From assembly GCA_028287305.1 (NCBI GenBank), contig JAQBPX010000027.1, positions 62,001 through 126,000 of the forward strand: a DNA stretch of 64,000 nt. The letters are read 5' to 3'. Under the pieces are notes generated by a model. It was not told the DNA's origin. It did not search any database and worked only from the letters and a program-made list of their open reading frames with translations. Below, piece after piece: positions 1 to 64,000 of the stretch. Position 1 is the stretch's first letter, and each line of letters begins with the position of its first letter. The stretch is from Gemmatimonadota bacterium. Lineage in GTDB: Bacteria > Gemmatimonadota > Gemmatimonadetes > Gemmatimonadales > Gemmatimonadaceae. A program made the translations under genes and the position numbers.

Positions 1-1
1 G

Positions 2-535
2 TCCGGCAAGACGACCAACCTGCACTACATCTATGGACAGGTGCCGGAGGATCGAAAGGGCAAGATGGTGTCGCTCGCGACGCAGACCGACCGCACGCTC
101 TTCTTCGACTTCCTGCCGCTCGACCTGGGCTCGATCTCCGGCTTCACCACCAAGTTCCAGCTCTACACCGTGCCGGGGCAGGTCTACTACCAGACCACGC
201 GCAAGCTCGTGCTGCAGGGCGCGGACGGCGTGGTCTTCGTGGCCGACAGCCAGGCGCGCCAGCTCGACGAGAACATCGAGAGCTTCCAGGACCTGCACGC
301 GAACCTCGCCGACCAGGGCGTGGATGCGCGCGCGATCCCGCTCGTGATCCAGTACAACAAGCAGGACCTGCCGAAGGACCTCATCCTCGGTGAGCCCGAG
401 CTGCGCGACGCGATCAACTTCCGCGGCGTGCCCGACTTCAGCGCCGACGCGCTGCATGGTCCCGGCGTGTTCGAGACCCTGCGCGGCATCTCCGAACTGG
501 TCCTCAAGCGACTCAGCACGCCGGGGGCGAAGTAG
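2..535 (+). CDS. mglA: MglA-type small Ras-like GTPase (5' partial)
   Basis: Cytoplasmic Ras-superfamily GTPase of the MglA type, the family that acts as a polarity switch in Myxococcus. The window opens inside the P-loop (SGKTTN), so the true start lies upstream. Visible nucleotide-binding motifs are the G1 lysine/threonine, a G3 region TVPGQ (MglA proteins carry this in place of the DxxG of Ras), and G4 NKQD in the context QYNKQDLPKD. The C-terminus ends LSTPGAK with no lipidation box. The next gene starts 2 nt after the stop, so the two are almost certainly cotranscribed. An MglB/roadblock partner is not visible and may be upstream. Family is certain; the polarity or motility role is inferred from homology and the chemosensory neighbours. 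Confidence 0.9.
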   Translation, partial: SGKTTNLHYIYGQVPEDRKGKMVSLATQTDRTLFFDFLPLDLGSISGFTTKFQLYTVPGQVYYQTTRKLVLQGADGVVFVADSQARQLDENIESFQDLHANLADQGVDARAIPLVIQYNKQDLPKDLILGEPELRDAINFRGVPDFSADALHGPGVFETLRGISELVLKRLSTPGAK

Positions 536-537
536 TC

Positions 538-2493
538 GTGCAGGTCGATGCCCGGCACCGCTTCGACAACTTCATCGTGGGCTCGGCCAACCGCCTGGCG
601 GTCGCCGCGGCGCGCGCGGTCGCGGAGTCGCCCGGCAGCACGTACAACCCGCTCTTCGTCTACAGCAGCTCGGGGCTCGGCAAGACGCACCTGATGGGCG
701 CGATCGGCAACCTGGTGCAGCAGCGCTCGCGCGAGGCCGTGATCGAGTACGTGACGCTCGACGACTTCGTGGAGCAGCTGCACGCGGCCGTGGCGGCGGG
801 GGAGAGCGAGCGCTTCAAGCAGCGCTACCAGCGCATCGACCTGTTGATGGTGGACGACGTCCAGTTCCTCACGGGCCGGCGCGAGACGCAGTCCGAGATG
901 CTGCGCCTGCTCAACGCCATGCAGGGCTCGGGCAACCAGATCGTGATGGCGAGCGACCGGCCGCCGTCCGACATTTCGGACGTGGACGAGCGCCTGATCA
1001 CGCGGCTGTCGGGCGGGCTGATCGTGGACATCGCGTCGCCGGACTTCGAGACGCGCGTGGCCATCCTGCGCGCCAAGAGCGACGAGCGCGGCATCCGCTT
1101 CCGCCCCGGCGTGATCGAGGAGCTCGGGCGCCTGGAGTTCACCAACGTCCGCGAGCTGCAGGGCGCCCTCAACCGCCTCATCGCGTTCCAGACGCTGGGC
1201 GGCGACCAGCTGCAGGCGGAAGACGTGCACACCGTGCTCGGCGACCTTCCCGAGGCGCAGCGTGCCTCGGCGGGAGGAGCGAAGCCCGCGGCGCTGGCTG
1301 GCGCGCCGGGCGGCCCGCTCGACTTCCAGAGCTTCCTCTCCGACATCGCCACCGCGGTCACCACGCACGTGGAGAGCTGGAAGCTGCGCGTCGCGGAAGC
1401 GATCGCGTACTGGAACGGCGAGGGCTACCGCACGGGCGCGCTCGACCGGCTGCTCGAGGAGACCACGCAGCCGCCACACTACGAGGCGGTGCTGCGCGGG
1501 TACGCGGCATTCGTCGAGCGATTGAAGGCGCTCGAGAGCCAGGCCACCGGCATCGACTCGGCGCTCGGCGCGAACGAGGCGTTCCGCGACCCCGAGCGGC
1601 TGCAGGAGGCGGAGGCGGTGGTGCAGCGCGCGTTGAGCGGCGCCACCCCGCCACCGGGCCCGTCGAGTGCATTCACGCGCGCCGGCTACGAAGTGGGACA
1701 CAGCAACCAGCTGGCGGTGCGAGCGGCCGACGCCGTGGTGGAGACTCCCGGGCAGAAGTACAACCCGCTGTTCGTGCACGGCCCGAGCGGCGTGGGCAAG
1801 ACGCACCTGCTCCATGCGCTGGCGAATGAGCTCGTGCGCGCGCTCGGCGGCAACGTGGTGGTGGCCTGCGTGGGCGCGCAGCAGTTCATGGACGAATTGA
1901 TCGCGGCCATCCAGGAAGACACCGTGGATCGCTGGCGCCAGCGCTATCGCCGCATCGAGGGGCTGGTGATCGACGACATCCAGTTCGTCGCGAGCAAGGA
2001 GCGCACGCAGGACGAGCTCTTTCACGTGTTCAACGCCCTGCACTCGGCGGGCAAGCAGCTGGTGTTCGCGAGCGACCGTCCCCCCCGCGACCTCGACGGG
2101 CTCGAGGACCGCCTGCGCTCGCGCTTCGAGGGCGGGCTGGTGGTCGAGATGCAGTCCCCGGACCGCGCGCTCCGCGAGCGGCTCTACGCGCGCTACCTGG
2201 CGAGCGTGGCGTCCGAGGATCCGGAGGCGATCGCCGCGTTCCTCGCCGAGCGCCCGGTGTCGAGCGTGCGCGAGATCATGGGCACCGTGAATCGGGTGGT
2301 CGCGTCGGCCGACACGAGCGGCGTGCCGCTGTCGCTCGCGTTCGCGCGCGCGGAGCTCGAGCCGAGCGGGCGCAGCACGCACCAGGACGCACCGGTGATG
2401 AAGGCCGAGGTGGATGCCTTCTTCGTGGACGACGAGAAGATCGTGTGGGAGTGGGAAGAGATGGGCTCGCGCCTGATCGAGGAGTTCAAGTAG
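538..2493 (+). CDS. Twin DnaA-like AAA+ ATPase lacking DNA-binding domain
   Basis: A 651-aa protein with two DnaA/Hda-type AAA+ modules. Module 1 covers about residues 1-235: YNPLFVY, then Walker A-like SSSGLGKTH (K49), Walker B VDDVQF (D106/D107), sensor 1 ASDRPP, box VII LITRLSGGL, sensor 2 NVRELQGAL. A helical linker of about 140 residues follows. Module 2 covers about 379-620: GPSGVGKTH (K421), IDDIQF (D479/D480), ASDRPP, LRSRFEGGL, SVREIMGTVNR. The tail is acidic and Trp/Glu-rich, ending LIEEFK. DnaA domain IV (the helix-turn-helix that binds DnaA boxes) is absent, so this is not the replication initiator. The GTG start follows the GTPase stop by 2 nt and the next gene starts 1 nt after this stop. 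No named family with this architecture is known to me; a GTPase-linked scaffold or switch is an inference. Confidence 0.88.
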   Translation: MQVDARHRFDNFIVGSANRLAVAAARAVAESPGSTYNPLFVYSSSGLGKTHLMGAIGNLVQQRSREAVIEYVTLDDFVEQLHAAVAAGESERFKQRYQRIDLLMVDDVQFLTGRRETQSEMLRLLNAMQGSGNQIVMASDRPPSDISDVDERLITRLSGGLIVDIASPDFETRVAILRAKSDERGIRFRPGVIEELGRLEFTNVRELQGALNRLIAFQTLGGDQLQAEDVHTVLGDLPEAQRASAGGAKPAALAGAPGGPLDFQSFLSDIATAVTTHVESWKLRVAEAIAYWNGEGYRTGALDRLLEETTQPPHYEAVLRGYAAFVERLKALESQATGIDSALGANEAFRDPERLQEAEAVVQRALSGATPPPGPSSAFTRAGYEVGHSNQLAVRAADAVVETPGQKYNPLFVHGPSGVGKTHLLHALANELVRALGGNVVVACVGAQQFMDELIAAIQEDTVDRWRQRYRRIEGLVIDDIQFVASKERTQDELFHVFNALHSAGKQLVFASDRPPRDLDGLEDRLRSRFEGGLVVEMQSPDRALRERLYARYLASVASEDPEAIAAFLAERPVSSVREIMGTVNRVVASADTSGVPLSLAFARAELEPSGRSTHQDAPVMKAEVDAFFVDDEKIVWEWEEMGSRLIEEFK

Positions 2494-2494
2494 C

Positions 2495-4111
2495 ATGGCG
2501 ATCAAGGGCAGCCTCAAGGAAGCCAGCCTTCCCGACGTGCTCCAGCTCCTCTCGATGGGCAAGAAGACGGGCTGCCTGGCCGTCACCCATCGGAGCAACT
2601 TCGGCTACATCTACTTCGACAAGGGGCGCATCTCGTATGCGTCCATCGTCAACCGCCGCGACCGCATCGGCGACACGCTGATGAAGCATGGCGTGATCAC
2701 GGCGGAGCAGGTACAGGCCGCCATCGACCAGCAGGGGCGCGAGCGCGAGAAGCGCCTCGGCACGCTGCTGGTGGAGCTCGGCTTCATCACGCAGAACCAG
2801 CTGCGCGAGTACGTGCAGGTGCAGATCGAGGAGGCGGTGTACTTCCTCTTCACGTGGAACCAGGGGTCGTTCAACTTCGACGCCGACGTGGTGCCGGAGC
2901 AGCAGGACATCCTGGTGTCGATCAACCCGGAGTCGCTGCTGCTCGAGGGCGCGCGCCGGGTGGACGAATGGAGCCTGGTGGAGAAGAAGATCCCCAGCTT
3001 CGACCTGGTGTTCGAGGTGGACCGCCCGAAGGTCGCGCAGAGTGACGTGGCGCTCCCGCCGGAGCAGCAGGCGATCCTCGCGCTGGTGGACGGCCGCCGC
3101 GACCTGCAGGCGATCGTGGACGAGTCGGGGATGGTGGAGTTCGACGTCGGCAAGGCGATGTACGGCCTGGCGACCGCAGGCTTCGTGCATCGCGTGGGGA
3201 AGACGGCCGCGGCGGCGCCGCAGGTGTCGGAGGCGCGCATCGAGGAGCATCGCAACCTCGGCGTGGCGTTCTACAAGACCGGGATGCTGGATGAGGCGCT
3301 GCGAGAGTTCCGTCGCGTGCAGGAGCTGCGCGCGGGGGACAATGCGGCGCGCTTCTTCGTGGCGCTCGTGACGCTGCGCCAGGGGCGGGTGGAGGAGGCG
3401 GCCACGCTGCTCCAGGAGATGACCGGCCCGGGCTCGCGCCCCGCCATCTATCACAACCTGGCATTCGCGCTGGAGAAGCTGGGGCGGCTGGACGAGGCGA
3501 AGGCCGCGCTGCAGGAAGCGCTCGCCAAGGGGGGCAAGGACGACGCGCGCGTGCAGACCGCCGTGGGCGTGATCGCGCTGCGCACCGGTGACCCGGGCGC
3601 GGCCGACGCCGCGCTGCAGGTGGCGCGCCCGCTGTTCGGGAAGCGCCCACCGAACGCGGTGTGGTATCACTACGCGGCGCTCGCCGCCGCGCTGCAGGGC
3701 GACCACGAGCGCGCGTCGAAGACGCTCGAGGAGGGCGTGCAGCACCATCCGCATTCGGCGCCGCTGCTGAACAACCTCGCGGCCGTGCAGGAGCGCCGGA
3801 ACCAGGTGGAGCTGGCAATGGCCACGCTGGAGAAGGGGATCGGCGAGGATCCCGGGCTGGCGCAGCTGCACAAGAACGTGGGCGACCTGCACTATCGCGC
3901 CGCGCGCTACGACGACGCGCTGGAGGCCTACCAGCGCGCCGTGAAGGCGAACGGCGAGCTGGGGGAGGACGTCTGGCTCAAGCTCGGCAACATCCGCTTC
4001 CGCCGCCACGAGCGCGAGGAGGCCGCGACCTGCTGGGAAAAGGCGCTGGAGCTCGATCCCACGAACGCGATCGTTCGCACGAACCTCGACGCCGTCAGGG
4101 AACGGTCGTGA
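2495..4111 (+). CDS. PATAN (DUF4388) domain TPR protein
   Basis: A 538-aa cytoplasmic protein. Residues about 1-150 form a PATAN/DUF4388 region (starts GSLKEASLPDVLQLL, then KKTGCLAV and IYFDKGRI). Inside it are two short repeats of the type found at the N-terminus of GspE/PilB ATPases (RIGDTLMKHGVITAEQ and RLGTLLVELGFITQNQ). A winged-helix-like stretch follows (about 170-230), then roughly eight TPR-type helical hairpins to the C-terminus. PATAN domains are known from cyanobacterial PatA regulators and from deltaproteobacterial signalling proteins. It is likely a protein-interaction hub linking the GTPase/AAA+ pair to the chemosensory proteins; that role is inferred. The ATG is 1 nt after the previous stop and the stop overlaps cheR. 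Confidence 0.85.
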   Translation: MAIKGSLKEASLPDVLQLLSMGKKTGCLAVTHRSNFGYIYFDKGRISYASIVNRRDRIGDTLMKHGVITAEQVQAAIDQQGREREKRLGTLLVELGFITQNQLREYVQVQIEEAVYFLFTWNQGSFNFDADVVPEQQDILVSINPESLLLEGARRVDEWSLVEKKIPSFDLVFEVDRPKVAQSDVALPPEQQAILALVDGRRDLQAIVDESGMVEFDVGKAMYGLATAGFVHRVGKTAAAAPQVSEARIEEHRNLGVAFYKTGMLDEALREFRRVQELRAGDNAARFFVALVTLRQGRVEEAATLLQEMTGPGSRPAIYHNLAFALEKLGRLDEAKAALQEALAKGGKDDARVQTAVGVIALRTGDPGAADAALQVARPLFGKRPPNAVWYHYAALAAALQGDHERASKTLEEGVQHHPHSAPLLNNLAAVQERRNQVELAMATLEKGIGEDPGLAQLHKNVGDLHYRAARYDDALEAYQRAVKANGELGEDVWLKLGNIRFRRHEREEAATCWEKALELDPTNAIVRTNLDAVRERS

Positions 4112-4920
4112 ACGAGCAGGACGTGGAGTTCGAGGCGCTCACGCAGAAGATCGCGCGCGAGCGGGGATTCGGCTGCGCGAGCTACAAGGAGAAGTGCCTG
4201 CGCCGGCGCATCGCCGTGCGGATGCGCGCGCGCGGCGTCCATCGCTATTCCGACTACGCGCTGCTGCTCGACGGTGATGCCGTGGAGTACGAGAAGCTCC
4301 TCGACGCGCTCACGATCAACGTCACGCGCCTCTTCCGGAACTGGGACGTCTACGAGGCGGTGCGCACGCTGGTGCTTCCCGCGCTCTGGGAGATGGACGC
4401 GCCGGAGCTTCGCGTATGGAGCGCCGGCTGCTCGTCCGGTGAGGAGCCGTACTCGCTCGCCGTGCTGATGCACCGCGATGCCATGGAGCGCGGGATCTCC
4501 TCACGCCTCGCGCGCGTGCGCGTGCTCGGCACGGACATCGACAGGCTGTCGCTGGCCGCGGCCGAGAAGGGGGAGTTCGAGGAGGGCGACTTTGCCGACA
4601 CGCCGGCCGAGCTGCGGCGCGACTACTTCTCGGCCGCGCCACCCTTCCGCGTATCCGACGCGCCGCGCAGGCTGGTGCGCTTCGAGCAGCGCGACCTGCT
4701 GCGTGAGGAAGCCCCGGCCGGCCCGCACCACCTGGTCGTGTGCCGCAACGTGCTGATCTACTTCGACCGCCCCACGCAGGAGCGGCTGTTCGCGAAGTTC
4801 CACGAGGCGTTGCTGCCGGGCGGCTTCCTGGTGCTCGGCAAGGTGGAGACCCTGCTCGGCGGCATCCGGGCGAAGTTCGCGCCGGTGAACGCGCGCGAGC
4901 GCATCTTCCGCAAGCTGTGA
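4108..4920 (+). CDS. cheR: Chemotaxis protein methyltransferase CheR
   Basis: SAM-dependent glutamate O-methyltransferase that methylates chemoreceptor adaptation sites. 270 aa, close to the normal size. The N-terminal all-helical domain (residues about 5-75) is followed by the Rossmann methyltransferase domain with the SAM-binding motif SAGCSSGEEPYSLAV and the CRNVLIYF motif. The GTG start at 4108 overlaps the previous stop as GTGA and avoids a long unrelated upstream extension of the same frame. It sits in a cheR-cheD-cheB block. No receptor gene is present in the window, so its substrate is unknown and could be encoded upstream. Confidence 0.95.
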   Translation: MNEQDVEFEALTQKIARERGFGCASYKEKCLRRRIAVRMRARGVHRYSDYALLLDGDAVEYEKLLDALTINVTRLFRNWDVYEAVRTLVLPALWEMDAPELRVWSAGCSSGEEPYSLAVLMHRDAMERGISSRLARVRVLGTDIDRLSLAAAEKGEFEEGDFADTPAELRRDYFSAAPPFRVSDAPRRLVRFEQRDLLREEAPAGPHHLVVCRNVLIYFDRPTQERLFAKFHEALLPGGFLVLGKVETLLGGIRAKFAPVNARERIFRKL

Positions 4921-5399
4921 GCGACGTCCGCGTGCGGGTGGCCGACTACGCGGTGGGCGCGCGCGGGGACATGCTGTCCACGCTCGGCCTCGGCTCGTGC
5001 GTGGCGATCGTGCTGTACGACGCGGACGCCGCCGTGGGCGGACTCGCGCACATCCTGCTGCCGGACGCGGCGCTGGCGCGCGACGCGGGCAACCCGGCCA
5101 AGTTCCCGTCCACCGTGGTGCCCCTGATGCTGCGCGAGATGCAGGCGCGCGGCGCGCGGCAGTCGCGCGTGCGCGCGCGCATCGCGGGCGGCGCGAGCAT
5201 GTTCGCAAACCTCATCCCGAAGGGCGGGGTGAACGTGGGCGAGCGCAACGTGGCCGCCACGCGTGCCGCGCTCGCCGACGCCGGCATTCCGCTCGACGCC
5301 GAGGACACCGGCGCCGACCATGGGCGAAGCGTGTTCTTCTCGCTGGATTCCGGCAGCGTGGAAGTGCGCTCGCTCAAGCGGGGCACGCGTGTCCTCTAG
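4917..5399 (+). CDS. cheD: Chemoreceptor glutamine deamidase CheD
   Basis: A 160-aa CheD-type deamidase that converts receptor glutamines to glutamates and in some bacteria interacts with CheC. The catalytic cysteine lies in TLGLGSCVAIVLYD and the histidine in GGLAHILLPD; the ARIAGGASMF segment fits the family's later conserved strand. The GTG start at 4917 overlaps the cheR stop (GTGA). The stop overlaps the cheB start by 11 nt, so translation of the three adaptation enzymes is probably coupled. No CheC phosphatase is seen in the window. Confidence 0.93.
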   Translation: MSDVRVRVADYAVGARGDMLSTLGLGSCVAIVLYDADAAVGGLAHILLPDAALARDAGNPAKFPSTVVPLMLREMQARGARQSRVRARIAGGASMFANLIPKGGVNVGERNVAATRAALADAGIPLDAEDTGADHGRSVFFSLDSGSVEVRSLKRGTRVL

Positions 5400-6486
5400 T
5401 CCCGGGGCGGGCCGCGCGACGGTGCTCGTGGTGGACGACAGCGCCTTCATGCGCCGGCTGATCGGCGAGATCATAGAACGCTCCGAGGAGTTCGTGGTCG
5501 TGGGCCGCGCGCGGAACGGCATGGACGCGCTGAAGCAGATCCACGCGCTCGATCCCGACATCGTGACGCTGGACATCGAGATGCCGGAGCTCGACGGGCT
5601 GCAGGCCCTCGGCTACATCATGAGCGAGACGCCGCGGCCGGTCGTGATGCTCAGCGCCGGGACGAGCGAGCATGGCTACGACCTCGCGCTGCGCGCGCTC
5701 GAGCTGGGGGCGGTGGACTTCGTGAAGAAGCCGAGTGGGCCGGTGAGCCTGGACCTGGCGCTCGTGGAGCCGCAGCTGCTGGCCGCATTGCGCGCCGCTC
5801 GCGATGCCAACCCTCGCGGGCTGCGCATGCTGCGGCCGCGCGTGGAGGCGTGGCACCCGCTCGCGCGCGAGCGTGGTGTGGACGCGATGCGGCCCGCGCA
5901 GCGCGCCGTGGGCGTCGCGAGCTCCACGGGCGGGCCGCGCGCGCTCGCCGAGGTGCTGCCGAACATCCCGGCCTCGCTCGAGGCAGCGCTGCTCCTGGTG
6001 CAGCACATGCCGGCCGGCTTCACGCGGAGCCTGGCCGCGCGCCTCGATGCCCTGGGCGGGATTCCCGTGCACGAGGCGATGGAAGGCGAGCTGGTGCTGC
6101 GCGGCCAGGCCTACATGGCGCCGGGCGGGCTGCACATGACGATCGTGGGCGACGCCGGCGCGCCGCGCATCCAGCTCGACGAGGGCCCGGCGGTGTGGGG
6201 CGTGCGGCCGGCGGCGGACCCGCTCTTCCGCTCCATGGCCCAGCACTTCGGCGCGAGCAGCATGGGCGTGGTGCTCACGGGCATGGGACGCGATGGCGCC
6301 GACGGCCTGCGCGCGATTCGAGGCGCCGGAGGGCTTGCCGTGGTACAGGATCGCGAGTCCTCGACCATCTACGGCATGCCGCAGGCAGCGCTCGCGGCGG
6401 CGGGGGCGGACCGGGTGGTGTCGCTTTCCGCGGTCGCCGCGACGGTGGTGGAGCTCACGCCCACGCTGCGGGAACTCGTGTCGTGA
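5389..6486 (+). CDS. cheB: CheB protein-glutamate methylesterase response regulator
   Basis: A 365-aa two-domain CheB. The N-terminal receiver has acidic residues in VVDDS and the phosphoacceptor D62 in TLDIEMP. A linker of about 40 residues leads to the C-terminal methylesterase with catalytic Ser in VASSTGGP, His in LVQHMP and Asp in MGRDGADG. The chosen GTG at 5389 (MSSSPGAGRATVLVVDDS) gives a standard N-terminus; an earlier in-frame ATG would add an unrelated extension overlapping cheD. Phosphorylation should come from a CheA kinase, which is not in this window. Confidence 0.95.
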   Translation: MSSSPGAGRATVLVVDDSAFMRRLIGEIIERSEEFVVVGRARNGMDALKQIHALDPDIVTLDIEMPELDGLQALGYIMSETPRPVVMLSAGTSEHGYDLALRALELGAVDFVKKPSGPVSLDLALVEPQLLAALRAARDANPRGLRMLRPRVEAWHPLARERGVDAMRPAQRAVGVASSTGGPRALAEVLPNIPASLEAALLLVQHMPAGFTRSLAARLDALGGIPVHEAMEGELVLRGQAYMAPGGLHMTIVGDAGAPRIQLDEGPAVWGVRPAADPLFRSMAQHFGASSMGVVLTGMGRDGADGLRAIRGAGGLAVVQDRESSTIYGMPQAALAAAGADRVVSLSAVAATVVELTPTLRELVS

Positions 6487-7280
6487 TCGAGCAATACTGG
6501 GGACTCTCGCAGCGGGCGTTCGCGAACACGCCCGATCCGCAGTTCGTGGTGCGGACCGAACCGTTCGATGAGGGCCTCGCGCGCCTGCTCTACGACGTGA
6601 CGGAACTGCGCAGCGGGCTGTCGCTCGTGACCGGGGAGATCGGGTGCGGCAAGACCATGCTGGCTGCCGCACTGTGCGACCGCCTGGCGGGCACGCCGCA
6701 CGCCGTGGACGTACTCCCATACTCACGCGTGAGCCCAACCCAGCTGCTGCAGTTCCTCGCACAGGCGGTGGGCATCGAGAAGGCGCCGCGCTCCAAGCCG
6801 GCGCTCGTGGCGGCGCTCGGCGCGCGCCTGGCCACGGCTCATGCGGAGGGGCGGCGCCCGGTGCTCGTGGTGGACGAGGCCCAGCTCGCGACGCCGTCGC
6901 TCCTCGAGGAGATCCGGCTGCTCACGAACTTCGAGGACCGGCGCGACAAGCACCTGCACGTGGTGCTGCTCGGGCAGCCCGAGCTGCGCGGCCGCATCGC
7001 GAAGGCGCCGCAGATCGACCAGCGCGTGAGCCTGCGCTTTCACCTCGAGCCGCTGGACGCCCTCGAGGTGGCGACGTACGTAGAGGGGCGGCTTCGCGTC
7101 GCCGGTGCAACGCGCACCATATTCGACGCCGCGGCGCTCACCGCGCTCGCGGAGCGCAGTGGTGGCGTGCCGCGGCTGATCAACAACATCGCGACGCAGG
7201 CGCTCTTCGTGGGCGCGATGCGCAAGGCCGCGCAGGTGAATGCGGAGCTGGTGTCGGACGTGGCGGACGATCGCGAATGA
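6483..7280 (+). CDS. ExeA/MshM-type AAA+ ATPase
   Basis: A 265-aa ATPase of the ExeA/GspA-MshM family. It has the characteristic N-terminus EQYWGLSQRAFANTPDP, Walker A TGEIGCGKT, Walker B VLVVDEAQ, a sensor region LLGQPEL and a C-terminal helical segment SGGVPRLINN. Relatives energise assembly of secretin pores or type IV pili, or act as transposition accessory proteins (TnpB/IstB-like). Many ExeA proteins carry a C-terminal peptidoglycan-binding part; this one does not and stops after the AAA+ core. The GTG at 6483 overlaps the cheB stop (GTGA) and its stop overlaps cheW. Finding it embedded in a chemosensory operon is unusual; its job here is unknown. Confidence 0.85.
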   Translation: MIEQYWGLSQRAFANTPDPQFVVRTEPFDEGLARLLYDVTELRSGLSLVTGEIGCGKTMLAAALCDRLAGTPHAVDVLPYSRVSPTQLLQFLAQAVGIEKAPRSKPALVAALGARLATAHAEGRRPVLVVDEAQLATPSLLEEIRLLTNFEDRRDKHLHVVLLGQPELRGRIAKAPQIDQRVSLRFHLEPLDALEVATYVEGRLRVAGATRTIFDAAALTALAERSGGVPRLINNIATQALFVGAMRKAAQVNAELVSDVADDRE

Positions 7281-7954
7281 AGAAGAAGCCGAAGATCAGC
7301 TATCGCGACCTTGCGAGCGCGCCGGCCGCCGCGACCGAGCCGGTGGTCGCGCCTGCCGTGGCCACCGAGCCGGTGGTCGCGGCGGCCGTGGCCCCGGTCG
7401 TCGAGGCACCCGCTCCGCTGGTCCGCATCGCGCCCGCCGCGGTGCCCACGATCGTCCCTCGCGTGCAGCCGGCGTTGACCTTCCGGCAGCGGGCGATCGC
7501 GCGCGCCGGGTCGGTCGAGCTCCTGATGTTTCGGGTGGATGGCGAGCTGTTCGCCGTGCCACTGGACGCCGTGGAAGAGGCGCTCGAGCACCCCGACATC
7601 CGCCAGGTGCCCGAGATGCCGCCCTCGATGCTCGGCGTGTTTCCCCTGCGGGGCGGGCTCACCCCCGCCTTCTCGCCCACGGCGGCGCTCGACGTCCCCC
7701 TGCGCGAATGGGGCGTCGCGCTCATCTTTCGCCGGGAGCGCCAGCGCGTGGCCGTGGTGGCCGACGACGTGGAGGATGTGCTCACGCTCGACCTGTCCAC
7801 GCTGCGCCAGGCTCCCCTGTCCCATCAGGCGGACGACCCGGTGCTCGGCGTGGCGCGACGCGGGCGAGAGCTGGTGGCCGTGCTGGATCCCGACCTGCTG
7901 CTCGCCGCCTGTGGCGCAGAACGCGCGCCGGGAACTGCCCTGGAGACTGCATGA
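7277..7954 (+). CDS. cheW: CheW-like coupling protein with Ala/Val/Pro-rich N-terminus
   Basis: A 225-aa protein. Residues 1-75 are a basic start (MKKKPKISYRDL) followed by a low-complexity Ala-Val-Pro-Glu linker with a direct repeat ATEPVVA. Residues about 78-215 form a CheW domain (VELLMFRVDGELFAVPL, then VLGVARRGRELVAVLDPDLLL). CheW couples receptors to CheA. The loop IRQVPEMPPSMLGVFPLRG fits the family, but the usual INLRG segment is degraded, so it may be a specialised adaptor. The ATG overlaps the ATPase stop (ATGA), and a second cheW follows with the same overlap. Confidence 0.88.
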   Translation: MKKKPKISYRDLASAPAAATEPVVAPAVATEPVVAAAVAPVVEAPAPLVRIAPAAVPTIVPRVQPALTFRQRAIARAGSVELLMFRVDGELFAVPLDAVEEALEHPDIRQVPEMPPSMLGVFPLRGGLTPAFSPTAALDVPLREWGVALIFRRERQRVAVVADDVEDVLTLDLSTLRQAPLSHQADDPVLGVARRGRELVAVLDPDLLLAACGAERAPGTALETA

Positions 7955-8433
7955 CCGCTATCGGAGACAAGATCGTCACCTTCCGGCTGGGCGAGGACCT
8001 CTTCGCCGCCGACATCTTTGCCGTGGAGCGCGTACTCCGCTGGCAGCAGCCCACGGTGGTGCCCGACATGCCGCCCTGGATCGTGGGCGTGATCGACTAC
8101 CAGTCACGCGTGGTGCCGGTGATCGACCTGCGCCGGCGCTTCGAGATGCCCGCGCGCGAGTTGCGTCCCGAGACGCGGCTGATCGTGTTCCACGCCGGCG
8201 CGGAATGGGTCGCCGCGGTGGTGGACTCGGTGGTCGAAGTGACGGGACTCGACACGAGCAAGCTTGCGCCGCCCCCCGCGATCTTTCGCGGGCTGGCGGG
8301 CGAGTACCTCAAGGGACTGGTGCGCGCCGGCGATCACCTGGTGGTGATGCTCGACGCCGAGCGCCTGCTGTCGAGCAGCGAGCGACTCACCCTCAACGCG
8401 GCCGCGGAGCCGGTGGAGGCCGGGCATGGCTGA
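7951..8433 (+). CDS. cheW: Chemotaxis coupling protein CheW
   Basis: A canonical 160-aa CheW: IVTFRLGEDLFAADIFAVERVL, then WIVGVIDYQSRVVPVIDLRRRF (the conserved INLRG-type strand) and VRAGDHLVVMLDAERLL near the end. It is a cytoplasmic adaptor between chemoreceptors and CheA. It is the second of two adjacent cheW genes; two different adaptors suggest two receptor or kinase interfaces. The ATG overlaps the preceding stop, and the last 8 nt overlap the start of the next TPR gene. Confidence 0.95.
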   Translation: MTAIGDKIVTFRLGEDLFAADIFAVERVLRWQQPTVVPDMPPWIVGVIDYQSRVVPVIDLRRRFEMPARELRPETRLIVFHAGAEWVAAVVDSVVEVTGLDTSKLAPPPAIFRGLAGEYLKGLVRAGDHLVVMLDAERLLSSSERLTLNAAAEPVEAGHG

Positions 8434-9265
8434 TCTCGGGGCGTATCGCAACCAGTACGGCGCACTCGACGCGCGGCTCGAGAGCCCCAACGCGCAGGCG
8501 GAGCGCGAGCAGCTGAAGGTCGAGATCGTGTCGCTCTTCAAGACGATGGAGGCCGAGATCGCCGAGATGACGGCGCTCAAGGACGACGTCAAGAAGCTGG
8601 TGGACAAGTGGAAGGGGCTCGCGGCGCCCACGCTCGCCCCGGAGTTCAGCGGCGAGAAGCCGGTGGTGCACGCTGACCACATCGGGGCGTCCACCTTCAT
8701 CGAGAAGGGGTGGAGCCGGCTGTCGCTCGGCGACTACGAGGGCGCAGAGGCGTCGCTGCATCGCGCCATCGAGCTCTCGCCCAACGATCCGCAGTCGGAG
8801 GCGCTGCTCGGCTGGGCGATGATGCTGCAGGAGAAGTACGACGACGCGCTGCTCTGGTTCCAGAAGGTGCTGATGCGCGAGCCGCAGAACGCGCTCGCGC
8901 GCATCAACGTGGGCTACATCTGCCTGAAGAAGAAGATCTTCGGGGAGGCGATCGAGCACCTCAGTCGCGCCATCCGCCTGGACAACGACAAGAAGGCGAC
9001 GCTCTACGCGCACTTCTACCTGGGGCTCGTCTACCTCGAGCGCGACATGTTCGAGGATGCGCAGACCTTCTTCGAGAAGACCATCGCGCTCGGGCCGAAC
9101 CTCATCGAGGCCTATTACGAGCTGGGGCGGACCTTCTGGTTCAATGGCCAGCAGGACGAGGCCATCGAGATGTGGAAGAAGGGCTACGCGCAGAACAAGT
9201 TCAATCCTTGGGGCAAGCGGTGCGCGGAGGTGCTGAAGGTGGTGGAGGAGGGCGGGGAGCCGTGA
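8426..9265 (+). CDS. TPR-repeat cytoplasmic protein
   Basis: A 279-aa protein without signal peptide. Residues 1-75 are strongly helical and charged with heptad-like spacing (likely coiled coil). Residues about 92-260 contain four to five TPR units such as GWSRLSLGDYEGAEASLHRA, ALLWFQKVLMREPQNALARI, AIEHLSRAIRLD and TFFEKTIALGPNLIEAYYEL. It is a probable interaction scaffold for the chemosensory module; the function is inferred from context only. It overlaps cheW by 8 nt and its stop overlaps the next start (GTGA). Confidence 0.85.
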   Translation: MADLGAYRNQYGALDARLESPNAQAEREQLKVEIVSLFKTMEAEIAEMTALKDDVKKLVDKWKGLAAPTLAPEFSGEKPVVHADHIGASTFIEKGWSRLSLGDYEGAEASLHRAIELSPNDPQSEALLGWAMMLQEKYDDALLWFQKVLMREPQNALARINVGYICLKKKIFGEAIEHLSRAIRLDNDKKATLYAHFYLGLVYLERDMFEDAQTFFEKTIALGPNLIEAYYELGRTFWFNGQQDEAIEMWKKGYAQNKFNPWGKRCAEVLKVVEEGGEP

Positions 9266-10254
9266 CGAAGCGCGCGGCGCGCCGGTTCGCGTGCCGCGTG
9301 GCGCTCCTGCTGCTCGCCGCGTGGCCGCTCGCGCGCGCGCAGGATGACGGCGCGTCCGCACCGGCGCGGCTGGATCGCGGTCGCTTCACCTTCCTCTACT
9401 TTCCCGGCGACGGGTTGCTCGCGCGCACCCTGTCCGAGCGCGCGGTGGCGAACGACAGCTTTCCCTGGTTGCCGCGGCCCGCGCAGCGCGTGGTGATCGC
9501 GATCGCGCCCGATCGCCGGCGATTTCGCGAATGGGTGGGCCCATCGGCGCCGGAGTGGGGCGCCGCGATCGCGTTTCCACAGTCGCGGCGCATCGTGATG
9601 CAGGGGCAGCACGCCGGCGGTGACGCAGGCGACCCGGTGGACGTGCTCCGCCACGAGCTGGCGCACCTGGCGCTGCACGAGCGACTGGGTGACCTGCCGC
9701 CCCGCTGGTTCGACGAGGGCTACGCCAGCGTGGCGGCGCGCGAATGGAGCCGGGACGATTTCCTGGCGACGAACCTCGCGCTGGCGTTCAGGGGGATGCC
9801 ATCGCTGGACGAGCTGGACGCCAGGTTCCAGCAGGGGAGCAGCACGGCGCAGGGAGCGTATGCACTCTCGTACCGTGCGGTGTCGGATCTCGCGGCGCTC
9901 GACGAAAAGCGAGGCCTCACGCTCTTCTTCGACTACTGGCTGCAGTCGAAGTCCATGGAGCGTGCGCTGCGCTCCGCCTTCGGCGTGACCGAGGGCGAAT
10001 TCGAGGGGCAGTGGCAGTCGCGGACGCGGCGGCGCTACGGGGCGCTCGCGCTCGCTGGAGACCTCACCGTGGTGGGGCTCGTGTTCACGCTGCTGCTGCT
10101 GCCGCTCTGGGTGATGCGCCGGCGACGGGACCGCGCGCGCATGTCGGCGATGCAGGCCGCGGATGCGGCCGCGGAGCGAGCGGATCGTGAGAGCATGCTC
10201 GCGGAACTGCTGCGCGAATCGAACCCACCGCCCACGCCGCCGCCGGAAAGTTAA
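9262..10254 (+). CDS. Secreted HExxH (gluzincin-like) metallopeptidase with C-terminal membrane anchor
   Basis: A 330-aa protein. An N-terminal signal (RVALLLLAAWPLARAQ) is followed by an extracytoplasmic domain with the zinc motif HELAH and a downstream glutamate in WFDEGYAS, the spacing of the gluzincin/peptidase MA-like superfamily. A hydrophobic segment (about residues 265-288, VVGLVFTLLLLPLWVM) precedes a basic cluster and a cytoplasmic tail rich in Ala/Glu ending in a Pro stretch. The GTG start at 9262 overlaps the TPR stop. Substrate unknown. It could act on the envelope or on a surface protein tied to the upstream polarity/chemosensory set. A TTAA-rich intergenic region follows, so this is the last gene of the operon. 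Confidence 0.8.
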   Translation: MTKRAARRFACRVALLLLAAWPLARAQDDGASAPARLDRGRFTFLYFPGDGLLARTLSERAVANDSFPWLPRPAQRVVIAIAPDRRRFREWVGPSAPEWGAAIAFPQSRRIVMQGQHAGGDAGDPVDVLRHELAHLALHERLGDLPPRWFDEGYASVAAREWSRDDFLATNLALAFRGMPSLDELDARFQQGSSTAQGAYALSYRAVSDLAALDEKRGLTLFFDYWLQSKSMERALRSAFGVTEGEFEGQWQSRTRRRYGALALAGDLTVVGLVFTLLLLPLWVMRRRRDRARMSAMQAADAAAERADRESMLAELLRESNPPPTPPPES

Positions 10255-10265
10255 GCGAATCTTAA

Positions 10266-10294
10266 TTGACACTTTTCGCGGCGCGGCCTAAAGT
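10266..10294 (+). promoter_or_regulatory. Sigma70-type promoter, leaderless, for microprotein and possibly tRNA-Val
   Basis: -35 TTGACA (10266-10271), 17-nt spacer, -10 TAAAGT (10289-10294). The predicted start point falls at or within about 2 nt of the ATG at 10303 and no Shine-Dalgarno sequence is present, so translation would be leaderless. It is the clearest promoter in the window. Confidence 0.8.
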
Positions 10295-10302
10295 TCCCGG
10301 TT

Positions 10303-10473
10303 ATGGCAGAAACCCAGAATGTCCCTCGTACGCGCTCGTTCCTGTGGTGGGGCCTGGCCGCCGCCGCACTGGTGCTCGGCTACGCCGATCTTGCGCGCGG
10401 AGGGGAAACCCTCGCTCCGCTGCTCCTTGTGCTCGGCTATTGCGTATTCGTCCCACTGGCCATCCTGAAGTAA
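10303..10473 (+). CDS. 56-aa small membrane protein, unknown function
   Basis: The frame begins MAETQNVPRTRSFLWWG and ends CVFVPLAILK with a TAA stop. Two hydrophobic helices are visible: about residues 13-30 (FLWWGLAAAALVLGYADL) and 38-54 (LAPLLLVLGYCVFVPLAIL). Support for coding comes from the strong promoter ending 8 nt before the ATG, GC-rich third positions and the sensible two-TM topology. It lies between the chemosensory operon and tRNA-Val. I do not recognise the family. Confidence 0.75.
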   Translation: MAETQNVPRTRSFLWWGLAAAALVLGYADLARGGETLAPLLLVLGYCVFVPLAILK

Positions 10474-10519
10474 CAGACCGCGCCGTGACTGGCGCCGGCG
10501 AAAGTCGCCGTGACGGTGC

Positions 10520-10593
10520 GGGCGAATAGCTCAGTTGGTTAGAGCGCCTGCCTTACACGCAGGATGTCGGGGGTTCGAGTCCCTCTTCGCTCA
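10520..10593 (+). tRNA. tRNA-Val (anticodon TAC)
   Basis: Full cloverleaf. The acceptor stem GGGCGAA pairs with TTCGCTC (one G-T pair), the D-arm is AGCTCAGTTGGTTAGAGC, the anticodon stem CCTGC/GCAGG encloses CTTACAC with anticodon TAC, the T-arm contains GGTTCGAGTCC, and the discriminator base is A. The CCA end is not encoded. Confidence 0.97.
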
Positions 10594-10647
10594 TCGATGA
10601 CGCGCAGGAACCACCGTACCTCCTCCGGGTACACTTGTTTAACGCTT

Positions 10648-10653
10648 GGGAGG
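10648..10653 (+). promoter_or_regulatory. Shine-Dalgarno GGGAGG for the 10656 gene
   Basis: GGGAGG lies 2 nt before the ATG at 10656. It is one of few strong Shine-Dalgarno sequences in the window and supports this ATG over the upstream in-frame TTG at 10635. A -10-like TACACT (10630-10635) sits 20 nt before the ATG. Confidence 0.6.
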
Positions 10654-10655
10654 TT

Positions 10656-12353
10656 ATGCCATTGAAGAAGCAACGCAATGCGGTCTCGGCTGTTGGCCTA
10701 ATGCTCGCGCTCGTGGCTGCCCCGCAGCTCAGCGCCCAGCGTGGACCGGCGCCGGACGCGAACACGCCGCGGATCCTCATCGCGACGTTCCGCAGCGCGA
10801 GCGAGCCTGCCCTTGGCGTGCAGGCGGCGGACGCGCTCCGCAGCCGCGTGACCACGGAAGTGCCCGTCAAGCAGCTCTGGGCGCTCTCGAAGAACGACAT
10901 CAACAACACGCTCACCGCCAGCGGCTACAAGGCGGACTCCGCGCTGAGCGCCGTCGACCTGAAGGAACTCGCGAAGCTCGTGCGCGCCGACGAGATCGTC
11001 GAGGGCATCGTGACCCGCACGCCGGCGGGCGTGAAGGTCGAGGCGCGCCTGATGCTCTCGCGTGACATCACGCTCGCGCAGCCGCTCCCCGCCGTGGAAG
11101 CGAAGAATCCCGGCGACGCCGCGAAGCTGCTCGAGAAGTCGCTCGGTGAGGCGCGCAAGCAACTCGCCGACAACAAGGCGTGCGAGAACTTCATTCGCGA
11201 CAAGGCGTACGACAAGGCGATCGCGGCCGCGAAGGCCGGCATCGTGAAGTACTCGCAGTCCACGCTCGCGCGACTCTGCTGGGCGAGCGCGCTGCAGGAG
11301 AGCGGGGCGAACCCGGACTCCGTGCTCAAGGTGACGCAGGAAGTGCTCGCGATCGACCCGCGGAGCACGCTGGCGCTCCGCGTCGGGTACGCCGCGCTGC
11401 AGGCGAAGAACGACCAGGAAGGCCAGGTCCAGGCGCTGCTCAAGCTCTACACGCTGGATCCCGGCAACCAGTCGCTCCTCCAGAGCGTGATCGCGGAGCT
11501 CGCGAAGCTTGGCCAGCCCGAGAAGGCGCTGCCGATCATCGACACGGTGCTCATCCAGAACCCGGGCGACCCGCAGCTGCTCCGCCAGAAGTACGCGCTG
11601 CTCTATCGCGCGCAGCAGTGGAAGAACGTGCTCGCCACGGGCGCGGAGCTCGAGAAGGCCGACACATCGGCGGCCGACAACAACTTCTTCTCGCGCCTTG
11701 CAGACGCGGCGCAGAAGGACAGCCAGCCGCAGCTCGCCGCACAGATCGCGTCGCGCGCAGTGGCGAAGTTCCCGAAGAGCGCGGACCTCTACCTGCTCCA
11801 GGCTGGGGCGCTCGAGAAGTCCGGCCAGCTGCAGCAGGCGGCCGACGCGCTCAACCGCGGACTGGCCATCGACCCAAAGCTGGAGCACGGCTACCTCCTG
11901 CTGGCCCGCATCCAGGGCAGCATGAACCAGACGGACGCGGCCACTGCGACCGCCCGCAAGGCCGTGGCTGCTGGTGAGGATCCGAAGATCTGGGGTGCGA
12001 TGCTCCTGTCGCCCACGCAGGTGCTCTACAAGGCGGCCTCGGAGTCGAAGAAGCCCGAGGACTACCAGAAGGTGCTCTCGCTGGCCCAGCTCTCCGACAG
12101 CCTGTCACAGAGTCCCACCGCGAAGTTCTTCAAGGGCATCGCGGCGTTCCAGATCGGGTATGACGCGGTGCAGAACGCGCAGAAGTCCAAGAGCTGCGCG
12201 CTCTCCAAGACCGCGCAGGACATGTTCGTGATCGTGCAGACGGACATGCCGGCCGGCGGCCAGATCGACAAGGCGACGGCCGCGCAGCTGCTGACCTACA
12301 CGGGCCAGCTGGCGCCGAGCGCGGACAAGATGGCGAAGGCGTACTGCAAGTAG
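10656..12353 (+). CDS. Secreted TPR protein with FlgO/TolB-like N-terminal domain
   Basis: A 565-aa protein. The signal peptide MPLKKQRNAVSAVGLMLALV ends near LSAQ. Residues about 35-145 (RILIATFRSA, ALRSRVTTEVPVKQLWALSK, LVRADEIVEGIVTRTPAGVKVEARL) resemble the periplasmic FlgO/TolB-N type domain. The remainder is a long TPR array (for example ALPIIDTVLIQNPGDPQLLR, ADALNRGLAIDPKLEHGYLL). It is likely a periplasmic or outer-membrane-associated scaffold of unknown function. It stands alone, preceded by tRNA-Val and followed by a strong terminator. Confidence 0.8.
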   Translation: MPLKKQRNAVSAVGLMLALVAAPQLSAQRGPAPDANTPRILIATFRSASEPALGVQAADALRSRVTTEVPVKQLWALSKNDINNTLTASGYKADSALSAVDLKELAKLVRADEIVEGIVTRTPAGVKVEARLMLSRDITLAQPLPAVEAKNPGDAAKLLEKSLGEARKQLADNKACENFIRDKAYDKAIAAAKAGIVKYSQSTLARLCWASALQESGANPDSVLKVTQEVLAIDPRSTLALRVGYAALQAKNDQEGQVQALLKLYTLDPGNQSLLQSVIAELAKLGQPEKALPIIDTVLIQNPGDPQLLRQKYALLYRAQQWKNVLATGAELEKADTSAADNNFFSRLADAAQKDSQPQLAAQIASRAVAKFPKSADLYLLQAGALEKSGQLQQAADALNRGLAIDPKLEHGYLLLARIQGSMNQTDAATATARKAVAAGEDPKIWGAMLLSPTQVLYKAASESKKPEDYQKVLSLAQLSDSLSQSPTAKFFKGIAAFQIGYDAVQNAQKSKSCALSKTAQDMFVIVQTDMPAGGQIDKATAAQLLTYTGQLAPSADKMAKAYCK

Positions 12354-12372
12354 TTGCCTGCGGCAACACCGG

Positions 12373-12404
12373 AAAGCCCGGCATCCTTCGGATGCCGGGC
12401 TTTC
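12373..12404 (+). terminator. Bidirectional Rho-independent terminator
   Basis: A perfect 14-bp stem, AAAGCCCGGCATCC against GGATGCCGGGCTTT with a 3-nt loop, is followed by TTTC on the + strand. The leading AAAG gives a T run on the - strand. It sits between the convergent TPR gene and lipid kinase gene and can serve both. Confidence 0.9.
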
Positions 12405-12423
12405 TTGCGAGTGGGGCACTGCA

Positions 12424-13329
12424 CTACGGTGCTGTCGCTTCTTCCCCCGGCAAGTACTCGAGATGGACCCACAGGTCGCCGCGGCGCGCGCGATACTCCA
12501 GGTGCTTCGCGTTCGAGATCTCGCCGTCCACGTTCACGCTGATGGCCTCGGGGCCCTCGATCGTCACGAGCGGCAGCTGGTGATAGTGCACCCCGTCGAG
12601 CCCCACGTGCTCTCCCTGCTTCACGCGCAGTGCGGTGCGCGCGAAGTCGCGTCGCGTCATCGCTTCCACGATCATCAGGTCCACCAGGCCATCCTGCGTC
12701 GACGCATGCGGCGTGACCAGCGAGCCGCCCCCGGTTGCGCGCGTGCTGCCCACCGCGAAGATCAGGAAGTCGCCTTCCCACTCGAATCCCGGCGCGGTGA
12801 ATCGCGCATGGCTGGCCGAGTTCTCGGCGAGCTTCCTGAGCGCCGTGATCGCGTAGGCCAGCGGGCCGAGCTGCGCCTTGGCGTCGGCTGGGGTCTCCGC
12901 CGTGGCCTCGGCACCCACGCCGCCGGTGGAGACGTTCAGGAAGCGCCGGCCGTTCATGGCGGCCGTGTCCACGCGGGTGGGCTTGCGGCGCAGGATAACG
13001 TCCATGGCATGATCAGCGTCCGCCGGAATTCCGACCTGTCGCGCGAAGTCGTTGGCCGTGCCCAGCGGGATGATGCCCAGCGGGGTCTCGAACCCGTCGA
13101 GACCGTTCACCACCTCGTTGAGGGTTCCGTCGCCCCCCACGGCGACCACCGCATCCGCTCCCTCGGCTGCGCCCGCTCGCGCGAAGGCGGTGGCGTCGCC
13201 TCCCTCGAAGGTGACGCGGACGTCCACGCGATGCCCCTTCTCGCGCACCCACTCCACCATGTGGCGGAGGTCGGGGCGATCGGCGCGGGCGCCGTGCACG
13301 ATCAGGACGAGATGGCGGAGCTGGCTCAT
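12424..13329 (-). CDS. yegS: YegS/DagK-family lipid kinase
   Basis: A 301-aa member of the diacylglycerol kinase catalytic (DAGK_cat) family. The nucleotide-binding motif VGGDGTLNEVVNG is followed by PLGTANDFARQVGIP. The C-terminal beta-sandwich contains GGGSLVTPHASTQDGLVDLMI and the EAISVNVDGE segment. Such enzymes phosphorylate diacylglycerol or related lipids at the inner membrane; the exact lipid cannot be read from sequence. The ATG shares the tetramer CATG with the divergent rsmH start. A TATCAT -10 box sits 5 nt before the ATG. Confidence 0.9.
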   Translation of the reverse strand: MSQLRHLVLIVHGARADRPDLRHMVEWVREKGHRVDVRVTFEGGDATAFARAGAAEGADAVVAVGGDGTLNEVVNGLDGFETPLGIIPLGTANDFARQVGIPADADHAMDVILRRKPTRVDTAAMNGRRFLNVSTGGVGAEATAETPADAKAQLGPLAYAITALRKLAENSASHARFTAPGFEWEGDFLIFAVGSTRATGGGSLVTPHASTQDGLVDLMIVEAMTRRDFARTALRVKQGEHVGLDGVHYHQLPLVTIEGPEAISVNVDGEISNAKHLEYRARRGDLWVHLEYLPGEEATAP

Positions 13330-14287
13330 GCGTGATGATAATCTGGCGGTTGGCGACCGTTGGGATAGCGAATATCATGCGCCTGTGCTCGCCACCGAAG
13401 TCCTGGCGTTGCTGGAAGGGTGCCAGTCGGTGCTGGACGGGACCTTGGGCGGAGGTGGGCATTCGCAGGCACTGCTCGAGGCGGGCAAGCGAGTGATCGC
13501 GCTGGACCGCGATCCGCAGGCCATCACGGTGGCGAACGGCAGGCTGGCCAGCTGGCAGCGGGAAGGGCAGTTCCAGGCCGTGGAGGGCAACTACGCAGGC
13601 ACCAACCACCTGCCCGCGCTTGCGGGCGTCACTTTCGACGGCATCCTGCTCGACCTCGGCATCTCCTCGCACCAGGTGGACGACAGCGCTCGCGGCTTCT
13701 CCTTCCGGGAGGGGGCGCCGCTCGACATGCGGATGGGGAGCGACGCGGACCGCGATGCGGCGCAACTGCTGAACGAGGCGAGCGAGGAGGAGATCGTGCA
13801 CCTGTTCCGCAGCTACGGTGACGAGCCGAAAGCGGCGCGCCTGGCGCACGAAGTCGTGCGTCGCAGGGCAAACCGGCCGTTCCTGACCTCCGACGACCTG
13901 GTCGGCGCGATTCGCGGCGCGCTCGGCGCCCGCAGCGGGGCGGGGGACTTCGCGAGGCTTTTCCAGGCGGTTCGCATCGCGGTGAACGAGGAGCTCACGG
14001 GGCTGGAACGGGCGCTGCCCATGCTGCGAGATCGCCTGGCGCCCGGGGGGGTGATGGCCGTGATCGCCTATCACTCCGGCGAGGACCGCCTGGTGAAGCA
14101 TGCCTTCCGCGACTGGAGCCAGGCCTGCACCTGCCCGCCGAAGCAGCCCTTCTGCAACTGCGGGAGCGACCACGCGCTGGGCGCCGTGATCACCCGGCGC
14201 GCGATCATCGCGCAGCCCCACGAGACGGCACGCAATCCACGGGCGCGAAGCGCCAGGCTGAGGGGATGGCGACGAAACGCGGCGTGA
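13328..14287 (+). CDS. rsmH: 16S rRNA (cytosine1402-N4)-methyltransferase RsmH
   Basis: A 319-aa SAM-dependent methyltransferase acting on C1402 of 16S rRNA. Family motifs: EYHAPVLATEVL at the N-terminus, DGTLGGGGHSQALLE (SAM site), GILLDLGISSHQVDD, FSFREGAPLDMRMG and the late VIAYHSGEDRLVKHAF. The ATG at 13328 is the only in-frame start that keeps the conserved HAPVL segment. It is the first gene of the dcw cluster; mraZ, often upstream, is missing and replaced by the divergent lipid kinase. Its 3' end overlaps ftsL by 22 nt. Confidence 0.95.
   Translation: MRDDNLAVGDRWDSEYHAPVLATEVLALLEGCQSVLDGTLGGGGHSQALLEAGKRVIALDRDPQAITVANGRLASWQREGQFQAVEGNYAGTNHLPALAGVTFDGILLDLGISSHQVDDSARGFSFREGAPLDMRMGSDADRDAAQLLNEASEEEIVHLFRSYGDEPKAARLAHEVVRRRANRPFLTSDDLVGAIRGALGARSGAGDFARLFQAVRIAVNEELTGLERALPMLRDRLAPGGVMAVIAYHSGEDRLVKHAFRDWSQACTCPPKQPFCNCGSDHALGAVITRRAIIAQPHETARNPRARSARLRGWRRNAA
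13335..13340 (-). promoter_or_regulatory. -10 box for lipid kinase (leaderless)
   Basis: TATCAT on the - strand, 5 nt before the ATG at 13329. No Shine-Dalgarno sequence is seen and the -35 is weak. The spacing predicts a transcript starting at the ATG. Confidence 0.5.
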
Positions 14288-14604
14288 AGAAGGGCGCCGC
14301 CGCGCGCGCCATGCCCGGCCGGGCGCTGGTGGTGGCGATCCTCGTTGGTTTCCTCCTGGTCGCTACGGGCGTCATTGCACGTCGGAGCTACGGCATCCGG
14401 CAGCAGCGAATCGGCGTCGAGCTCCAGCACAGGCGGGAGGCCCTCGAGGCCGATCGCGTGCGCCTCGACGCGGAGGTGCGGGAGGCGTCCAGTCGCGCGC
14501 GCCTCGCCCCCGTGGTGCAGCAGCGACTCGACATGCACCTCCCCGACCAGGGTCAGATCATCTACGTGCCCCGCGTGACTCGCGCCCCGCATGATTCGCA
14601 GTAG
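14266..14604 (+). CDS. ftsL: FtsL-like septum protein
   Basis: A 112-aa bitopic protein. It has a basic cytoplasmic start, one transmembrane helix (about residues 20-39, LVVAILVGFLLVATGVIARR) and a periplasmic coiled coil (ELQHRREALEADRVRLDAEV). This is the layout of FtsL, which with FtsB and FtsQ regulates septal synthase FtsW-FtsI. Sequence is poorly conserved in this family. The call rests on topology, size and position between rsmH and ftsI. Confidence 0.8.
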   Translation: MATKRGVKKGAAARAMPGRALVVAILVGFLLVATGVIARRSYGIRQQRIGVELQHRREALEADRVRLDAEVREASSRARLAPVVQQRLDMHLPDQGQIIYVPRVTRAPHDSQ

Positions 14605-16543
14605 CCGCATCGGCATCGTTCACCTCACGCTCGCGGTGTTCGCGATCGCGCTCCTGGTGCGCGCAGCGCGCGTGCAGATCGTGCAGGGGCGCGAGTGGGC
14701 CGACCGCGCCGCGCACCAGCACGTGTCCGAGCGCGAGGTGCCGGCGCCGCGCGGGCAGATACTCGACGCCACGGGCGCCGTGCTGGCGGAGAGCCACGAC
14801 ATGGTGCAGCTGGCCATCGCGCCGAAGGAAGTCACGAAGCCGGCGCAGCTCCGCCGCGCGCTCACGCGCGCGGCGTATCCGCGCGAATGGGTGGCGCGCG
14901 CACTGGACGCGAAGCGTGCGTGGGTCGTGCTCCCCGGGCGCCGGCTGTCGGTGGACGTCGCCGACGCGGTGGCCCTGCGCGGCGTGCATGCGACGCCCTT
15001 CGTGGAGCGCTCCTACTCCATGAGCGAGGGCACGCGGCGCATCGTGGGACGCGTGACGCCCGACGGCGCGCCACTCGACGGCGTGGAGCTCGCGCTCGAC
15101 TCCATCATTCGCGGGGAGAAGGGTTCGTCGCAGCTCATGAAGGACGTGCGCGGCCGCACCTCCAGCTCCCCAACGCAGCCGGGCATCGCGGCGCGCTCCG
15201 GGCACACGGTGGTGCTCACGATCAATCACGAGCTGCAGGAGATCGCCGAGCGCTCGCTGGACGAGGCCACGCAGCAGATGAGCGCCGAGGGCGGCGACAT
15301 CGTCATCATGGATCCGCACGATGGCAGCGTGCTCGCCATGGCGAGCCATCGCCAGGACCCGCGCTCCACCAGCGCCACCGCGCTCACCGAGCCGTTCGAG
15401 CCGGGCTCCACGCTCAAGCCTTTCATCGCGTCGGGACTGCTGGCTCGCCAGCTGGTGACGGACGCCGACGAGGTGGATACCTACGGCGGCGTGTACACGA
15501 TCAACGGGCGCACCATTCACGACGTGCACAAGGGCGGGCGCATGACGCTCGCCGACGTGCTCACCTGGTCGTCGAACGTGGGAATCGTGCAGTTCGCGTC
15601 GCGCCTCACGCCCCGCGACCAGTACGAGACGCTGCGCGACTTCGGGTTCGGCACGCCCACGGGGCTGCAGTATCCCACCGAGTCCAGCGGACGGCTGCAC
15701 CCGCCGGCGGAGTGGTCGCTGCAGTCGCCGCAGTCCATCGCGATCGGGTACGAGATCTCCGTCACGCCGTTGCAGCTGGTCACGGCCTACGCGGCGATCG
15801 CCAACGGCGGCGAGCTGCTGCAGCCGTCGCTCGTGAAGGAAGTGCGCGATCCCGATGGCACCGTGATCTACCGGCACTCGCGACGCGTGGTGCGTCGCGT
15901 GATCTCGCCGGAGGTGGCGTCGCGCATGCGCGGGATGCTCCGGCGCGTGGTCGACAACGGCACCGCGCTCAAGGCGGACCTCGCCGACTTCACGCTCGGC
16001 GGCAAGACCGGCACGGCGCGACGCACGGTGAACGGTCACTACGCGCCCGACCAGTACATCCCCACCTTCGTGGGGCTCTTTCCGGCCGAAGATCCGCAGT
16101 ACGTGATCCTCGTGAAGCTGGACAACCCGAAGGGCGCCTACTACGGCGGCACCACGGCGGCGCCGCTCACCAAGGTAGTGTTGCAGGCGGCAATCGCCGC
16201 GCGCGACGCGGCGCTCGATCGCAGCCGCCTCACGCGCGTGGCGCAGGCAGGACGCTCGGCGCCGGTGACGCGCGACACCCTGTCGCCGGAACCGGGGCGG
16301 CATGAGGCCGGCAGCGTGCCGTTCGTGGTGCAGCTTCCCGCGCCGCCGCCTCGCGTGATGGCGCTCCAGCCGCCCCGCGCGGTCCCCGATGTGCATGGTC
16401 TCGCCCTGCGCGACGCCGTGCGCTCGCTCCATGCGGCCGGATTCCGTGTCGAGCTTGCTCGCGGTCCAGAGGGGAGCACGGCGCCCGAAGCCGGCGCGCT
16501 CGCCACACCCGGCACCCTCGTGCGACTGTTGTACGAGCGCTGA
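14591..16543 (+). CDS. ftsI: FtsI/PBP2-type septal transpeptidase with C-terminal PASTA domain
   Basis: A 650-aa class B penicillin-binding protein. The N-terminal transmembrane anchor (about 7-24) is followed by the dimerisation domain starting at APRGQILDATGAVLAES. The transpeptidase has S273-TLK (active serine), S327-S-N and K472-TG. After about residue 560 a Pro-rich linker leads to one PASTA-like repeat (VPDVHGLALRDAVRSLHAAGF to TLVRLLYER). It cross-links peptidoglycan at the division septum with FtsW. PASTA repeats are commonest on Gram-positive PBPs. It overlaps ftsL by 14 nt. Confidence 0.93.
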   Translation: MIRSSRIGIVHLTLAVFAIALLVRAARVQIVQGREWADRAAHQHVSEREVPAPRGQILDATGAVLAESHDMVQLAIAPKEVTKPAQLRRALTRAAYPREWVARALDAKRAWVVLPGRRLSVDVADAVALRGVHATPFVERSYSMSEGTRRIVGRVTPDGAPLDGVELALDSIIRGEKGSSQLMKDVRGRTSSSPTQPGIAARSGHTVVLTINHELQEIAERSLDEATQQMSAEGGDIVIMDPHDGSVLAMASHRQDPRSTSATALTEPFEPGSTLKPFIASGLLARQLVTDADEVDTYGGVYTINGRTIHDVHKGGRMTLADVLTWSSNVGIVQFASRLTPRDQYETLRDFGFGTPTGLQYPTESSGRLHPPAEWSLQSPQSIAIGYEISVTPLQLVTAYAAIANGGELLQPSLVKEVRDPDGTVIYRHSRRVVRRVISPEVASRMRGMLRRVVDNGTALKADLADFTLGGKTGTARRTVNGHYAPDQYIPTFVGLFPAEDPQYVILVKLDNPKGAYYGGTTAAPLTKVVLQAAIAARDAALDRSRLTRVAQAGRSAPVTRDTLSPEPGRHEAGSVPFVVQLPAPPPRVMALQPPRAVPDVHGLALRDAVRSLHAAGFRVELARGPEGSTAPEAGALATPGTLVRLLYER

Positions 16544-16545
16544 CC

Positions 16546-18024
16546 ATGACGACCTCCATCGCGACGCTCGCCGCGGCGCTCGAACGCGCGGGACTGCTGC
16601 AGGAATCGCGCGGCGCACTGCCGACTGCCGTGACGTCGATTACCGACGACAGCCGCGCGATCGGTCCGGGCACGCTCTTCATCGCCGTGCGCGGGTCCAC
16701 GCGCGATGGACACGAGTTCCTGGAGCAGGCCGCCGCCGCCGGCGCCACCGCCGTGATCGTGGAGGATGCGAGCCGCACGACGCTGCCAGCACTGGTGGTG
16801 CGACAGGGCGAGTCGCGCCGCGCGGCGGCGATCGCCGCGGCCGCCGCGTACGGCGAGCCCGCGCGCGAGCTGCGCCTGATCGGCGTCACCGGCACCAATG
16901 GCAAGACGACCACCGTCAACATGCTCCGTCACCTGCTCGACGGCGACGGTGGGCGCGCGGCATCGATCGGAACCCTGGGCGTGCTGGTCGGGAGCGAGGG
17001 TGAGGCGATCGAGGGCGGGAGCGGACTGACGACTCCCGGCCCGGTGGAGCTCCAGCGGCTGTTGCGCGAGCTGCGCACGGCGGGCGTGCGCACCGTGGCC
17101 ATGGAGGTGTCGAGCCATTCGCTCCACCAGCGTCGCGTGGAGGGCGTGAAGTTCGACGCGGCAGTGTTCACGAACCTCACGCGCGACCACCTGGACTATC
17201 ACAAGACCATGGAAGCGTACTTCGACGCGAAGGCGCTGCTCGCGTCGCAGGTGGGGTTGCAGGGGGCACTGGTGCTCAACGAAGATGACGAGGCGTGGCG
17301 CGCGCTCCCGCGACGCGGGCGCCGCATCGGCTACTCGGTGTCGAACGCGCGCGCGGACGTGCACGCCGCCGACGTGCGCTACGATGCGCGCGGCACCTCG
17401 CTGATCCTCGTGGCCGGTGACGACCGGCTGGCCACGCGCGTGCCCCTGATCGGCGACTTCAACGTGGCGAACGCGCTGGGCGCTGCCGCCGCGGCCTGGG
17501 GCGTTGGGCTCGCGCCGGCGGAGATCGCCACGCGACTGGCCACGCTTCCGCAGGTGCCGGGGCGGCTCGAGGTGATCCACGAAGGGCCCACGGTGCTGCG
17601 CGACTACGCGCACACTCCCGACGCGCTCGAGCGCGCGCTGCGCGCGGTGCGGCCATTCGCGCGCGGTCGGCTCATCGTGCTCTTCGGCGCCGGCGGCGAT
17701 CGTGATCGCGGCAAGCGCCCGCAGATGGGGGAGATCGCCGAACGGCTCGCGGACCTCGCGATCGTGACCAGCGACAACCCGCGCACCGAGGACCCGGAGC
17801 GCATCCTCGACGACATCGAGGGCGGCATGAAGGGTGCAAATCGCGCGCGCATAGTCGACCGGCGCGAGGCGATCGCGCACGCGCTGGCGATGGCCAGCGA
17901 GCAGGACGTGGTACTGCTGGCCGGCAAGGGACACGAGACCTACCAGGTGCGCGGCACCGAGAAGCTCCCCTTCGACGAGCGACTCATCGTGCGCGAGCTG
18001 GCCGACGCGGGGAGGAGTTCATGA
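16546..18024 (+). CDS. murE: UDP-MurNAc-Ala-Glu:meso-DAP ligase MurE
   Basis: A 492-aa Mur ligase that adds the third amino acid to the peptidoglycan stem. The N-terminal UDP-binding domain contains TDDSRAIGPGTLFIAVRG, the ATP site GTNGKTT is at residues 116-122, and the central ligase has AMEVSSHSLHQRRV and TRDHLDYH (KTMEAYFDAK carries the carbamylated-lysine region). The C-terminal domain carries DNPR at 410-413, the motif that recognises meso-diaminopimelate rather than lysine. It starts 2 nt after ftsI and overlaps murF by 4 nt. Confidence 0.97.
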   Translation: MTTSIATLAAALERAGLLQESRGALPTAVTSITDDSRAIGPGTLFIAVRGSTRDGHEFLEQAAAAGATAVIVEDASRTTLPALVVRQGESRRAAAIAAAAAYGEPARELRLIGVTGTNGKTTTVNMLRHLLDGDGGRAASIGTLGVLVGSEGEAIEGGSGLTTPGPVELQRLLRELRTAGVRTVAMEVSSHSLHQRRVEGVKFDAAVFTNLTRDHLDYHKTMEAYFDAKALLASQVGLQGALVLNEDDEAWRALPRRGRRIGYSVSNARADVHAADVRYDARGTSLILVAGDDRLATRVPLIGDFNVANALGAAAAAWGVGLAPAEIATRLATLPQVPGRLEVIHEGPTVLRDYAHTPDALERALRAVRPFARGRLIVLFGAGGDRDRGKRPQMGEIAERLADLAIVTSDNPRTEDPERILDDIEGGMKGANRARIVDRREAIAHALAMASEQDVVLLAGKGHETYQVRGTEKLPFDERLIVRELADAGRSS

Positions 18025-19421
18025 GCAGCATCGAGGCGACGGGGTGGCGCGCGCCGGCATCCGTCGCAGGCGCGTTCTGGTCGCTCGACCGCGTGTGCGA
18101 CGCACTCGGCGACGGACCACGCGGCCCGACGACGATCAACCGCATCTGGACGGACACGCGCTCCATCCAGGCCGGCGACCTGTTCGTGGCGCTCCGCGGC
18201 GAGCACTTCGACGCGCACGACTTCGCGCGCGAGGCGGTGGCCCAGGGCGCGATCGCCGTGGTGGTGTCCGACGAGCGCGTGGCCCTCTCCATTGGCGTGC
18301 CGGCGTACGTGGTGCCCGATACGCTGCTGGCGCTCGGACTCCTCGGCGCGTATCGGCGCCGCGTCTGGGGACGGCCGGTGATCGGCGTGGTCGGCACCAA
18401 CGGAAAGACCAGCACCAAGGAGCTGCTCAAGGCGGCGCTCGGCTCGCGCCTGCAGGTGCATGCGACCGCGGGCAACCTCAACAACCTGGTCGGCGTGCCG
18501 CTCACCCTGCTCGCGCTTCCCGACGACGCCGACGTCGCGGTGGTGGAAATGGGCACCAACCAGCCCGGGGAGGTCGCTCGCCTGCGCCAGATCGTGGACC
18601 CGAGCATCGTGGTGGTGACATCGATCGCCGAGGAGCACCTCGAGGGGCTCGGCGACCTGGAGGGAGTGCTGCGCGAGGAGATGGCGGGCTGTGATGACGT
18701 GGGGCTCGCGATCGTGCCCGCGTCGCAGCCCGAGGTGGTGGACGCCGCCCGCAGCCGGGCGAAGCGCGTGGCGGTGGCCGGCCTCGAGCGGGGGGACGTG
18801 CACGCCGACAGCTTCTCGATCGGCGACGACGGCGCGGGGTCGCTCACCGTCACCGGCGTCCCGATTCGCGTGCCGCTGCGCGGGCTCCACAACCTGCGCA
18901 ACGCGATGCTCGCGCTCGCGGCGTGCGCGGAGGCGGGGGTATCGATGGAGGACGCGGCGCGGGGAATCGCGTCGATGCCCACCCCGCCGATGCGATCCAA
19001 CGTCGCCCGGCACGGGCGCGCCGTGCTGATCAACGACGCCTACAACAGCAACCCGGGCTCGGCTCGCGCGGCGCTCGAGCTGCTCGCGCACGCCGGCCGC
19101 GGCCGGCAGCGGGTGGCGGTGCTGGGCTCGATGCTCGAGCTCGGACCCTCGGGACCCCGGCTGCACGACGAGATTGCCCGCGAGGCGCTGGCCAGCGGCA
19201 TCGAGGTGGTGGCAGGGGTGGGCGAGATGGCCGCCGCGCTGGGCCGCGTGGCCGGTGACGACCCGCGTGCGCTGGCCGTCCCCGAGGTGGAGGCGCTCTG
19301 GGCCTCGCTCTCGCAGCGGCTCGAACCCGACGCGGTTATCCTGCTGAAGGGCTCGCGCGGCGTGCGGCTCGAGCGGCTCGTCCCCGCGATCGCCGAATGG
19401 GCGGGCGACGCGACCCCCTGA
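18021..19421 (+). CDS. murF: UDP-MurNAc-tripeptide:D-Ala-D-Ala ligase MurF
   Basis: A 466-aa Mur ligase completing UDP-MurNAc-pentapeptide. Motifs: WTDTRSIQAGDLFVALRGE (substrate domain), ATP site GTNGKTS at residues 125-131, EMGTNQPGEV, TSIAEEHLEGLG and the C-terminal INDAYNSNPGSARAAL. The start overlaps the murE stop (ATGA). A 39-nt gap without obvious signals separates it from mraY. Confidence 0.96.
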   Translation: MSSIEATGWRAPASVAGAFWSLDRVCDALGDGPRGPTTINRIWTDTRSIQAGDLFVALRGEHFDAHDFAREAVAQGAIAVVVSDERVALSIGVPAYVVPDTLLALGLLGAYRRRVWGRPVIGVVGTNGKTSTKELLKAALGSRLQVHATAGNLNNLVGVPLTLLALPDDADVAVVEMGTNQPGEVARLRQIVDPSIVVVTSIAEEHLEGLGDLEGVLREEMAGCDDVGLAIVPASQPEVVDAARSRAKRVAVAGLERGDVHADSFSIGDDGAGSLTVTGVPIRVPLRGLHNLRNAMLALAACAEAGVSMEDAARGIASMPTPPMRSNVARHGRAVLINDAYNSNPGSARAALELLAHAGRGRQRVAVLGSMLELGPSGPRLHDEIAREALASGIEVVAGVGEMAAALGRVAGDDPRALAVPEVEALWASLSQRLEPDAVILLKGSRGVRLERLVPAIAEWAGDATP

Positions 19422-19460
19422 CCACGCCATCGGCACTTCTCACGTCCTTCCCCGGCGCAC

Positions 19461-20606
19461 GTGCTCTACTGGCTCTTCGTTCCACTCATCAAGCAGCACC
19501 GGATCTTCAACCTCTTCAACTACATCTCCTTCCGCGCCGCCGGCGCGGCGGTGACGGCGTTGTTGCTCACCTTCGTGCTCGGCCCGATCATCCTCAAGCG
19601 GCTGCGCTCCATGTCGCTGCACCAGGTGATTCGCGAGGGCACGCCGGACTCGCACGCCAGCAAGGGGAAGACGCCCACCATGGGCGGGCTGATCATCCTG
19701 CTCGCGGTGATCTCGTCATCGCTGCTGTGGGCGCGGTTGACGAGCAAGTACGTCTGGCTCGCGCTGATCGTGATGGCGTGGATGGGCGCCATCGGGTTCC
19801 TGGATGACTGGCTGAAGCTCGAGCAGAAGCGAAAGGGAGAGAAGAACCGCGGGCTGGTGGAGCGCTACAAGCTCGCCGGCCAGGTGATCGCCGGCTTCGC
19901 GCTCGGCTGGTACCTCTGGCACTTTCCGCTCTCCCCGAACCTGCCGGGTGCGAGCACCACGCTGCCGTTCTACAAGTATGTGCTGGTAGTGCCGGCAACC
20001 GCAGCTCTTGCGTGGCTGTACGTCGCGTTCACCACGTTCATCCTCACGGGCGTGAGCAACGCGGTGAACCTCACCGACGGCCTCGATGGACTGGCGGCTG
20101 GCCTTTCCGCGATCGCCTTCTCCACCATGGCGGTGTTCGCCTACATCATCGGCCGCGTGGACATGAGCCGGTACCTCGGCGTGTTCTACCTGGCGAACGC
20201 CGGGGAGCTCACCGTGTTCTGCGCGGCGGTGCTGGGCGCATGCGTCGGCTTCCTCTGGTACAACACGCATCCAGCCGAGGTCTTCATGGGGGACACCGGC
20301 TCGCTCGCGCTCGGTGGCGCGCTCGGCGCCGTTTCGATCCTGCTGAAGAGCGAGTTCCTGCTCGTGTTCGTCGGCGCGGTGTTCATGGCGGAGACGATCT
20401 CCGTCCTCGGCCAGCGCATCGTGTTCAAGTACCGGCGCAAGCGCTACGGCGTGGAGTACGCGCAGCAGCATCGCCTGCTCCTGCGCGCGCCGCTGCACCA
20501 CCACTATGAAATGAAGGGATGGGCGGAGACGCAGGTGGTCGTGCGCTTCTGGATCGTGGGGATCCTCTGCGCCTTCCTCGCGCTGAGCACGCTCAAGGTG
20601 CGGTGA
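19461..20606 (+). CDS. mraY: Phospho-MurNAc-pentapeptide transferase MraY
   Basis: A 381-aa polytopic inner-membrane enzyme making lipid I from UDP-MurNAc-pentapeptide and undecaprenyl phosphate. About ten hydrophobic helices alternate with conserved loops: GKTPTMGGL, FLDDWLKL (catalytic Asp pair), NLTDGLDGLAAG, FMGDTGSLALGG and the histidine-rich LHHHYEMKGW. The GTG start gives the usual MLYWLF N-terminus. Its stop and the murD start share one base (TGATG). Confidence 0.97.
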   Translation: MLYWLFVPLIKQHRIFNLFNYISFRAAGAAVTALLLTFVLGPIILKRLRSMSLHQVIREGTPDSHASKGKTPTMGGLIILLAVISSSLLWARLTSKYVWLALIVMAWMGAIGFLDDWLKLEQKRKGEKNRGLVERYKLAGQVIAGFALGWYLWHFPLSPNLPGASTTLPFYKYVLVVPATAALAWLYVAFTTFILTGVSNAVNLTDGLDGLAAGLSAIAFSTMAVFAYIIGRVDMSRYLGVFYLANAGELTVFCAAVLGACVGFLWYNTHPAEVFMGDTGSLALGGALGAVSILLKSEFLLVFVGAVFMAETISVLGQRIVFKYRRKRYGVEYAQQHRLLLRAPLHHHYEMKGWAETQVVVRFWIVGILCAFLALSTLKVR

Positions 20607-22033
20607 TGAGCAAGATCTCCGGTCCACTCGCCTCCTCGGCGCACGTCTCGGCGCCGGCGATGGACGATGCCTGGCTCACGGGCGAGGTCGCCGTGCTCGG
20701 GCTGGGACGCAGCGGCCGGTCCGTCGCGACACTCCTCGCCCGCACCGGCTCCCGGGTCTATGCCTCCGACGGATCCACCGACGAGGTGATCGCGCGCAAT
20801 GCCGACGCGCTGCGTGAGGAGGGCGTCGACGTAGAGGTGGGTGGCCACGACCTCGATCGCATCCGCAAGGCCTCGCTGGTGGTTGCGAGTCCCGGCATCC
20901 CTCCGGAGGCGGCGCCGATTGCGGCCGCGCACGCCGCCGGCGTGCCGCTGGTGGGCGAGATCGAGATTGCGCTGCGCTTCCTGCCGCACCTGCGCTACAT
21001 CGCGATCACGGGAACGAACGGCAAGACCACCACCACGGCGATGATCGCGCACCTGCTGCGCGGCCTGCGGCTGCGCGCCGAGGCCGCAGGCAATATCGGT
21101 ACGCCCCTCGCGGAGTTTGCCGGTGCGGCGGCGCCGCCAGACTGGGTGGCGCTCGAGCTGTCGTCGTTCCAGCTGCACGATACGCCGAGCGTGCGTCCAC
21201 GGGTGGGCGTGCTCACCAACCTCTCGGCGAACCACCTCGATCGCTATGCGGACGCGGCCTCGTACTTCGGCGACAAGGCGCTGATGTTCCGCAACGCCTC
21301 GGCCGCGAGCCTCTGGGTCTCCAACCTCGATGACGCCGAGGTGCAGGCGATGGTCGAGCGCGTGCCGGGACTTCATGCCGGCTTCTCGACGTCCACGCGC
21401 AGTGATGCCTGGTATGATCGCGGCGCCGACACGCTGGTGGTGCTCGGCGAGACGATCATTCCACGCGGCGACCTGGCGCTGCTCGGCGACCACAACGTGG
21501 CGAATGCGCTGGCCGCCTGCCTGGCGGTGATGCTCGCCGACGAGCACCATCGCACCCCCGAATCGATCGAGCGAATGGCGAAGGCACTCCGCAGCTTCCG
21601 CGCGCTGGAGCATCGCATCGAGACCGTGGGCGAGTGGAATGGCGTGCAGTGGATCAACGACTCGAAGTCCACGAACATCGCGAGCACGCTCGTCGCGCTG
21701 CGGGGGATGCACGCGCCCACCATCCTGCTGCTCGGCGGCAAGCACAAGGGTGAGCCGTACACCGCGCTCATCGATGAGGCCAAGCGCACCGTGAAGCGGG
21801 TGATCGCGTACGGGGAAGCGATGCCCCTCATCGCGGCCGACCTCGAGGGCAGCGTGGAGGTGGTACGCGCCGGCAGCGACTTCGAGGCCGTGGTGCGCGC
21901 CGCTCGTGACGCGGCAGTGCCCGGGGACGTCGTGCTGCTGTCGCCTGCCTGCTCGAGCTACGACATGTTCGATCACTACGAGCATCGCGGCGCCGAGTTC
22001 AAGCGAATCGCCGCCGCGATCGCCTCCCGCTGA
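20606..22033 (+). CDS. murD: UDP-MurNAc-L-alanine:D-glutamate ligase MurD
   Basis: A 475-aa Mur ligase. The N-terminal Rossmann segment AVLGLGRSGRSVATLLA binds UDP, the ATP site GTNGKTT starts at residue 136, then LELSSFQL, TNLSANHLDRY, the central DHNVANALAA and the C-terminal INDSKSTNIASTL and LSPACSSYDMF. The ATG at 20606 shares its A with the mraY stop. A 20-residue N-terminal extension before the first strand is slightly longer than usual. Confidence 0.96.
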   Translation: MSKISGPLASSAHVSAPAMDDAWLTGEVAVLGLGRSGRSVATLLARTGSRVYASDGSTDEVIARNADALREEGVDVEVGGHDLDRIRKASLVVASPGIPPEAAPIAAAHAAGVPLVGEIEIALRFLPHLRYIAITGTNGKTTTTAMIAHLLRGLRLRAEAAGNIGTPLAEFAGAAAPPDWVALELSSFQLHDTPSVRPRVGVLTNLSANHLDRYADAASYFGDKALMFRNASAASLWVSNLDDAEVQAMVERVPGLHAGFSTSTRSDAWYDRGADTLVVLGETIIPRGDLALLGDHNVANALAACLAVMLADEHHRTPESIERMAKALRSFRALEHRIETVGEWNGVQWINDSKSTNIASTLVALRGMHAPTILLLGGKHKGEPYTALIDEAKRTVKRVIAYGEAMPLIAADLEGSVEVVRAGSDFEAVVRAARDAAVPGDVVLLSPACSSYDMFDHYEHRGAEFKRIAAAIASR

Positions 22034-22040
22034 CCTCTCG

Positions 22041-23255
22041 ATGGACGCACTGAACGATCCTCCCGTCGCGACACCGGAACGCGGGCGCGAGCGCGTGCCG
22101 CCTGGCGCGCGGGAGCGCTGGCGCATGGGACCGGAAGCGCAGGGGATCATGCTGATCACTGCGGCGCTCCTGACGTTCGGCCTGGCCGTGCTCTACAGCG
22201 CAAGCGCCATCGTCGCGATGAACGAGGGCCATCCGGACACCTTCTACCTGGTGCGGCAACTCACGGGAGTCGCCGCCGGCCTGGTGGTGTTCGCGATCGG
22301 CGCGAAGGTGGATGCCGAACGATTCCGCGGCTGGGCGTGGCCGCTGATGTGGATCACGATCATCACCATGTTCGCCACCATCGTGCTGCCCGTGAGCATC
22401 GCGCCGCGCATCAATGGCTCCAAGCGCTTCCTCATCGGCAGCTCGTTCCAGCCGAGTGAATGGGGCAAGCTCGCGGTGGTGATCTGGGTCTCGATGCTGA
22501 TCGTCAAGAAGGGCGATGGCCTGCGACGCCTCACGAAGGGACTCGTGCCCTTCCTGGTGGTGATCGGCGTCCTCGACGTGCTCGCGGCGCTCGAGCCCGA
22601 CCTCTCGGTCGCGATGCTCTACACGTTGCTCATGGCGCTGCTGCTCTACGTGGGCGGCGCGCGCATGAGCCACTTCGTGGCGCTGGGCGCGCTCGCGATT
22701 CCGCTGCTCTGGACGCGCATCGAGAAGCTGCAGTACGCGCTGCTGCGACTCTCGAGCTTCTTCAATCCCGGCGACGCGCCGGCGCGCGTGAGCTACCAGC
22801 TCCAGCAATCACTGGTGGCGGTGGGCTCGGGTCGCATGTTCGGCGTGGGCTTCGGGGAAGGGCGACAGCAGTATGGGTTCCTTCCCTATCCATACTCGGA
22901 CTTCATCGCGAGCAACGTGGGCGAGGAGTGGGGCTTCCTCGGCATCGCGGCAATCACGCTGGCGTTCGGCGCGTACGCGCTCCTCGGCTTTCGCATCGCG
23001 CGGCAGGCGCGCTCGCCCTTTTTGCAGCTCGTGGCGGTGGGACTCACCTTCACCACCGTGCTCACCGCGTACCTGCACATCGGCGTGGTGATCGGGCTGC
23101 TGCCAACCACCGGGCTCACGCTGCCCTTCGTGTCCTATGGCCGGTCGAACCTGGTCCTGTCGCTCTTCCTCACGGGCATGCTCGTGAACATCGGCAGCGG
23201 CAAGGAGCGCGTGGTGCCGGTGAACGCCACGGATCCGCTGGCCGTCGCGGCCTGA
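22041..23255 (+). CDS. ftsW: FtsW lipid II polymerase (SEDS family)
   Basis: A 404-aa SEDS glycosyltransferase that polymerises lipid II at the septum in complex with FtsI. A 35-residue charged cytoplasmic start is followed by about ten transmembrane helices. Conserved SEDS features include VLYSASAIVA, INGSKRFLIG, FQPSEWGKLAVVIW, LEPDLSVAML, YQLQQSLVAVGSGRMFGVGFGE and the C-terminal PTTGLTLPFVSYGRSNL. The ATG lies 7 nt after the murD stop. RodA is the alternative in the family, but the dcw position supports FtsW. Confidence 0.95.
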   Translation: MDALNDPPVATPERGRERVPPGARERWRMGPEAQGIMLITAALLTFGLAVLYSASAIVAMNEGHPDTFYLVRQLTGVAAGLVVFAIGAKVDAERFRGWAWPLMWITIITMFATIVLPVSIAPRINGSKRFLIGSSFQPSEWGKLAVVIWVSMLIVKKGDGLRRLTKGLVPFLVVIGVLDVLAALEPDLSVAMLYTLLMALLLYVGGARMSHFVALGALAIPLLWTRIEKLQYALLRLSSFFNPGDAPARVSYQLQQSLVAVGSGRMFGVGFGEGRQQYGFLPYPYSDFIASNVGEEWGFLGIAAITLAFGAYALLGFRIARQARSPFLQLVAVGLTFTTVLTAYLHIGVVIGLLPTTGLTLPFVSYGRSNLVLSLFLTGMLVNIGSGKERVVPVNATDPLAVAA

Positions 23256-23273
23256 TCGCATCTCATCGCTGAC

Positions 23274-24368
23274 ATGCGCATCCTCTTTGCTGGTGGCGGC
23301 ACCGGGGGGCACCTGTATCCGGGCCTCGCGATCGCCCGCGCGATCGTGCGGGCGGACCCGGGGATGCAGCCGTTCTTCGTCGGCGCGCAGCGCGGGGTGG
23401 AGCGCAGCGTGTTGCCCACCACGGAGTTTCCGCACGTGCTGCTGGACCTGCATCCGCTCTACCGGCCGCAGCTCTGGAAGAACTGGCGCACGGTGCGGGG
23501 AATGTTCAGCGCGTGGCGCGAGCTTTCGCGCGTCGTGCGGCAGGAGCGTCCCGCACTGATCGTGGGAACTGGCGGATACGCGGCAGGACTCGCCATGGCG
23601 TACGGCGTGGTGCACGGCATCCCGATCGTTCAGGCTGCGGGCGACAGCATTCCCGGCCTCACTGCGCGGCTGTTCAGTCGCTGGTCGCGCGAGATGTACC
23701 TCGCATTCCCCGAGGCCGCTGCCCGGCTCACCGCCCGCGCGCCCGGCTCCCTGGTGGACACGGGCGCTCCCATCGAGCCGCCGCCGACTCCGCTTCCGGA
23801 CCGCGCCGCCGCTCGCCGTGCCTGGGGCTTTCCCGAGGGAGGCGGCGCGGTGCTGCTCGTGTACGGAGGGTCGCAGGGTTCGCGCGCGATGAACCTGGTG
23901 GTGCAGGAATGGGTGCGACGCGGACTTCCCGACGGCCTGCACCTGATCTGGATGACCGGCCGTGCCAGCCATGCCGAGTTCGCCGGCGACGCGAGCGATC
24001 GCGTGGTCGTTCGCGAGTACCTCTCGCCGATCTCCCAGGCGTACGCCGCCGCGGACCTCGCGCTCGCTCGCGCCGGCGCGATGACCACCGCCGAGCTGTT
24101 TGCGTGGGGTATCCCCGGCATCCTGGTGCCGCTGCCCACCGCGGCCGCCGATCACCAGTCCATGAATGCGCGTGCCCTCGAGAAGGCAGGCGCCGCGCTC
24201 TGCCTTCCGCAGTCCACGCTCTCCGCCGCTACGCTCGACGCGGCCGTGCGCTCGCTGCTGGAGGATCCCGCGCGCATGCAGGCCCTCTCGGCCGCCGCTG
24301 CCGCCCGCGCGCGCCCGCAGGCGGCCGAGGTCATCGCGCAGCGCGTACTGGCCGTCGCGCGCCGTTGA
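23274..24368 (+). CDS. murG: MurG N-acetylglucosaminyltransferase
   Basis: A 364-aa GT28 enzyme that converts lipid I to lipid II on the inner face of the membrane. The N-terminal glycine loop GGGTGGHLYPG carries the catalytic-type histidine. The segment GTGGYAAGLAM and the C-terminal-domain loop YGGSQGSRAMN are present, as is the sugar-nucleotide region GAMTTAELFAWGIPGILVPLP with DHQ following. The usual HEQN segment after the GIP strand reads QAAGDSIPG here, a departure from most MurGs. It starts 18 nt after ftsW. Confidence 0.93.
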   Translation: MRILFAGGGTGGHLYPGLAIARAIVRADPGMQPFFVGAQRGVERSVLPTTEFPHVLLDLHPLYRPQLWKNWRTVRGMFSAWRELSRVVRQERPALIVGTGGYAAGLAMAYGVVHGIPIVQAAGDSIPGLTARLFSRWSREMYLAFPEAAARLTARAPGSLVDTGAPIEPPPTPLPDRAAARRAWGFPEGGGAVLLVYGGSQGSRAMNLVVQEWVRRGLPDGLHLIWMTGRASHAEFAGDASDRVVVREYLSPISQAYAAADLALARAGAMTTAELFAWGIPGILVPLPTAAADHQSMNARALEKAGAALCLPQSTLSAATLDAAVRSLLEDPARMQALSAAAAARARPQAAEVIAQRVLAVARR

Positions 24369-24394
24369 GCGCGCCGAGGGGCGCTGCCTATATT
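24365..24394 (+). promoter_or_regulatory. Internal dcw promoter for murC, leaderless
   Basis: -35 TTGAGC (24365-24370), 18-nt spacer, -10 TATATT (24389-24394), then 8 nt to the murC ATG. It overlaps the murG stop region. It gives murC-ftsQ-ftsA an independent, probably leaderless, transcript. Confidence 0.7.
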
Positions 24395-24402
24395 GCGGCG
24401 CA

Positions 24403-25779
24403 ATGAGCCTTCTCGACTCGCGCGATCCTCGTCCCGTCCACTTCGTCGGCATCGCCGGCGCGGGAATGAGTGCGCTCGCCGAGCTGTACCACCGCAGGGG
24501 CGTGGCCGTCACCGGCTGTGACGCGAACCCCGCCAGCGCTCATGACCTGCGCCGCCTCGGCATCCCGGTGCTCGAGGGACACGACCCGGATCACGCCACG
24601 CAGGTGCGCGCGCTGGTCGTGACGAGTGCCATGGCCCGGGACCACCCGGAGCTGCAGCGCGCGCGCGAGCTCGCGATCCCGGTGGTGCGTCGCGCCGAGG
24701 CGCTCGGCGAAGCCACCGCCGGTCGAGAGCTGGTGGGCGTCGCCGGAACGCACGGGAAGTCCACCACCACGGTGATGACCACCGAGGCACTCGCGGCGGC
24801 GGGGCGCGACCCCACGGCGCTGGTGGGCGCGCGCGTCACCGCGTGGGGTGGAAACCTCCGCGCCGGCGGTGACGAGCTCTACGTGGTGGAGGCCGACGAG
24901 TACGACCGCAGCTTCCTGGCGCTGTCGCCGACGGTGGCGGTGATCACGAACGTCGAGGCGGATCATCTCGACATCTACGCCGACCTCGCCGACATCCGCG
25001 CCACCTTTGCGGACTACGCGAACGCGGCGCGCTGGGTGGTGCTCTGCGCGGACGACGTGGGTGCCAATACGATTCCCACGTCGAACAGCGCCGAGGTTGT
25101 GCGCTACGGCATCGAGAACGCGCGCGACGCGCGCCTCCTCGCGCGCGAACTCGTGTCCGCCGACGGGGGAACGCGCTGCGTGGTCGCGTACGACGGCAAG
25201 GACATCGGTGAGCTCGTGCTGCGCGTGCCCGGCCGCCACAACGTGCTGAACGCGCTCGCGGCGGTGGCGAGCGGCATCGCGGTGGGCGTCACGCTGGCCG
25301 AAATGGCCCCAGGGCTGGCGGCGTTCACGGGAGTCGAGCGTCGCTTCCAGCGACTGGGCGACGCGGCCGGCGTGAGCGTGGTGGACGATTATGCGCACCA
25401 CCCCACCGAGATCGTGGCGACGCTCGCCGCGGCGCGCGCCGCGTATCCCGGTCGCCGCATCGTGGCGGCATTCCAGCCGCACCTGTTCAGCCGTACGCGC
25501 GACTTCGCCCGCGAGTTCGCGCACGCGCTGGGCGCCGCCGACGTCGTGTTCCTGGCCGACATCTATCCGGCGCGCGAACAGCCCATCGAGGGCGTGACCG
25601 CGGACCTCATCGGCGACCAGGTGAGCGACGGTCGCGTGGCCTGGCGCGGACCGCGCACCCAGCTGGCGGAGGCGCTCGCGAGCGCGGCCCGCGACGGCGA
25701 CGTGGTCATCACGATCGGCGCGGGCGACGTGACCCGCACGGGGCCCGAGCTGCTGTCCCGGCTGGCCGAGCGCGCGTGA
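24403..25779 (+). CDS. murC: UDP-MurNAc:L-alanine ligase MurC
   Basis: A 458-aa Mur ligase for the first stem residue. N-terminal VHFVGIAGAGMSALAEL binds UDP-MurNAc, the ATP site GTHGKST starts at residue 115, then EADEYDRSFLAL, TNVEADHLDIY, PGRHNVLNALAA and the C-terminal VDDYAHHPTEIVATL. The ATG at 24403 is favoured by the -10 box 8 nt upstream. In many genomes murB and ddl follow; here the stop overlaps ftsQ directly. Confidence 0.96.
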   Translation: MSLLDSRDPRPVHFVGIAGAGMSALAELYHRRGVAVTGCDANPASAHDLRRLGIPVLEGHDPDHATQVRALVVTSAMARDHPELQRARELAIPVVRRAEALGEATAGRELVGVAGTHGKSTTTVMTTEALAAAGRDPTALVGARVTAWGGNLRAGGDELYVVEADEYDRSFLALSPTVAVITNVEADHLDIYADLADIRATFADYANAARWVVLCADDVGANTIPTSNSAEVVRYGIENARDARLLARELVSADGGTRCVVAYDGKDIGELVLRVPGRHNVLNALAAVASGIAVGVTLAEMAPGLAAFTGVERRFQRLGDAAGVSVVDDYAHHPTEIVATLAAARAAYPGRRIVAAFQPHLFSRTRDFAREFAHALGAADVVFLADIYPAREQPIEGVTADLIGDQVSDGRVAWRGPRTQLAEALASAARDGDVVITIGAGDVTRTGPELLSRLAERA

Positions 25780-26516
25780 AGGACGAGGCGCAGCTGGAGC
25801 TGCAGGCAGTGAAGGCGCAGGGCAGGGCGCCGCTCCTGTCTCGCAAGCTCACGCTCGCGCTCTGGGGGATCGGCGCGCTGATGCTGCTCGCGTCTCCGCT
25901 CTGGGGGCCCAGGGTGCTGGCGCACAGCCGATTCTTTCGCGTGCGGCGCGTGGTCATCGAGGGCACGCGCTACCTGCAGCCCAGTGACATTCTCCAGCGG
26001 CTGAACGTCGATACCATGGCGAGTGTCTGGGATCCCGCCGGGCCGCTGGAGCGTCGCGTCGCGGAGCACCCGCAGGTGCAGGAGGTGCACGTGCGGCGCC
26101 GCCTGCCCAGCACGCTGGTGGTCGAGATCACGGAGCACCTGCCCGTGGCCCTCGTTCCGGCAGTCGGCGGGTTCAGGGCGTACGACGATCGTGGAGTCGC
26201 GCTGCCCATCGATCCGGCCACCACCCCGGTGGACGCGCCGATCCTCCTCCAGCGCGACGACGTGATTCTTCGGCTCCTCGGGCGTCTCCGCATTGGGGCC
26301 CCGAAGCTGTACGACCGCATCAGCGCCGTGCGTCGCGTGGAAGGAAACGAGCTGCTCTTCACGCTCGCCACCCTTCCGGTGCGCGCAATGGCCGACGTGA
26401 CCGTGGACCGCCTCACCGAGCTGTACCCCGTGGAGCAGGACCTCGCGCAGCGGCACCTGGCCGTGGCGGAGCTGGATCTGAGATTCAGGGACCAAGTGAT
26501 CGCCCGACTCCCATGA
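25776..26516 (+). CDS. ftsQ: Cell-division protein FtsQ (POTRA)
   Basis: A 246-aa bitopic protein: cytoplasmic start, transmembrane helix at about residues 27-45 (TLALWGIGALMLLASPLWG), then a POTRA domain (FFRVRRVVIEGTRYLQPSDILQ, VQEVHVRRRLPSTLVVEITEH) and the FtsQ beta domain. FtsQ recruits FtsL/FtsB to the divisome. The GTG start overlaps the murC stop (GTGA) and its stop overlaps ftsA (ATGA). Confidence 0.9.
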   Translation: MKDEAQLELQAVKAQGRAPLLSRKLTLALWGIGALMLLASPLWGPRVLAHSRFFRVRRVVIEGTRYLQPSDILQRLNVDTMASVWDPAGPLERRVAEHPQVQEVHVRRRLPSTLVVEITEHLPVALVPAVGGFRAYDDRGVALPIDPATTPVDAPILLQRDDVILRLLGRLRIGAPKLYDRISAVRRVEGNELLFTLATLPVRAMADVTVDRLTELYPVEQDLAQRHLAVAELDLRFRDQVIARLP

Positions 26517-27769
26517 ACACTGAACGCCTCGTCGCCGGACTCGACATCGGCTCGGCCAAGACGACCGTGCTCATCGCCGAAGTGGTCGGCGACCTCCCGA
26601 AGCACCCCACCATCAAGGTGCTGGGCGTGGGGCAGGCCCGCACCACCGGCATGCGCCGCGGCGTGGTGTCGGACATCGAGGAGACCACGCGCTCCATCCG
26701 CAAGGCGCTGCAGGATGCCGAGCGCATGGCCGGGGTGCAGGTGCAGGAGGTGTACGCCGGCATCGCGGGCGAGCACGTGCAGGCGATGATCAGCAAGGGG
26801 ATCGTGGCCGTGAGCGGCGACGAGATCGCGAAGGGCGACGTGGACCGCGCGAACGAAGTGGCGCGCGCCCAGTCCATCCCGCAGGATCGCGAGCTGCTGC
26901 ACGCCATTCCGCAGGAGTACACCGTCGACAAGGACACCGGCATCCGCGACCCCATCGGGATGAGCGGCATGCGCCTGGAGACGGAGATGTACCTGGTGAC
27001 CATCGGCAGCTCGCCGGCGCTCAACCTGCGCAAGAGCGTGGAGCGCGCGGGCTACAAGGTGCGCGAGCTGGTGCTCGAGCCCCTGGCGAGCGCGCTGGCC
27101 GTGCTCACCGAGGACGAAAAGGAGCTGGGCGTGGCGCTCGTGGAAATGGGCGCCGGCACCACCGACATCGCCGTGTTCCACGAGGGCAAGATCAGGCACC
27201 TCGGCACGATCGCGTTCGGCGGCAACAACGTGACCAGCGACATCGTGCACGGGCTTGGCGTCACGCAGGCGGACGCCGAGCGGATCAAGGAGCGCTACGG
27301 CTGCGCCTACGAGCCGCTGGTGGACCCGAGCGACGTGATCCAGCTGCCCAGCACCGTGGCGCAGGGCGATCGCCAGATTCCGCGGGAGCTGCTGGCGCAC
27401 ATCATCCACCAGCGGATGGATGAGATCTTCGACCTGGTGCAGCGCGACGTGAGCGCCGCGGGCTACGCGGGCAGGTTGAGCGCCGGGGTGGTGCTCACCG
27501 GCGGCGCGGCCGCGATGCAGGGTGCGGGCGAGCTCGCGAGCGACGTGTTCGGCACGGGCGTGCGCGTGGGATCCCCCGCGGAGAACATCGGCGGGCTCTC
27601 CGACTCGGTGGAGGCCCCGCGGTTTGCCACGGTGGTGGGACTGGCGCAGTACGCCGCGCATCGCGTGGCGCTCGGCGCCAGCTCGAGCGCCAAGCGGCCG
27701 AAGGTCGCAGGGCCCGGGCTCGAGGGTATCACGCAGAAAGTGAAATTCTGGCTGCAGGACTTCTTCTGA
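26513..27769 (+). CDS. ftsA: Cell-division actin homologue FtsA
   Basis: A 418-aa actin-fold ATPase that tethers FtsZ filaments to the membrane. Signatures: LVAGLDIGSAKTTVLIAEV (phosphate 1), the 1C domain around YAGIAGEHVQAMISKG, LVEMGAGTTDIAVF (phosphate 2) and SAGVVLTGGAAAMQG (adenosine). The C-terminus KVKFWLQDFF is an amphipathic membrane-targeting helix. It overlaps ftsQ by 4 nt. Unusually, ftsZ does not follow directly; a glycosyltransferase gene lies between. Confidence 0.96.
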   Translation: MNTERLVAGLDIGSAKTTVLIAEVVGDLPKHPTIKVLGVGQARTTGMRRGVVSDIEETTRSIRKALQDAERMAGVQVQEVYAGIAGEHVQAMISKGIVAVSGDEIAKGDVDRANEVARAQSIPQDRELLHAIPQEYTVDKDTGIRDPIGMSGMRLETEMYLVTIGSSPALNLRKSVERAGYKVRELVLEPLASALAVLTEDEKELGVALVEMGAGTTDIAVFHEGKIRHLGTIAFGGNNVTSDIVHGLGVTQADAERIKERYGCAYEPLVDPSDVIQLPSTVAQGDRQIPRELLAHIIHQRMDEIFDLVQRDVSAAGYAGRLSAGVVLTGGAAAMQGAGELASDVFGTGVRVGSPAENIGGLSDSVEAPRFATVVGLAQYAAHRVALGASSSAKRPKVAGPGLEGITQKVKFWLQDFF

Positions 27770-27786
27770 TCGTGCGAGGCACGATC
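27768..27786 (+). other. Hairpin at the ftsA stop codon
   Basis: GATCGTGC and GCACGATC form an 8-bp perfect stem with a 3-nt GAG loop, overlapping the last bases of ftsA. There is no T run. It could end, pause or protect the ftsA message. Confidence 0.5.
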
Positions 27787-27816
27787 GGAAGGAGCAGCTG
27801 TCTCATGGCTGGATGA
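27787..27816 (+). promoter_or_regulatory. Shine-Dalgarno and possible 3-codon leader (MAG-stop) before the GT2 gene
   Basis: GGAAGGAG (27787-27794) is 10 nt before an ATG at 27805, whose frame is Met-Ala-Gly-stop. That TGA overlaps the glycosyltransferase ATG at 27813 as ATGA. The Shine-Dalgarno sequence is 18 nt from 27813, too far for direct use, so reinitiation from the tiny leader is possible. Confidence 0.4.
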
Positions 27817-28682
27817 CTGGCGTCATTCCGCCCGCGCCGGACACGATCACCGTGATGCTGCCGGTGAAGCACTATCACGACCGCTTCCTCCTCGAGGCCG
27901 TGGAGTCGGTGTTCGCGCAGTCGTCGGATCGCTGGCTGCTGCTGGTGATCGTCCATCCGGAGGCGGAGGCGCCGCTCCGGGCGCTCCTCGCCGGCCCGCT
28001 GCTCGACCCGCGCGTGAGCTTCGTGCGCGGCACCGGGGAGGGGCTTGGTGCAGCCTTCAACACGGGCATGCGCGCGGCGCGCACGGAGTTCGTCTCGATC
28101 CTGCTCGGCGACGACCTCTGGGAGCCGCGCGCGATCGCGGCGGTGCAGGAGGCGATGGCCGAGCATCCGGAGGTGGACTTCTTTCACAGCGCGCGGCGAA
28201 TCGTGAGCGACGACCTGACGCCCATCAGCTCCGTATACGGCGCGCAGGAGTCGTTCGAGCCCGGCGACTTCGTGTTCAGGTCGCCGGTCAAGCACCTGCT
28301 CTGCTGGCGGCGGAGCCTCGCGCTGTCATTCGGCGGCATGGACGAATCGCTCGCGAACGTCGGCGTGGACGACCATGACTTCCCCTGGCTCATGGCCGAC
28401 CATGGCGCGCGCTTCCAGGCGATCCAGGAGTGCCTGTACGTCTATCGTGATCACAGGGAGGGCTACCGGCTCACGACCCACATCCCGCGGAGCGTGCACC
28501 TGCGCGAGCAGCGCCGGGTGCTCGAGAAGCATGGAGTGGCCGAGCCGCTGATCCGGAAGCGGCTGCGCGACGCGAAGCGCGGCTACCTTCGCGAATGCCT
28601 GTACCGGAACGAGCTGCATGCGCGGCTGTGGCAGTGGCTTGGGATTGGGCCGTCGGCGCCGTGGAGGCAGCAGTACCGATGA
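27813..28682 (+). CDS. Family 2-like glycosyltransferase inserted between ftsA and ftsZ
   Basis: A 289-aa cytoplasmic protein with a GT-A fold start: DTITVMLPVKHYHDRFLLEAVESVFAQ, then GLGAAFNTGMRAARTEFVSILLGDDLWEP (GDD as the metal/nucleotide motif) and FGGMDESLANVGVDDHDFPW as the acceptor-side acidic region. The C-terminal third is basic (REQRRVLEKHGVAEPLIRKRLRDAKRGYLR), suggesting membrane-surface contact. Substrate unknown. Its placement inside the division cluster suggests a link to envelope glycan at septation or a neutral insertion. Base composition matches the neighbours. Confidence 0.8.
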   Translation: MTGVIPPAPDTITVMLPVKHYHDRFLLEAVESVFAQSSDRWLLLVIVHPEAEAPLRALLAGPLLDPRVSFVRGTGEGLGAAFNTGMRAARTEFVSILLGDDLWEPRAIAAVQEAMAEHPEVDFFHSARRIVSDDLTPISSVYGAQESFEPGDFVFRSPVKHLLCWRRSLALSFGGMDESLANVGVDDHDFPWLMADHGARFQAIQECLYVYRDHREGYRLTTHIPRSVHLREQRRVLEKHGVAEPLIRKRLRDAKRGYLRECLYRNELHARLWQWLGIGPSAPWRQQYR

Positions 28683-28789
28683 CGCGGGATGGGAAAGTTT
28701 TGAACATCATAAATCTGATTACGCAAGAGAAATTTGTGCACAACTCACATGTACTCTTTTTCACGATGGGTCGTCATTTCGAGGACTAG
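28679..28789 (+). other. Possible 36-aa frame in AT-rich block before ftsZ (doubtful)
   Basis: A frame beginning MTRDGKVLNIINL overlaps the glycosyltransferase stop as ATGA and ends at TAG (28787-28789). Its codons do not show the G/C third-position bias of every other gene here. By my count, bases 28691-28790 are 39 percent G+C. I regard the block as more likely regulatory than coding. Confidence 0.2.
28734..28743. promoter_or_regulatory. DnaA-box-like palindrome upstream of ftsZ
   Basis: TTGTGCACAA is a perfect 10-bp palindrome. Read on either strand it matches the DnaA box TTWTNCACA at 8 of 9 positions (G for A/T at position 3). It lies in the AT-rich block 140 nt before the ftsZ start. 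The site is visible; DnaA binding is inference. Confidence 0.35.
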
Positions 28790-28808
28790 TCGGAAGGTCT
28801 CGAAGCGT

Positions 28809-28814
28809 TATATT
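28809..28814 (+). promoter_or_regulatory. -10 box for ftsZ
   Basis: TATATT, 68 nt before the ftsZ ATG. No good -35 is seen at the normal distance. It gives ftsZ its own transcript with a leader, unlike the leaderless genes elsewhere in the window. Confidence 0.5.
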
Positions 28815-28882
28815 CTCCGAGCCTTTCCCTGCCTGTCGCCCGCCATGATTTCGTCGTTCCCACCCGTGGAGTTCCGACCGCA

Positions 28883-30069
<1,187 letters not shown>

Positions 30070-30073
<4 letters not shown>

Positions 30074-31326
30074 AGTACCGCAGCGCACGCGCCGTCACCT
30101 ACGCGGTGGTGGCGTCACTGGCAGTCGCCGCGATTCGCCTTACGCCGCCCGTCGAGGACCGACCGGCGGCGGACGTGCTTTCGGCCCTGCGCATCGCGCC
30201 CTCGTGGCGCCTGCACGTGGATACCCTGGGCCGCGGCGAGTCGCTGCGCTCCCTCCTGGCTCGCGGTGGCGTGAGCCAGCTCGTGGCTGACGAGGCGCTG
30301 CGCGCCGCCAGCCGCCTGGACCCGCGTCGCATCCCGGCCGGCATGCCCGTGCGCATCCGACAGGAAAATCCGGACTCCACGCCCTCCGAGATCACGCTCC
30401 AGCTCTCGCTCGACCGCTTCCTGCACCTCCGTCGCACCGCCACCGGCTGGACGGAGACCGAGGAGAAACTCGCATGGAAGACGGATACCGTGCTCGTGGC
30501 GGGCACGATCAGCTCCACGCTCTACGCCGCCATGGACGAGGGGGCCCGAGAGCTTCCCGCCGGCGCGCGCCAGCAGCTCACGTGGTCGCTCGCGGACATC
30601 TTCGAGTATCACGTGGACATGAGCCGCGACCTCCAGCAGGGCGACGCGTTCCGCGTGCTCGCCGAGCGCTCGATCGCCCCCACGGGCGCCGTGCGGATGG
30701 GCCGCATCCTCGCCGCCACGCTCACGACCAGCGGCAGCGAGCACCAGGCGGTGCGCTTCGGGAAGGCCGACGGGCGCGGTGAATACTTCGATGGGCAGGG
30801 GAAGTCGCTGCGCGCCGCATTCCTGCGCGCACCGCTGGAGTTCCGCCGGATCTCCAGCGTGTTCGGCATGCGCTTCCACCCGATCCTTCGCACCTGGCGC
30901 CAGCACAAGGGCACCGACTACGCGGCCACTACCGGCACGCCGGTGCGCGCCATCGGTGACGCGGTCGTCTCGCGCGCCGGCTGGTCCAATGGCTACGGCA
31001 ACCTGCTCGAGCTGCGCCACCCCAACGGGTACGTCACGCGCTACGGGCACATGCGCGCCTTTGCCAGGGGCGTCCGCACCGGCGCACACGTCTCCATCGG
31101 CCAGACCGTGGGCTACGTGGGCACCACCGGCATGAGCACGGCGCCGCACCTGCACTTCGAGGTGCTGGTGAATGGCGCGCAGCGCGACCCCCGCACAGCG
31201 CTGCGCGCGACGGGTGGCTTCCCGATCGCCGGCGCCGATCGCGGCGCGTTCGAGTCGCTGCGCACGCGCCTCCTCGCGCAGCTCGACGGCGCAGCCGCCG
31301 GCTCGGTCCGCGTCGCCTCGCGCTGA
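30070..31326 (+). CDS. M23-family murein endopeptidase coupled to ftsZ
   Basis: A 418-aa envelope protein. It starts at TTG (TTGA overlap with the ftsZ stop). An N-terminal hydrophobic helix (about 8-24) acts as signal anchor. An OapA/LysM-like region ([18 protein letters not shown]) and a middle domain (about 115-240) follow. The C-terminal LytM domain has [19 protein letters not shown] with H279 and D283, and HLHFE with H360 and H362. All zinc and catalytic positions are retained, so it should be an active DD-endopeptidase like MepM rather than an EnvC-type activator. Operon position suggests a septal role (inference). Confidence 0.9.
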
Positions 31327-31360
31327 CGCGATCCTTACCTCGCCGGGGCGTGCGCCGCGC

Positions 31361-31366
31361 TAACCT
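31361..31366 (+). promoter_or_regulatory. -10 box for the vWA-like gene (leaderless)
   Basis: TAACCT, 6 nt before the ATG at 31373, with no Shine-Dalgarno sequence. The -35 is not clear. Confidence 0.45.
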
Positions 31367-31372
31367 TCGCGC

Positions 31373-33187
31373 ATGACGCCCTGGCTCCTCGCCCTGCTCG
31401 CCGGCGCACTCGCCGCCGCGCTGCAGTACGCGACCGCCGGCGACATTCCCCTGGCGCGCCGCCTCGTGCCCGCGGCGCTGCGCGCCCTGGCCGTCACGCT
31501 GATCGTCGCGCTGCTGCTCGATGCACCCGCTGCCCGCGCCACCGCCGCGCGCCCCTGGGCAGCGCTCGACGCCTCGGCCAGCATGACCCGCGCTGGTGAT
31601 GTCGCGGCATTCTCCGCTGCCCGCGTAAAGGCCGAGGCAGCGGGCGCGGAGAGCGTCTTCGTGTTCGGCGACAGCGTGCGACCCGCCGCCGCCGCCGCCG
31701 CGGCCGCCGCCACCGACTCGCGCTCGAGCGTGCGCGACATGGTCGAGCGCGCCTCTGCATCCGGCCGGCGCCTGGTGGTGGTCACCGACGGTGAGCTACC
31801 CGACGGCGACGCCCTCTCCTCGCTCGCTGCCGGCTCACGCGTCGAACTCGTGGCGCACGCCGCGCGCCCGGACGCCGCCGTCTCATCGCTCGAGGCCCCA
31901 CGGGCACTGGTGGCGGGAGACTCGCTCGTGGTGACCGCCACGATCGTCGCCGGCAGCGCTCCCGTGCCCGCCGGTCGCGTCGCATTGCTCCTCGGTGCGC
32001 AGGTGGTGGCGGAGCAGCCCCTCGCCGCCATGGCTGCGGCCACCGAGCGGCGCGTCACGCTGCGCACCGTCGCGCGGGTTGGCGAGGGTACTTCCGCCCT
32101 GCGCGTGGCCTTGCGCGTCGCAGGGGATGCAGAGCCCCACAATGACACGCTCGGCCTCGGCATCGACATCGCGAAGGCGGTCGGCGCGGTGGTGGTCTCC
32201 ACGAGCCCCGACGAGGACGTGCGCTTCGCCGCATCGGTGCTGCGCGGCGCGCTCGCGCTGCCCGTGCGCGGCTACCTGCAGGTGGCGCCCGGCGCCTGGC
32301 GCGTGGAAGGCTCGCTGGCGCCGGTGTCGCTGGCGGACGTGCGCGCGGCGTTGCGCGATGCGCCGCTCGCCGTGCTGCACGGCGACACCAGCGCCTTCGG
32401 CGCGACGCAGGCCGCGACTCGCGCGCCGCTGGTGTTGATGCCCACTGGACCGGGCGACGATGACGAGTGGTACGCCGCCGCTGCGCCCACGTCTCCACTC
32501 GCGCCGGCGCTGGGCTCGATGCCGTGGGACAGCCTGCCGCCGCTCACGGTGGCGCGCGTGGCGCCGCGCGGACAGTTCACGGTGCTCGAACTGCGGCGCG
32601 GCGCGAGCGAGGATCGTCGCGCCGCGATCACCGGCGAGGACTCACCGCGCCGCGCGATCACCGTGGCGGTCGCGGGACTCTGGCGATGGAAGTTTCGCGG
32701 CGGCACGAGTGGCGACGCGTACACCGCGCTCTGGGGCGGGATCTTCGACTGGCTCGCGCAGCAGCGCGCCGACCGCCGCGCCGCGCTGCCCGAGGACGGC
32801 ACCTGGCGCGCCGGTGAGCCGCTTCGCTGGCGACGTGGAAGCGCGTCCGATTCCGCGGTGACCGTCGTGCTGCGGTCGCGCGGCTCGAGCGGCGCTCGCG
32901 CCGATACGATCCGGCTGCACTTCGCCGAGGGCAGTACGAGCGTGGAAAGCGCGGGCGTGGCCGCGGGCGAATGGGACGTGGACGTAGCCGGAGGTCATTC
33001 CACGCTCGTCGTGAACGCGTCGCGCGAGCTCCTCCCCGGGCGAGTGACGGTGACGGCGGGTCCGGTGGGCAGCGGGTCGGCCACCGGCGATGCGCCGCGA
33101 CTGCGCGACCATGGATGGGCGTTCGCCTTTGCAATCCTCGCGCTGTGCGGCGAATGGCTGCTGCGACGCAAGGCCGGGATGCGCTAG
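31373..33187 (+). CDS. vWA-like membrane protein, unknown function
   Basis: A 604-aa protein. Two hydrophobic segments lie near the N-terminus (about 3-20 and 33-50). A MIDAS-like DASAS stretch follows (about residue 64) with alternating strands (AESVFVFGDSVRP, RRLVVVTDGELPDGDAL), as in BatA/BatB-type von Willebrand A proteins. The central part is a long Ala/Arg-rich extracytoplasmic region and a last hydrophobic helix (WAFAFAILALCGEWLL) precedes the basic end. I do not recognise the exact family. It is placed after the division cluster and before ftsY with its own promoter. Confidence 0.65.
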   Translation: MTPWLLALLAGALAAALQYATAGDIPLARRLVPAALRALAVTLIVALLLDAPAARATAARPWAALDASASMTRAGDVAAFSAARVKAEAAGAESVFVFGDSVRPAAAAAAAAATDSRSSVRDMVERASASGRRLVVVTDGELPDGDALSSLAAGSRVELVAHAARPDAAVSSLEAPRALVAGDSLVVTATIVAGSAPVPAGRVALLLGAQVVAEQPLAAMAAATERRVTLRTVARVGEGTSALRVALRVAGDAEPHNDTLGLGIDIAKAVGAVVVSTSPDEDVRFAASVLRGALALPVRGYLQVAPGAWRVEGSLAPVSLADVRAALRDAPLAVLHGDTSAFGATQAATRAPLVLMPTGPGDDDEWYAAAAPTSPLAPALGSMPWDSLPPLTVARVAPRGQFTVLELRRGASEDRRAAITGEDSPRRAITVAVAGLWRWKFRGGTSGDAYTALWGGIFDWLAQQRADRRAALPEDGTWRAGEPLRWRRGSASDSAVTVVLRSRGSSGARADTIRLHFAEGSTSVESAGVAAGEWDVDVAGGHSTLVVNASRELLPGRVTVTAGPVGSGSATGDAPRLRDHGWAFAFAILALCGEWLLRRKAGMR

Positions 33188-33245
33188 CGGGCGTTGCCAT
33201 GCTCCGGGGTGCGGGTTGATGCGTCGAGCCCGGCGCCCGCGACCA

Positions 33246-33251
33246 TTAGAT
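33246..33251 (+). promoter_or_regulatory. -10 box for ftsY (leaderless)
   Basis: TTAGAT, 6 nt before the ftsY ATG at 33258. The predicted start point coincides with the start codon. Confidence 0.45.
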
Positions 33252-33257
33252 TTGGGG

Positions 33258-34190
33258 ATGCGCCTGTTCCGCAAGACTGGAGACACGCCGAAGCGCTCGC
33301 TCTGGCAGAAGATCAAGGACGTCGCCCTCACGGACGTCGCGGTCATCGCGAAGGGCGGCGTGCGCGAGGGGTCACTCGAGGTGCTCGAGCAGCTGTTGCT
33401 CGAGGCGGATTTCGGGGTGCCGGTCACGCTGCGCCTGGTGGAGGAGGTCGAGCGCCTCGCGCGCCGCGGCCTCGTGAAGACCGACGACCAGTTTCGCGAG
33501 GCGCTGCGCGAGGGCGTCGAGCGCGCGCTGCGCACGGGCAATGCGGACCCGCAACTCGTGCTGCCGCTCGAGCGCCCGGCGGTGATCCTGGTCGCGGGCG
33601 TGAATGGCGCCGGCAAGACGACGTTCATCGGGAAGCTCGCGTCGCGCTACGCGCGGGACGGAAAAACGGTCCTCGTTGCCGCCGGCGACACCTTTCGCGC
33701 CGGCGCCATTGGCCAGCTGCAGCTGTGGGCCATCCGCGCCGGCGCCGAGTTCGTGAGCGGCAGGCCCGGTGGCGATCCCGCCGCCGTCGCCTACGATGCG
33801 ATCGACGCGGCCGTGGCGCGCAGCGTGGACATCGTCATCGTGGACACCGCGGGCCGGCTGCACACCAGCGACGACCTCATGGAGGAGCTCCGCAAGGTCG
33901 CGCGCGTGATCGCGAAGCGGCTCCCCGGTGCGCCGCACGAGACGCTGCTCGTGCTCGACGGCACCATCGGGCAGAACGCCATCCAGCAGGCGAGGACGTT
34001 CAGCAGCGTGGTGCCGATCACCGGGCTGGTGGTCACCAAGCTCGATGGCACCGCGCGCGGCGGCGTGGTGGTGGCGGTGCACGAGGCGCTGGACGTGCCC
34101 GTGAAGTTCCTCGGCATCGGCGAGGGCGCCGACGACCTCGTGGCCTTCGACGCCGCGGAGTTCTCGCGGGAGCTGCTCAGCGACGAGTGA
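33258..34190 (+). CDS. ftsY: Signal-recognition-particle receptor FtsY
   Basis: A 310-aa SRP GTPase that docks SRP-ribosome complexes at the membrane. The helical N domain (residues about 15-100) is followed by the NG GTPase: GVNGAGKTT at 114-122, DTFRAGAIGQLQLW, VDTAGRLHTSDDLMEEL, TKLDGTARGG and the closing FLGIGEGADDLVAFD. It lacks the long acidic A domain of E. coli FtsY, as in many bacteria. The ATG follows a -10 box. Confidence 0.96.
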   Translation: MRLFRKTGDTPKRSLWQKIKDVALTDVAVIAKGGVREGSLEVLEQLLLEADFGVPVTLRLVEEVERLARRGLVKTDDQFREALREGVERALRTGNADPQLVLPLERPAVILVAGVNGAGKTTFIGKLASRYARDGKTVLVAAGDTFRAGAIGQLQLWAIRAGAEFVSGRPGGDPAAVAYDAIDAAVARSVDIVIVDTAGRLHTSDDLMEELRKVARVIAKRLPGAPHETLLVLDGTIGQNAIQQARTFSSVVPITGLVVTKLDGTARGGVVVAVHEALDVPVKFLGIGEGADDLVAFDAAEFSRELLSDE

Positions 34191-34214
34191 TCGCGTGCCG
34201 GTGAGGTCGCGCCC

Positions 34215-36308
34215 GTGAGCACCCGCAAGCAGGCGGCGCCGCAGCGCCTCTTCCTCGATACGCCAGTCACGTACCTCAAGGGCGTCGGGGAGTATCGCGC
34301 GAACCTGCTTCGCAAGCTGAACGTCATCACCGCGGGCGACCTGCTCTACCACATCCCGCATCGCTACGAGGACGCGAGCACCGTGGCGCCGATCGCCACC
34401 CTCGAGCCGGGGATGCAGGGCACCGTGATCGGCCGCGTGATCTCGAAGGGCGTGCTCCCCACCCGAAAGGGGCTGCGCATCTTCCAGGCAGTGCTGCGCG
34501 ACCAGAGCGGGCTGATCGAGGTCTCGTGGCCGGGACAGCCCTACCTCGATCGCAGCATCCAGAAGGACGACGTGCTGCTCGTGTCGGGCCTCGTGCGCTT
34601 CTTCCACGGCCGCCAGCTCCAGCCGCGCGAGTTCATCAACCTCGGCAGCGAGGAGACGGGCGACATGCGCGGTCGCGTGCTCTCCGTGTATCCCGCCACC
34701 GAGGGCCTCTCGGCCAAGGTGATCCGCGGGATCATCGAGCAGCACCTCGACACGATCCTCCCGGTGGTGAACGAGTACCTCACCCCCGACGTGCTCGAGG
34801 GCGCCGGCGTGCCGGGCATTCGCGACGCGCTCCGCATGGTGCATCGGCCTGCGTCACTGGCCGAGGCCATGCAGGGCCGCTCGCGCCTCGCCTTCGAGGA
34901 GCTGTTCTTCGTGCACCTGCTCCACCAGCGCGCCAAGTCGCTGGCCCGCGAGACCCGTCGGGGCATCAGCTTCACCAACAGGCGCACGCTCACCACGCCG
35001 CTGCGGGAGTCGCTCCCGTACGAGCTCACCGGCGCGCAGGTGCGCACGCTGCGCGAGATCTTTGCGGACATGTGCAGCGACCGCCGCATGCATCGCCTGC
35101 TCCAGGGCGACGTCGGCAGTGGCAAGACGATCGTCGCCCTCTTCGCGGCGCTGCTCGCGATCGAGAACGGCTACCAGGCCGCGATCATGGTGCCCACCGA
35201 GCTGCTGGCCGAGCAGCACGTGCTCACCATGACGAAGCTGCTCGCACCCTTCGGCATCGCGCCCGTGCTGCTCACCGGCAGCCTGCCGGCGAAGGAGCGC
35301 AGGCGCATCGCCGCATTGCTGGCGGCTGGGGAGCCGACGCTCGTGATCGGGACGCACGCGCTGGTGCAGCAGGCCACCGCATTCGCGAAGCTCGGCTTCG
35401 TGGCGATCGATGAGCAGCACCGCTTCGGGGTGGAACAGCGCAAGGCGCTCGCGGCCAAGGGCGAGATGCCCGACGTCCTGCTCATGACTGCCACGCCGAT
35501 CCCGCGCTCGCTCGCGCTCACGCTCTACGGTGACCTGGACCTCAGCCTCATCGACGAGCGTCCGCCCGGCCGGCAGCCGATCACCACCGGCATGCGTCGC
35601 GAGAGCGCGCGCACGAAGGTGTTCGCGTTCATCGAGGCGCAGGTGGCCGAGGGGCGGCAGGCGTACGTGGTGTATCCGGTGATCGAGGAATCGGAGAAGA
35701 CCGACCTCAAGGCCGCCACCACCATGTTCGAGCTCCTCTCCACGGGATACTTTCCGGGACGCCATGTCGCGCTGCTCCACGGAAGGATTCCCGCCGACGA
35801 GCGCGACGACATCATGCGTCGCTTTCGTGACGGGCAGGTGGACGTGCTGGTGGCCACCACGGTGATCGAAGTCGGCATCGACGTGCCCAACGCCAGCGTG
35901 ATGCTGATCGAGCACCCCGAGCGCTTCGGGCTCTCGCAGCTGCACCAGCTCCGGGGACGCGTGGGCCGCGGCGCCGCGCAGAGTTTCTGCATCCTCCTGG
36001 GCGACGTGTCGCCGGAGGCGGGCGAGCGCCTGAAGATCTTCTGCGACACCGAGGATGGCTTCGAGATCGCGCGGGCCGACCTGCAGATGCGCGGCATGGG
36101 TGACCTGTTCGGTGAGCGGCAGAGCGGCGTGCCCACCTTTCGCGTGGCTGACCCGCTGCGCGACGAGGAGCTCAGCGAGCGCGCACGCGCCGCCGCCGAG
36201 CGCATCCTGGCGAGCGACGCCGACCTCACCCAGGCGGCGCACGCCGGCCTCCGCCGCGTGATCGGTGAGCGCTATGCCCGGTCGATGGAGCTGTTCAGGG
36301 TGGGCTAA
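34215..36308 (+). CDS. recG: ATP-dependent DNA helicase RecG
   Basis: A 697-aa helicase that reverses stalled replication forks and processes Holliday junctions. The N-terminal wedge/OB domain starts with VTYLKGVGEYRANLLRKL. The superfamily 2 motor has GDVGSGKTIVALFAALL (motif I), AIDEQHRFGV (DEQH box), TATPIPRSLALTLYGDLD, ATTVIEVGIDVPNAS and QLHQLRGRVGRGA (motif VI). The GTG lies 24 nt after ftsY. The C-terminus includes the usual MRGMGDLFGERQSG segment. Confidence 0.97.
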   Translation: MSTRKQAAPQRLFLDTPVTYLKGVGEYRANLLRKLNVITAGDLLYHIPHRYEDASTVAPIATLEPGMQGTVIGRVISKGVLPTRKGLRIFQAVLRDQSGLIEVSWPGQPYLDRSIQKDDVLLVSGLVRFFHGRQLQPREFINLGSEETGDMRGRVLSVYPATEGLSAKVIRGIIEQHLDTILPVVNEYLTPDVLEGAGVPGIRDALRMVHRPASLAEAMQGRSRLAFEELFFVHLLHQRAKSLARETRRGISFTNRRTLTTPLRESLPYELTGAQVRTLREIFADMCSDRRMHRLLQGDVGSGKTIVALFAALLAIENGYQAAIMVPTELLAEQHVLTMTKLLAPFGIAPVLLTGSLPAKERRRIAALLAAGEPTLVIGTHALVQQATAFAKLGFVAIDEQHRFGVEQRKALAAKGEMPDVLLMTATPIPRSLALTLYGDLDLSLIDERPPGRQPITTGMRRESARTKVFAFIEAQVAEGRQAYVVYPVIEESEKTDLKAATTMFELLSTGYFPGRHVALLHGRIPADERDDIMRRFRDGQVDVLVATTVIEVGIDVPNASVMLIEHPERFGLSQLHQLRGRVGRGAAQSFCILLGDVSPEAGERLKIFCDTEDGFEIARADLQMRGMGDLFGERQSGVPTFRVADPLRDEELSERARAAAERILASDADLTQAAHAGLRRVIGERYARSMELFRVG

Positions 36309-36339
36309 TACTTCACGTACCCTGGCCACGCGCCGTTCA

Positions 36340-36927
36340 TCACCGAGCCGAGGGCGGCCTCGGCGACGCCAGTCGCTTCTTGATGCGCTCGAGCTCCTCG
36401 TTCGCCTTCGCCAGATCGTCCTTCAGCCGCGCGATCTCCGCTGACTGGTCCTTGCTGTCCTTCGCGCCCGTCGCGCCCGCTGCTCCCGCGACCGGTGCCG
36501 GGCTCGATCGTTCGAGCGACGTCTGGATGCGCGTGAGCGACTCCACCTGTGTCGCCAGCCGGCGCAGGGCGGTCGCCTCGTCGCGATGGAGCAGCGGTTC
36601 GCCAGGCGCCAGGTACGCGTCAAGCATCGAGCCGATGGTCGCTAGGCCCGCGGCGGGTGTCTCACCCTGCAGGTGCCAGAGCGCGCGCCAGTAGAGCGCC
36701 TCGCGCGCCTCGGAGGTCCGTGGATTGCGCGCCGCGAAGTCGCCGAGCAGCTGGTCTGCCCTGTCGAGTCGCCCCTCGCTCGCCGCGCGCTGCGCCGCGC
36801 TGAAGCTCGTGGCCCAGTCGCGCTGCGGCGTGGACAGCGTGCTGATGCCCACCGCCGGGTGGCATGCGCTCACGGACAGCGAACAGGCGACAGTCACCAC
36901 GACTGCAGCCACCCGAATCGCGCGCAT
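36340..36927 (-). CDS. Small coiled-coil lipoprotein paired with sensor kinase
   Basis: A 195-aa lipoprotein. The signal ends in LSVSAC with the lipidated Cys at residue 22. A short TPR-like region (AAQRAASEGRLDRADQLLGDF, SEAREALYWRAL) and a C-terminal coiled coil (AEIARLKDDLAKANEELERI) follow. The start shares a base with the stop of the kinase gene upstream (TGATG), so they form one - strand operon. The arrangement recalls the QseE (GlrK) kinase-QseG lipoprotein pair of enterobacteria; that comparison rests on layout, not alignment. Confidence 0.75.
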   Translation of the reverse strand: MRAIRVAAVVVTVACSLSVSACHPAVGISTLSTPQRDWATSFSAAQRAASEGRLDRADQLLGDFAARNPRTSEAREALYWRALWHLQGETPAAGLATIGSMLDAYLAPGEPLLHRDEATALRRLATQVESLTRIQTSLERSSPAPVAGAAGATGAKDSKDQSAEIARLKDDLAKANEELERIKKRLASPRPPSAR

Positions 36928-38420
36928 CAGGCGACCCCCGCCGTGACCGCGCGCATGGTCGCCGACTTCCGGCGCGCGCTCGCAAGGGGCAGCGAGATGG
37001 AGAACGTGGTTCCTTCGCCCGGCGTGCTTTCCACGGTGATCGTCCCCTTGTGTGCCTCCACCAGCTGGCGCGTGATCGCGAGTCCCAGCCCCGTGCCCTT
37101 GGCCGCCGCCTGCTTCTGGTTGTCGGCCTGGTAGAACTTCTCGAAGATACGCGGCAGCTGCTCGGGAGAGATCCCCGCCCCCGTGTCACGCACGTCCATT
37201 CGCACGCAGTCGTCGCCGTGGTGCACGCACAGCTCCACGCTGCCGCCCCTGGGCGTGAACTTGAACGCGTTGCTGAGCAGGTTTCCCACCACCTCGCTGA
37301 TCCGGTCGCGATCCCACTGCACCGTGGCCGGCAGTTCCTCGTCTCGCGAGACCATGAAGCGGATGGACCGCTGCATCGCCAGCACCTGGAATCCCGCCTC
37401 GAGCTCGTCGAGGAACTCGGACAGGTTCATCGTCCTGGGGTCCAGCTTGTCGCCTCCCGCCTCGAACCGGCTCACGTCCAGCAATTGCTTGGTGAGTCGG
37501 CCGAGGGAAGCCGCCTGCGTCTCGAGGGTGCGCACCACGTCCAGCTGCTTGTCGGGCATCGGGCCGTAGACACCCTCCTCGAGCAGCGCGAGGTACCCCA
37601 TGATCACGTTGATCGGCGTCTTCAGCTCGTGGCTCGCCACCGACACGAACTCGGCCTTGAGCTTGTCGAGCTCGGACAGCTGTCGCGTCATCTCCTCGAA
37701 GCCGCGCGCGAGCGTGCCGAATTCGTCGCTGCGGCTGGCGCCGATCGCCAGCTTGTGATCCAGGTCGCCCTCGGCCACGGCGCGCATGCCGTCGGCGAGC
37801 GCGACCACCGGCCGGTTGATCGCGCGCGTGAGCAGCCACGCGATCACCGCGGCGCCGAGCATCGCCAGCGCAAGCGCCGCGAGCGAGATGCGTCGCGTGT
37901 CGGACAGGGCAGCGTCGGCGTCGAGCACGCGCGCGCGCGTACGCTCACTGAGCGTGCGCTCGGCGCGGCTGACGTTGCGCTCGGCCAGTGCAATGGCCGG
38001 CAGCATCTGCTGCGTGGACAGCGACTCGGCCGCCGCGCCGTGTCCGCTCGTGGCCGTGGAATATTCGGGGTCCACCGTGGCGTCCACTCGCTGCACGGAG
38101 GCGCGAATGCTGTCGGCCTCCCCGTCGAGCCCGAGCTTCTTGAGCGAGTCGGTGATCGCCAGCACGCGCGCGGCCTGCTCGTGCATGGCGTCGCGGCTCG
38201 CCGGCTCGCGTACGAAGAGGAGGGCGGTCTCCCGCTGTCGCACTTCGCCGAGCGCGTCGCGGAGGCGGCCGAGCAGGAGCGAAGCGGCCAGCTCCCCATC
38301 GCGAAAGGCCCGGGCATCGCGCTGCATCACGTGCATCGCATTGAGCGCGACCACGAGCGGCACCACGAGCACCAGGACGATCGTGGCGAGGCTGGCCACG
38401 AGCCGCGAGCGGAGGGTCAT
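36927..38420 (-). CDS. Membrane sensor histidine kinase (HAMP, HisKA)
   Basis: A 497-aa kinase. A first transmembrane helix (about 8-29), a helical periplasmic sensor of about 150 residues (four-helix-bundle style) and a second helix (about 182-200) lead to a HAMP domain (NRPVVALADGMRAVAEGDLDH). The HisKA domain has SHELKTPINVIMGYL and the ATPase domain NLLSNAFKFT (N box), DTGAGISPEQLPRIFEKFYQ (G1) and KGTGLGLAI (G2). No response regulator lies next to it; the lipoprotein gene overlaps its 3' end. A - strand promoter with TTGCAA/TAAACC-like elements is possible upstream but weak. Confidence 0.9.
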   Translation of the reverse strand: MTLRSRLVASLATIVLVLVVPLVVALNAMHVMQRDARAFRDGELAASLLLGRLRDALGEVRQRETALLFVREPASRDAMHEQAARVLAITDSLKKLGLDGEADSIRASVQRVDATVDPEYSTATSGHGAAAESLSTQQMLPAIALAERNVSRAERTLSERTRARVLDADAALSDTRRISLAALALAMLGAAVIAWLLTRAINRPVVALADGMRAVAEGDLDHKLAIGASRSDEFGTLARGFEEMTRQLSELDKLKAEFVSVASHELKTPINVIMGYLALLEEGVYGPMPDKQLDVVRTLETQAASLGRLTKQLLDVSRFEAGGDKLDPRTMNLSEFLDELEAGFQVLAMQRSIRFMVSRDEELPATVQWDRDRISEVVGNLLSNAFKFTPRGGSVELCVHHGDDCVRMDVRDTGAGISPEQLPRIFEKFYQADNQKQAAAKGTGLGLAITRQLVEAHKGTITVESTPGEGTTFSISLPLASARRKSATMRAVTAGVA

Positions 38421-38508
38421 GAGGGGGCTGGGCGGGACGAGATCACGGTACGGTTTACTCTTGCAAGGCAGAGGCCGCAGGGGTGGAGGGGTTCACCTGC
38501 GCGGCCGA

Positions 38509-38540
38509 TTGCAGTAGCGTTCCCCCAAGCAGCTTAACCT
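38509..38540 (+). promoter_or_regulatory. Promoter for asnS
   Basis: -35 TTGCAG (38509-38514), then -10 CTTAAC or TAACCT (38533-38540) with an 18-20 nt spacer. The asnS ATG is 20 nt further on, giving a short leader with no Shine-Dalgarno sequence. Confidence 0.45.
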
Positions 38541-38560
38541 CCTTTGCCCGTTGAGTTTCC

Positions 38561-39868
38561 ATGGATCAGTCCAGTCCGGCGCCTCGCATCTCCGAGCTTC
38601 ACGATCACGCCGGCCAGCCCGTGGTCGTGCGAGGGTGGGTGACCCACGTTCGCTCGTCAGGCAAGGTGGCCTTCGCGGTGATCCGTGACGGAACAGGAGT
38701 TTGCCAGGCCGTTTTCGTGAAGAGCGTGGTGCCGCCGGAGGTCTGGGAGCGCTTTGGCCAGCTCACCACGGAGGCCTCCGTGCTCGTGACGGGCATCCCC
38801 AAGCCCGAACCGCGCGCCCCTGGTGGGTTCGACCTCCAGGTGTCGGACCTCGTGATTCACGGCGAGAGTCCCACGGACTATCCGATCCAGCCCAAGGAGC
38901 ACGGCGTCGACCACCTCCTCGACAACCGGCACCTGTGGCTGCGCAGCCCGCGCCAGCGCGCGATCTTCGTGATCCGGAACGAGATCGAGCAGGCGGTGCA
39001 CGACTTCTACTACCAGCGTGGCTTCCTGCGGGTGGACACCCCGCTCCTCACCGCTGCGATCGGTGAGCGCGCCGGCCTCTTCGAGACCGAGTATTTCGAG
39101 GAAGGGAAGGCATACCTCGCGCAGACCGGGCAGCTCTACGGCGAGGCTGCCGCCGCCGCGTTCGGGAAGATCTACACCTTCGGCCCCACCTTCCGCGCGG
39201 AGAAGTCCAAGACCCGGCGCCACCTCACCGAATTCTGGATGATCGAGCCCGAGGTCGCCTGGAACGACTCGGCCGACAACATGCGGCTGCAGGAGGACTT
39301 CGTCGCGTACCTGGTGCAGCGCGTCCTCGAAAAGTGCCGCCCGCAGCTGGCGGAGCTCGAGCGTGACGTCGCGAAGCTCGAGAAGGTGACGGTGCCCTTC
39401 GTGCGCATCGACTACACCGACGCGGTGGCCACGCTGCAGTCGAAGGGCAGCGACGTGAAGTGGGGCGACGACCTGGGCGCCGAGGACGAGGCGCTGCTCG
39501 TGGAGGATTACGAGAAGCCGGTGTTCGTGATGAACTACCCGAAGGAGGCGAAAGCCTTCTACATGAAGGAGAATCCCGCCGATCCGCGCACGGTGCTCTG
39601 CGATGACCTGCTCGCGCCCGAGGGCTATGGCGAGATCATCGGCGGCTCCCAGCGCGAGGACGACTACGAAAAAATGATCGCGCGAATCAAGGAAGAGGGG
39701 CTGCCACTCGATGCCTACGGGTGGTACATCGAGCTGCGGAAGTACGGCACCTTCGTGCACTCAGGCTTCGGCCTGGGCCTCGAGCGCACCGTGGCGTGGA
39801 TCTGCGGCCTGCCGCACATCCGCGAGGCGATCGCGTTTCCGCGGATGATGCACAGGTTGCGCCCGTAA
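38561..39868 (+). CDS. asnS: Asparaginyl-tRNA synthetase
   Basis: A 435-aa class IIb synthetase. The N-terminal OB-fold (residues about 8-110, GQPVVVRGWVTHVRSSGKVAFAVIRDGTG) binds the anticodon. The catalytic core has FLRVDTPLLT (motif 1 region), FGPTFRAEKSKTRRHLTEFWMIEPE (motif 2) and HSGFGLGLERTVAWICGL (motif 3). Length and the asparaginyl-type RAEKSKTRRHLTEFW segment favour AsnRS over AspRS. It is monocistronic, and the stop is followed by tandem heptamers and a hairpin. Confidence 0.95.
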   Translation: MDQSSPAPRISELHDHAGQPVVVRGWVTHVRSSGKVAFAVIRDGTGVCQAVFVKSVVPPEVWERFGQLTTEASVLVTGIPKPEPRAPGGFDLQVSDLVIHGESPTDYPIQPKEHGVDHLLDNRHLWLRSPRQRAIFVIRNEIEQAVHDFYYQRGFLRVDTPLLTAAIGERAGLFETEYFEEGKAYLAQTGQLYGEAAAAAFGKIYTFGPTFRAEKSKTRRHLTEFWMIEPEVAWNDSADNMRLQEDFVAYLVQRVLEKCRPQLAELERDVAKLEKVTVPFVRIDYTDAVATLQSKGSDVKWGDDLGAEDEALLVEDYEKPVFVMNYPKEAKAFYMKENPADPRTVLCDDLLAPEGYGEIIGGSQREDDYEKMIARIKEEGLPLDAYGWYIELRKYGTFVHSGFGLGLERTVAWICGLPHIREAIAFPRMMHRLRP

Positions 39869-39871
39869 GGC

Positions 39872-39931
39872 GCGGCGTGCGGTGTGCGGCGTGCGGCGTG
39901 CGGCGTGCGGAACTGCAGCTGCAGTCCGCAC
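39872..39931 (+). repeat. Tandem GCGGCGT heptamers and inverted repeat between asnS and mazG
   Basis: From 39872 to 39910 there are 5.6 head-to-tail copies of GCGGCGT (the second is GCGGTGT). The last runs into an inverted repeat: GTGCGGAACTGCAG (39905-39918) against CTGCAGTCCGCAC (39919-39931), pairing with a single bulged A and containing the palindrome CTGCAGCTGCAG. It lies between convergent genes and may act as a transcription block without a T run. Confidence 0.75.
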
Positions 39932-39934
39932 ACC

Positions 39935-40717
39935 TCAAACCTCACCTCGTTTTACTTCGTCCCACACCGCATCCAGCTCCTCCAGCGAGGCCTCGCCCAG
40001 CGCGAGGCCTCGCTCCTTCGCGCGACGCTCCACTTCCGAGAAGCGGCGCGTGAATTTCGCGTTCGCCTTGTCGAGCGCCAGGCTCGGATGCACGCCCGCC
40101 TTGCGGCACACGTTCACCACCGCGAACAGCAGGTCGCCCAGCTCGCCTTCCAGCGCGGCATGTGCGCCGTCGTAGCTCGGTCCCGCACCGGGAGCGCGCG
40201 GCGGCTGCTTGGCGAGCTCCTCGCGCACCTCGTCAAGCTCCTCCGCCACCTTCTCGATCGGGCCCGCGACATCCGGCCAGTCGAAGCCGACTCCGGCTGC
40301 GCGGTCCTGCAGCCGGAATGCGCGGTGCAGTGAGGGCAGCTCGAGCGGCAGTCCATCCACGATGCTCTCCCGCTTCTTCGCCTTCTGCTTCTCCCACGGC
40401 ACTCGTTCACCGTTTCCGTACAAGTGCGGGTGCCGGCGCTCCATCTTGGAAATGAAGCCGGCCACCACGTCGTGGAAGCCGAAGGCGCCGCGCTCCTCCG
40501 CCACCACCGAGTGAAAGAGCACCTGCAGCAGCAGGTCGCCCAGTTCCTCGCGCAGCAGCGTGTCGTCGCCGGCCTTGAGGGCGTCGTCCACCTCGTGCGC
40601 CTCTTCCACCAGGTAGGGGCGCAGCGACTCATGGGTCTGCGCGGCGTCCCACTCGCAGCGGGACCGGAGGTCACGCATCAGCGCCAGCGCATCATCAAGG
40701 GCGGGCTTATCTTGCAT
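39935..40717 (-). CDS. mazG: Nucleoside triphosphate pyrophosphohydrolase MazG
   Basis: A 260-aa enzyme hydrolysing (d)NTPs to monophosphates and pyrophosphate. Two MazG modules are visible: LVEEAHEVDDAL with REELGDLLLQVLFHS, and VAEELDEVREEL with EGELGDLLFAVVNV. These are EExxD-type metal sites. The HPHLYG and W-KQKAKK segments are typical of full-length MazG. The ATG at 40717 is chosen because a promoter ends 5 nt before it; the frame stays open further upstream but without conserved sequence. Confidence 0.93.
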   Translation of the reverse strand: MQDKPALDDALALMRDLRSRCEWDAAQTHESLRPYLVEEAHEVDDALKAGDDTLLREELGDLLLQVLFHSVVAEERGAFGFHDVVAGFISKMERRHPHLYGNGERVPWEKQKAKKRESIVDGLPLELPSLHRAFRLQDRAAGVGFDWPDVAGPIEKVAEELDEVREELAKQPPRAPGAGPSYDGAHAALEGELGDLLFAVVNVCRKAGVHPSLALDKANAKFTRRFSEVERRAKERGLALGEASLEELDAVWDEVKRGEV

Positions 40718-40722
40718 GGCGA

Positions 40723-40752
40723 ATGCTACCCGTCTCGCGCTTCGTGAGTCAA
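40723..40752 (-). promoter_or_regulatory. Leaderless promoter for mazG
   Basis: On the - strand: -35 TTGACT (40747-40752), 18-nt spacer, -10 TAGCAT (40723-40728), 5 nt to the ATG at 40717. It overlaps the region where alr starts on the other strand. Confidence 0.7.
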
Positions 40753-40763
40753 TGCGATCCCTG

Positions 40764-41849
40764 ATGACGCGCGCCTGGGTCGGAGTCGACCTGGGCGCGC
40801 TGCTGCAGAACGCACGCGCCGTGCAGGTCGCGGCCGGCGTGCCGCTGCTTCCCATGATCAAGGCAGACGCCTACGGCCTGGGCGCGCTGCGCGTCGCGCA
40901 CGCACTGGAGTCGCTCGACCCGTGGGGATTCGGCGTCGCCACCGTGGAGGAGGGGATGGAGCTGCGCCACGCCGGCTTCAAGCGGCCCATCGTGGTCTTC
41001 ACCCCACTGCTCGGCTATGACTTCGACGCCGCGCGCCGCGCCGACCTGCGGCCGTCGCTCGGCTCGATCGACGCGGTGCATCGCTGGAATGGCAATGGCG
41101 CCTGGCACCTTCCGGTCGACACCGGCATGAGCCGCTCGGGCGTGAAGTGGAGCGAGGTGAGCGCCATGCGCGAGGTGCTCGAGCGCTGGCCCCCGGAAGG
41201 CGCCTTTACGCACTTCCACTCCGCCGAGCGCGAGGACGGCTCGCGCGACGAGCAGGAGCGCCGCTTCGAGCATGCGCTTTCGCAGATGCCGGTGCGCCCG
41301 CCGCTCGTGCACGCCGAGAATTCATCGGCCCTCGAGAATCGCCAGCCGTCTCGCTACACGCTCGCGAGGCCGGGCATCTTCCTCTACGGCGTGAGCACCG
41401 GCGAGAAATCCACCATGCAGCCCGCGCCGGTAGCCTCGCTGCATGCGCGCGTGGTGGAGGTGCGCTCGCTCGCCGTGGGCGATTCCGTGAGCTACGACGC
41501 CACATGGAGGGCCGAGCGCGCGTCGCGCATCGCGACCGTGGCCGTGGGCTATGGCGACGGATATCGCCGGGCGCTCTCCAACTGCGGCGTCGCCCTGCTG
41601 CGCGACCAGCGCATCCGCGTGGTGGGGAACGTGACGATGGACATGACGATGCTCGACGTCACCGACGTCGACTGCAGCATGGGCGACGTGGTGACCCTGC
41701 TCGGCGTGGATGCGCGCGAGGTGCTCACGGTGGCGGACGTCGCGCGCGCCGGTGGCCTGTCACCCTATGAGCTGCTCACCGGGCTGCGCGGCCGCCTGCC
41801 GCGCCGATTCCGCGACGCCGACGACGACGACTCACCGGAGACCGCATGA
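40764..41849 (+). CDS. alr: Alanine racemase
   Basis: A 361-aa PLP enzyme that makes D-alanine for peptidoglycan. The start chosen (MTRAWVGVDLGALLQNARAV) gives the standard family N-terminus; in-frame ATGs at 40752 and 40716 are alternatives. Catalytic Lys33 lies in PMIKADAYGLG and the catalytic Tyr near VSYDATWRAE. AVGYGDGYRR and VVGNVTMDMTMLDV bind cofactor. The stop overlaps deoB (ATGA). It feeds D-Ala to the MurF step through a Ddl that is not in the window. Confidence 0.94.
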   Translation: MTRAWVGVDLGALLQNARAVQVAAGVPLLPMIKADAYGLGALRVAHALESLDPWGFGVATVEEGMELRHAGFKRPIVVFTPLLGYDFDAARRADLRPSLGSIDAVHRWNGNGAWHLPVDTGMSRSGVKWSEVSAMREVLERWPPEGAFTHFHSAEREDGSRDEQERRFEHALSQMPVRPPLVHAENSSALENRQPSRYTLARPGIFLYGVSTGEKSTMQPAPVASLHARVVEVRSLAVGDSVSYDATWRAERASRIATVAVGYGDGYRRALSNCGVALLRDQRIRVVGNVTMDMTMLDVTDVDCSMGDVVTLLGVDAREVLTVADVARAGGLSPYELLTGLRGRLPRRFRDADDDDSPETA

Positions 41850-43015
41850 CGCGACGCGCGGCGATCATCGTGCTGGACGGAGTGGGGATTGGCGCAGCGC
41901 CGGACGCCGCGACCTACGGCGACGTGGGCAGCGACACGCTGGGCAACGTCGCCCGCGCGGTGGGCGGGCTGGCGCTCCCCAACCTCGGGAAGCTCGGACT
42001 CGGCAACATCGCTCCGCTGCAGGGCGTTCCGCCGCGCCCCCACGCCACGGGCGCGTGGGGTCGGCTGGTGCCGAAGTCCGCCGGGAAGGACAGCACCACC
42101 GGGCACTGGGAGATCTGCGGCGTCCACCTGGAGAAGCCCTTTCCCACGTATCCGCACGGCTTCCCTCCCGAGGTGATCGCCGGGTTCGAGCAGCGCACCG
42201 GGCGGGCCGTGATCGGGAACGTCGTGGCTAGCGGAACGGCCGTGCTCGAACAGTTCGGGGAGGAGCACCAGCGGACGGGCGCCTGGATCGTGTATACCAG
42301 CGCCGATTCCGTGTTCCAGGTGGCCGCGCACGAGCAGGTGGTCCCGCTCGAGGAGCTGTATCGCGCCTGCGAAGCCGCCAGGGCGATGCTCATCCCTCCC
42401 AACGACGCGAGCCGGGTGATCGCCCGCCCCTTCCAGGGCTCGCCAGGCCACTGGGAGCGCACGAAGAACCGCCGCGATTACTCCATCACGCCGCCCGCCG
42501 AGACGCTGCTGGACGCCCTCCAGACCGCCGGGATCGACCGCGCCGGGGTGGGGAAGGTGGACGACCTCTTCGCCGGGCGGGGGATTTCCGCGCGCCATAC
42601 GGGGTCCAATGCGGAGGGTATCTCCGCGATCCTCAATTGGTTGCGCTCCAGCGCCAGTGGGTTCCTGTTCGTCAATCTGGTAGATTTCGACCAGCTCTTC
42701 GGGCACCGGAACGACGTTCCGGGGTTCCATGGGGCACTTCGGGAATTCGACGACGCGCTCCCATCCATCCTGGCCGCCGCCCGCGAGGACGACCTGCTCT
42801 TCATTACTGCCGACCACGGCAACGATCCGACGACTGCCTCCACCGATCACGCCCGCGAGTGCGTGCCGTTGCTCGCGTGTGGCGCACCAGTGCGGCCGGG
42901 GGACCTTGGAGCGCGATCCACCTTCTCCGACCTCGGAGCGACCGTGGCCGACTACCTCGGCATCGGGTTCCGCGGGCGCGGCACGTCGTTCCTTGCCGAG
43001 CTGGGCGCCCGATGA
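41846..43015 (+). CDS. deoB: Phosphopentomutase DeoB
   Basis: A 389-aa enzyme of the alkaline phosphatase superfamily interconverting (deoxy)ribose 1- and 5-phosphates in nucleoside salvage. Motifs: [15 protein letters not shown] (metal Asp), [15 protein letters not shown] (nucleophile Thr), [14 protein letters not shown] and [18 protein letters not shown] (metal ligands). It is coupled by 4-nt overlaps to alr upstream and cdd downstream, so salvage of nucleosides is its likely context. Confidence 0.96.
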
Positions 43016-43437
43016 GCGATTCCGCCACCTCCACCGACCGCATGTCGGTCGTGCTTCGTGAACGCGCCACGGCCGCCATGGAGCGGGCCTACGCGCCGTA
43101 CTCGGGCTTTCGCGTTGGCGCGGCGCTGCTCGGGACAGACGGCAGCGTGACCGAGGGGTGCAACGTGGAGAACGCGTCCTATCCCGCCGGCATCTGCGCC
43201 GAGCGCGGCGCGGTGGCCGCGGCCGTGGCACGCGGCATTCGCTCCTTCGAGCAGATCGCCATCGTGACCGAAGCCGGGGATCCCACTCCCCCCTGCGGCA
43301 TCTGCCGCCAGGTGCTCGTGGAGTTCGCACCGCACCTCGTCATCATCAGCGCCACGCGTGGCGGCGACGAAGCGCGCTGGACGCTCGACGCGCTGCTGCC
43401 GAGCGCATTCACGCCCTCGTCGCTCGGCCGCACGTGA
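43012..43437 (+). CDS. cdd: Cytidine deaminase
   Basis: A 141-aa zinc deaminase converting (deoxy)cytidine to (deoxy)uridine. It has [15 protein letters not shown], the CAE zinc/catalytic motif in [12 protein letters not shown] and [13 protein letters not shown] with the two further zinc cysteines. The length is typical of the small homotetrameric class. The ATG overlaps the deoB stop, forming an alr-deoB-cdd unit. Confidence 0.96.
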
Positions 43438-43478
43438 GCCTGGCGACTCGCTTCACCTTGCCCATACAACGAACCGGA

Positions 43479-44759
43479 ATGGCTGTCGCCTTGCGTCATA
43501 GAATGCTTGCCCTCCCGCTCGCGTTGGCCGCGATCGTCGGCATCTCCGCGTGCAGTGAGCAGCTGGAATCGGGACAGTCGTGCCCGTCGCTCTGCCCGCA
43601 GTCGCAGCTCGTGTTGCGCGACACCGTGATCGAGGCGGTGGACCTCGACACGACCCTCGTCGGCCTGCCCACGGTGGGCACCGAGGGCTTCCTGCTGGTG
43701 GCGTCGCTGGGGGACACGCTCGACACGCGGGCCATCATCCGCTACGACAGCCTGCCCACGGGCTTCGCCAAGGCAGCTGGTGCCGCGGAGACGCCGATCA
43801 CCACCGTGGACAGCGCGCGCGTGCAGTTCCGCATCCGCACGCCGGTGAAGCCCAAGGCACCCGTCACGATCGAGGTGTACGACGTGGACGCGCCCTCCGT
43901 GGGCCCGGACACGGCCGCGGCGCCACTGCTGGCGCTCTTCACCCCGGCGCGCCTGCTCGGCAGTCGCACCTTCGCGGTGGACTCGCTGGTGGACAGCGTG
44001 CGCGTGCCGCTCGACAACGCGAAGCTGCTCGCGAAGATCACCGCCAAGCAGCGCCTGCGCATCGGCGTGAAGCTGGTGAGCAGCGCGTCCGCGCAGCTCA
44101 ACATCGGCACCACGCAGTTCAGCGAGCAGGCCACGGTGAGCTTCCGCGCCACGCCCGACACGCTCGTCGCGCGCCTGGTGTCCACGCCGCTCTCCCGGAC
44201 GCCGCCGGACCTCGAGTTCCTGCAGGGCGACCTGGCGGATTACGTGATCGTGGCGAAGGCGAGCCCGCTCGCCGGCGACCGACTTTCCGTGGGCGGCGCG
44301 CCGACGCGTCGCTCGTACCTCCGCTTCGACGTGCCATCGAGCATCGTGGATTCGTCCACGGTGGTGCGCGCCACGCTGCAGGTCACGCAGGCGCCGCTGC
44401 GATTCGGTCCGAACGCCAAGGACACCATCAGCCTCTACGCGCAGGTGGTGCTCGCGAATGCGCGCGTCACCGAGATTGGGCGGCAGGCGCTCTTCCTCAG
44501 CTCCGTGGGGCAGTTCGGGCTCGACTCCCTGCGGCTGGTGCCTGCCGACAGCGGCCTGCGCCAGCTCGAGATGGTCTCGCTGCTGCGCGTCTGGGCGCTC
44601 AGTCCCATCACGGAGACGCCCCGCGCGATCGTGATTCGCTCCAGCTACGAGACGGAGGAGGGGATCCAGATCGACTTCTTCTCGCGTGAGGCGCCCAAGG
44701 CCGTGCGCCCGAGGCTTCGCATCACCTACGCTCCCCGCATTCCCCTGGCGCTCCCGTGA
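43479..44759 (+). CDS. Surface lipoprotein with DNRLRE-like beta domain
   Basis: A 426-aa lipoprotein. The lipobox GISAC puts the modified Cys at about residue 25. Residues about 40-215 are beta-rich without recognisable family. From about 240 the segment DYVIVAKASPLAGDRLSVGG, then RRSYLRFDVPSSIVDSSTVVRATLQVTQ, resembles the DNRLRE/disaggregatase-related beta-sandwich of secreted proteins. An ATG at 43503 is an alternative start that keeps the lipobox. It is followed directly by an outer-membrane-type protein (TGATG), so the two may work together at the cell surface. Confidence 0.7.
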   Translation: MAVALRHRMLALPLALAAIVGISACSEQLESGQSCPSLCPQSQLVLRDTVIEAVDLDTTLVGLPTVGTEGFLLVASLGDTLDTRAIIRYDSLPTGFAKAAGAAETPITTVDSARVQFRIRTPVKPKAPVTIEVYDVDAPSVGPDTAAAPLLALFTPARLLGSRTFAVDSLVDSVRVPLDNAKLLAKITAKQRLRIGVKLVSSASAQLNIGTTQFSEQATVSFRATPDTLVARLVSTPLSRTPPDLEFLQGDLADYVIVAKASPLAGDRLSVGGAPTRRSYLRFDVPSSIVDSSTVVRATLQVTQAPLRFGPNAKDTISLYAQVVLANARVTEIGRQALFLSSVGQFGLDSLRLVPADSGLRQLEMVSLLRVWALSPITETPRAIVIRSSYETEEGIQIDFFSREAPKAVRPRLRITYAPRIPLALP

Positions 44760-45895
44760 TGCCCTCCCTTCGATACGTGGCCGCGGCCGCGCTGCTCACC
44801 CTCGTCGCGTCGAGGCTGGACGCGCAGGGCTCCCTCAGCACGCAGGGCTTCGGCTATCCCCCGGGCCAGTTCGGCACGCGCGCGCTCGCCACCGGCGGCG
44901 CGCTGGCCGAGATCGACCCGGTGACGCCAGTGAATCCCGCGTCCATCACGGGCGCGCTCACGTCGCTCATCTTCTTCCAGATCGAGCCCGAGTACCGCAA
45001 GGTCACGAGCGGCGGGAGCACGCAGTCGAGCTCCATCGCGCGCTACCCGCTGATCTTCGGCGCGCTGCCCTTCGGCCAGCGCTGGACGCTTTCCGTCTCC
45101 TCGAGCACGCTCCTCGATCGCACCTTCGAGACGTCGTCGCGCCGCACGTCGTTCCTCGGGCCCGACACGGTGCTCTCCACGGAGCACTTCCGCAGCGACG
45201 GATCCATCAATGACCTCCGCCTGGCCGTGGGATTCATCCCGCGCGCCGGCATTCGACTTGGCTTCGGCCTGCACGGCCTCACCGGCAGCGACCGGCTGAG
45301 CCTCACCGACGCCTTCGACGACACCACCCGCTACGGCAGCGTGACGCATGCGCGCGTCATCACGTACTCCGGCGCGGCGCTCTCCGTGGGCGGAGAACTC
45401 TTCGCCCTGGACAAGGGCAGCATCGCGCTCTCGTACCGCCGCGGGCTCGGCCTGAACACGAGCGTGCAGGACACGACGATTTCGCGTGCGAACGCCCCCG
45501 ACCGGCTCGGCCTGTCGGCCGCGTTCACGGGCATCAATGGCACCACGCTCGCCGTGCGTGCCGCGCACGACAGCTGGTCGCGCATGAACGGGCTTGGCGG
45601 GGTCACGTCGAATGCCGTGGACTCGTGGGACACCGGCGCGGGTGCCGACGTGCAGGGTCCTCGCGTGGGCGACTACGTGCTGATGTTGCGCGCCGGCGGC
45701 CGGTGGCGCACGCTCCCCTTCCAGGCGGGCGGGCACTCGGTCACCGAGCAGTCGTGGTCGGCGGGGCTCGGGAGCTCGCTGTCGCAGGGACGCGTGCACG
45801 TGGACCTGGCCGCGGTGCACTCGACGCGCAGCGCGCCGGTGGGGAGCAAGGAGTCCGCGTGGACGTTGAGCGCGGGCCTCATGATCCGCCCCTGA
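44759..45895 (+). CDS. Predicted outer-membrane beta-barrel protein
   Basis: A 378-aa protein. The signal peptide MPSLRYVAAAALLTLVASRL ends near DAQ. The mature start FGYPPGQFGTRALATGGALAEIDPVTPVNPASI resembles FadL/PorV-type barrel proteins (NPASI turn). The rest alternates amphipathic strands (LRLAVGFIPRAGIRLGFGL, GGELFALDKGSIALSYRRGL, LTLSAGLMIRP-like end). No ligand can be assigned. The GTG at 44756 is an equal alternative start. It is coupled to the lipoprotein gene. Confidence 0.7.
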   Translation: MPSLRYVAAAALLTLVASRLDAQGSLSTQGFGYPPGQFGTRALATGGALAEIDPVTPVNPASITGALTSLIFFQIEPEYRKVTSGGSTQSSSIARYPLIFGALPFGQRWTLSVSSSTLLDRTFETSSRRTSFLGPDTVLSTEHFRSDGSINDLRLAVGFIPRAGIRLGFGLHGLTGSDRLSLTDAFDDTTRYGSVTHARVITYSGAALSVGGELFALDKGSIALSYRRGLGLNTSVQDTTISRANAPDRLGLSAAFTGINGTTLAVRAAHDSWSRMNGLGGVTSNAVDSWDTGAGADVQGPRVGDYVLMLRAGGRWRTLPFQAGGHSVTEQSWSAGLGSSLSQGRVHVDLAAVHSTRSAPVGSKESAWTLSAGLMIRP

Positions 45896-45914
45896 TCCGA
45901 TAACGGCCACGATC

Positions 45915-47102
45915 GTGGACTCCAGCGCCCCGGCATCAGACGCCCCACTGATCCTCGTGGCCGACGACGTGGCCGCCAACGTCGAGCTGCTCTTCGACCA
46001 GCTGCACGTGCTCGGCTATCGCGTGGTCTCCGCGTACGATGGGCCGAGCGCCGTGGCCGCCTGCTTCGAGCAGAAGCCCGACCTCTGCATCCTCGACGTC
46101 TCCATGCCGGCGGGCGACCTGTCCGTGGACGACCGCTCCACGGGATTCGAGGTGTGCCGCCGCATCAAGCGCGACCCGCGCACCGCGCGCATTCCCGTCA
46201 TCTTCGTCACCGCGCTCAACGACACCACCGATCGCGTGAAGGCGATCGAGGCCGGCGGAGACGACTTCCTCACCAAGCCGCACAATCGCCTGGTGCTGGG
46301 CGCTCGCGTCCGCAGCCTGCTCAAGCTCAAGGCCGCCACCGATGCGCTGGAGGAAAGCTCGCGCAAGCAGCGCGAGCTGGAGAAGGTGCGCGACGACCTG
46401 ATGAAGATGATCGTGCACGACCTCAAGTCGCCCCTCACCTCGGTGCTTGCAACTCTCGAGATGATGCTCGATGGCGACTTCGGGCCCATCACGCCCGACC
46501 AGAAGCGCGCGATCGGCGAGGCCGAGTCGAAGTCGGAAGACCTGCTCGCACTGATCGAGGACCTGCTCGAGGTGCGGCGCATCGAGGAGACCACGCTCAC
46601 GCTGAACCTCGAGCCGATCGCGCCGGCGGCGCTGCTCGGCGAGGTGGTGCACGAGTGGTCGCACCGATTCCACCAGGAGGGCGCCGTCGCCAGCGTGGAC
46701 GTCACCGACGAGGCGCCGCTCTTCGAGGCCGACAAGCCACTGCTCCGGCGCGTGTTCAGCAACCTGGTGCAGAACGCCATCTCGCACTCGGCCATCGCCA
46801 TCACGCTCACGCTCAGCGCGCGAAAGGAAGGGGACGGCATCCTCTTCACGGTGGCGGACAACGGCCCGGGCATCCCGCCGGAATATCACGAGGTGATCTT
46901 CCGGAAGTTCGAGCAGGTCAAGACCGCCAACGCGCCGCGCGTGCGTAGCTCCGGATTGGGCCTGGCCTTCTGCAAGCTGGTGGTGGATGCGCATGGCGGC
47001 CGCATCTGGGTGCAGAGCACCGAGGGGCAGGGAAGCGCATTCCACTTCACGCTGCCCGTCAAGCCGCCCACGCGGGTGGTGGACGTCGTCGCGCAGGGCT
47101 GA
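45915..47102 (+). CDS. Soluble receiver-histidine kinase hybrid
   Basis: A 395-aa cytoplasmic protein. The N-terminal receiver (LILVADDVAANVELL, phosphoacceptor in CILDVSMP, VTALND, and Lys in LTKPHN) is about 125 residues. A coiled-coil linker (EESSRKQRELEKVRDDLMK) leads to a HisKA domain with His in IVHDLKSPLTSVLAT and an ATPase domain (NLVQNAISHS, DNGPGIPPEYHEVIFRKFEQV, SGLGLAFCKL). There is no membrane segment or other sensor domain. A receiver in front of a kinase suggests it is activated by an upstream kinase. GTG start; no partner adjacent. Confidence 0.9.
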   Translation: MDSSAPASDAPLILVADDVAANVELLFDQLHVLGYRVVSAYDGPSAVAACFEQKPDLCILDVSMPAGDLSVDDRSTGFEVCRRIKRDPRTARIPVIFVTALNDTTDRVKAIEAGGDDFLTKPHNRLVLGARVRSLLKLKAATDALEESSRKQRELEKVRDDLMKMIVHDLKSPLTSVLATLEMMLDGDFGPITPDQKRAIGEAESKSEDLLALIEDLLEVRRIEETTLTLNLEPIAPAALLGEVVHEWSHRFHQEGAVASVDVTDEAPLFEADKPLLRRVFSNLVQNAISHSAIAITLTLSARKEGDGILFTVADNGPGIPPEYHEVIFRKFEQVKTANAPRVRSSGLGLAFCKLVVDAHGGRIWVQSTEGQGSAFHFTLPVKPPTRVVDVVAQG

Positions 47103-47128
47103 GCCGGCGCGGCGGGGCCCCTCCACGC

Positions 47129-47134
47129 TATCTT
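47129..47134 (+). promoter_or_regulatory. -10 box for miaB (leaderless)
   Basis: TATCTT, 6 nt before the ATG at 47141 (3 nt before an ATG at 47138). No Shine-Dalgarno sequence; the -35 is not clear. Confidence 0.5.
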
Positions 47135-47140
47135 TCGATG

Positions 47141-48481
47141 ATGGAAACGTCCCGCCCCACCGTCTACATCGAGACGTACGGCTGCCAGATGAACGTGAGC
47201 GATTCCGAGCTGATGCTCGGGAAGCTCGCGGCCAGTGGCTACACGCCGGTGGACGTGCCCGATGGCGCGGACGTGATTCTCGTGAACACCTGCGCCATTC
47301 GCGACCACGCCGAGCAGCGCGTGATCGGGCGGCTGGGTGAGCTCAAGCGGCACATGACGGCCACGTCCATCATGGGCGTCACCGGCTGCATGGCGCAGCG
47401 ACTTGGGCCGCAGCTGCTGGAGAAGGCGAAGCACGTCTCGCTGGTGGTTGGGCCCGATGGTTACCGCACGCTGCCGGCCATGGTCGACAGTGCGCGCAAC
47501 GGGCAGCGCACCATCGCGACCACCTTCGACATGGAAGAGCACTACGAGGACTTCACGCCGCGCCGCTTCGACAAGGTCAAGGCCTGGATCCCGGTGCAGC
47601 GAGGCTGCGATTACCGCTGCACGTACTGCATCGTGCCCACCACGCGCGGCTCGGAACGAAGCCGGCAGCTCCCGGACGTCGTCCGGGAGGTGGAGGGCGT
47701 GGTGAGCGAGGGGATGACCGAGGTGGTGCTGCTCGGCCAGACCGTGAACTCCTACAACGATGGCACGCACGACTTCGCCGACCTGCTGCGTGCCGTGGGC
47801 GCGGTGCGCGGCATCCGTCGCGTGCGCTATACCAGCCCACACCCGAACGACTTCAGCGACCGCGTGATTCGTGCGATGGCCGAGGTGCCCACGGTGTGCG
47901 AGCACGTGCACCTGCCGATGCAGAGTGGCTCGACGAAGACGCTCAAGCGCATGTTGCGCCGCTACACGCGTGAGGGATACGCGGAGTGCGTGCAGAAGCT
48001 GCGCGCCGCCATTCCCGGGCTGAGCATCACCACGGACATCATCGTCGGCTTTCCCGGCGAGACCGACGCCGACTTCGAGGAGACGCTCAGCGCCGTGCGC
48101 GAGCTCGGCTTCGCCGACGCGTTCATGTTCATCTTCTCGCCGCGCGACGGCACCCCGGCCACGCGCATGCCGGAAGAGCTCACGGTGCCGCAGGACGTTG
48201 CCGCCGAGCGGATGGCGCGCCTGGTGGAGACCGTCCGCGCCGGTGCGCGCGCGCTGAACCTGACGCAGCTGGGCCAGCGCCGCGAGGTGCTGGTGGAGCG
48301 CGAGGCGAAGCGCGGTGAGGCGATGGTGCTCGCGCGCTCGCGCGACTTCCGCAGCGTGCTGGTGCCGGGCGACGCCACCCTGCTTGGGCAGTATCTCACG
48401 GTGGAGCTCACGGGGACCACCGGGTCCACTTTCACGGGACAGATCGTGTCGGAAAGGGCCGCTCTGCCGCTGGCCGGGTAG
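47141..48481 (+). CDS. miaB: tRNA-2-methylthio-N6-dimethylallyladenosine synthase MiaB
   Basis: A 446-aa radical-SAM methylthiotransferase modifying A37 of tRNAs. The N-terminal UPF0004 domain holds three cluster cysteines (YGCQMN, NTCAIRDHA, TGCMAQ). The radical-SAM CxxxCxxC reads CDYRCTYC in PVQRGCDYRCTYCIVP. The C-terminal TRAM domain covers about the last 65 residues. The start at 47141 is favoured by promoter spacing; 47138 adds one residue. It is MiaB rather than RimO or MtaB by the YIETYGCQMN start. Confidence 0.95.
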   Translation: METSRPTVYIETYGCQMNVSDSELMLGKLAASGYTPVDVPDGADVILVNTCAIRDHAEQRVIGRLGELKRHMTATSIMGVTGCMAQRLGPQLLEKAKHVSLVVGPDGYRTLPAMVDSARNGQRTIATTFDMEEHYEDFTPRRFDKVKAWIPVQRGCDYRCTYCIVPTTRGSERSRQLPDVVREVEGVVSEGMTEVVLLGQTVNSYNDGTHDFADLLRAVGAVRGIRRVRYTSPHPNDFSDRVIRAMAEVPTVCEHVHLPMQSGSTKTLKRMLRRYTREGYAECVQKLRAAIPGLSITTDIIVGFPGETDADFEETLSAVRELGFADAFMFIFSPRDGTPATRMPEELTVPQDVAAERMARLVETVRAGARALNLTQLGQRREVLVEREAKRGEAMVLARSRDFRSVLVPGDATLLGQYLTVELTGTTGSTFTGQIVSERAALPLAG

Positions 48482-48483
48482 AA

Positions 48484-48704
48484 CTGCAGGGGCTTCGGTA
48501 ACAGCGAGGCGTGGGGCTTCTGGCGGGGGCTGCAGTCGTCGGGCTGCGGTAACGTCGGCGTCGGGCTTCTGGCTGGAACAGATTCGGCTGGAGGAAGTTC
48601 CCCGCAGCCTCGCCGTTCAAGCCTGAGGCCTGTAGCCGCTCCGACCGCAGCCTGAAGACCCAAGCCCCAGCCAGAAGCCACAAGCCACGCAGTTACCGCA
48701 GCCC
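48484..48704 (+). repeat. Direct and inverted repeats filling the miaB-comEC gap
   Basis: The 287-nt space 48482-48768 has no supported gene. It holds two direct, imperfect copies of a unit with a GGTAAC core and GGGCTTCTGGC, the first from about 48488 and the second at 48541-48576. An inverted third copy lies at 48667-48704. Perfect 13-bp inverted pairs are GGGCTGCGGTAAC (48541-48553) with GTTACCGCAGCCC (48692-48704), and GGCTTCTGGCTGG (48564-48576) with CCAGCCAGAAGCC (48667-48679). The loop is about 90 nt. Confidence 0.75.
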
Positions 48705-48768
48705 AGATTCGGTCCGACGGGCGTGAAACGGATGCAACACAGCAAGAGCTGCGTGCCCAGTCTGGGCA

Positions 48769-51012
48769 ATGCCCCTGGTCACCGCACTGCTGCTCGCCTG
48801 GGTGGGAGGGCTGCTCCTCGGCTTCGCCGCGCTCGAGGGCGCGTTCGTCGCGCTCGTGCTCGGCGGCGTGCTGGTGACTGCCAGCTGGACGCTGCTCGAG
48901 CGCCGGCGCGTGATTCCCGCGCTGCTCGTGTCGGGACTCGCGGCGTGGGGCGTCGCCACCGCAACGAAGCGCGAGGACGACGACTGTGCCCGCCAGGCGG
49001 CGCGCGACGTCGGCTGGACTGCGCGCCTGGATGAATTCGCAGAGCCGGGCGCGATGGTCCACGCGTCGCTGGAACGCTGTCACGCGCGACTGATCCTCTT
49101 CGTGGCCTCCGGCTCCGCGCAGGCCGGCGCGCGCGTGCGCATCATCGGCAGCGTGCGCGACCGCCTCGGGCCACGCAGCGACCGGCTCGCGATCGAGAAT
49201 GCGGCCGTGCGGCAGCTGGATCCGCCGTCGCTCCTGATGCGCTGGCGCACGCGCGCCACGGCATCCGTGAATCGCGTGTTCTGGCGCGATGCACCGCTGG
49301 CGCGCGCGCTGCTCGTCGCGGACATGAACGGCATCGACCCGGATGTGCGCGATGCGTTCGCGCGCTCCGGGCTGGCCCATGCACTCTCGATCTCCGGGCT
49401 GCACGTGGGCATCCTCGCCCTCGCGCTCACCCTGCTCGGGCGGATGCTGGGACTCACGCGCGCCTGGGCAGACGTCGTCACGGTGGCGGTGCTCGCCACC
49501 TATGTCGCCATGATCGGTGCGCCGCCGCCGGCGGTGCGCAGCGCGGCGATGTTGCTCGCGTTGCTGGTCGCGCGATGGCGCGGGCGACCCACGTCGCCCT
49601 GGGCGACGCTCGCCGTCGGCGCCGCATTTCCCCTCTACGATCCCCGGCTCGTGCTCGACCTCGGCTGGCAACTCAGCGTGATTGGCGTCTCGGCGCTGAT
49701 CGCCTCCGAGGCGCTCGCGAGGCGTCTCGCGCAATCGCACGCCCGCTTCCATTCCCCCTGGCTGCGCGGCATGCTGGCATCGGTCATCGCGAGCGCGGCG
49801 TCCTCTCCCCTCGTCGCCTGGCACTTCGGGCGCTTCTCCCTCATCGGGCCGGTGGCGAACCTCGTCGCAGGTCCCGTGATCGGCGTTGCACAGCCCATGC
49901 TCTTCATGGGGCTCGCGCTGTCGGCGCTGAAGCCCGTCGCGCAGTTCGTGGGCGACGCCGTGCATCCCCTGCTCTGGCTCTTCACCTGGATCGCCGAGCG
50001 GTGCGCGGCGATTCCGTATGCAGCGCTCGACGTCACGCCCGATGCGCTCGGCGCGCTCGTGGCGGGGATCGCGGTGTCGGCCATGCTCGCGGCGTGCGTG
50101 ATGCGCCACCCCGGCGTCGCCCTCGCCACGTCGGCCGCCGCCATCACGCTGCTCGTGTGGCGGCCGCTGATCCGGGCGGGCGCCGCGCAGACGGAGCTGG
50201 TGATGCTCGACGTGGGCCAGGGCGACGCCCTCGCGCTCCATACGCGCGGCAATCACTGGGTGCTCTTCGACGCCGGCGGCGCGTCGCCCGGCAGCGACGA
50301 GGGCGCGCGCACGGTGGTGCCGTACGTGAGTCGCGCGGGCGGCGACGTCGAGGCACTCATCCTCTCGCATCCGCACACCGACCACGTGGGCGGGGCGCCG
50401 AGCGCGATCGCGGCGCTGCACCCGCGGCGCTACCTGGACGCGGCCTTCGCCGGCGACGCGAGCGCCTATCGCGCGTCGCTCGTGGCCGCGCGCGCGGCGC
50501 ATGCCGCATGGCATCGCGTGATGCCGGGCGAGCGCATGCTGGTGGACGAGGCGATGATCGAGGTGCTCGCACCGGACTCCGCGTGGACGGCCGGCCTTGC
50601 AGACCCGAACAACGCGAGCGTGGTGGTGATGGTGCAGGTGGGACGCGTCCGCATGCTGCTCACCGGCGACGCGGAGACGCCCGAGGAGGAATGGATGCTG
50701 TCGCATGGCGGGCAGCTGCAGGCGGACATCCTCAAGGTGGCGCACCACGGAAGCGCCACGAGCTCCACGCCGGAGTTCCTGGACGCGGTGCGGCCGCGGC
50801 TGGCGCTGGTGTCGGTGGGTGCGGGCAATCGCTACGGCCACCCGAGCGCGGACGTGATGTCACGGCTGGCCCGCGCAGGGGCACAGGTGGTGCGTACCGA
50901 CCGGCTCGGCACCGTGGTCGTCCGGACCGACGGCAACTCGATCGAGGTCAACGCTCACGGAGACCGATGGACGCTGGCACCACGCGGCGCGGCGGCGCGC
51001 GCTCCACCCTGA
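48769..51012 (+). CDS. comEC: ComEC/Rec2 DNA-uptake channel
   Basis: A 747-aa polytopic inner-membrane protein for import of single-stranded DNA. Two N-terminal hydrophobic helices and an OB-like segment (RVRIIGSVRDRLG) precede the Competence domain of about eight helices with GLAHALSISGLHVGILAL. The C-terminal metallo-beta-lactamase-like domain has LDVGQGDAL, LSHPHTDHVGG and HHGSATSSTPEFL. Length is normal. It is the only competence gene in view. It shares a base with the stop/start of the next gene. Confidence 0.95.
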   Translation: MPLVTALLLAWVGGLLLGFAALEGAFVALVLGGVLVTASWTLLERRRVIPALLVSGLAAWGVATATKREDDDCARQAARDVGWTARLDEFAEPGAMVHASLERCHARLILFVASGSAQAGARVRIIGSVRDRLGPRSDRLAIENAAVRQLDPPSLLMRWRTRATASVNRVFWRDAPLARALLVADMNGIDPDVRDAFARSGLAHALSISGLHVGILALALTLLGRMLGLTRAWADVVTVAVLATYVAMIGAPPPAVRSAAMLLALLVARWRGRPTSPWATLAVGAAFPLYDPRLVLDLGWQLSVIGVSALIASEALARRLAQSHARFHSPWLRGMLASVIASAASSPLVAWHFGRFSLIGPVANLVAGPVIGVAQPMLFMGLALSALKPVAQFVGDAVHPLLWLFTWIAERCAAIPYAALDVTPDALGALVAGIAVSAMLAACVMRHPGVALATSAAAITLLVWRPLIRAGAAQTELVMLDVGQGDALALHTRGNHWVLFDAGGASPGSDEGARTVVPYVSRAGGDVEALILSHPHTDHVGGAPSAIAALHPRRYLDAAFAGDASAYRASLVAARAAHAAWHRVMPGERMLVDEAMIEVLAPDSAWTAGLADPNNASVVVMVQVGRVRMLLTGDAETPEEEWMLSHGGQLQADILKVAHHGSATSSTPEFLDAVRPRLALVSVGAGNRYGHPSADVMSRLARAGAQVVRTDRLGTVVVRTDGNSIEVNAHGDRWTLAPRGAAARAPP

Positions 51013-51389
51013 TGCGCTGGGCTGCGCATTTCATCATCGGAGAACAGGTCACCCTGCCGGCGGCGCTCCTCGAGCGCTGGCCCGAGCTGGGTCGCGTGCG
51101 CTGGCGACGGGGTGGCCTGCCGCCGCGCGTCGCCGGCTGGTGCCTGGGGCAGCCCACGGTGTCGGCCGTGACGCTGTGGTCAAATGTGTACCTGGGACAC
51201 GCTGCCCCGCTCGACGAGGAACTCCTCTTGCACGAGTTCCGGCACGTAGATCAGTTTGTTTCCGATCCACTCTTTGCGGTGCGTTACATCGTGGAGAGCA
51301 TCCGGCGCGGCTATCACCAGAACCGGTTCGAGGTGGACGCCCGCGACTACGCGGCCGCCCGCCTCCGCTCCGGCAGGGCCTCCCCCTAA
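51012..51389 (+). CDS. Small HExxH protein, DUF4157-like, unknown function
   Basis: A 125-aa protein. It has a possible zinc motif HEFRHVDQF with a later YHQNRFEVDARDYA that could give a third ligand, resembling the core of DUF4157-type metallopeptidase-like domains. No signal peptide. LWSNVYLGHAAPLDEELLLHEF is the most conserved-looking stretch. Its ATG overlaps the comEC stop by one base, so it is translationally linked to comEC. I cannot assign a reaction. Confidence 0.7.
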   Translation: MRWAAHFIIGEQVTLPAALLERWPELGRVRWRRGGLPPRVAGWCLGQPTVSAVTLWSNVYLGHAAPLDEELLLHEFRHVDQFVSDPLFAVRYIVESIRRGYHQNRFEVDARDYAAARLRSGRASP

Positions 51390-51393
51390 TTCC

Positions 51394-51400
51394 AGGACGG
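51394..51400 (+). promoter_or_regulatory. Shine-Dalgarno AGGACGG for fbp
   Basis: AGGACGG ends 4 nt before the GTG at 51405 (AGGA centre about 9 nt away) and fixes this GTG as the fbp start. Confidence 0.55.
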
Positions 51401-51404
51401 TTTC

Positions 51405-52433
51405 GTGGTCAAGCACACCGCGACCTCGGTCGTGACGATCGAGCGCTTCATCATCGAGCAGGAGCGCCTGCACCCGGAAGCCACGGGTGAGCTCTCGGGC
51501 ATCCTCTACGACATGGCGCTGGCTGCCAAGATGATCGCGAGCAAGGTGCGCAGCGCCGGACTGGCCGACATCCTCGGCTCCGCCGAGAACGAGAATGTGC
51601 AGGGCGAGATGCAGCAGCGCCTGGACGTGCTGGCCAACGAGATGATCGTGAAGGCCATGGACCATGGTGGCCGCCTGTGCGCCATGGCCTCCGAGGAGGA
51701 GCCCGGCATCATCTCGATTCCCGAGCAGTTCCGCTGCGGCAAGTACTGCCTGCTCTTCGACCCGCTCGACGGGTCGTCCAACATCGACGTCAACGTGCCG
51801 GTGGGCACGATCTTCTCCGTGGTGCGCAAGATCACGCGCGGCAAGCACGGCGAGATGGAGGACATGCTGCAGCCGGGGCGCCGCCAGGTCGCGGCGGGTT
51901 ACGTCATCTACGGATCGAGCACCATGCTCGTGTACACCACGGGGCAGGGTGCACACGGCTTCACGCTCGACCCGTCCATCGGCGAGTTCCTGCTCTCGCA
52001 CCCGAACATCCGCATTCCCGACGACGGACGCTATCTCTCGGTGAACGATTCGTACGAGCAGCACTGGGACGACGACGTGAAGCTGCTGATGCGCCGCTAT
52101 CGCGGCCTCGACGGCGGCGGCAAGCCGCTGAGCGGGCGCTACGTGGGTTCCCTGGTGGCCGATTTTCATCGCAACCTTCTCGGCGGGGGAATCTTCGCGT
52201 ACCCCGCGAACCGCAAGTCGCCCAAGGGCAAGCTGCGGCTGCTCTATGAGGCGAACCCCCTCTCGTTCATCGTGGAAGAGGCTGGGGGCGGCGCGATCGA
52301 CGGCGTGCGCGACGTGATGAACATCGACCCCACCGAGCTGCACCAGCGCACGCCGCTCTACATCGGCAGCAAGAGCGCCGTGGAGCAGGCCAGGCAGCTG
52401 CTGTCGGGGAGGTCGGAGCTGGTGGGCGCGTAG
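51405..52433 (+). CDS. fbp: Class I fructose-1,6-bisphosphatase
   Basis: A 342-aa gluconeogenic phosphatase making fructose 6-phosphate. Metal and active-site motifs include SEEEPGII and [24 protein letters not shown], and the sugar-phosphate site is around [24 protein letters not shown] and [20 protein letters not shown]. These identify class I (eukaryote-like) Fbp rather than GlpX. The GTG start has a good Shine-Dalgarno sequence. It is separated by 84 nt, which includes a G-rich element, from the mutase gene. Confidence 0.96.
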
Positions 52434-52444
52434 GACAGGTCTGA

Positions 52445-52504
52445 GGGGTTGGGGAGCTGGGGAGCTGGGGACAGCAGTCCTCAGCCCCTCAGCCCCTCTC
52501 CCCC
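52445..52504 (+). repeat. G-quadruplex motif and facing C-tracts between fbp and mutase
   Basis: Four G4 tracts (52445-48, 52451-54, 52459-62, 52467-70) are separated by TT, AGCT and AGCT, a textbook intramolecular G-quadruplex pattern. It is followed by C-tracts at 52485-88, 52493-96 and 52500-04. CTGAGGGG (52441-52448) and CCCCTCAG (52485-52492) are inverted. The element ends at the -10 box of the mutase gene. Confidence 0.7.
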
Positions 52505-52510
52505 TATCTT
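52505..52510 (+). promoter_or_regulatory. -10 box for mutase gene (leaderless)
   Basis: TATCTT, 7 nt before the ATG at 52518, with no Shine-Dalgarno sequence. The upstream -35 position falls inside the C-tract half of the G-rich element. Confidence 0.55.
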
Positions 52511-52517
52511 TTCCTGC

Positions 52518-54101
<1,584 letters not shown>

Positions 54102-54136
54102 CTTCTCCTTGCGCCACGGCCGGTTCGTGCGGATCT

Positions 54137-54287
54137 CGCGGACTGAAGAGCGGATCTCCGCGGATACGACAGCAGAAGCGGTTTGATGACTGCGAGGACC
54201 TATCGGTGCGAGATGACCCGATGGGTGTGCCGTTCCAAAAGTTCAGCCGCTGTCGCAGTCTCCGCGCATTCCGCTCTTCAGTCCGCG
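54137..54287 (+). repeat. Long inverted repeat in the mutase-fmdB gap
   Basis: The 306-nt space 54102-54407 has no convincing gene. CGCGGACTGAAGAGCGGA (54137-54154) is a perfect 18-bp inverted copy of 54270-54287, and inside it GACTGCGA (54188-54195) pairs with TCGCAGTC (54253-54260). GCGGATCTC occurs twice at the left arm. The short open frames crossing this region lack recognisable features. Confidence 0.75.
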
Positions 54288-54305
54288 CTATCCGCGCGTA
54301 CCGCA

Positions 54306-54335
54306 GCCCGCGCGACGGCCCGCGCGACGGCCCGC
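54306..54335 (+). repeat. Tandem 12-mer GCCCGCGCGACG
   Basis: Two exact adjacent copies (54306-54317 and 54318-54329) and a partial third, just downstream of the long inverted repeat. Confidence 0.7.
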
Positions 54336-54407
54336 ACAGCGCTTGTAGGCCACGGCCAGCGCGACTAACTTGTGCGGGCGCCTCCTCCTTGTCTAAGTCA
54401 TAGCCTC

Positions 54408-54848
54408 ATGCCGACTTACGAGTACCGTTGTCCTGACGGTCACGAGTTCGAAAAGTTCTGGCGGTCGATCAGCTCCGCACAGCCCGACGTCCCCTGTCCG
54501 GTGTGCGGCAAGCTCGGAGAGCGCCAGCTCTCGGCGTCGGGGTTCGCGTTCAAGGGATCAGGCTTCTATCTCACGGACTACGGCAAGAACGCGCATCGGG
54601 GAACGGGCACGCCTACGGGCACGTCACCGGCTTCCGAGGGCGCATCCGCCAAGGGCGAGAAGTCCGGCGGCGAGGGGAAGTCGGGTGAAGGCAGCTCGAC
54701 GTCCGAGGGCAGTTCGAAGTCCGACAGCAGCTCGAAGTCCGAGGGCAAGTCGGGCGGCGAGTCCACGGCTCCCGCCGCAAAGCCGGCCGAGTCGGCACCG
54801 AAGCCCGCGGCTTCGCCGAAGCCCGCGAAGGGCGGCTCGGACTCCTGA
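54408..54848 (+). CDS. FmdB-family zinc-ribbon protein with disordered tail
   Basis: A 146-aa protein. Residues 1-45 form the FmdB-type zinc ribbon (MPTYEYRCPDGHEFEKFWRS, then PCPVCGKLGERQLS). The usual first C-x2-C knuckle is reduced to one Cys followed by GH, so a His may complete the site. Residues 60-146 are a Ser/Lys/Gly then Ala/Pro/Lys low-complexity tail (repeated KSGGEGKSG and SSKS units), clearly disordered. A -10-like TAAGTC lies 8 nt before the ATG with TTGTGC 18 nt upstream. Its stop overlaps argS. Function unknown; family members are often linked to regulation. Confidence 0.85.
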   Translation: MPTYEYRCPDGHEFEKFWRSISSAQPDVPCPVCGKLGERQLSASGFAFKGSGFYLTDYGKNAHRGTGTPTGTSPASEGASAKGEKSGGEGKSGEGSSTSEGSSKSDSSSKSEGKSGGESTAPAAKPAESAPKPAASPKPAKGGSDS

Positions 54849-56491
54849 TGTCGACCGCCGACCAGCTGCGCGCCGAGCTCGCGCGCGCGGCCCGCGCGCT
54901 CGGCGCGCCTCCCGACGTGGCGCCGATCCTCGAGCGCCCGCGCGACCCCGCATTCGGCGACTGGACCAGCAACATCGCGATGGTGCTCGCGCGTCCACTC
55001 GGGCGCAAGCCGCGGGATGTCGCGGAGTCGCTGGTGCAGTCGCTCGACCTCGCGGCCGGCGGCATCAGGTCCACCGAGATCGCGGGACCGGGGTTCATCA
55101 ACTTCCGGCTGGAAACCGGAACGCTCGCGGGCGTCCTGCCGGTGATCCTCAAGCAGGACGCGGCGTTCGGTCGCTCGGTAGTTGGGGCGGGGAAGAAGGT
55201 GAACGTGGAGTTCGTCTCGGCGAATCCCACCGGCCCGCTGCACGTGGGACACGGGCGCCAGGCCGCGCTCGGCGACGCGATTTCCGCGTTGCTCGAGGTC
55301 ACCGGCTGGAGCGTGTCGCGTGAGTTCTACTACAACGACGCCGGCGTCCAGATCGCGAACCTGGCGCTGAGCACGCAGGCGCGCGTGCGCGACCTGGCTG
55401 GTGAGGCCACCGACGTTCCCGAGGGCGGCTATCACGGGGAGTACATCCGCGAGATCGCCGAGCGGTACGTCGAGACGTATCCGGCCGACGCGCACGGCGA
55501 TGACCTCGACCAGCTCCGCCGTTTCTCGGTGCAGGAGCTGCGCAAGGAGCAGGATCGCGACCTGCAGGCGTTCGGCGTCCAGTTCCAGACCTACTTCCTC
55601 GAGTCGTCGCTCTACGAGAACGGCGCCGTGGATCGCACCGTGCGCGCGCTCGTGGACGGCGGCAAGACCTACGAGAAGGACGGCGCGCTGTGGCTCTGCA
55701 CCACGGCCTACGGCGACGACAAGGACCGCGTGATGCGCAAGTCAGACGGCACGTTCACGTACTTCGTGCCCGACGTCGCCTATCACGTCACGAAGTGGGA
55801 GCGCGGCTTCGCGCGCGCCATCAACGTGCAGGGCGCCGACCATCACAGCACCGTGACGCGCGTGCGCGCCGGGCTGCAGGCCATCGGCATGGGGATTCCC
55901 GAGGGCTATCCCGACTACGTGCTGCACCAGATGGTGACGGTCATGAAGGCGGGCGAGGAGGTCAAGATCTCCAAGCGCGCGGGCTCCTACGTCACCGTGC
56001 GCGACCTGATCGACGAAGTGGGCCGCGACGCGGTGCGCTACTTCTTCCTGATGCGGAAGGGGGACTCGCAGCTGGTGTTCGACGTGGACCTCGCGCGCTC
56101 GCAGAGCGAGGAGAACCCGATCTACTACCTGCAGATGCAGCACGCGCGCATGTGCGGCATCTTCCGGAATGGCGGGATCGCCGCGCATGAGATCTCCGCT
56201 GACGGCGTGGACCTCTCGGTGCTCGGCGAGCCGGAGGAGCAGGAGTTGGTGAAGGCGCTGGCGGACTATCCGGCGCTGCTGGTGAATGCCGCGCAGGCGC
56301 TCGAGCCGCACCGCCTGGCGGGGTACCTCCAGGAGACCGCCGCGAAGGCGAGCAAGTGGTACCACAAGCACCACGTGCTCGACGAGCCGGAGCCGATCTT
56401 CAAGGCACGCCTGGTCCTCGCGCGCGCCACGCAGGTGGTGTTGCGAAATGGACTCGCGATCCTTGGAGTGGACGCGCCGGAGAGGATGTAG
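54848..56491 (+). CDS. argS: Arginyl-tRNA synthetase
   Basis: A 547-aa class I synthetase. The N-terminal Add-1 domain (residues about 1-85) is followed by the HIGH motif in SANPTGPLHVGHGRQA and the catalytic domain with EFYYNDAGVQI. The KMSKS-equivalent region reads KISKRAGSYVTVRDL. The C-terminal DALR anticodon domain starts near NPIYYLQMQHARM. The KISKR variant keeps the second lysine, as in some ArgRS. The ATG shares its A with the fmdB stop. Confidence 0.96.
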   Translation: MSTADQLRAELARAARALGAPPDVAPILERPRDPAFGDWTSNIAMVLARPLGRKPRDVAESLVQSLDLAAGGIRSTEIAGPGFINFRLETGTLAGVLPVILKQDAAFGRSVVGAGKKVNVEFVSANPTGPLHVGHGRQAALGDAISALLEVTGWSVSREFYYNDAGVQIANLALSTQARVRDLAGEATDVPEGGYHGEYIREIAERYVETYPADAHGDDLDQLRRFSVQELRKEQDRDLQAFGVQFQTYFLESSLYENGAVDRTVRALVDGGKTYEKDGALWLCTTAYGDDKDRVMRKSDGTFTYFVPDVAYHVTKWERGFARAINVQGADHHSTVTRVRAGLQAIGMGIPEGYPDYVLHQMVTVMKAGEEVKISKRAGSYVTVRDLIDEVGRDAVRYFFLMRKGDSQLVFDVDLARSQSEENPIYYLQMQHARMCGIFRNGGIAAHEISADGVDLSVLGEPEEQELVKALADYPALLVNAAQALEPHRLAGYLQETAAKASKWYHKHHVLDEPEPIFKARLVLARATQVVLRNGLAILGVDAPERM

Positions 56492-56542
56492 CAGGGCAGT
56501 AATGCAATCATGCAGTCCTGAGCCCCCCAGACCCGTGCTCCC

Positions 56543-57460
56543 GTGCCCCTTTTAGTCGTTGGTTCCGTGGCCCTCGACTCCATCGAGACGCCCTTCGGCA
56601 AGGCCGACCTGGTCCTCGGTGGATCGGGCACCTTCTTCTCCGCGTCGGCCAGCCACTTCACGCCCGTGCAGCTGGTGGGCGTGGTCGGCTCCGACTATCC
56701 GCTCGAGAAGCTCGACGCGCTCGCGCAGCGCGGCGTGGACCTCGCCGGCGTCGAGCACGCTGAGGGCGCGAGCTTCCGCTGGCGCGGTCGCTACCGCCAC
56801 GACCTCAACGTGGCGGAGACGCTCGAGACCCACCTCGGCGTGTTCTCGCACTTCAGTCCCAAGATCCCGCCGCAGTTCCTCGATGCGCCCTTCGTGTTCC
56901 TCGCGAACATCGACCCGCGGCTGCAGGTCGACGTGCTCAACCAGGTGCAGCGCCCGCGCTTCGTGGCGTGCGACACGATGAACTTCTGGATCGAGAGCCG
57001 CCGCCCCGAGCTCGTGCAGCTGCTCGGCAAGGTGGATGCGATCACGCTGAACGATGGCGAGGCGCGCCAGCTGACCGAGCACGCGAACCTCGTGAAGGCC
57101 GCGCGCTGGATCATGAAGCAGGGCCCGAAGATCGTCATCATCAAGAAGGGAGAGCACGGCGCGTTCATGTTCATGAACGACTCGATCTTCTTCGCGCCCG
57201 CCTATCCGCTCGAGGACGTGTTCGATCCCACCGGCGCGGGTGACTCCTTCGCCGGCGGCTTCATGGGCTACCTGGCAAAGACGGGCGACCTCTCCGAGGC
57301 GAACCTGAGACGCGCCGTGGTGTATGGCTCGGCCATGGGCTCCTTTGCCGTCGAGAAGTTCTCCATCGATCGCATCCTCGAGATCGGTCCCGGCGAGATC
57401 GCCGAGCGCGTGGCGCGCATCCGGCAGCTCGTGTCCTTCGACCAGGAGCCGGCCGAGTGA
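56543..57460 (+). CDS. PfkB-family sugar/nucleoside kinase
   Basis: A 305-aa ribokinase-fold kinase. It has the N-terminal VVGSVALDSIETPFG, LGGSGTFFSASASHF (substrate glycines) and the C-terminal DPTGAGDSFAGGFMGYL with the catalytic Asp. Inserted strands such as RWRGRYRHDLNVAETLETHLGVF form the lid. The substrate cannot be read from sequence; adenosine, inosine or ribose are possibilities suggested by coupling to purM. GTG start; a 51-nt gap separates it from argS, and its stop overlaps purM. Confidence 0.85.
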   Translation: MPLLVVGSVALDSIETPFGKADLVLGGSGTFFSASASHFTPVQLVGVVGSDYPLEKLDALAQRGVDLAGVEHAEGASFRWRGRYRHDLNVAETLETHLGVFSHFSPKIPPQFLDAPFVFLANIDPRLQVDVLNQVQRPRFVACDTMNFWIESRRPELVQLLGKVDAITLNDGEARQLTEHANLVKAARWIMKQGPKIVIIKKGEHGAFMFMNDSIFFAPAYPLEDVFDPTGAGDSFAGGFMGYLAKTGDLSEANLRRAVVYGSAMGSFAVEKFSIDRILEIGPGEIAERVARIRQLVSFDQEPAE

Positions 57461-58497
57461 GCCAGGCGCCGCTCAGCTATGCCGACGCCGGCGTCGACCT
57501 GCACGAGGCCGACGACGCGAAGGGCCGGCTGAAGGCGCTGGTCGAGAGCACCATGACGGCGGGCGCCCGCGGCGCATTCGGCGGCTTCGGCGGCATGTTC
57601 CGCGTTCCAGCCGGACTCCGGGCTCCCCTCCTCGTGTCGAGCGCCGATGGCGTGGGCACCAAGGTCAAGGTCGCCATCGAGGCGGGTCGCCACGGCACGG
57701 TGGGGCACGACCTCGTGAACCACTGCGTGAACGACATCCTGGTGCAGGGCGCCACGCCGCTCTTCTTCCTCGACTACGTGGCGTTCGGCAAGCTGGACGC
57801 GGCCGTGGTCGAGCAGGTCGTGTCCGGCGTCGCGGCCGGCTGCCGCGAGAACGGGTGCGCCCTGGTGGGCGGCGAGACCGCGGAGATGCCGAGCGTCTAC
57901 ACGCCCCCGGATTACGACCTGGCGGGGTTCATCGTCGGCATAGTGGAAGAAGATGCAGTGCTGGGTGCGGACCGGGTGGTCGAGGGCGACGTGCTCGTCG
58001 CCCTCGCGAGCAGCGGCCTCCATACCAACGGCTACTCGCTCGCGCGCCGGATCGTGAGCGAGCGCATGGGCCTTGGCCCTGGCGACGCGTTTCCGGGGGA
58101 GCAGGAGAGTACGGCCAGTGTGATGTTGCGCACACACCGTTCCTACCTTTCGGCGGTACGATCAATGCTGTCGAGGATTCACGCGATGGCGCACATTACC
58201 GGGGGTGGGCTTCCCGGCAACCTGAATCGCGTGCTGCCTCCGGCCATGGATGCGATGGTCGATGCATCCACGTGGCAGGTGCCCAACCTGTTCGTGCAGT
58301 TGCAGCGCGCGGGTGGAGTCGCTCGCGATGAGATGTTCCGCACGTTCAACATGGGGGCGGGCATGATCGTGATCTGCGCCGAGGCGGATGCCGACGCGGT
58401 GATCGCGAGTGCGGCTGCCTCCGCCGTTCCCGCATGGCGCGCCGGCACGATCGTGCGCGGCAGCGGAGTCGTTCACATCAGCCAGGAGTCAGCATGA
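57457..58497 (+). CDS. purM: Phosphoribosylformylglycinamidine cyclo-ligase PurM
   Basis: A 346-aa AIR synthetase closing the imidazole ring in purine synthesis. Motifs: LSYADAGVDLHEADDAK, FGGFGGMFRVP, LVSSADGVGTKVKVAIEAG, HDLVNHCVNDILVQGATPLFFLDY, CALVGGETAEMPSVY and the C-terminal HITGGGLPGNLNRVLP and FNMGAGMIVI. The GTG start overlaps the PfkB kinase stop (GTGA), and its stop overlaps the start of an outer-membrane-type protein gene. Confidence 0.97.
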   Translation: MSQAPLSYADAGVDLHEADDAKGRLKALVESTMTAGARGAFGGFGGMFRVPAGLRAPLLVSSADGVGTKVKVAIEAGRHGTVGHDLVNHCVNDILVQGATPLFFLDYVAFGKLDAAVVEQVVSGVAAGCRENGCALVGGETAEMPSVYTPPDYDLAGFIVGIVEEDAVLGADRVVEGDVLVALASSGLHTNGYSLARRIVSERMGLGPGDAFPGEQESTASVMLRTHRSYLSAVRSMLSRIHAMAHITGGGLPGNLNRVLPPAMDAMVDASTWQVPNLFVQLQRAGGVARDEMFRTFNMGAGMIVICAEADADAVIASAAASAVPAWRAGTIVRGSGVVHISQESA

Positions 58498-59489
58498 AGG
58501 TATCTCGTCTGTTCGTCGCGTCGGCACTCGTCGTCGTCGCGTCCTCTGCCGCGCACGCCCAGTCGTCGCAGTGCCCGTCCGGGGCTCCCCTGAGCAATGC
58601 CCAGGTTTCCCAGGACGCGTGCCAGCAGGCAGTGGACCTCTATCAGTACATGTCGGCGCAGCTCGGCACGGCGATCGCCGGTGGCAACGCCACGCTCGGC
58701 CAGGGCGGCACCATGGGCGGGCTCGGGCACTTCTCGATCGGCGTGCGAGTGAACGCGGTCGCGGGCACGCTGCCGCAGGTGGACAAGTTCACGCAGAGCC
58801 CGAACGGCGCGCAGAAGCAGACCCTGCCCACCGAGGACAACAAGCCGGTCCCGATGCCGACCGTGGACGCCGCCTTCGGCATCTTCAAGGGCATCCCGCT
58901 CGGCCTCACGAACGTCGGCGGCATCGACCTGCTCGTGAACGCCGCGTATGCCCAGGACATCTCCGGCAACAACGTCGCGCTCACGGTGAACGGCTCCAAG
59001 TACAAGTTCGGCTTCGGCGCGCGCCTCGGCCTGCTCCAGGAGTCACTCCTCGTGCCGGGCGTGTCCGTCACCTACCTCAAGCGCGACCTGCCCGAGATCA
59101 ACATCATCGGCACGTCGGGCAATGACGAGCTCACGGTCCGGAACCTGAACATCAAGACCACCGCCTGGCGCCTGGTCGCGAGCAAGAGCCTCGTGATCTT
59201 CGGCCTCGCGGTCGGCGTCGGCAAGGACAAGTACGACCAGTCGGCGCTCGTGCACGCGAAGTTCTCACAGGGCCTGCAGACCGCCACGTCGAGCGACGTG
59301 TCCCTCACGCAGGTCCTCGATCGCACGAACGTGTTCGCCGACCTCTCGCTCAACCTCCCGATCTTCAAGCTCGTCGGCGAGATCGGCCAGGTGAGCGGTG
59401 GAAGCGTGCCCACGTACAACAGTTTCGCGAACAAGGCCGCGGATGCCTCGCGCGTCTACGGTTCGGTGGGCCTCCGCCTTTCCTGGTAA
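58494..59489 (+). CDS. Predicted outer-membrane protein, unknown function
   Basis: A 331-aa secreted protein. The signal peptide MKVSRLFVASALVVVASSAA ends near AHAQ. The mature part has a Cys pair (QCPSG, DACQQAV), then amphipathic strands alternating with Gly/Asn turns (GHFSIGVRVNAVAG, YKFGFGARLGLLQES, VFADLSLNLPIFKLVGEIG) and a terminal strand SVGLRLSW ending in an aromatic residue, as in barrel proteins. No family recognised. It sits, unexpectedly, between purM and ribD with a 4-nt overlap and a 4-nt gap. Confidence 0.7.
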   Translation: MKVSRLFVASALVVVASSAAHAQSSQCPSGAPLSNAQVSQDACQQAVDLYQYMSAQLGTAIAGGNATLGQGGTMGGLGHFSIGVRVNAVAGTLPQVDKFTQSPNGAQKQTLPTEDNKPVPMPTVDAAFGIFKGIPLGLTNVGGIDLLVNAAYAQDISGNNVALTVNGSKYKFGFGARLGLLQESLLVPGVSVTYLKRDLPEINIIGTSGNDELTVRNLNIKTTAWRLVASKSLVIFGLAVGVGKDKYDQSALVHAKFSQGLQTATSSDVSLTQVLDRTNVFADLSLNLPIFKLVGEIGQVSGGSVPTYNSFANKAADASRVYGSVGLRLSW

Positions 59490-59493
59490 TGGC

Positions 59494-60600
59494 ATGAGCC
59501 AGGCGACGCGCGCGGTGGAGGCGGACCTTCGCTTCCTCCGTCGCGCCGTCGTGCTGGCCGCACGGGGATGGGGACAGGCGGCGCCGAACCCAATGGTCGG
59601 CGCCGTCGTCGTGCGTGAGGGCGTGGTGGTCGGCGAGGGCTGGCATACCCGCTACGGCAACGCGCACGCGGAAGTCGAGGCCCTCGCACGCGCGGGCGAG
59701 GCCGCTCGCGGCGCTTACGCCTACGTCTCGCTCGAGCCGTGCAACCACCACGGCAAGCAGCCACCGTGCACGGCCGCACTCATCGCCGCCGGCGTGGCGC
59801 GCGTGATCGTGGCGGCGCGCGATCCCAATCCGAAGGCGAGCGGCGGCATCGAGCGGCTGCGCCAGGCGGGCGTGCGCGTGGACGTGATCGAGTTGCCCGA
59901 GGCGCACGAGATCAATGCGCCATTCTTCCACGCATTCGCCGGCCACGAGCGCCCCTTCATCACGCTCAAGCTCGCGCTCTCGAGCGAGGGCGCGGTCGCG
60001 ATGCCCGGCGACGAGCGACGCTGGCTGAGCGGTCCCGAGTCTCGCGCCGAGGTCCACCGGCAGCGCGCCGACGCGGACGCGGTCGCCGTGGGCATCGGCA
60101 CGGCGCTCGCAGACGATCCCGAGCTCACCGTGCGCGACGCGCCGCCCCCGCGCGTGCCTCCCACGCGCGTGGTATTCGACCGGGCCGCGCGCCTTCCTCC
60201 CGGCTCGCGGCTGGCTCGCACCGCCCGCGACCTGCCGGTGCTGGTGCTCGCCGAGACACCGGATCCCCAGGGTCGCGCCGCACTCGAGGCGCTCGGCGTT
60301 ACCGTGCTGGCCTCTTCGGGCCTGCCAGGGGCCCTGCGAGCCCTGCGGGATCGTGGCATCCGCCACCTGTATGTCGAGGGTGGGGCTCGACTTGCCCGTG
60401 CGCTGCTGGATGCCGCCGTGGTGGACCGGCTCGTTATCTTTCAGTCCTCGGTCACGCTCGGCCAGGGGGCACTTTCTCCCTTTCCCGGCGACTGGCCGGA
60501 ATGGGCGGCGCGGCTCCCAGTCGTGGCGCAGGCGACGTTCGGAGGGGACGAGATGACCATCTACGATCTGGAGCGGGCGCGGTGTTCACCGGCCTCGTAG
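59494..60600 (+). CDS. ribD: Bifunctional riboflavin deaminase-reductase RibD
   Basis: A 368-aa enzyme for two successive riboflavin steps. The N-terminal deaminase domain (residues about 10-150) has the zinc motif HAEVEAL and EPCNHHGKQPPC. The C-terminal reductase (from about 155) has FITLKLALSSEGAVA and LYVEGGARLARALLD. The ATG is 4 nt after the outer-membrane gene stop. No FMN riboswitch precedes it, since the upstream space is too short. It overlaps ribE by 19 nt. Confidence 0.96.
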   Translation: MSQATRAVEADLRFLRRAVVLAARGWGQAAPNPMVGAVVVREGVVVGEGWHTRYGNAHAEVEALARAGEAARGAYAYVSLEPCNHHGKQPPCTAALIAAGVARVIVAARDPNPKASGGIERLRQAGVRVDVIELPEAHEINAPFFHAFAGHERPFITLKLALSSEGAVAMPGDERRWLSGPESRAEVHRQRADADAVAVGIGTALADDPELTVRDAPPPRVPPTRVVFDRAARLPPGSRLARTARDLPVLVLAETPDPQGRAALEALGVTVLASSGLPGALRALRDRGIRHLYVEGGARLARALLDAAVVDRLVIFQSSVTLGQGALSPFPGDWPEWAARLPVVAQATFGGDEMTIYDLERARCSPAS

Positions 60601-61178
60601 ACGCCACGGGCGTCATCGAGCGGGTGACGCAGTCTCACGCAGGCCGCGAATTCCGCATCCGCTGCGCGTATGAGGGGCTCACCGACGGCGAGAGCATCGC
60701 CGTGAATGGGGTCTGCCTCACCGTGCGCGAGCGCGGCACGGGATGGTTCGACTGCGCCGCCGTCGTCACCACCCTCGGCCGCACCACGCTCGGGGACTGG
60801 GAGGCGGGACGCGCGGTGAACCTCGAGCGCGCGATGCGCCTCGGAGACCGCATGGGTGGGCACATGGTGCTCGGCCACGTGGACGGAGTCGCGCGGGTGG
60901 AGCGCGTGCAGCAGGACGAGGACGCCACGCTGGTGGACCTCGTGCTTCCGTCGGAGCTCTCCGAGCTGATGGTGCCGCATGGCTCGCTCACCGTCGATGG
61001 CGTGAGCCTCACGGTGAACGCGCTGCCGGCGCCGGAGCGAGTGCAGTTGTCATTGATCGAGTTCACGCGGCGGCACACGACCCTCGGCGCGCTGTCCGAG
61101 GGAGACGCGGTGCACGTCGAGGCCGACGTCGTCGGCAAGTACGTACAGCGACTGGTCGCGCCGTACCTGGCGCGCTGA
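60582..61178 (+). CDS. ribE: Riboflavin synthase (alpha subunit)
   Basis: A 198-aa enzyme dismutating 6,7-dimethyl-8-ribityllumazine to riboflavin. It is a duplicated beta-barrel: the first repeat starts MFTGLVDATGVIERV with SIAVNGVCLTV and the second starts near GGHMVLGHVDGVARV with LTVDGVSLTVNAL. GTG start overlapping ribD. The conserved MFTG start fixes the N-terminus. Confidence 0.96.
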   Translation: MFTGLVDATGVIERVTQSHAGREFRIRCAYEGLTDGESIAVNGVCLTVRERGTGWFDCAAVVTTLGRTTLGDWEAGRAVNLERAMRLGDRMGGHMVLGHVDGVARVERVQQDEDATLVDLVLPSELSELMVPHGSLTVDGVSLTVNALPAPERVQLSLIEFTRRHTTLGALSEGDAVHVEADVVGKYVQRLVAPYLAR

Positions 61179-61181
61179 CAC

Positions 61182-62393
61182 ATGGCATTTTCCACGGTCC
61201 AGCAGGCCATCGACGACATCCGCGCGGGGAAGTTCATCATCGTCGCGGATGACGAGGATCGCGAGAACGAGGGAGACCTCGTCTGCGCGGCATCGCTCGT
61301 CACGCCCGAGATGGTGAACTTCATGATCCGGCAGGCGCGAGGCCTCGTATGTCTTGCCCTCACCGGCGAGCGCGTCGACCAGCTCGGGCTGCCGGCCATG
61401 AGCGAGTCAGGAAACGTCGACGCGTATCGCACCGCCTACACGGTGAGCATCGATGCCTCCACGCGCTTCGGCGTGACCACGGGCATCAGCGCCGCTGATC
61501 GTGCCACCACGATCCAGGTCGCGGTGGATCCGGCGGCGACGCCCGCCGACCTGCATCACGGCGGTCACATTTTTCCGCTGCGCGCACGCGCGGGCGGAGT
61601 GCTGGAACGCGTTGGTCACACCGAGACGGCCGTGGACCTCGCGCGCCTTGCGGGACTCTACCCGGCTGGCGTCATCTGCGAAATTCTCAGCGAGGACGGA
61701 ACGCTGTCGCGCCGCCCCCAGCTCGAGGCGTTCGCCGAGAAGCACCAGCTCGCGTTCATCACGGTCGCGCAGCTCGTGGCGCACCGCCTCCAGAATGAGC
61801 GCCTCGTGCACCGCGTGGCCGAGGCGCGGCTCCCGACCGAGCACGGCATCTGGAAGATCGTCGGCTACCGCAATGACGTGGACGCGCACGAGCACGTGGC
61901 CATCGTCTACGGCGACGTGAGCGACGGTGAGCACGTGCTGGTCCGCATGCATTCCAAGTGCCTCACCGGCGACGTCTTCCACTCGCTGCGCTGCGACTGT
62001 GGGTGGCAGCTCGACACCGCGATGACCATGGTGGCGAAGGAAGGGCGCGGCGTCATCGTGTACCTCGACCAGGAAGGGCGGGGCATCGGCCTGCTGAACA
62101 AGCTCAAGGCGTACCAGCTCCAGGACGCTGGCGCCGACACGGTGGAAGCCAACGAGCAGCTCGGCTTCAAGCCCGACCTGCGCAACTACGGGATCGGCGC
62201 GCAGATCCTGCTGGACCTCGGGCTCAAGTCCATCCGCCCGATCACGAACAACCCTCGCAAGATGGTGGGCCTCGAAGGGTACGGGCTGCAGGTGGAGGAG
62301 CGCGTCTCCATCGAGCAGCCATCGCACGACGAGGTCGCCGGATACCTGCGCACCAAGCGCGAAAAGCTCGGACACATGATCATCGCTTCGTAA
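61182..62393 (+). CDS. ribBA: Bifunctional DHBP synthase / GTP cyclohydrolase II RibBA
   Basis: A 403-aa fusion supplying both precursors of lumazine. Residues 1 to about 200 are dihydroxybutanone-phosphate synthase (VADDEDRENEGDLVCAA, HTETAVDLARLAGL, CEILSEDG). Residues about 205-403 are GTP cyclohydrolase II with zinc cysteines in HSKCLTGDVFHSLRCDCGWQ, then DQEGRGIGLLNKLKAYQLQD and RPITNNPRKMVGLEGYGL. Both domains keep the key residues. It starts 3 nt after ribE and shares a base with ribH. Confidence 0.97.
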   Translation: MAFSTVQQAIDDIRAGKFIIVADDEDRENEGDLVCAASLVTPEMVNFMIRQARGLVCLALTGERVDQLGLPAMSESGNVDAYRTAYTVSIDASTRFGVTTGISAADRATTIQVAVDPAATPADLHHGGHIFPLRARAGGVLERVGHTETAVDLARLAGLYPAGVICEILSEDGTLSRRPQLEAFAEKHQLAFITVAQLVAHRLQNERLVHRVAEARLPTEHGIWKIVGYRNDVDAHEHVAIVYGDVSDGEHVLVRMHSKCLTGDVFHSLRCDCGWQLDTAMTMVAKEGRGVIVYLDQEGRGIGLLNKLKAYQLQDAGADTVEANEQLGFKPDLRNYGIGAQILLDLGLKSIRPITNNPRKMVGLEGYGLQVEERVSIEQPSHDEVAGYLRTKREKLGHMIIAS

Positions 62394-62875
62394 TGGCTGA
62401 ATTCCAGGGAACGCCCGACGGCGACACGCGTCGCTACGTGATCGTCGCCAGTCGGTTCAACGAGTCGATCACCAGCAAGCTGCTCGACGGCGCCACCGAT
62501 TGCCTCGTCCGCCATGGCGCGAAGGCCGGCGACATCGACACCGTCTCGGTGCCGGGCGCATGGGAGCTTCCCGTGATCGCGCGTCGCCTCATGGCGATGG
62601 GCCGCTACGACGCCATCATCGTGGTGGGCGCCGTGATTCGCGGCGACACGCCGCACTTCGACTTCGTGGCCGGCGAGTGCGCACGCGGCCTGATGGACGC
62701 GTCGCTCGAGTTCGAGGTGCCCGTGGGTTTCGGGCTCCTCACCTGCGACAACATGGAGCAGGCGGAAGCGCGCGCCGGTGGCACGCATGGCAACAAGGGG
62801 TGGGACGCAGCCCTCGCCGCGCTCGAGATGAGCGACCTGTTCGACCGGCTGGGCGGCGATGAAGACCAGGCTTGA
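62393..62875 (+). CDS. ribH: 6,7-dimethyl-8-ribityllumazine synthase RibH
   Basis: A 160-aa lumazine synthase. VIVASRFNESITSKLLDGA and VPGAWELPVIARRL bind substrate, and VVGAVIRGDTPHFDFVAGE carries the catalytic-type His and phosphate-binding residues. GFGLLTCDNMEQAEARAG is conserved in the family. It likely assembles into pentamers or a 60-mer shell. The ATG overlaps the ribBA stop (TAATG) and the 3' end overlaps nusB by 17 nt, the common ribH-nusB arrangement. Confidence 0.96.
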   Translation: MAEFQGTPDGDTRRYVIVASRFNESITSKLLDGATDCLVRHGAKAGDIDTVSVPGAWELPVIARRLMAMGRYDAIIVVGAVIRGDTPHFDFVAGECARGLMDASLEFEVPVGFGLLTCDNMEQAEARAGGTHGNKGWDAALAALEMSDLFDRLGGDEDQA

Positions 62876-63275
62876 GACGCGGGCGCGGTCGCGCGCACTG
62901 CAGGCGCTCTACGCGTGGGACCTGCGCCCCGGCGCCGACCTGCTGAAGATTGCGAACACCGTCTGGGACGACCTCGGCGTTGCGCCGGGGGAGCGCAGCT
63001 TCGCCAGCCTGATCATCCGCGAGCTGGCGAAGCACGGCAAGGAGATCGACGCCATGCTCGTGCAGGTCACGGAGAACTGGCGCCTCGAGCGCCTCGGCGT
63101 CATCGAGCGCTGCGTGCTGCGGCTCGCCGCCGCCGAGTTCCACCAGGAGGTCACGCCGCCGCGTGTCGTGATCCAGGAGGGCGTACGCCTCGCCGAGCGC
63201 TACGGCAGCGAGCAGAGCGCGCGCTTCGTGAACGGCGTGCTCGACGCTCTCGCCCGGCGCATGGGACGCCTCTAG
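62859..63275 (+). CDS. nusB: Transcription antitermination factor NusB
   Basis: A 138-aa all-helical RNA-binding protein that works with NusE (S10) on boxA in rRNA operons. It has TRARSRALQALYAWDL at the N-terminus, ENWRLERLGVIERCVLRLAAAEF and PRVVIQEGVRLAERYGSEQSARFVNGVLDAL, all family signatures. It overlaps ribH and shares one base with the following glycosyltransferase start (TAGTG). Confidence 0.95.
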   Translation: MKTRLETRARSRALQALYAWDLRPGADLLKIANTVWDDLGVAPGERSFASLIIRELAKHGKEIDAMLVQVTENWRLERLGVIERCVLRLAAAEFHQEVTPPRVVIQEGVRLAERYGSEQSARFVNGVLDALARRMGRL

Positions 63276-64000
63276 TGCGCATCCTGCTCGTCAACTGGCA
63301 GGATCGCGACAATCCACAGGGCGGCGGCGCCGAGATTCACCTCCACGAGATCTTCGGGCGCCTCGCCGCGCGGGGCCACCAGGTCACGCTGCTCTGCGGT
63401 GGCTGGCCCGGCTGTCCCCCGCGCGCCACGCTCGACGGCATCGCCGTGCATCGCGTGGGCACGCGACACAGCTTTCCCTTCCTGGCTCGCGCGTACTTCC
63501 GGAAGCACCTCGCCGAGAGCTTCGAGGTCCTGGTCGAGGACGTGAACAAGGTGCCGCTCTACACGCCTCGCTGGACCACGAAGCCGGTGGTCACGCTCGT
63601 GCCGCACCTCTTCGGCGGCACGGCATTCCAGGAGCTTGCCGCCCCGCTCGCCGCCGCCGTCTGGCTGGCCGAGCGTCCCCTCGGGCCGGTGTATCGCAAG
63701 GTCCCCTTCGAGGCGATCAGCGACAGCACTCGCGACGACCTGGCCGAGCGCGGCATCCCGAAGTCGAGCGTGGAGGTGATCTATCCCGGCATCGACACGG
63801 TGAGCTACACGCCGCTGGCGGGGACGCGCGCTGCCGTGCCCACCTTCTCGTACCTCGGCCGGCTGAAGAAGTACAAGGGCGTGCACCTGGTGATCCGGGC
63901 GTTCGCGCACATGAAGCATCCCACCGCCGTGCTCGAGATCGCCGGCGCCGGTGACTACCGTGCCCGGCTCGAGGCGCTGTCCCAGTCGCTTGACCTCGGC
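63275..64000 (+). CDS. GT4-family glycosyltransferase (3' partial)
   Basis: The first 242 codons of a GT-B fold glycosyltransferase, cut by the window edge. The GTG start gives MRILLVNWQDRDNPQGGGAE, with a glycine-rich loop typical of GT4 enzymes. The second Rossmann domain begins VPTFSYLGRLKKYKGVHLVIRAFAHM followed by LEIAGAGDYRARLEAL. The catalytic acidic motif and sugar-nucleotide EX7E region lie beyond the edge. The acceptor is unknown. It is linked to nusB by a one-base overlap. Confidence 0.9.
   Translation, partial: MRILLVNWQDRDNPQGGGAEIHLHEIFGRLAARGHQVTLLCGGWPGCPPRATLDGIAVHRVGTRHSFPFLARAYFRKHLAESFEVLVEDVNKVPLYTPRWTTKPVVTLVPHLFGGTAFQELAAPLAAAVWLAERPLGPVYRKVPFEAISDSTRDDLAERGIPKSSVEVIYPGIDTVSYTPLAGTRAAVPTFSYLGRLKKYKGVHLVIRAFAHMKHPTAVLEIAGAGDYRARLEALSQSLDLG

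Follow-up and report, generated by a model that had tools for sequence, protein, structure and literature searches.

A candidate DnaA-responsive ftsZ promoter with a fixed-spacing partner motif in Gemmatimonadaceae

Does the initiation of replication act directly on transcription of the main division gene? The question is long-standing; such a link has support in Caulobacter and has been rejected for E. coli. In Caulobacter crescentus DnaA activates ftsZ, whose promoter carries two DnaA boxes (PMC3193534; review PMC8203912), and in Bacillus subtilis DnaA binds the promoter of ftsL (PMC8203912). The three DnaA boxes upstream of ftsZ in Escherichia coli are described as irrelevant to ftsZ transcription (PMC8203912; PMC10532879). 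Our literature search returned no paper combining 'Gemmatimonadota' and 'DnaA box', and the main text of a study of division in this phylum, for which genetic tools are lacking, does not contain the word 'DnaA' (PMC11271474).

Here we consider a 64 kb stretch of DNA (hereafter the window; G000:C32:62001-126000) from a Gemmatimonadota genome of 4,371,569 bases. On its + strand ftsA, a family 2 glycosyltransferase gene, an AT-rich block and ftsZ follow one another in that order (Table 1). An earlier note had counted 39 G/C in positions 28691-28790, far below the surroundings, and the recount agrees: 39/100, against 69.7% for the whole window. Sliding-window composition, proposed in the same note and run over the 64 kb, places this block within the most AT-rich stretch: only 9 of 63,901 100-base windows are as low in G/C, with starts all between 28688 and 28696.

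Table 1. Coordinates of the ftsZ upstream block, its putative elements and the neighbouring genes in the window
Feature	Position	Strand	Evidence
Putative ftsZ upstream control region (glycosyltransferase-ftsZ gap)	28683..28882	+	100/200 G/C; lowest-G/C 100-base windows of the 64 kb; counterparts in relatives
Motif A, TCATAAATCTG (family consensus TCAnAAAnnTG)	28707..28717	+	family motif at fixed spacing
Palindrome TTGTGCACAA, a variant DnaA box reading TTGTGCACA on both strands	28734..28743	.	family's box position, 28 bp after motif A; TTGTGCACA also in presumed oriC
Presumed ftsZ promoter, -10 element TATATT	28809..28814	+	TATA(T/C)T in 75/89 long-gap loci
ftsZ, putatively controlled gene	28883..30073	+	Pfam Tubulin and FtsZ_C
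Glycosyltransferase family 2 gene between ftsA and ftsZ, a neighbour outside the element	27813..28682	+	Pfam Glycos_transf_2
ftsA, neighbour	26513..27769	+	Pfam FtsA and SHS2_FTSA

Phylogenetic footprinting upstream of ftsZ, which the note had also suggested, drew on two sources. Of 59 relatives 58 yielded an ftsZ locus, and 49 of these 58 loci were used, along with 80 named loci, taken as the top 80 FtsZ matches of the named collection (78 of the 80 titles read Gemmatimonadetes, Gemmatimonadaceae, Gemmatimonas or Roseisolibacter; the other two carry no group name). The ftsZ start is contained in 128 loci, 112 of which have a unique upstream sequence. Among these 112, a short ftsA-ftsZ gap of 20-36 bp is found in 22, which belong to families f2 and f3 of the same order wherever family codes are known. 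Setting these aside together with L131, labelled 'nogap' in the FtsZ tree only because its record ends just before ftsZ, leaves a long-gap set of 89 loci from the family Gemmatimonadaceae.

Across this set the footprint returned a family-wide control region with a DnaA box, motif A and a -10 element. The earlier note had weighed two readings of the block, of which one, a short foreign segment, would make the block AT-rich because it was acquired and fits the lowest G/C of the window and the adjoining glycosyltransferase gene, for which no counterpart at ftsZ was found among the other 111 unique loci (within the flanks available). That gene is another insertion separating ftsA from ftsZ. The foreign segment is rejected, and we grant it next to no probability, because motif A, the box position and the -10 of the block have counterparts across the family. 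The other reading, a control region tying ftsZ to replication, gains from the footprint, with DnaA boxes in 73/89 loci and the window's palindrome at the orthologous place, at the family's spacing to motif A; the palindrome singled out in the note is found in the window alone (1/89 loci), and an asymmetric DnaA box is conserved instead.

This DnaA box, TTNTCCACA, lies upstream of ftsZ as TGTGGANAA in 66 of the long-gap loci and in the opposite orientation in 12, five loci having both. In 200 dinucleotide shuffles the number of loci with a box averaged 0.49 with a maximum of 3, against the real 73, and of 300 permuted 9-mers, the box itself being one of them, the next best matched 8 loci. Once near-copies are removed 82 loci remain, 62 of them with a forward box. 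The canonical box is absent from 16 of the 89 loci: a site with one mismatch exists somewhere in the region in seven of these, among them the window, and in the other nine not even such a site was found. Six loci (L013, L074, L078, L082, L083 and L084) carry an opposite-orientation box TTATCCACA about 54 bp before TATATT. Separately, L014, L068, L080 and L088 carry an additional DnaA box, TTTTCCACA, located 18 bp past the first base of TATACT; it overlaps the expected start of transcription, so that a protein bound there would repress.

Downstream of the box, TATA(T/C)T is present in the long-gap loci as counted in Table 1 and TATATT in 70/89; box start and TATA(T/C)T start are 76-98 bp apart in 48 of 52 measured loci. 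The TATATT -10 box that the earlier note had pointed out is there in the window and matches the sigma-70 -10 hexamer; it is one of two TATATT on the + strand of the window, the - strand having none. No match to a -35 hexamer at 16-18 bp spacing was found in 28600-28900, nor was a terminator or a full sigma-70 promoter in the same interval. In relatives there is a weak TG 22-21 bases before the -10 (49 and 53 of 72). By eye a CGTC-type element seemed to lie between box and -10, but it was not prominent in -10-anchored columns and was dropped.

A motif search with one site per sequence in the 45 bp before the 62 forward boxes yielded [AG]TCAnAAAnnTG[AC], hereafter motif A. The 14-column motif starts 28-30 bp before the box in 55 of the 62 non-redundant forward-box loci and scores 794, against 320-348 in ten shuffled sets that preserve base composition only and were given 10 starts each instead of the 30 of the real set. 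The spacing is rigid: TCANWWWNNTG has 31 matches in these 45-bp stretches, and every one of them begins 27 or 28 bp ahead of the box. The window's motif A is the sole match to TCANAAANCTG in the 64 kb, both strands searched, and with its flanks (ATCATAAATCTGAT) it forms an imperfect inverted repeat. A strict composite pattern of motif and box matched 5 times in 59 genomes, always just upstream of ftsZ, while its reversed control matched once; most family genomes are missed by it because the pattern is strict. We know of no description of motif A, the motif itself having been left out of the literature queries. IHF, judged by its consensus, was considered as a possible binder.

The exclusive location of the strict composite at ftsZ, together with a motif that to our knowledge is no known DnaA element, would also suit some other regulator reading TGTGGANAA and motif A as one composite site. 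Such a reading is improbable in our view. The free base of the box takes all four letters in the non-redundant set (T 25, A 20, C 11, G 6), and in DnaA boxes this base may be any of the four; canonical boxes also lie close to the start of dnaA, a usual place for DnaA autoregulation, in 24 of 30 loci. Autoregulation of this kind is described for E. coli (PMC8203912).

The box goes with ftsZ rather than with ftsA. Of 13 loci whose ftsA is at least 450 bp away, 11 keep a box no more than 340 bp from ftsZ, the exceptions being the window, with its variant box, and L048; in one single-contig relative (G021, 4,636,964 bases) the distance to the end of ftsA is 10.8 kb, with the box at -271. DnaA might nevertheless bind here without setting ftsZ transcription, the site serving to store DnaA or to organise DNA, for which E. 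coli offers a precedent in the accounts cited (PMC8203912, PMC10532879). The fixed place of the box relative to the -10 and to motif A, and its staying with ftsZ where ftsA is distant, speak against this, and we consider it unlikely.

Among the families sampled, the arrangement was found in one only. In the sister family f2 no box was found within 3 kb upstream of ftsZ (0/10 regions); elsewhere in the f2 division cluster, in regions of about 20 kb, single sites turn up in 2 of 10, one 3.5 kb and the other 6 kb ahead of ftsZ, and these we take as chance. In f1 regions, mostly from genomes already used, a box lies within 340 bp in 7/10 and is absent in 3. Another 20 f1 loci include 12 near-copies of used loci, and 7 of the other 8, some of which may be close kin of earlier loci, have the box. 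Neither the box nor TATA(T/C)T was found in 20 hand-chosen upstream regions, several with short gaps, from families f4-f7 of the class; one of these 20 has a loose motif A match.

The window itself carries a variant. The palindrome TTGTGCACAA occurs at a single place in the whole 4,371,569-base genome. It had been noted as perfect and one mismatch from a DnaA box on both strands, which is true with respect to TTGTCCACA (TTNTCCACA); it is two mismatches from the E. coli box TTATCCACA. Taken alone its frequency is not significant, since 0.48 matches with at most one mismatch are expected in 64 kb and a reversed control 10-mer is as rare in the genome. It is the position of the palindrome, not its frequency, that exceeds chance. 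Motif A starts at 28707, TGTGCACAA starts 28 bp later and TATATT starts 74 bp after that, just below the 76-117 bp range into which 51 of the 52 measured loci fall; the 28-bp spacing from motif A thus places the palindrome at the family's box position, where it differs from TGTGGACAA by one base. The 64-kb window contains no canonical TTNTCCACA at all, TTGTGCACA being one mismatch away, and TGTGCACAA is found in no other of the 89 long-gap loci. A DnaA box in the ftsZ promoter region, as in Caulobacter, is a feature of the family, represented in the window by a variant at the orthologous place. Being non-canonical, the window's own box may be weak.

No genome-wide enrichment of TTNTCCACA was seen in the window's own genome (12 sites, reversed control 12), and sites against control in six relatives are 45/40, 45/35, 13/9, 42/34, 16/18 and 49/25. 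The argument therefore rests on position and not on number. Likewise, TTNTGCACA gives 15 hits at 14 places in the genome, since the palindrome counts twice, against 17 hits for its reversed control, and is not enriched over the whole genome.

The 245-bp dnaA-dnaN gap, the likely oriC of the window's genome, contains a DnaA-trio-like CTACTACGACTACTA plus TTGTGCACA and TTCTGCACA. TTNTGCACA occurs twice in this gap, a number reached by none of 2000 gap shuffles, and TTGTGCACA is produced by 5 of the 2000. Across 18 family dnaA-dnaN gaps there are 5 occurrences of TTNTGCACA, spread over 4 genomes (100 shuffles: mean 0.28, max 3), 2 of TTNTCCACA (mean 0.25, max 2) and 13 of NTNTCCACA (mean 0.85, max 3). 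These sites make DnaA binding of the window's variant plausible, without proving it. DnaA-trio-like CTACTAC/TACTACT/CTACGAC repeats are present in 16 of the 18 gaps, a raw count without shuffle control, and the gap looks oriC-like in the family (L133 8232-8474, L149-L178).

These data bear on the possibility that DnaA controls ftsZ in the family but that the window's site has decayed or contains a sequencing error, the palindrome differing from TTGTGGACAA by a single base, so that only the promoter and motif A would work here. The variant is seen in 1 of 89 loci, the box has been lost at other loci too, and in the FtsZ tree the window falls, with weak support, among 20 rows of which 18 have a canonical forward box and one a reverse box. 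Against this, motif A, the 28-bp spacing and the -10 are intact in the window, TTGTGCACA recurs in the presumed oriC and TTNTGCACA exceeds its shuffle mean in the family gaps. We regard decay or error as a rather unlikely account of the site.

Two further loci with possible DnaA connections were noticed. L147 1985-2080 (G000:C37, near 58484-58580) holds three DnaA-box-like sites, TGTGGATAA, TGTGGAAAA and the near-match TGTGGAAAG, clustered in some 100 bp at the 3' end of a TonB-like gene, and could be a DnaA-storing locus. The window also encodes, at 538-2493 (+), a 651-aa protein in which Pfam Bac_DnaA matches two stretches, as tandem DnaA-type AAA+ domains, and in which no match to the DnaA DNA-binding domain was found; a DUF4388/TPR protein follows it, and tandem DnaA-type AAA+ matches share the ftsZ contig in many f1, f2 and f3 relatives.

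The sequence elements, their conservation, their fixed geometry and their absence before ftsZ in the other sampled families are directly observed; from them we infer DnaA binding, protein binding at motif A and a transcriptional response. The block is likely a dedicated ftsZ promoter in which a DnaA site and its partner motif A adjust ftsZ transcription to replication initiation. RNA polymerase would use the TATATT -10 at 28809, with the putative DnaA site, here the palindromic variant TTGTGCACAA, about 74 bp upstream; 28 bp further upstream, motif A TCATAAATCTG would probably be bound by a second, perhaps dimeric protein. DnaA, probably together with this partner, would then adjust transcription in Gemmatimonadaceae to the state of replication initiation. 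Activation, as in Caulobacter, is favoured because the site lies well upstream of a -10 lacking a good -35. More tentatively, we speculate on a two-protein operator for ftsZ, with DnaA and a perhaps dimeric regulator (TCAnAAAnnTGA) 27-28 bp apart jointly licensing transcription after initiation, which could have arisen when Gemmatimonadaceae uncoupled ftsZ from the ftsA operon and might be used at no other gene.

These features suggest that the family ties division-ring production to the start of DNA replication. That a family of a different phylum keeps a DnaA site at a fixed place ahead of ftsZ argues for selection of such a link there, and exact bases, plus a partner motif, can now be named for study of the replication-division link.

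As in E. coli, there are DnaA boxes upstream of ftsZ, but the E. coli boxes, as described, are three and lie inside coding genes, whereas Gemmatimonadaceae have one, in the non-coding gap before ftsZ's own -10. B. subtilis likewise has DnaA at the promoter of a division gene; its target is another gene, ftsL, and the portions of the review bearing on it mention no motif A. Closest is Caulobacter, where DnaA boxes also sit in the ftsZ promoter and DnaA is reported to bind in vitro and to activate. Caulobacter is an Alphaproteobacterium with two boxes and, in the passages of the cited sources that concern them, no mention of a fixed-spacing partner motif, whereas Gemmatimonadaceae usually have one box, a putative DnaA site, with a rigid motif A. 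The locus is best read as a Caulobacter-like, DnaA-responsive ftsZ promoter that occurs in a different phylum and has a partner motif.
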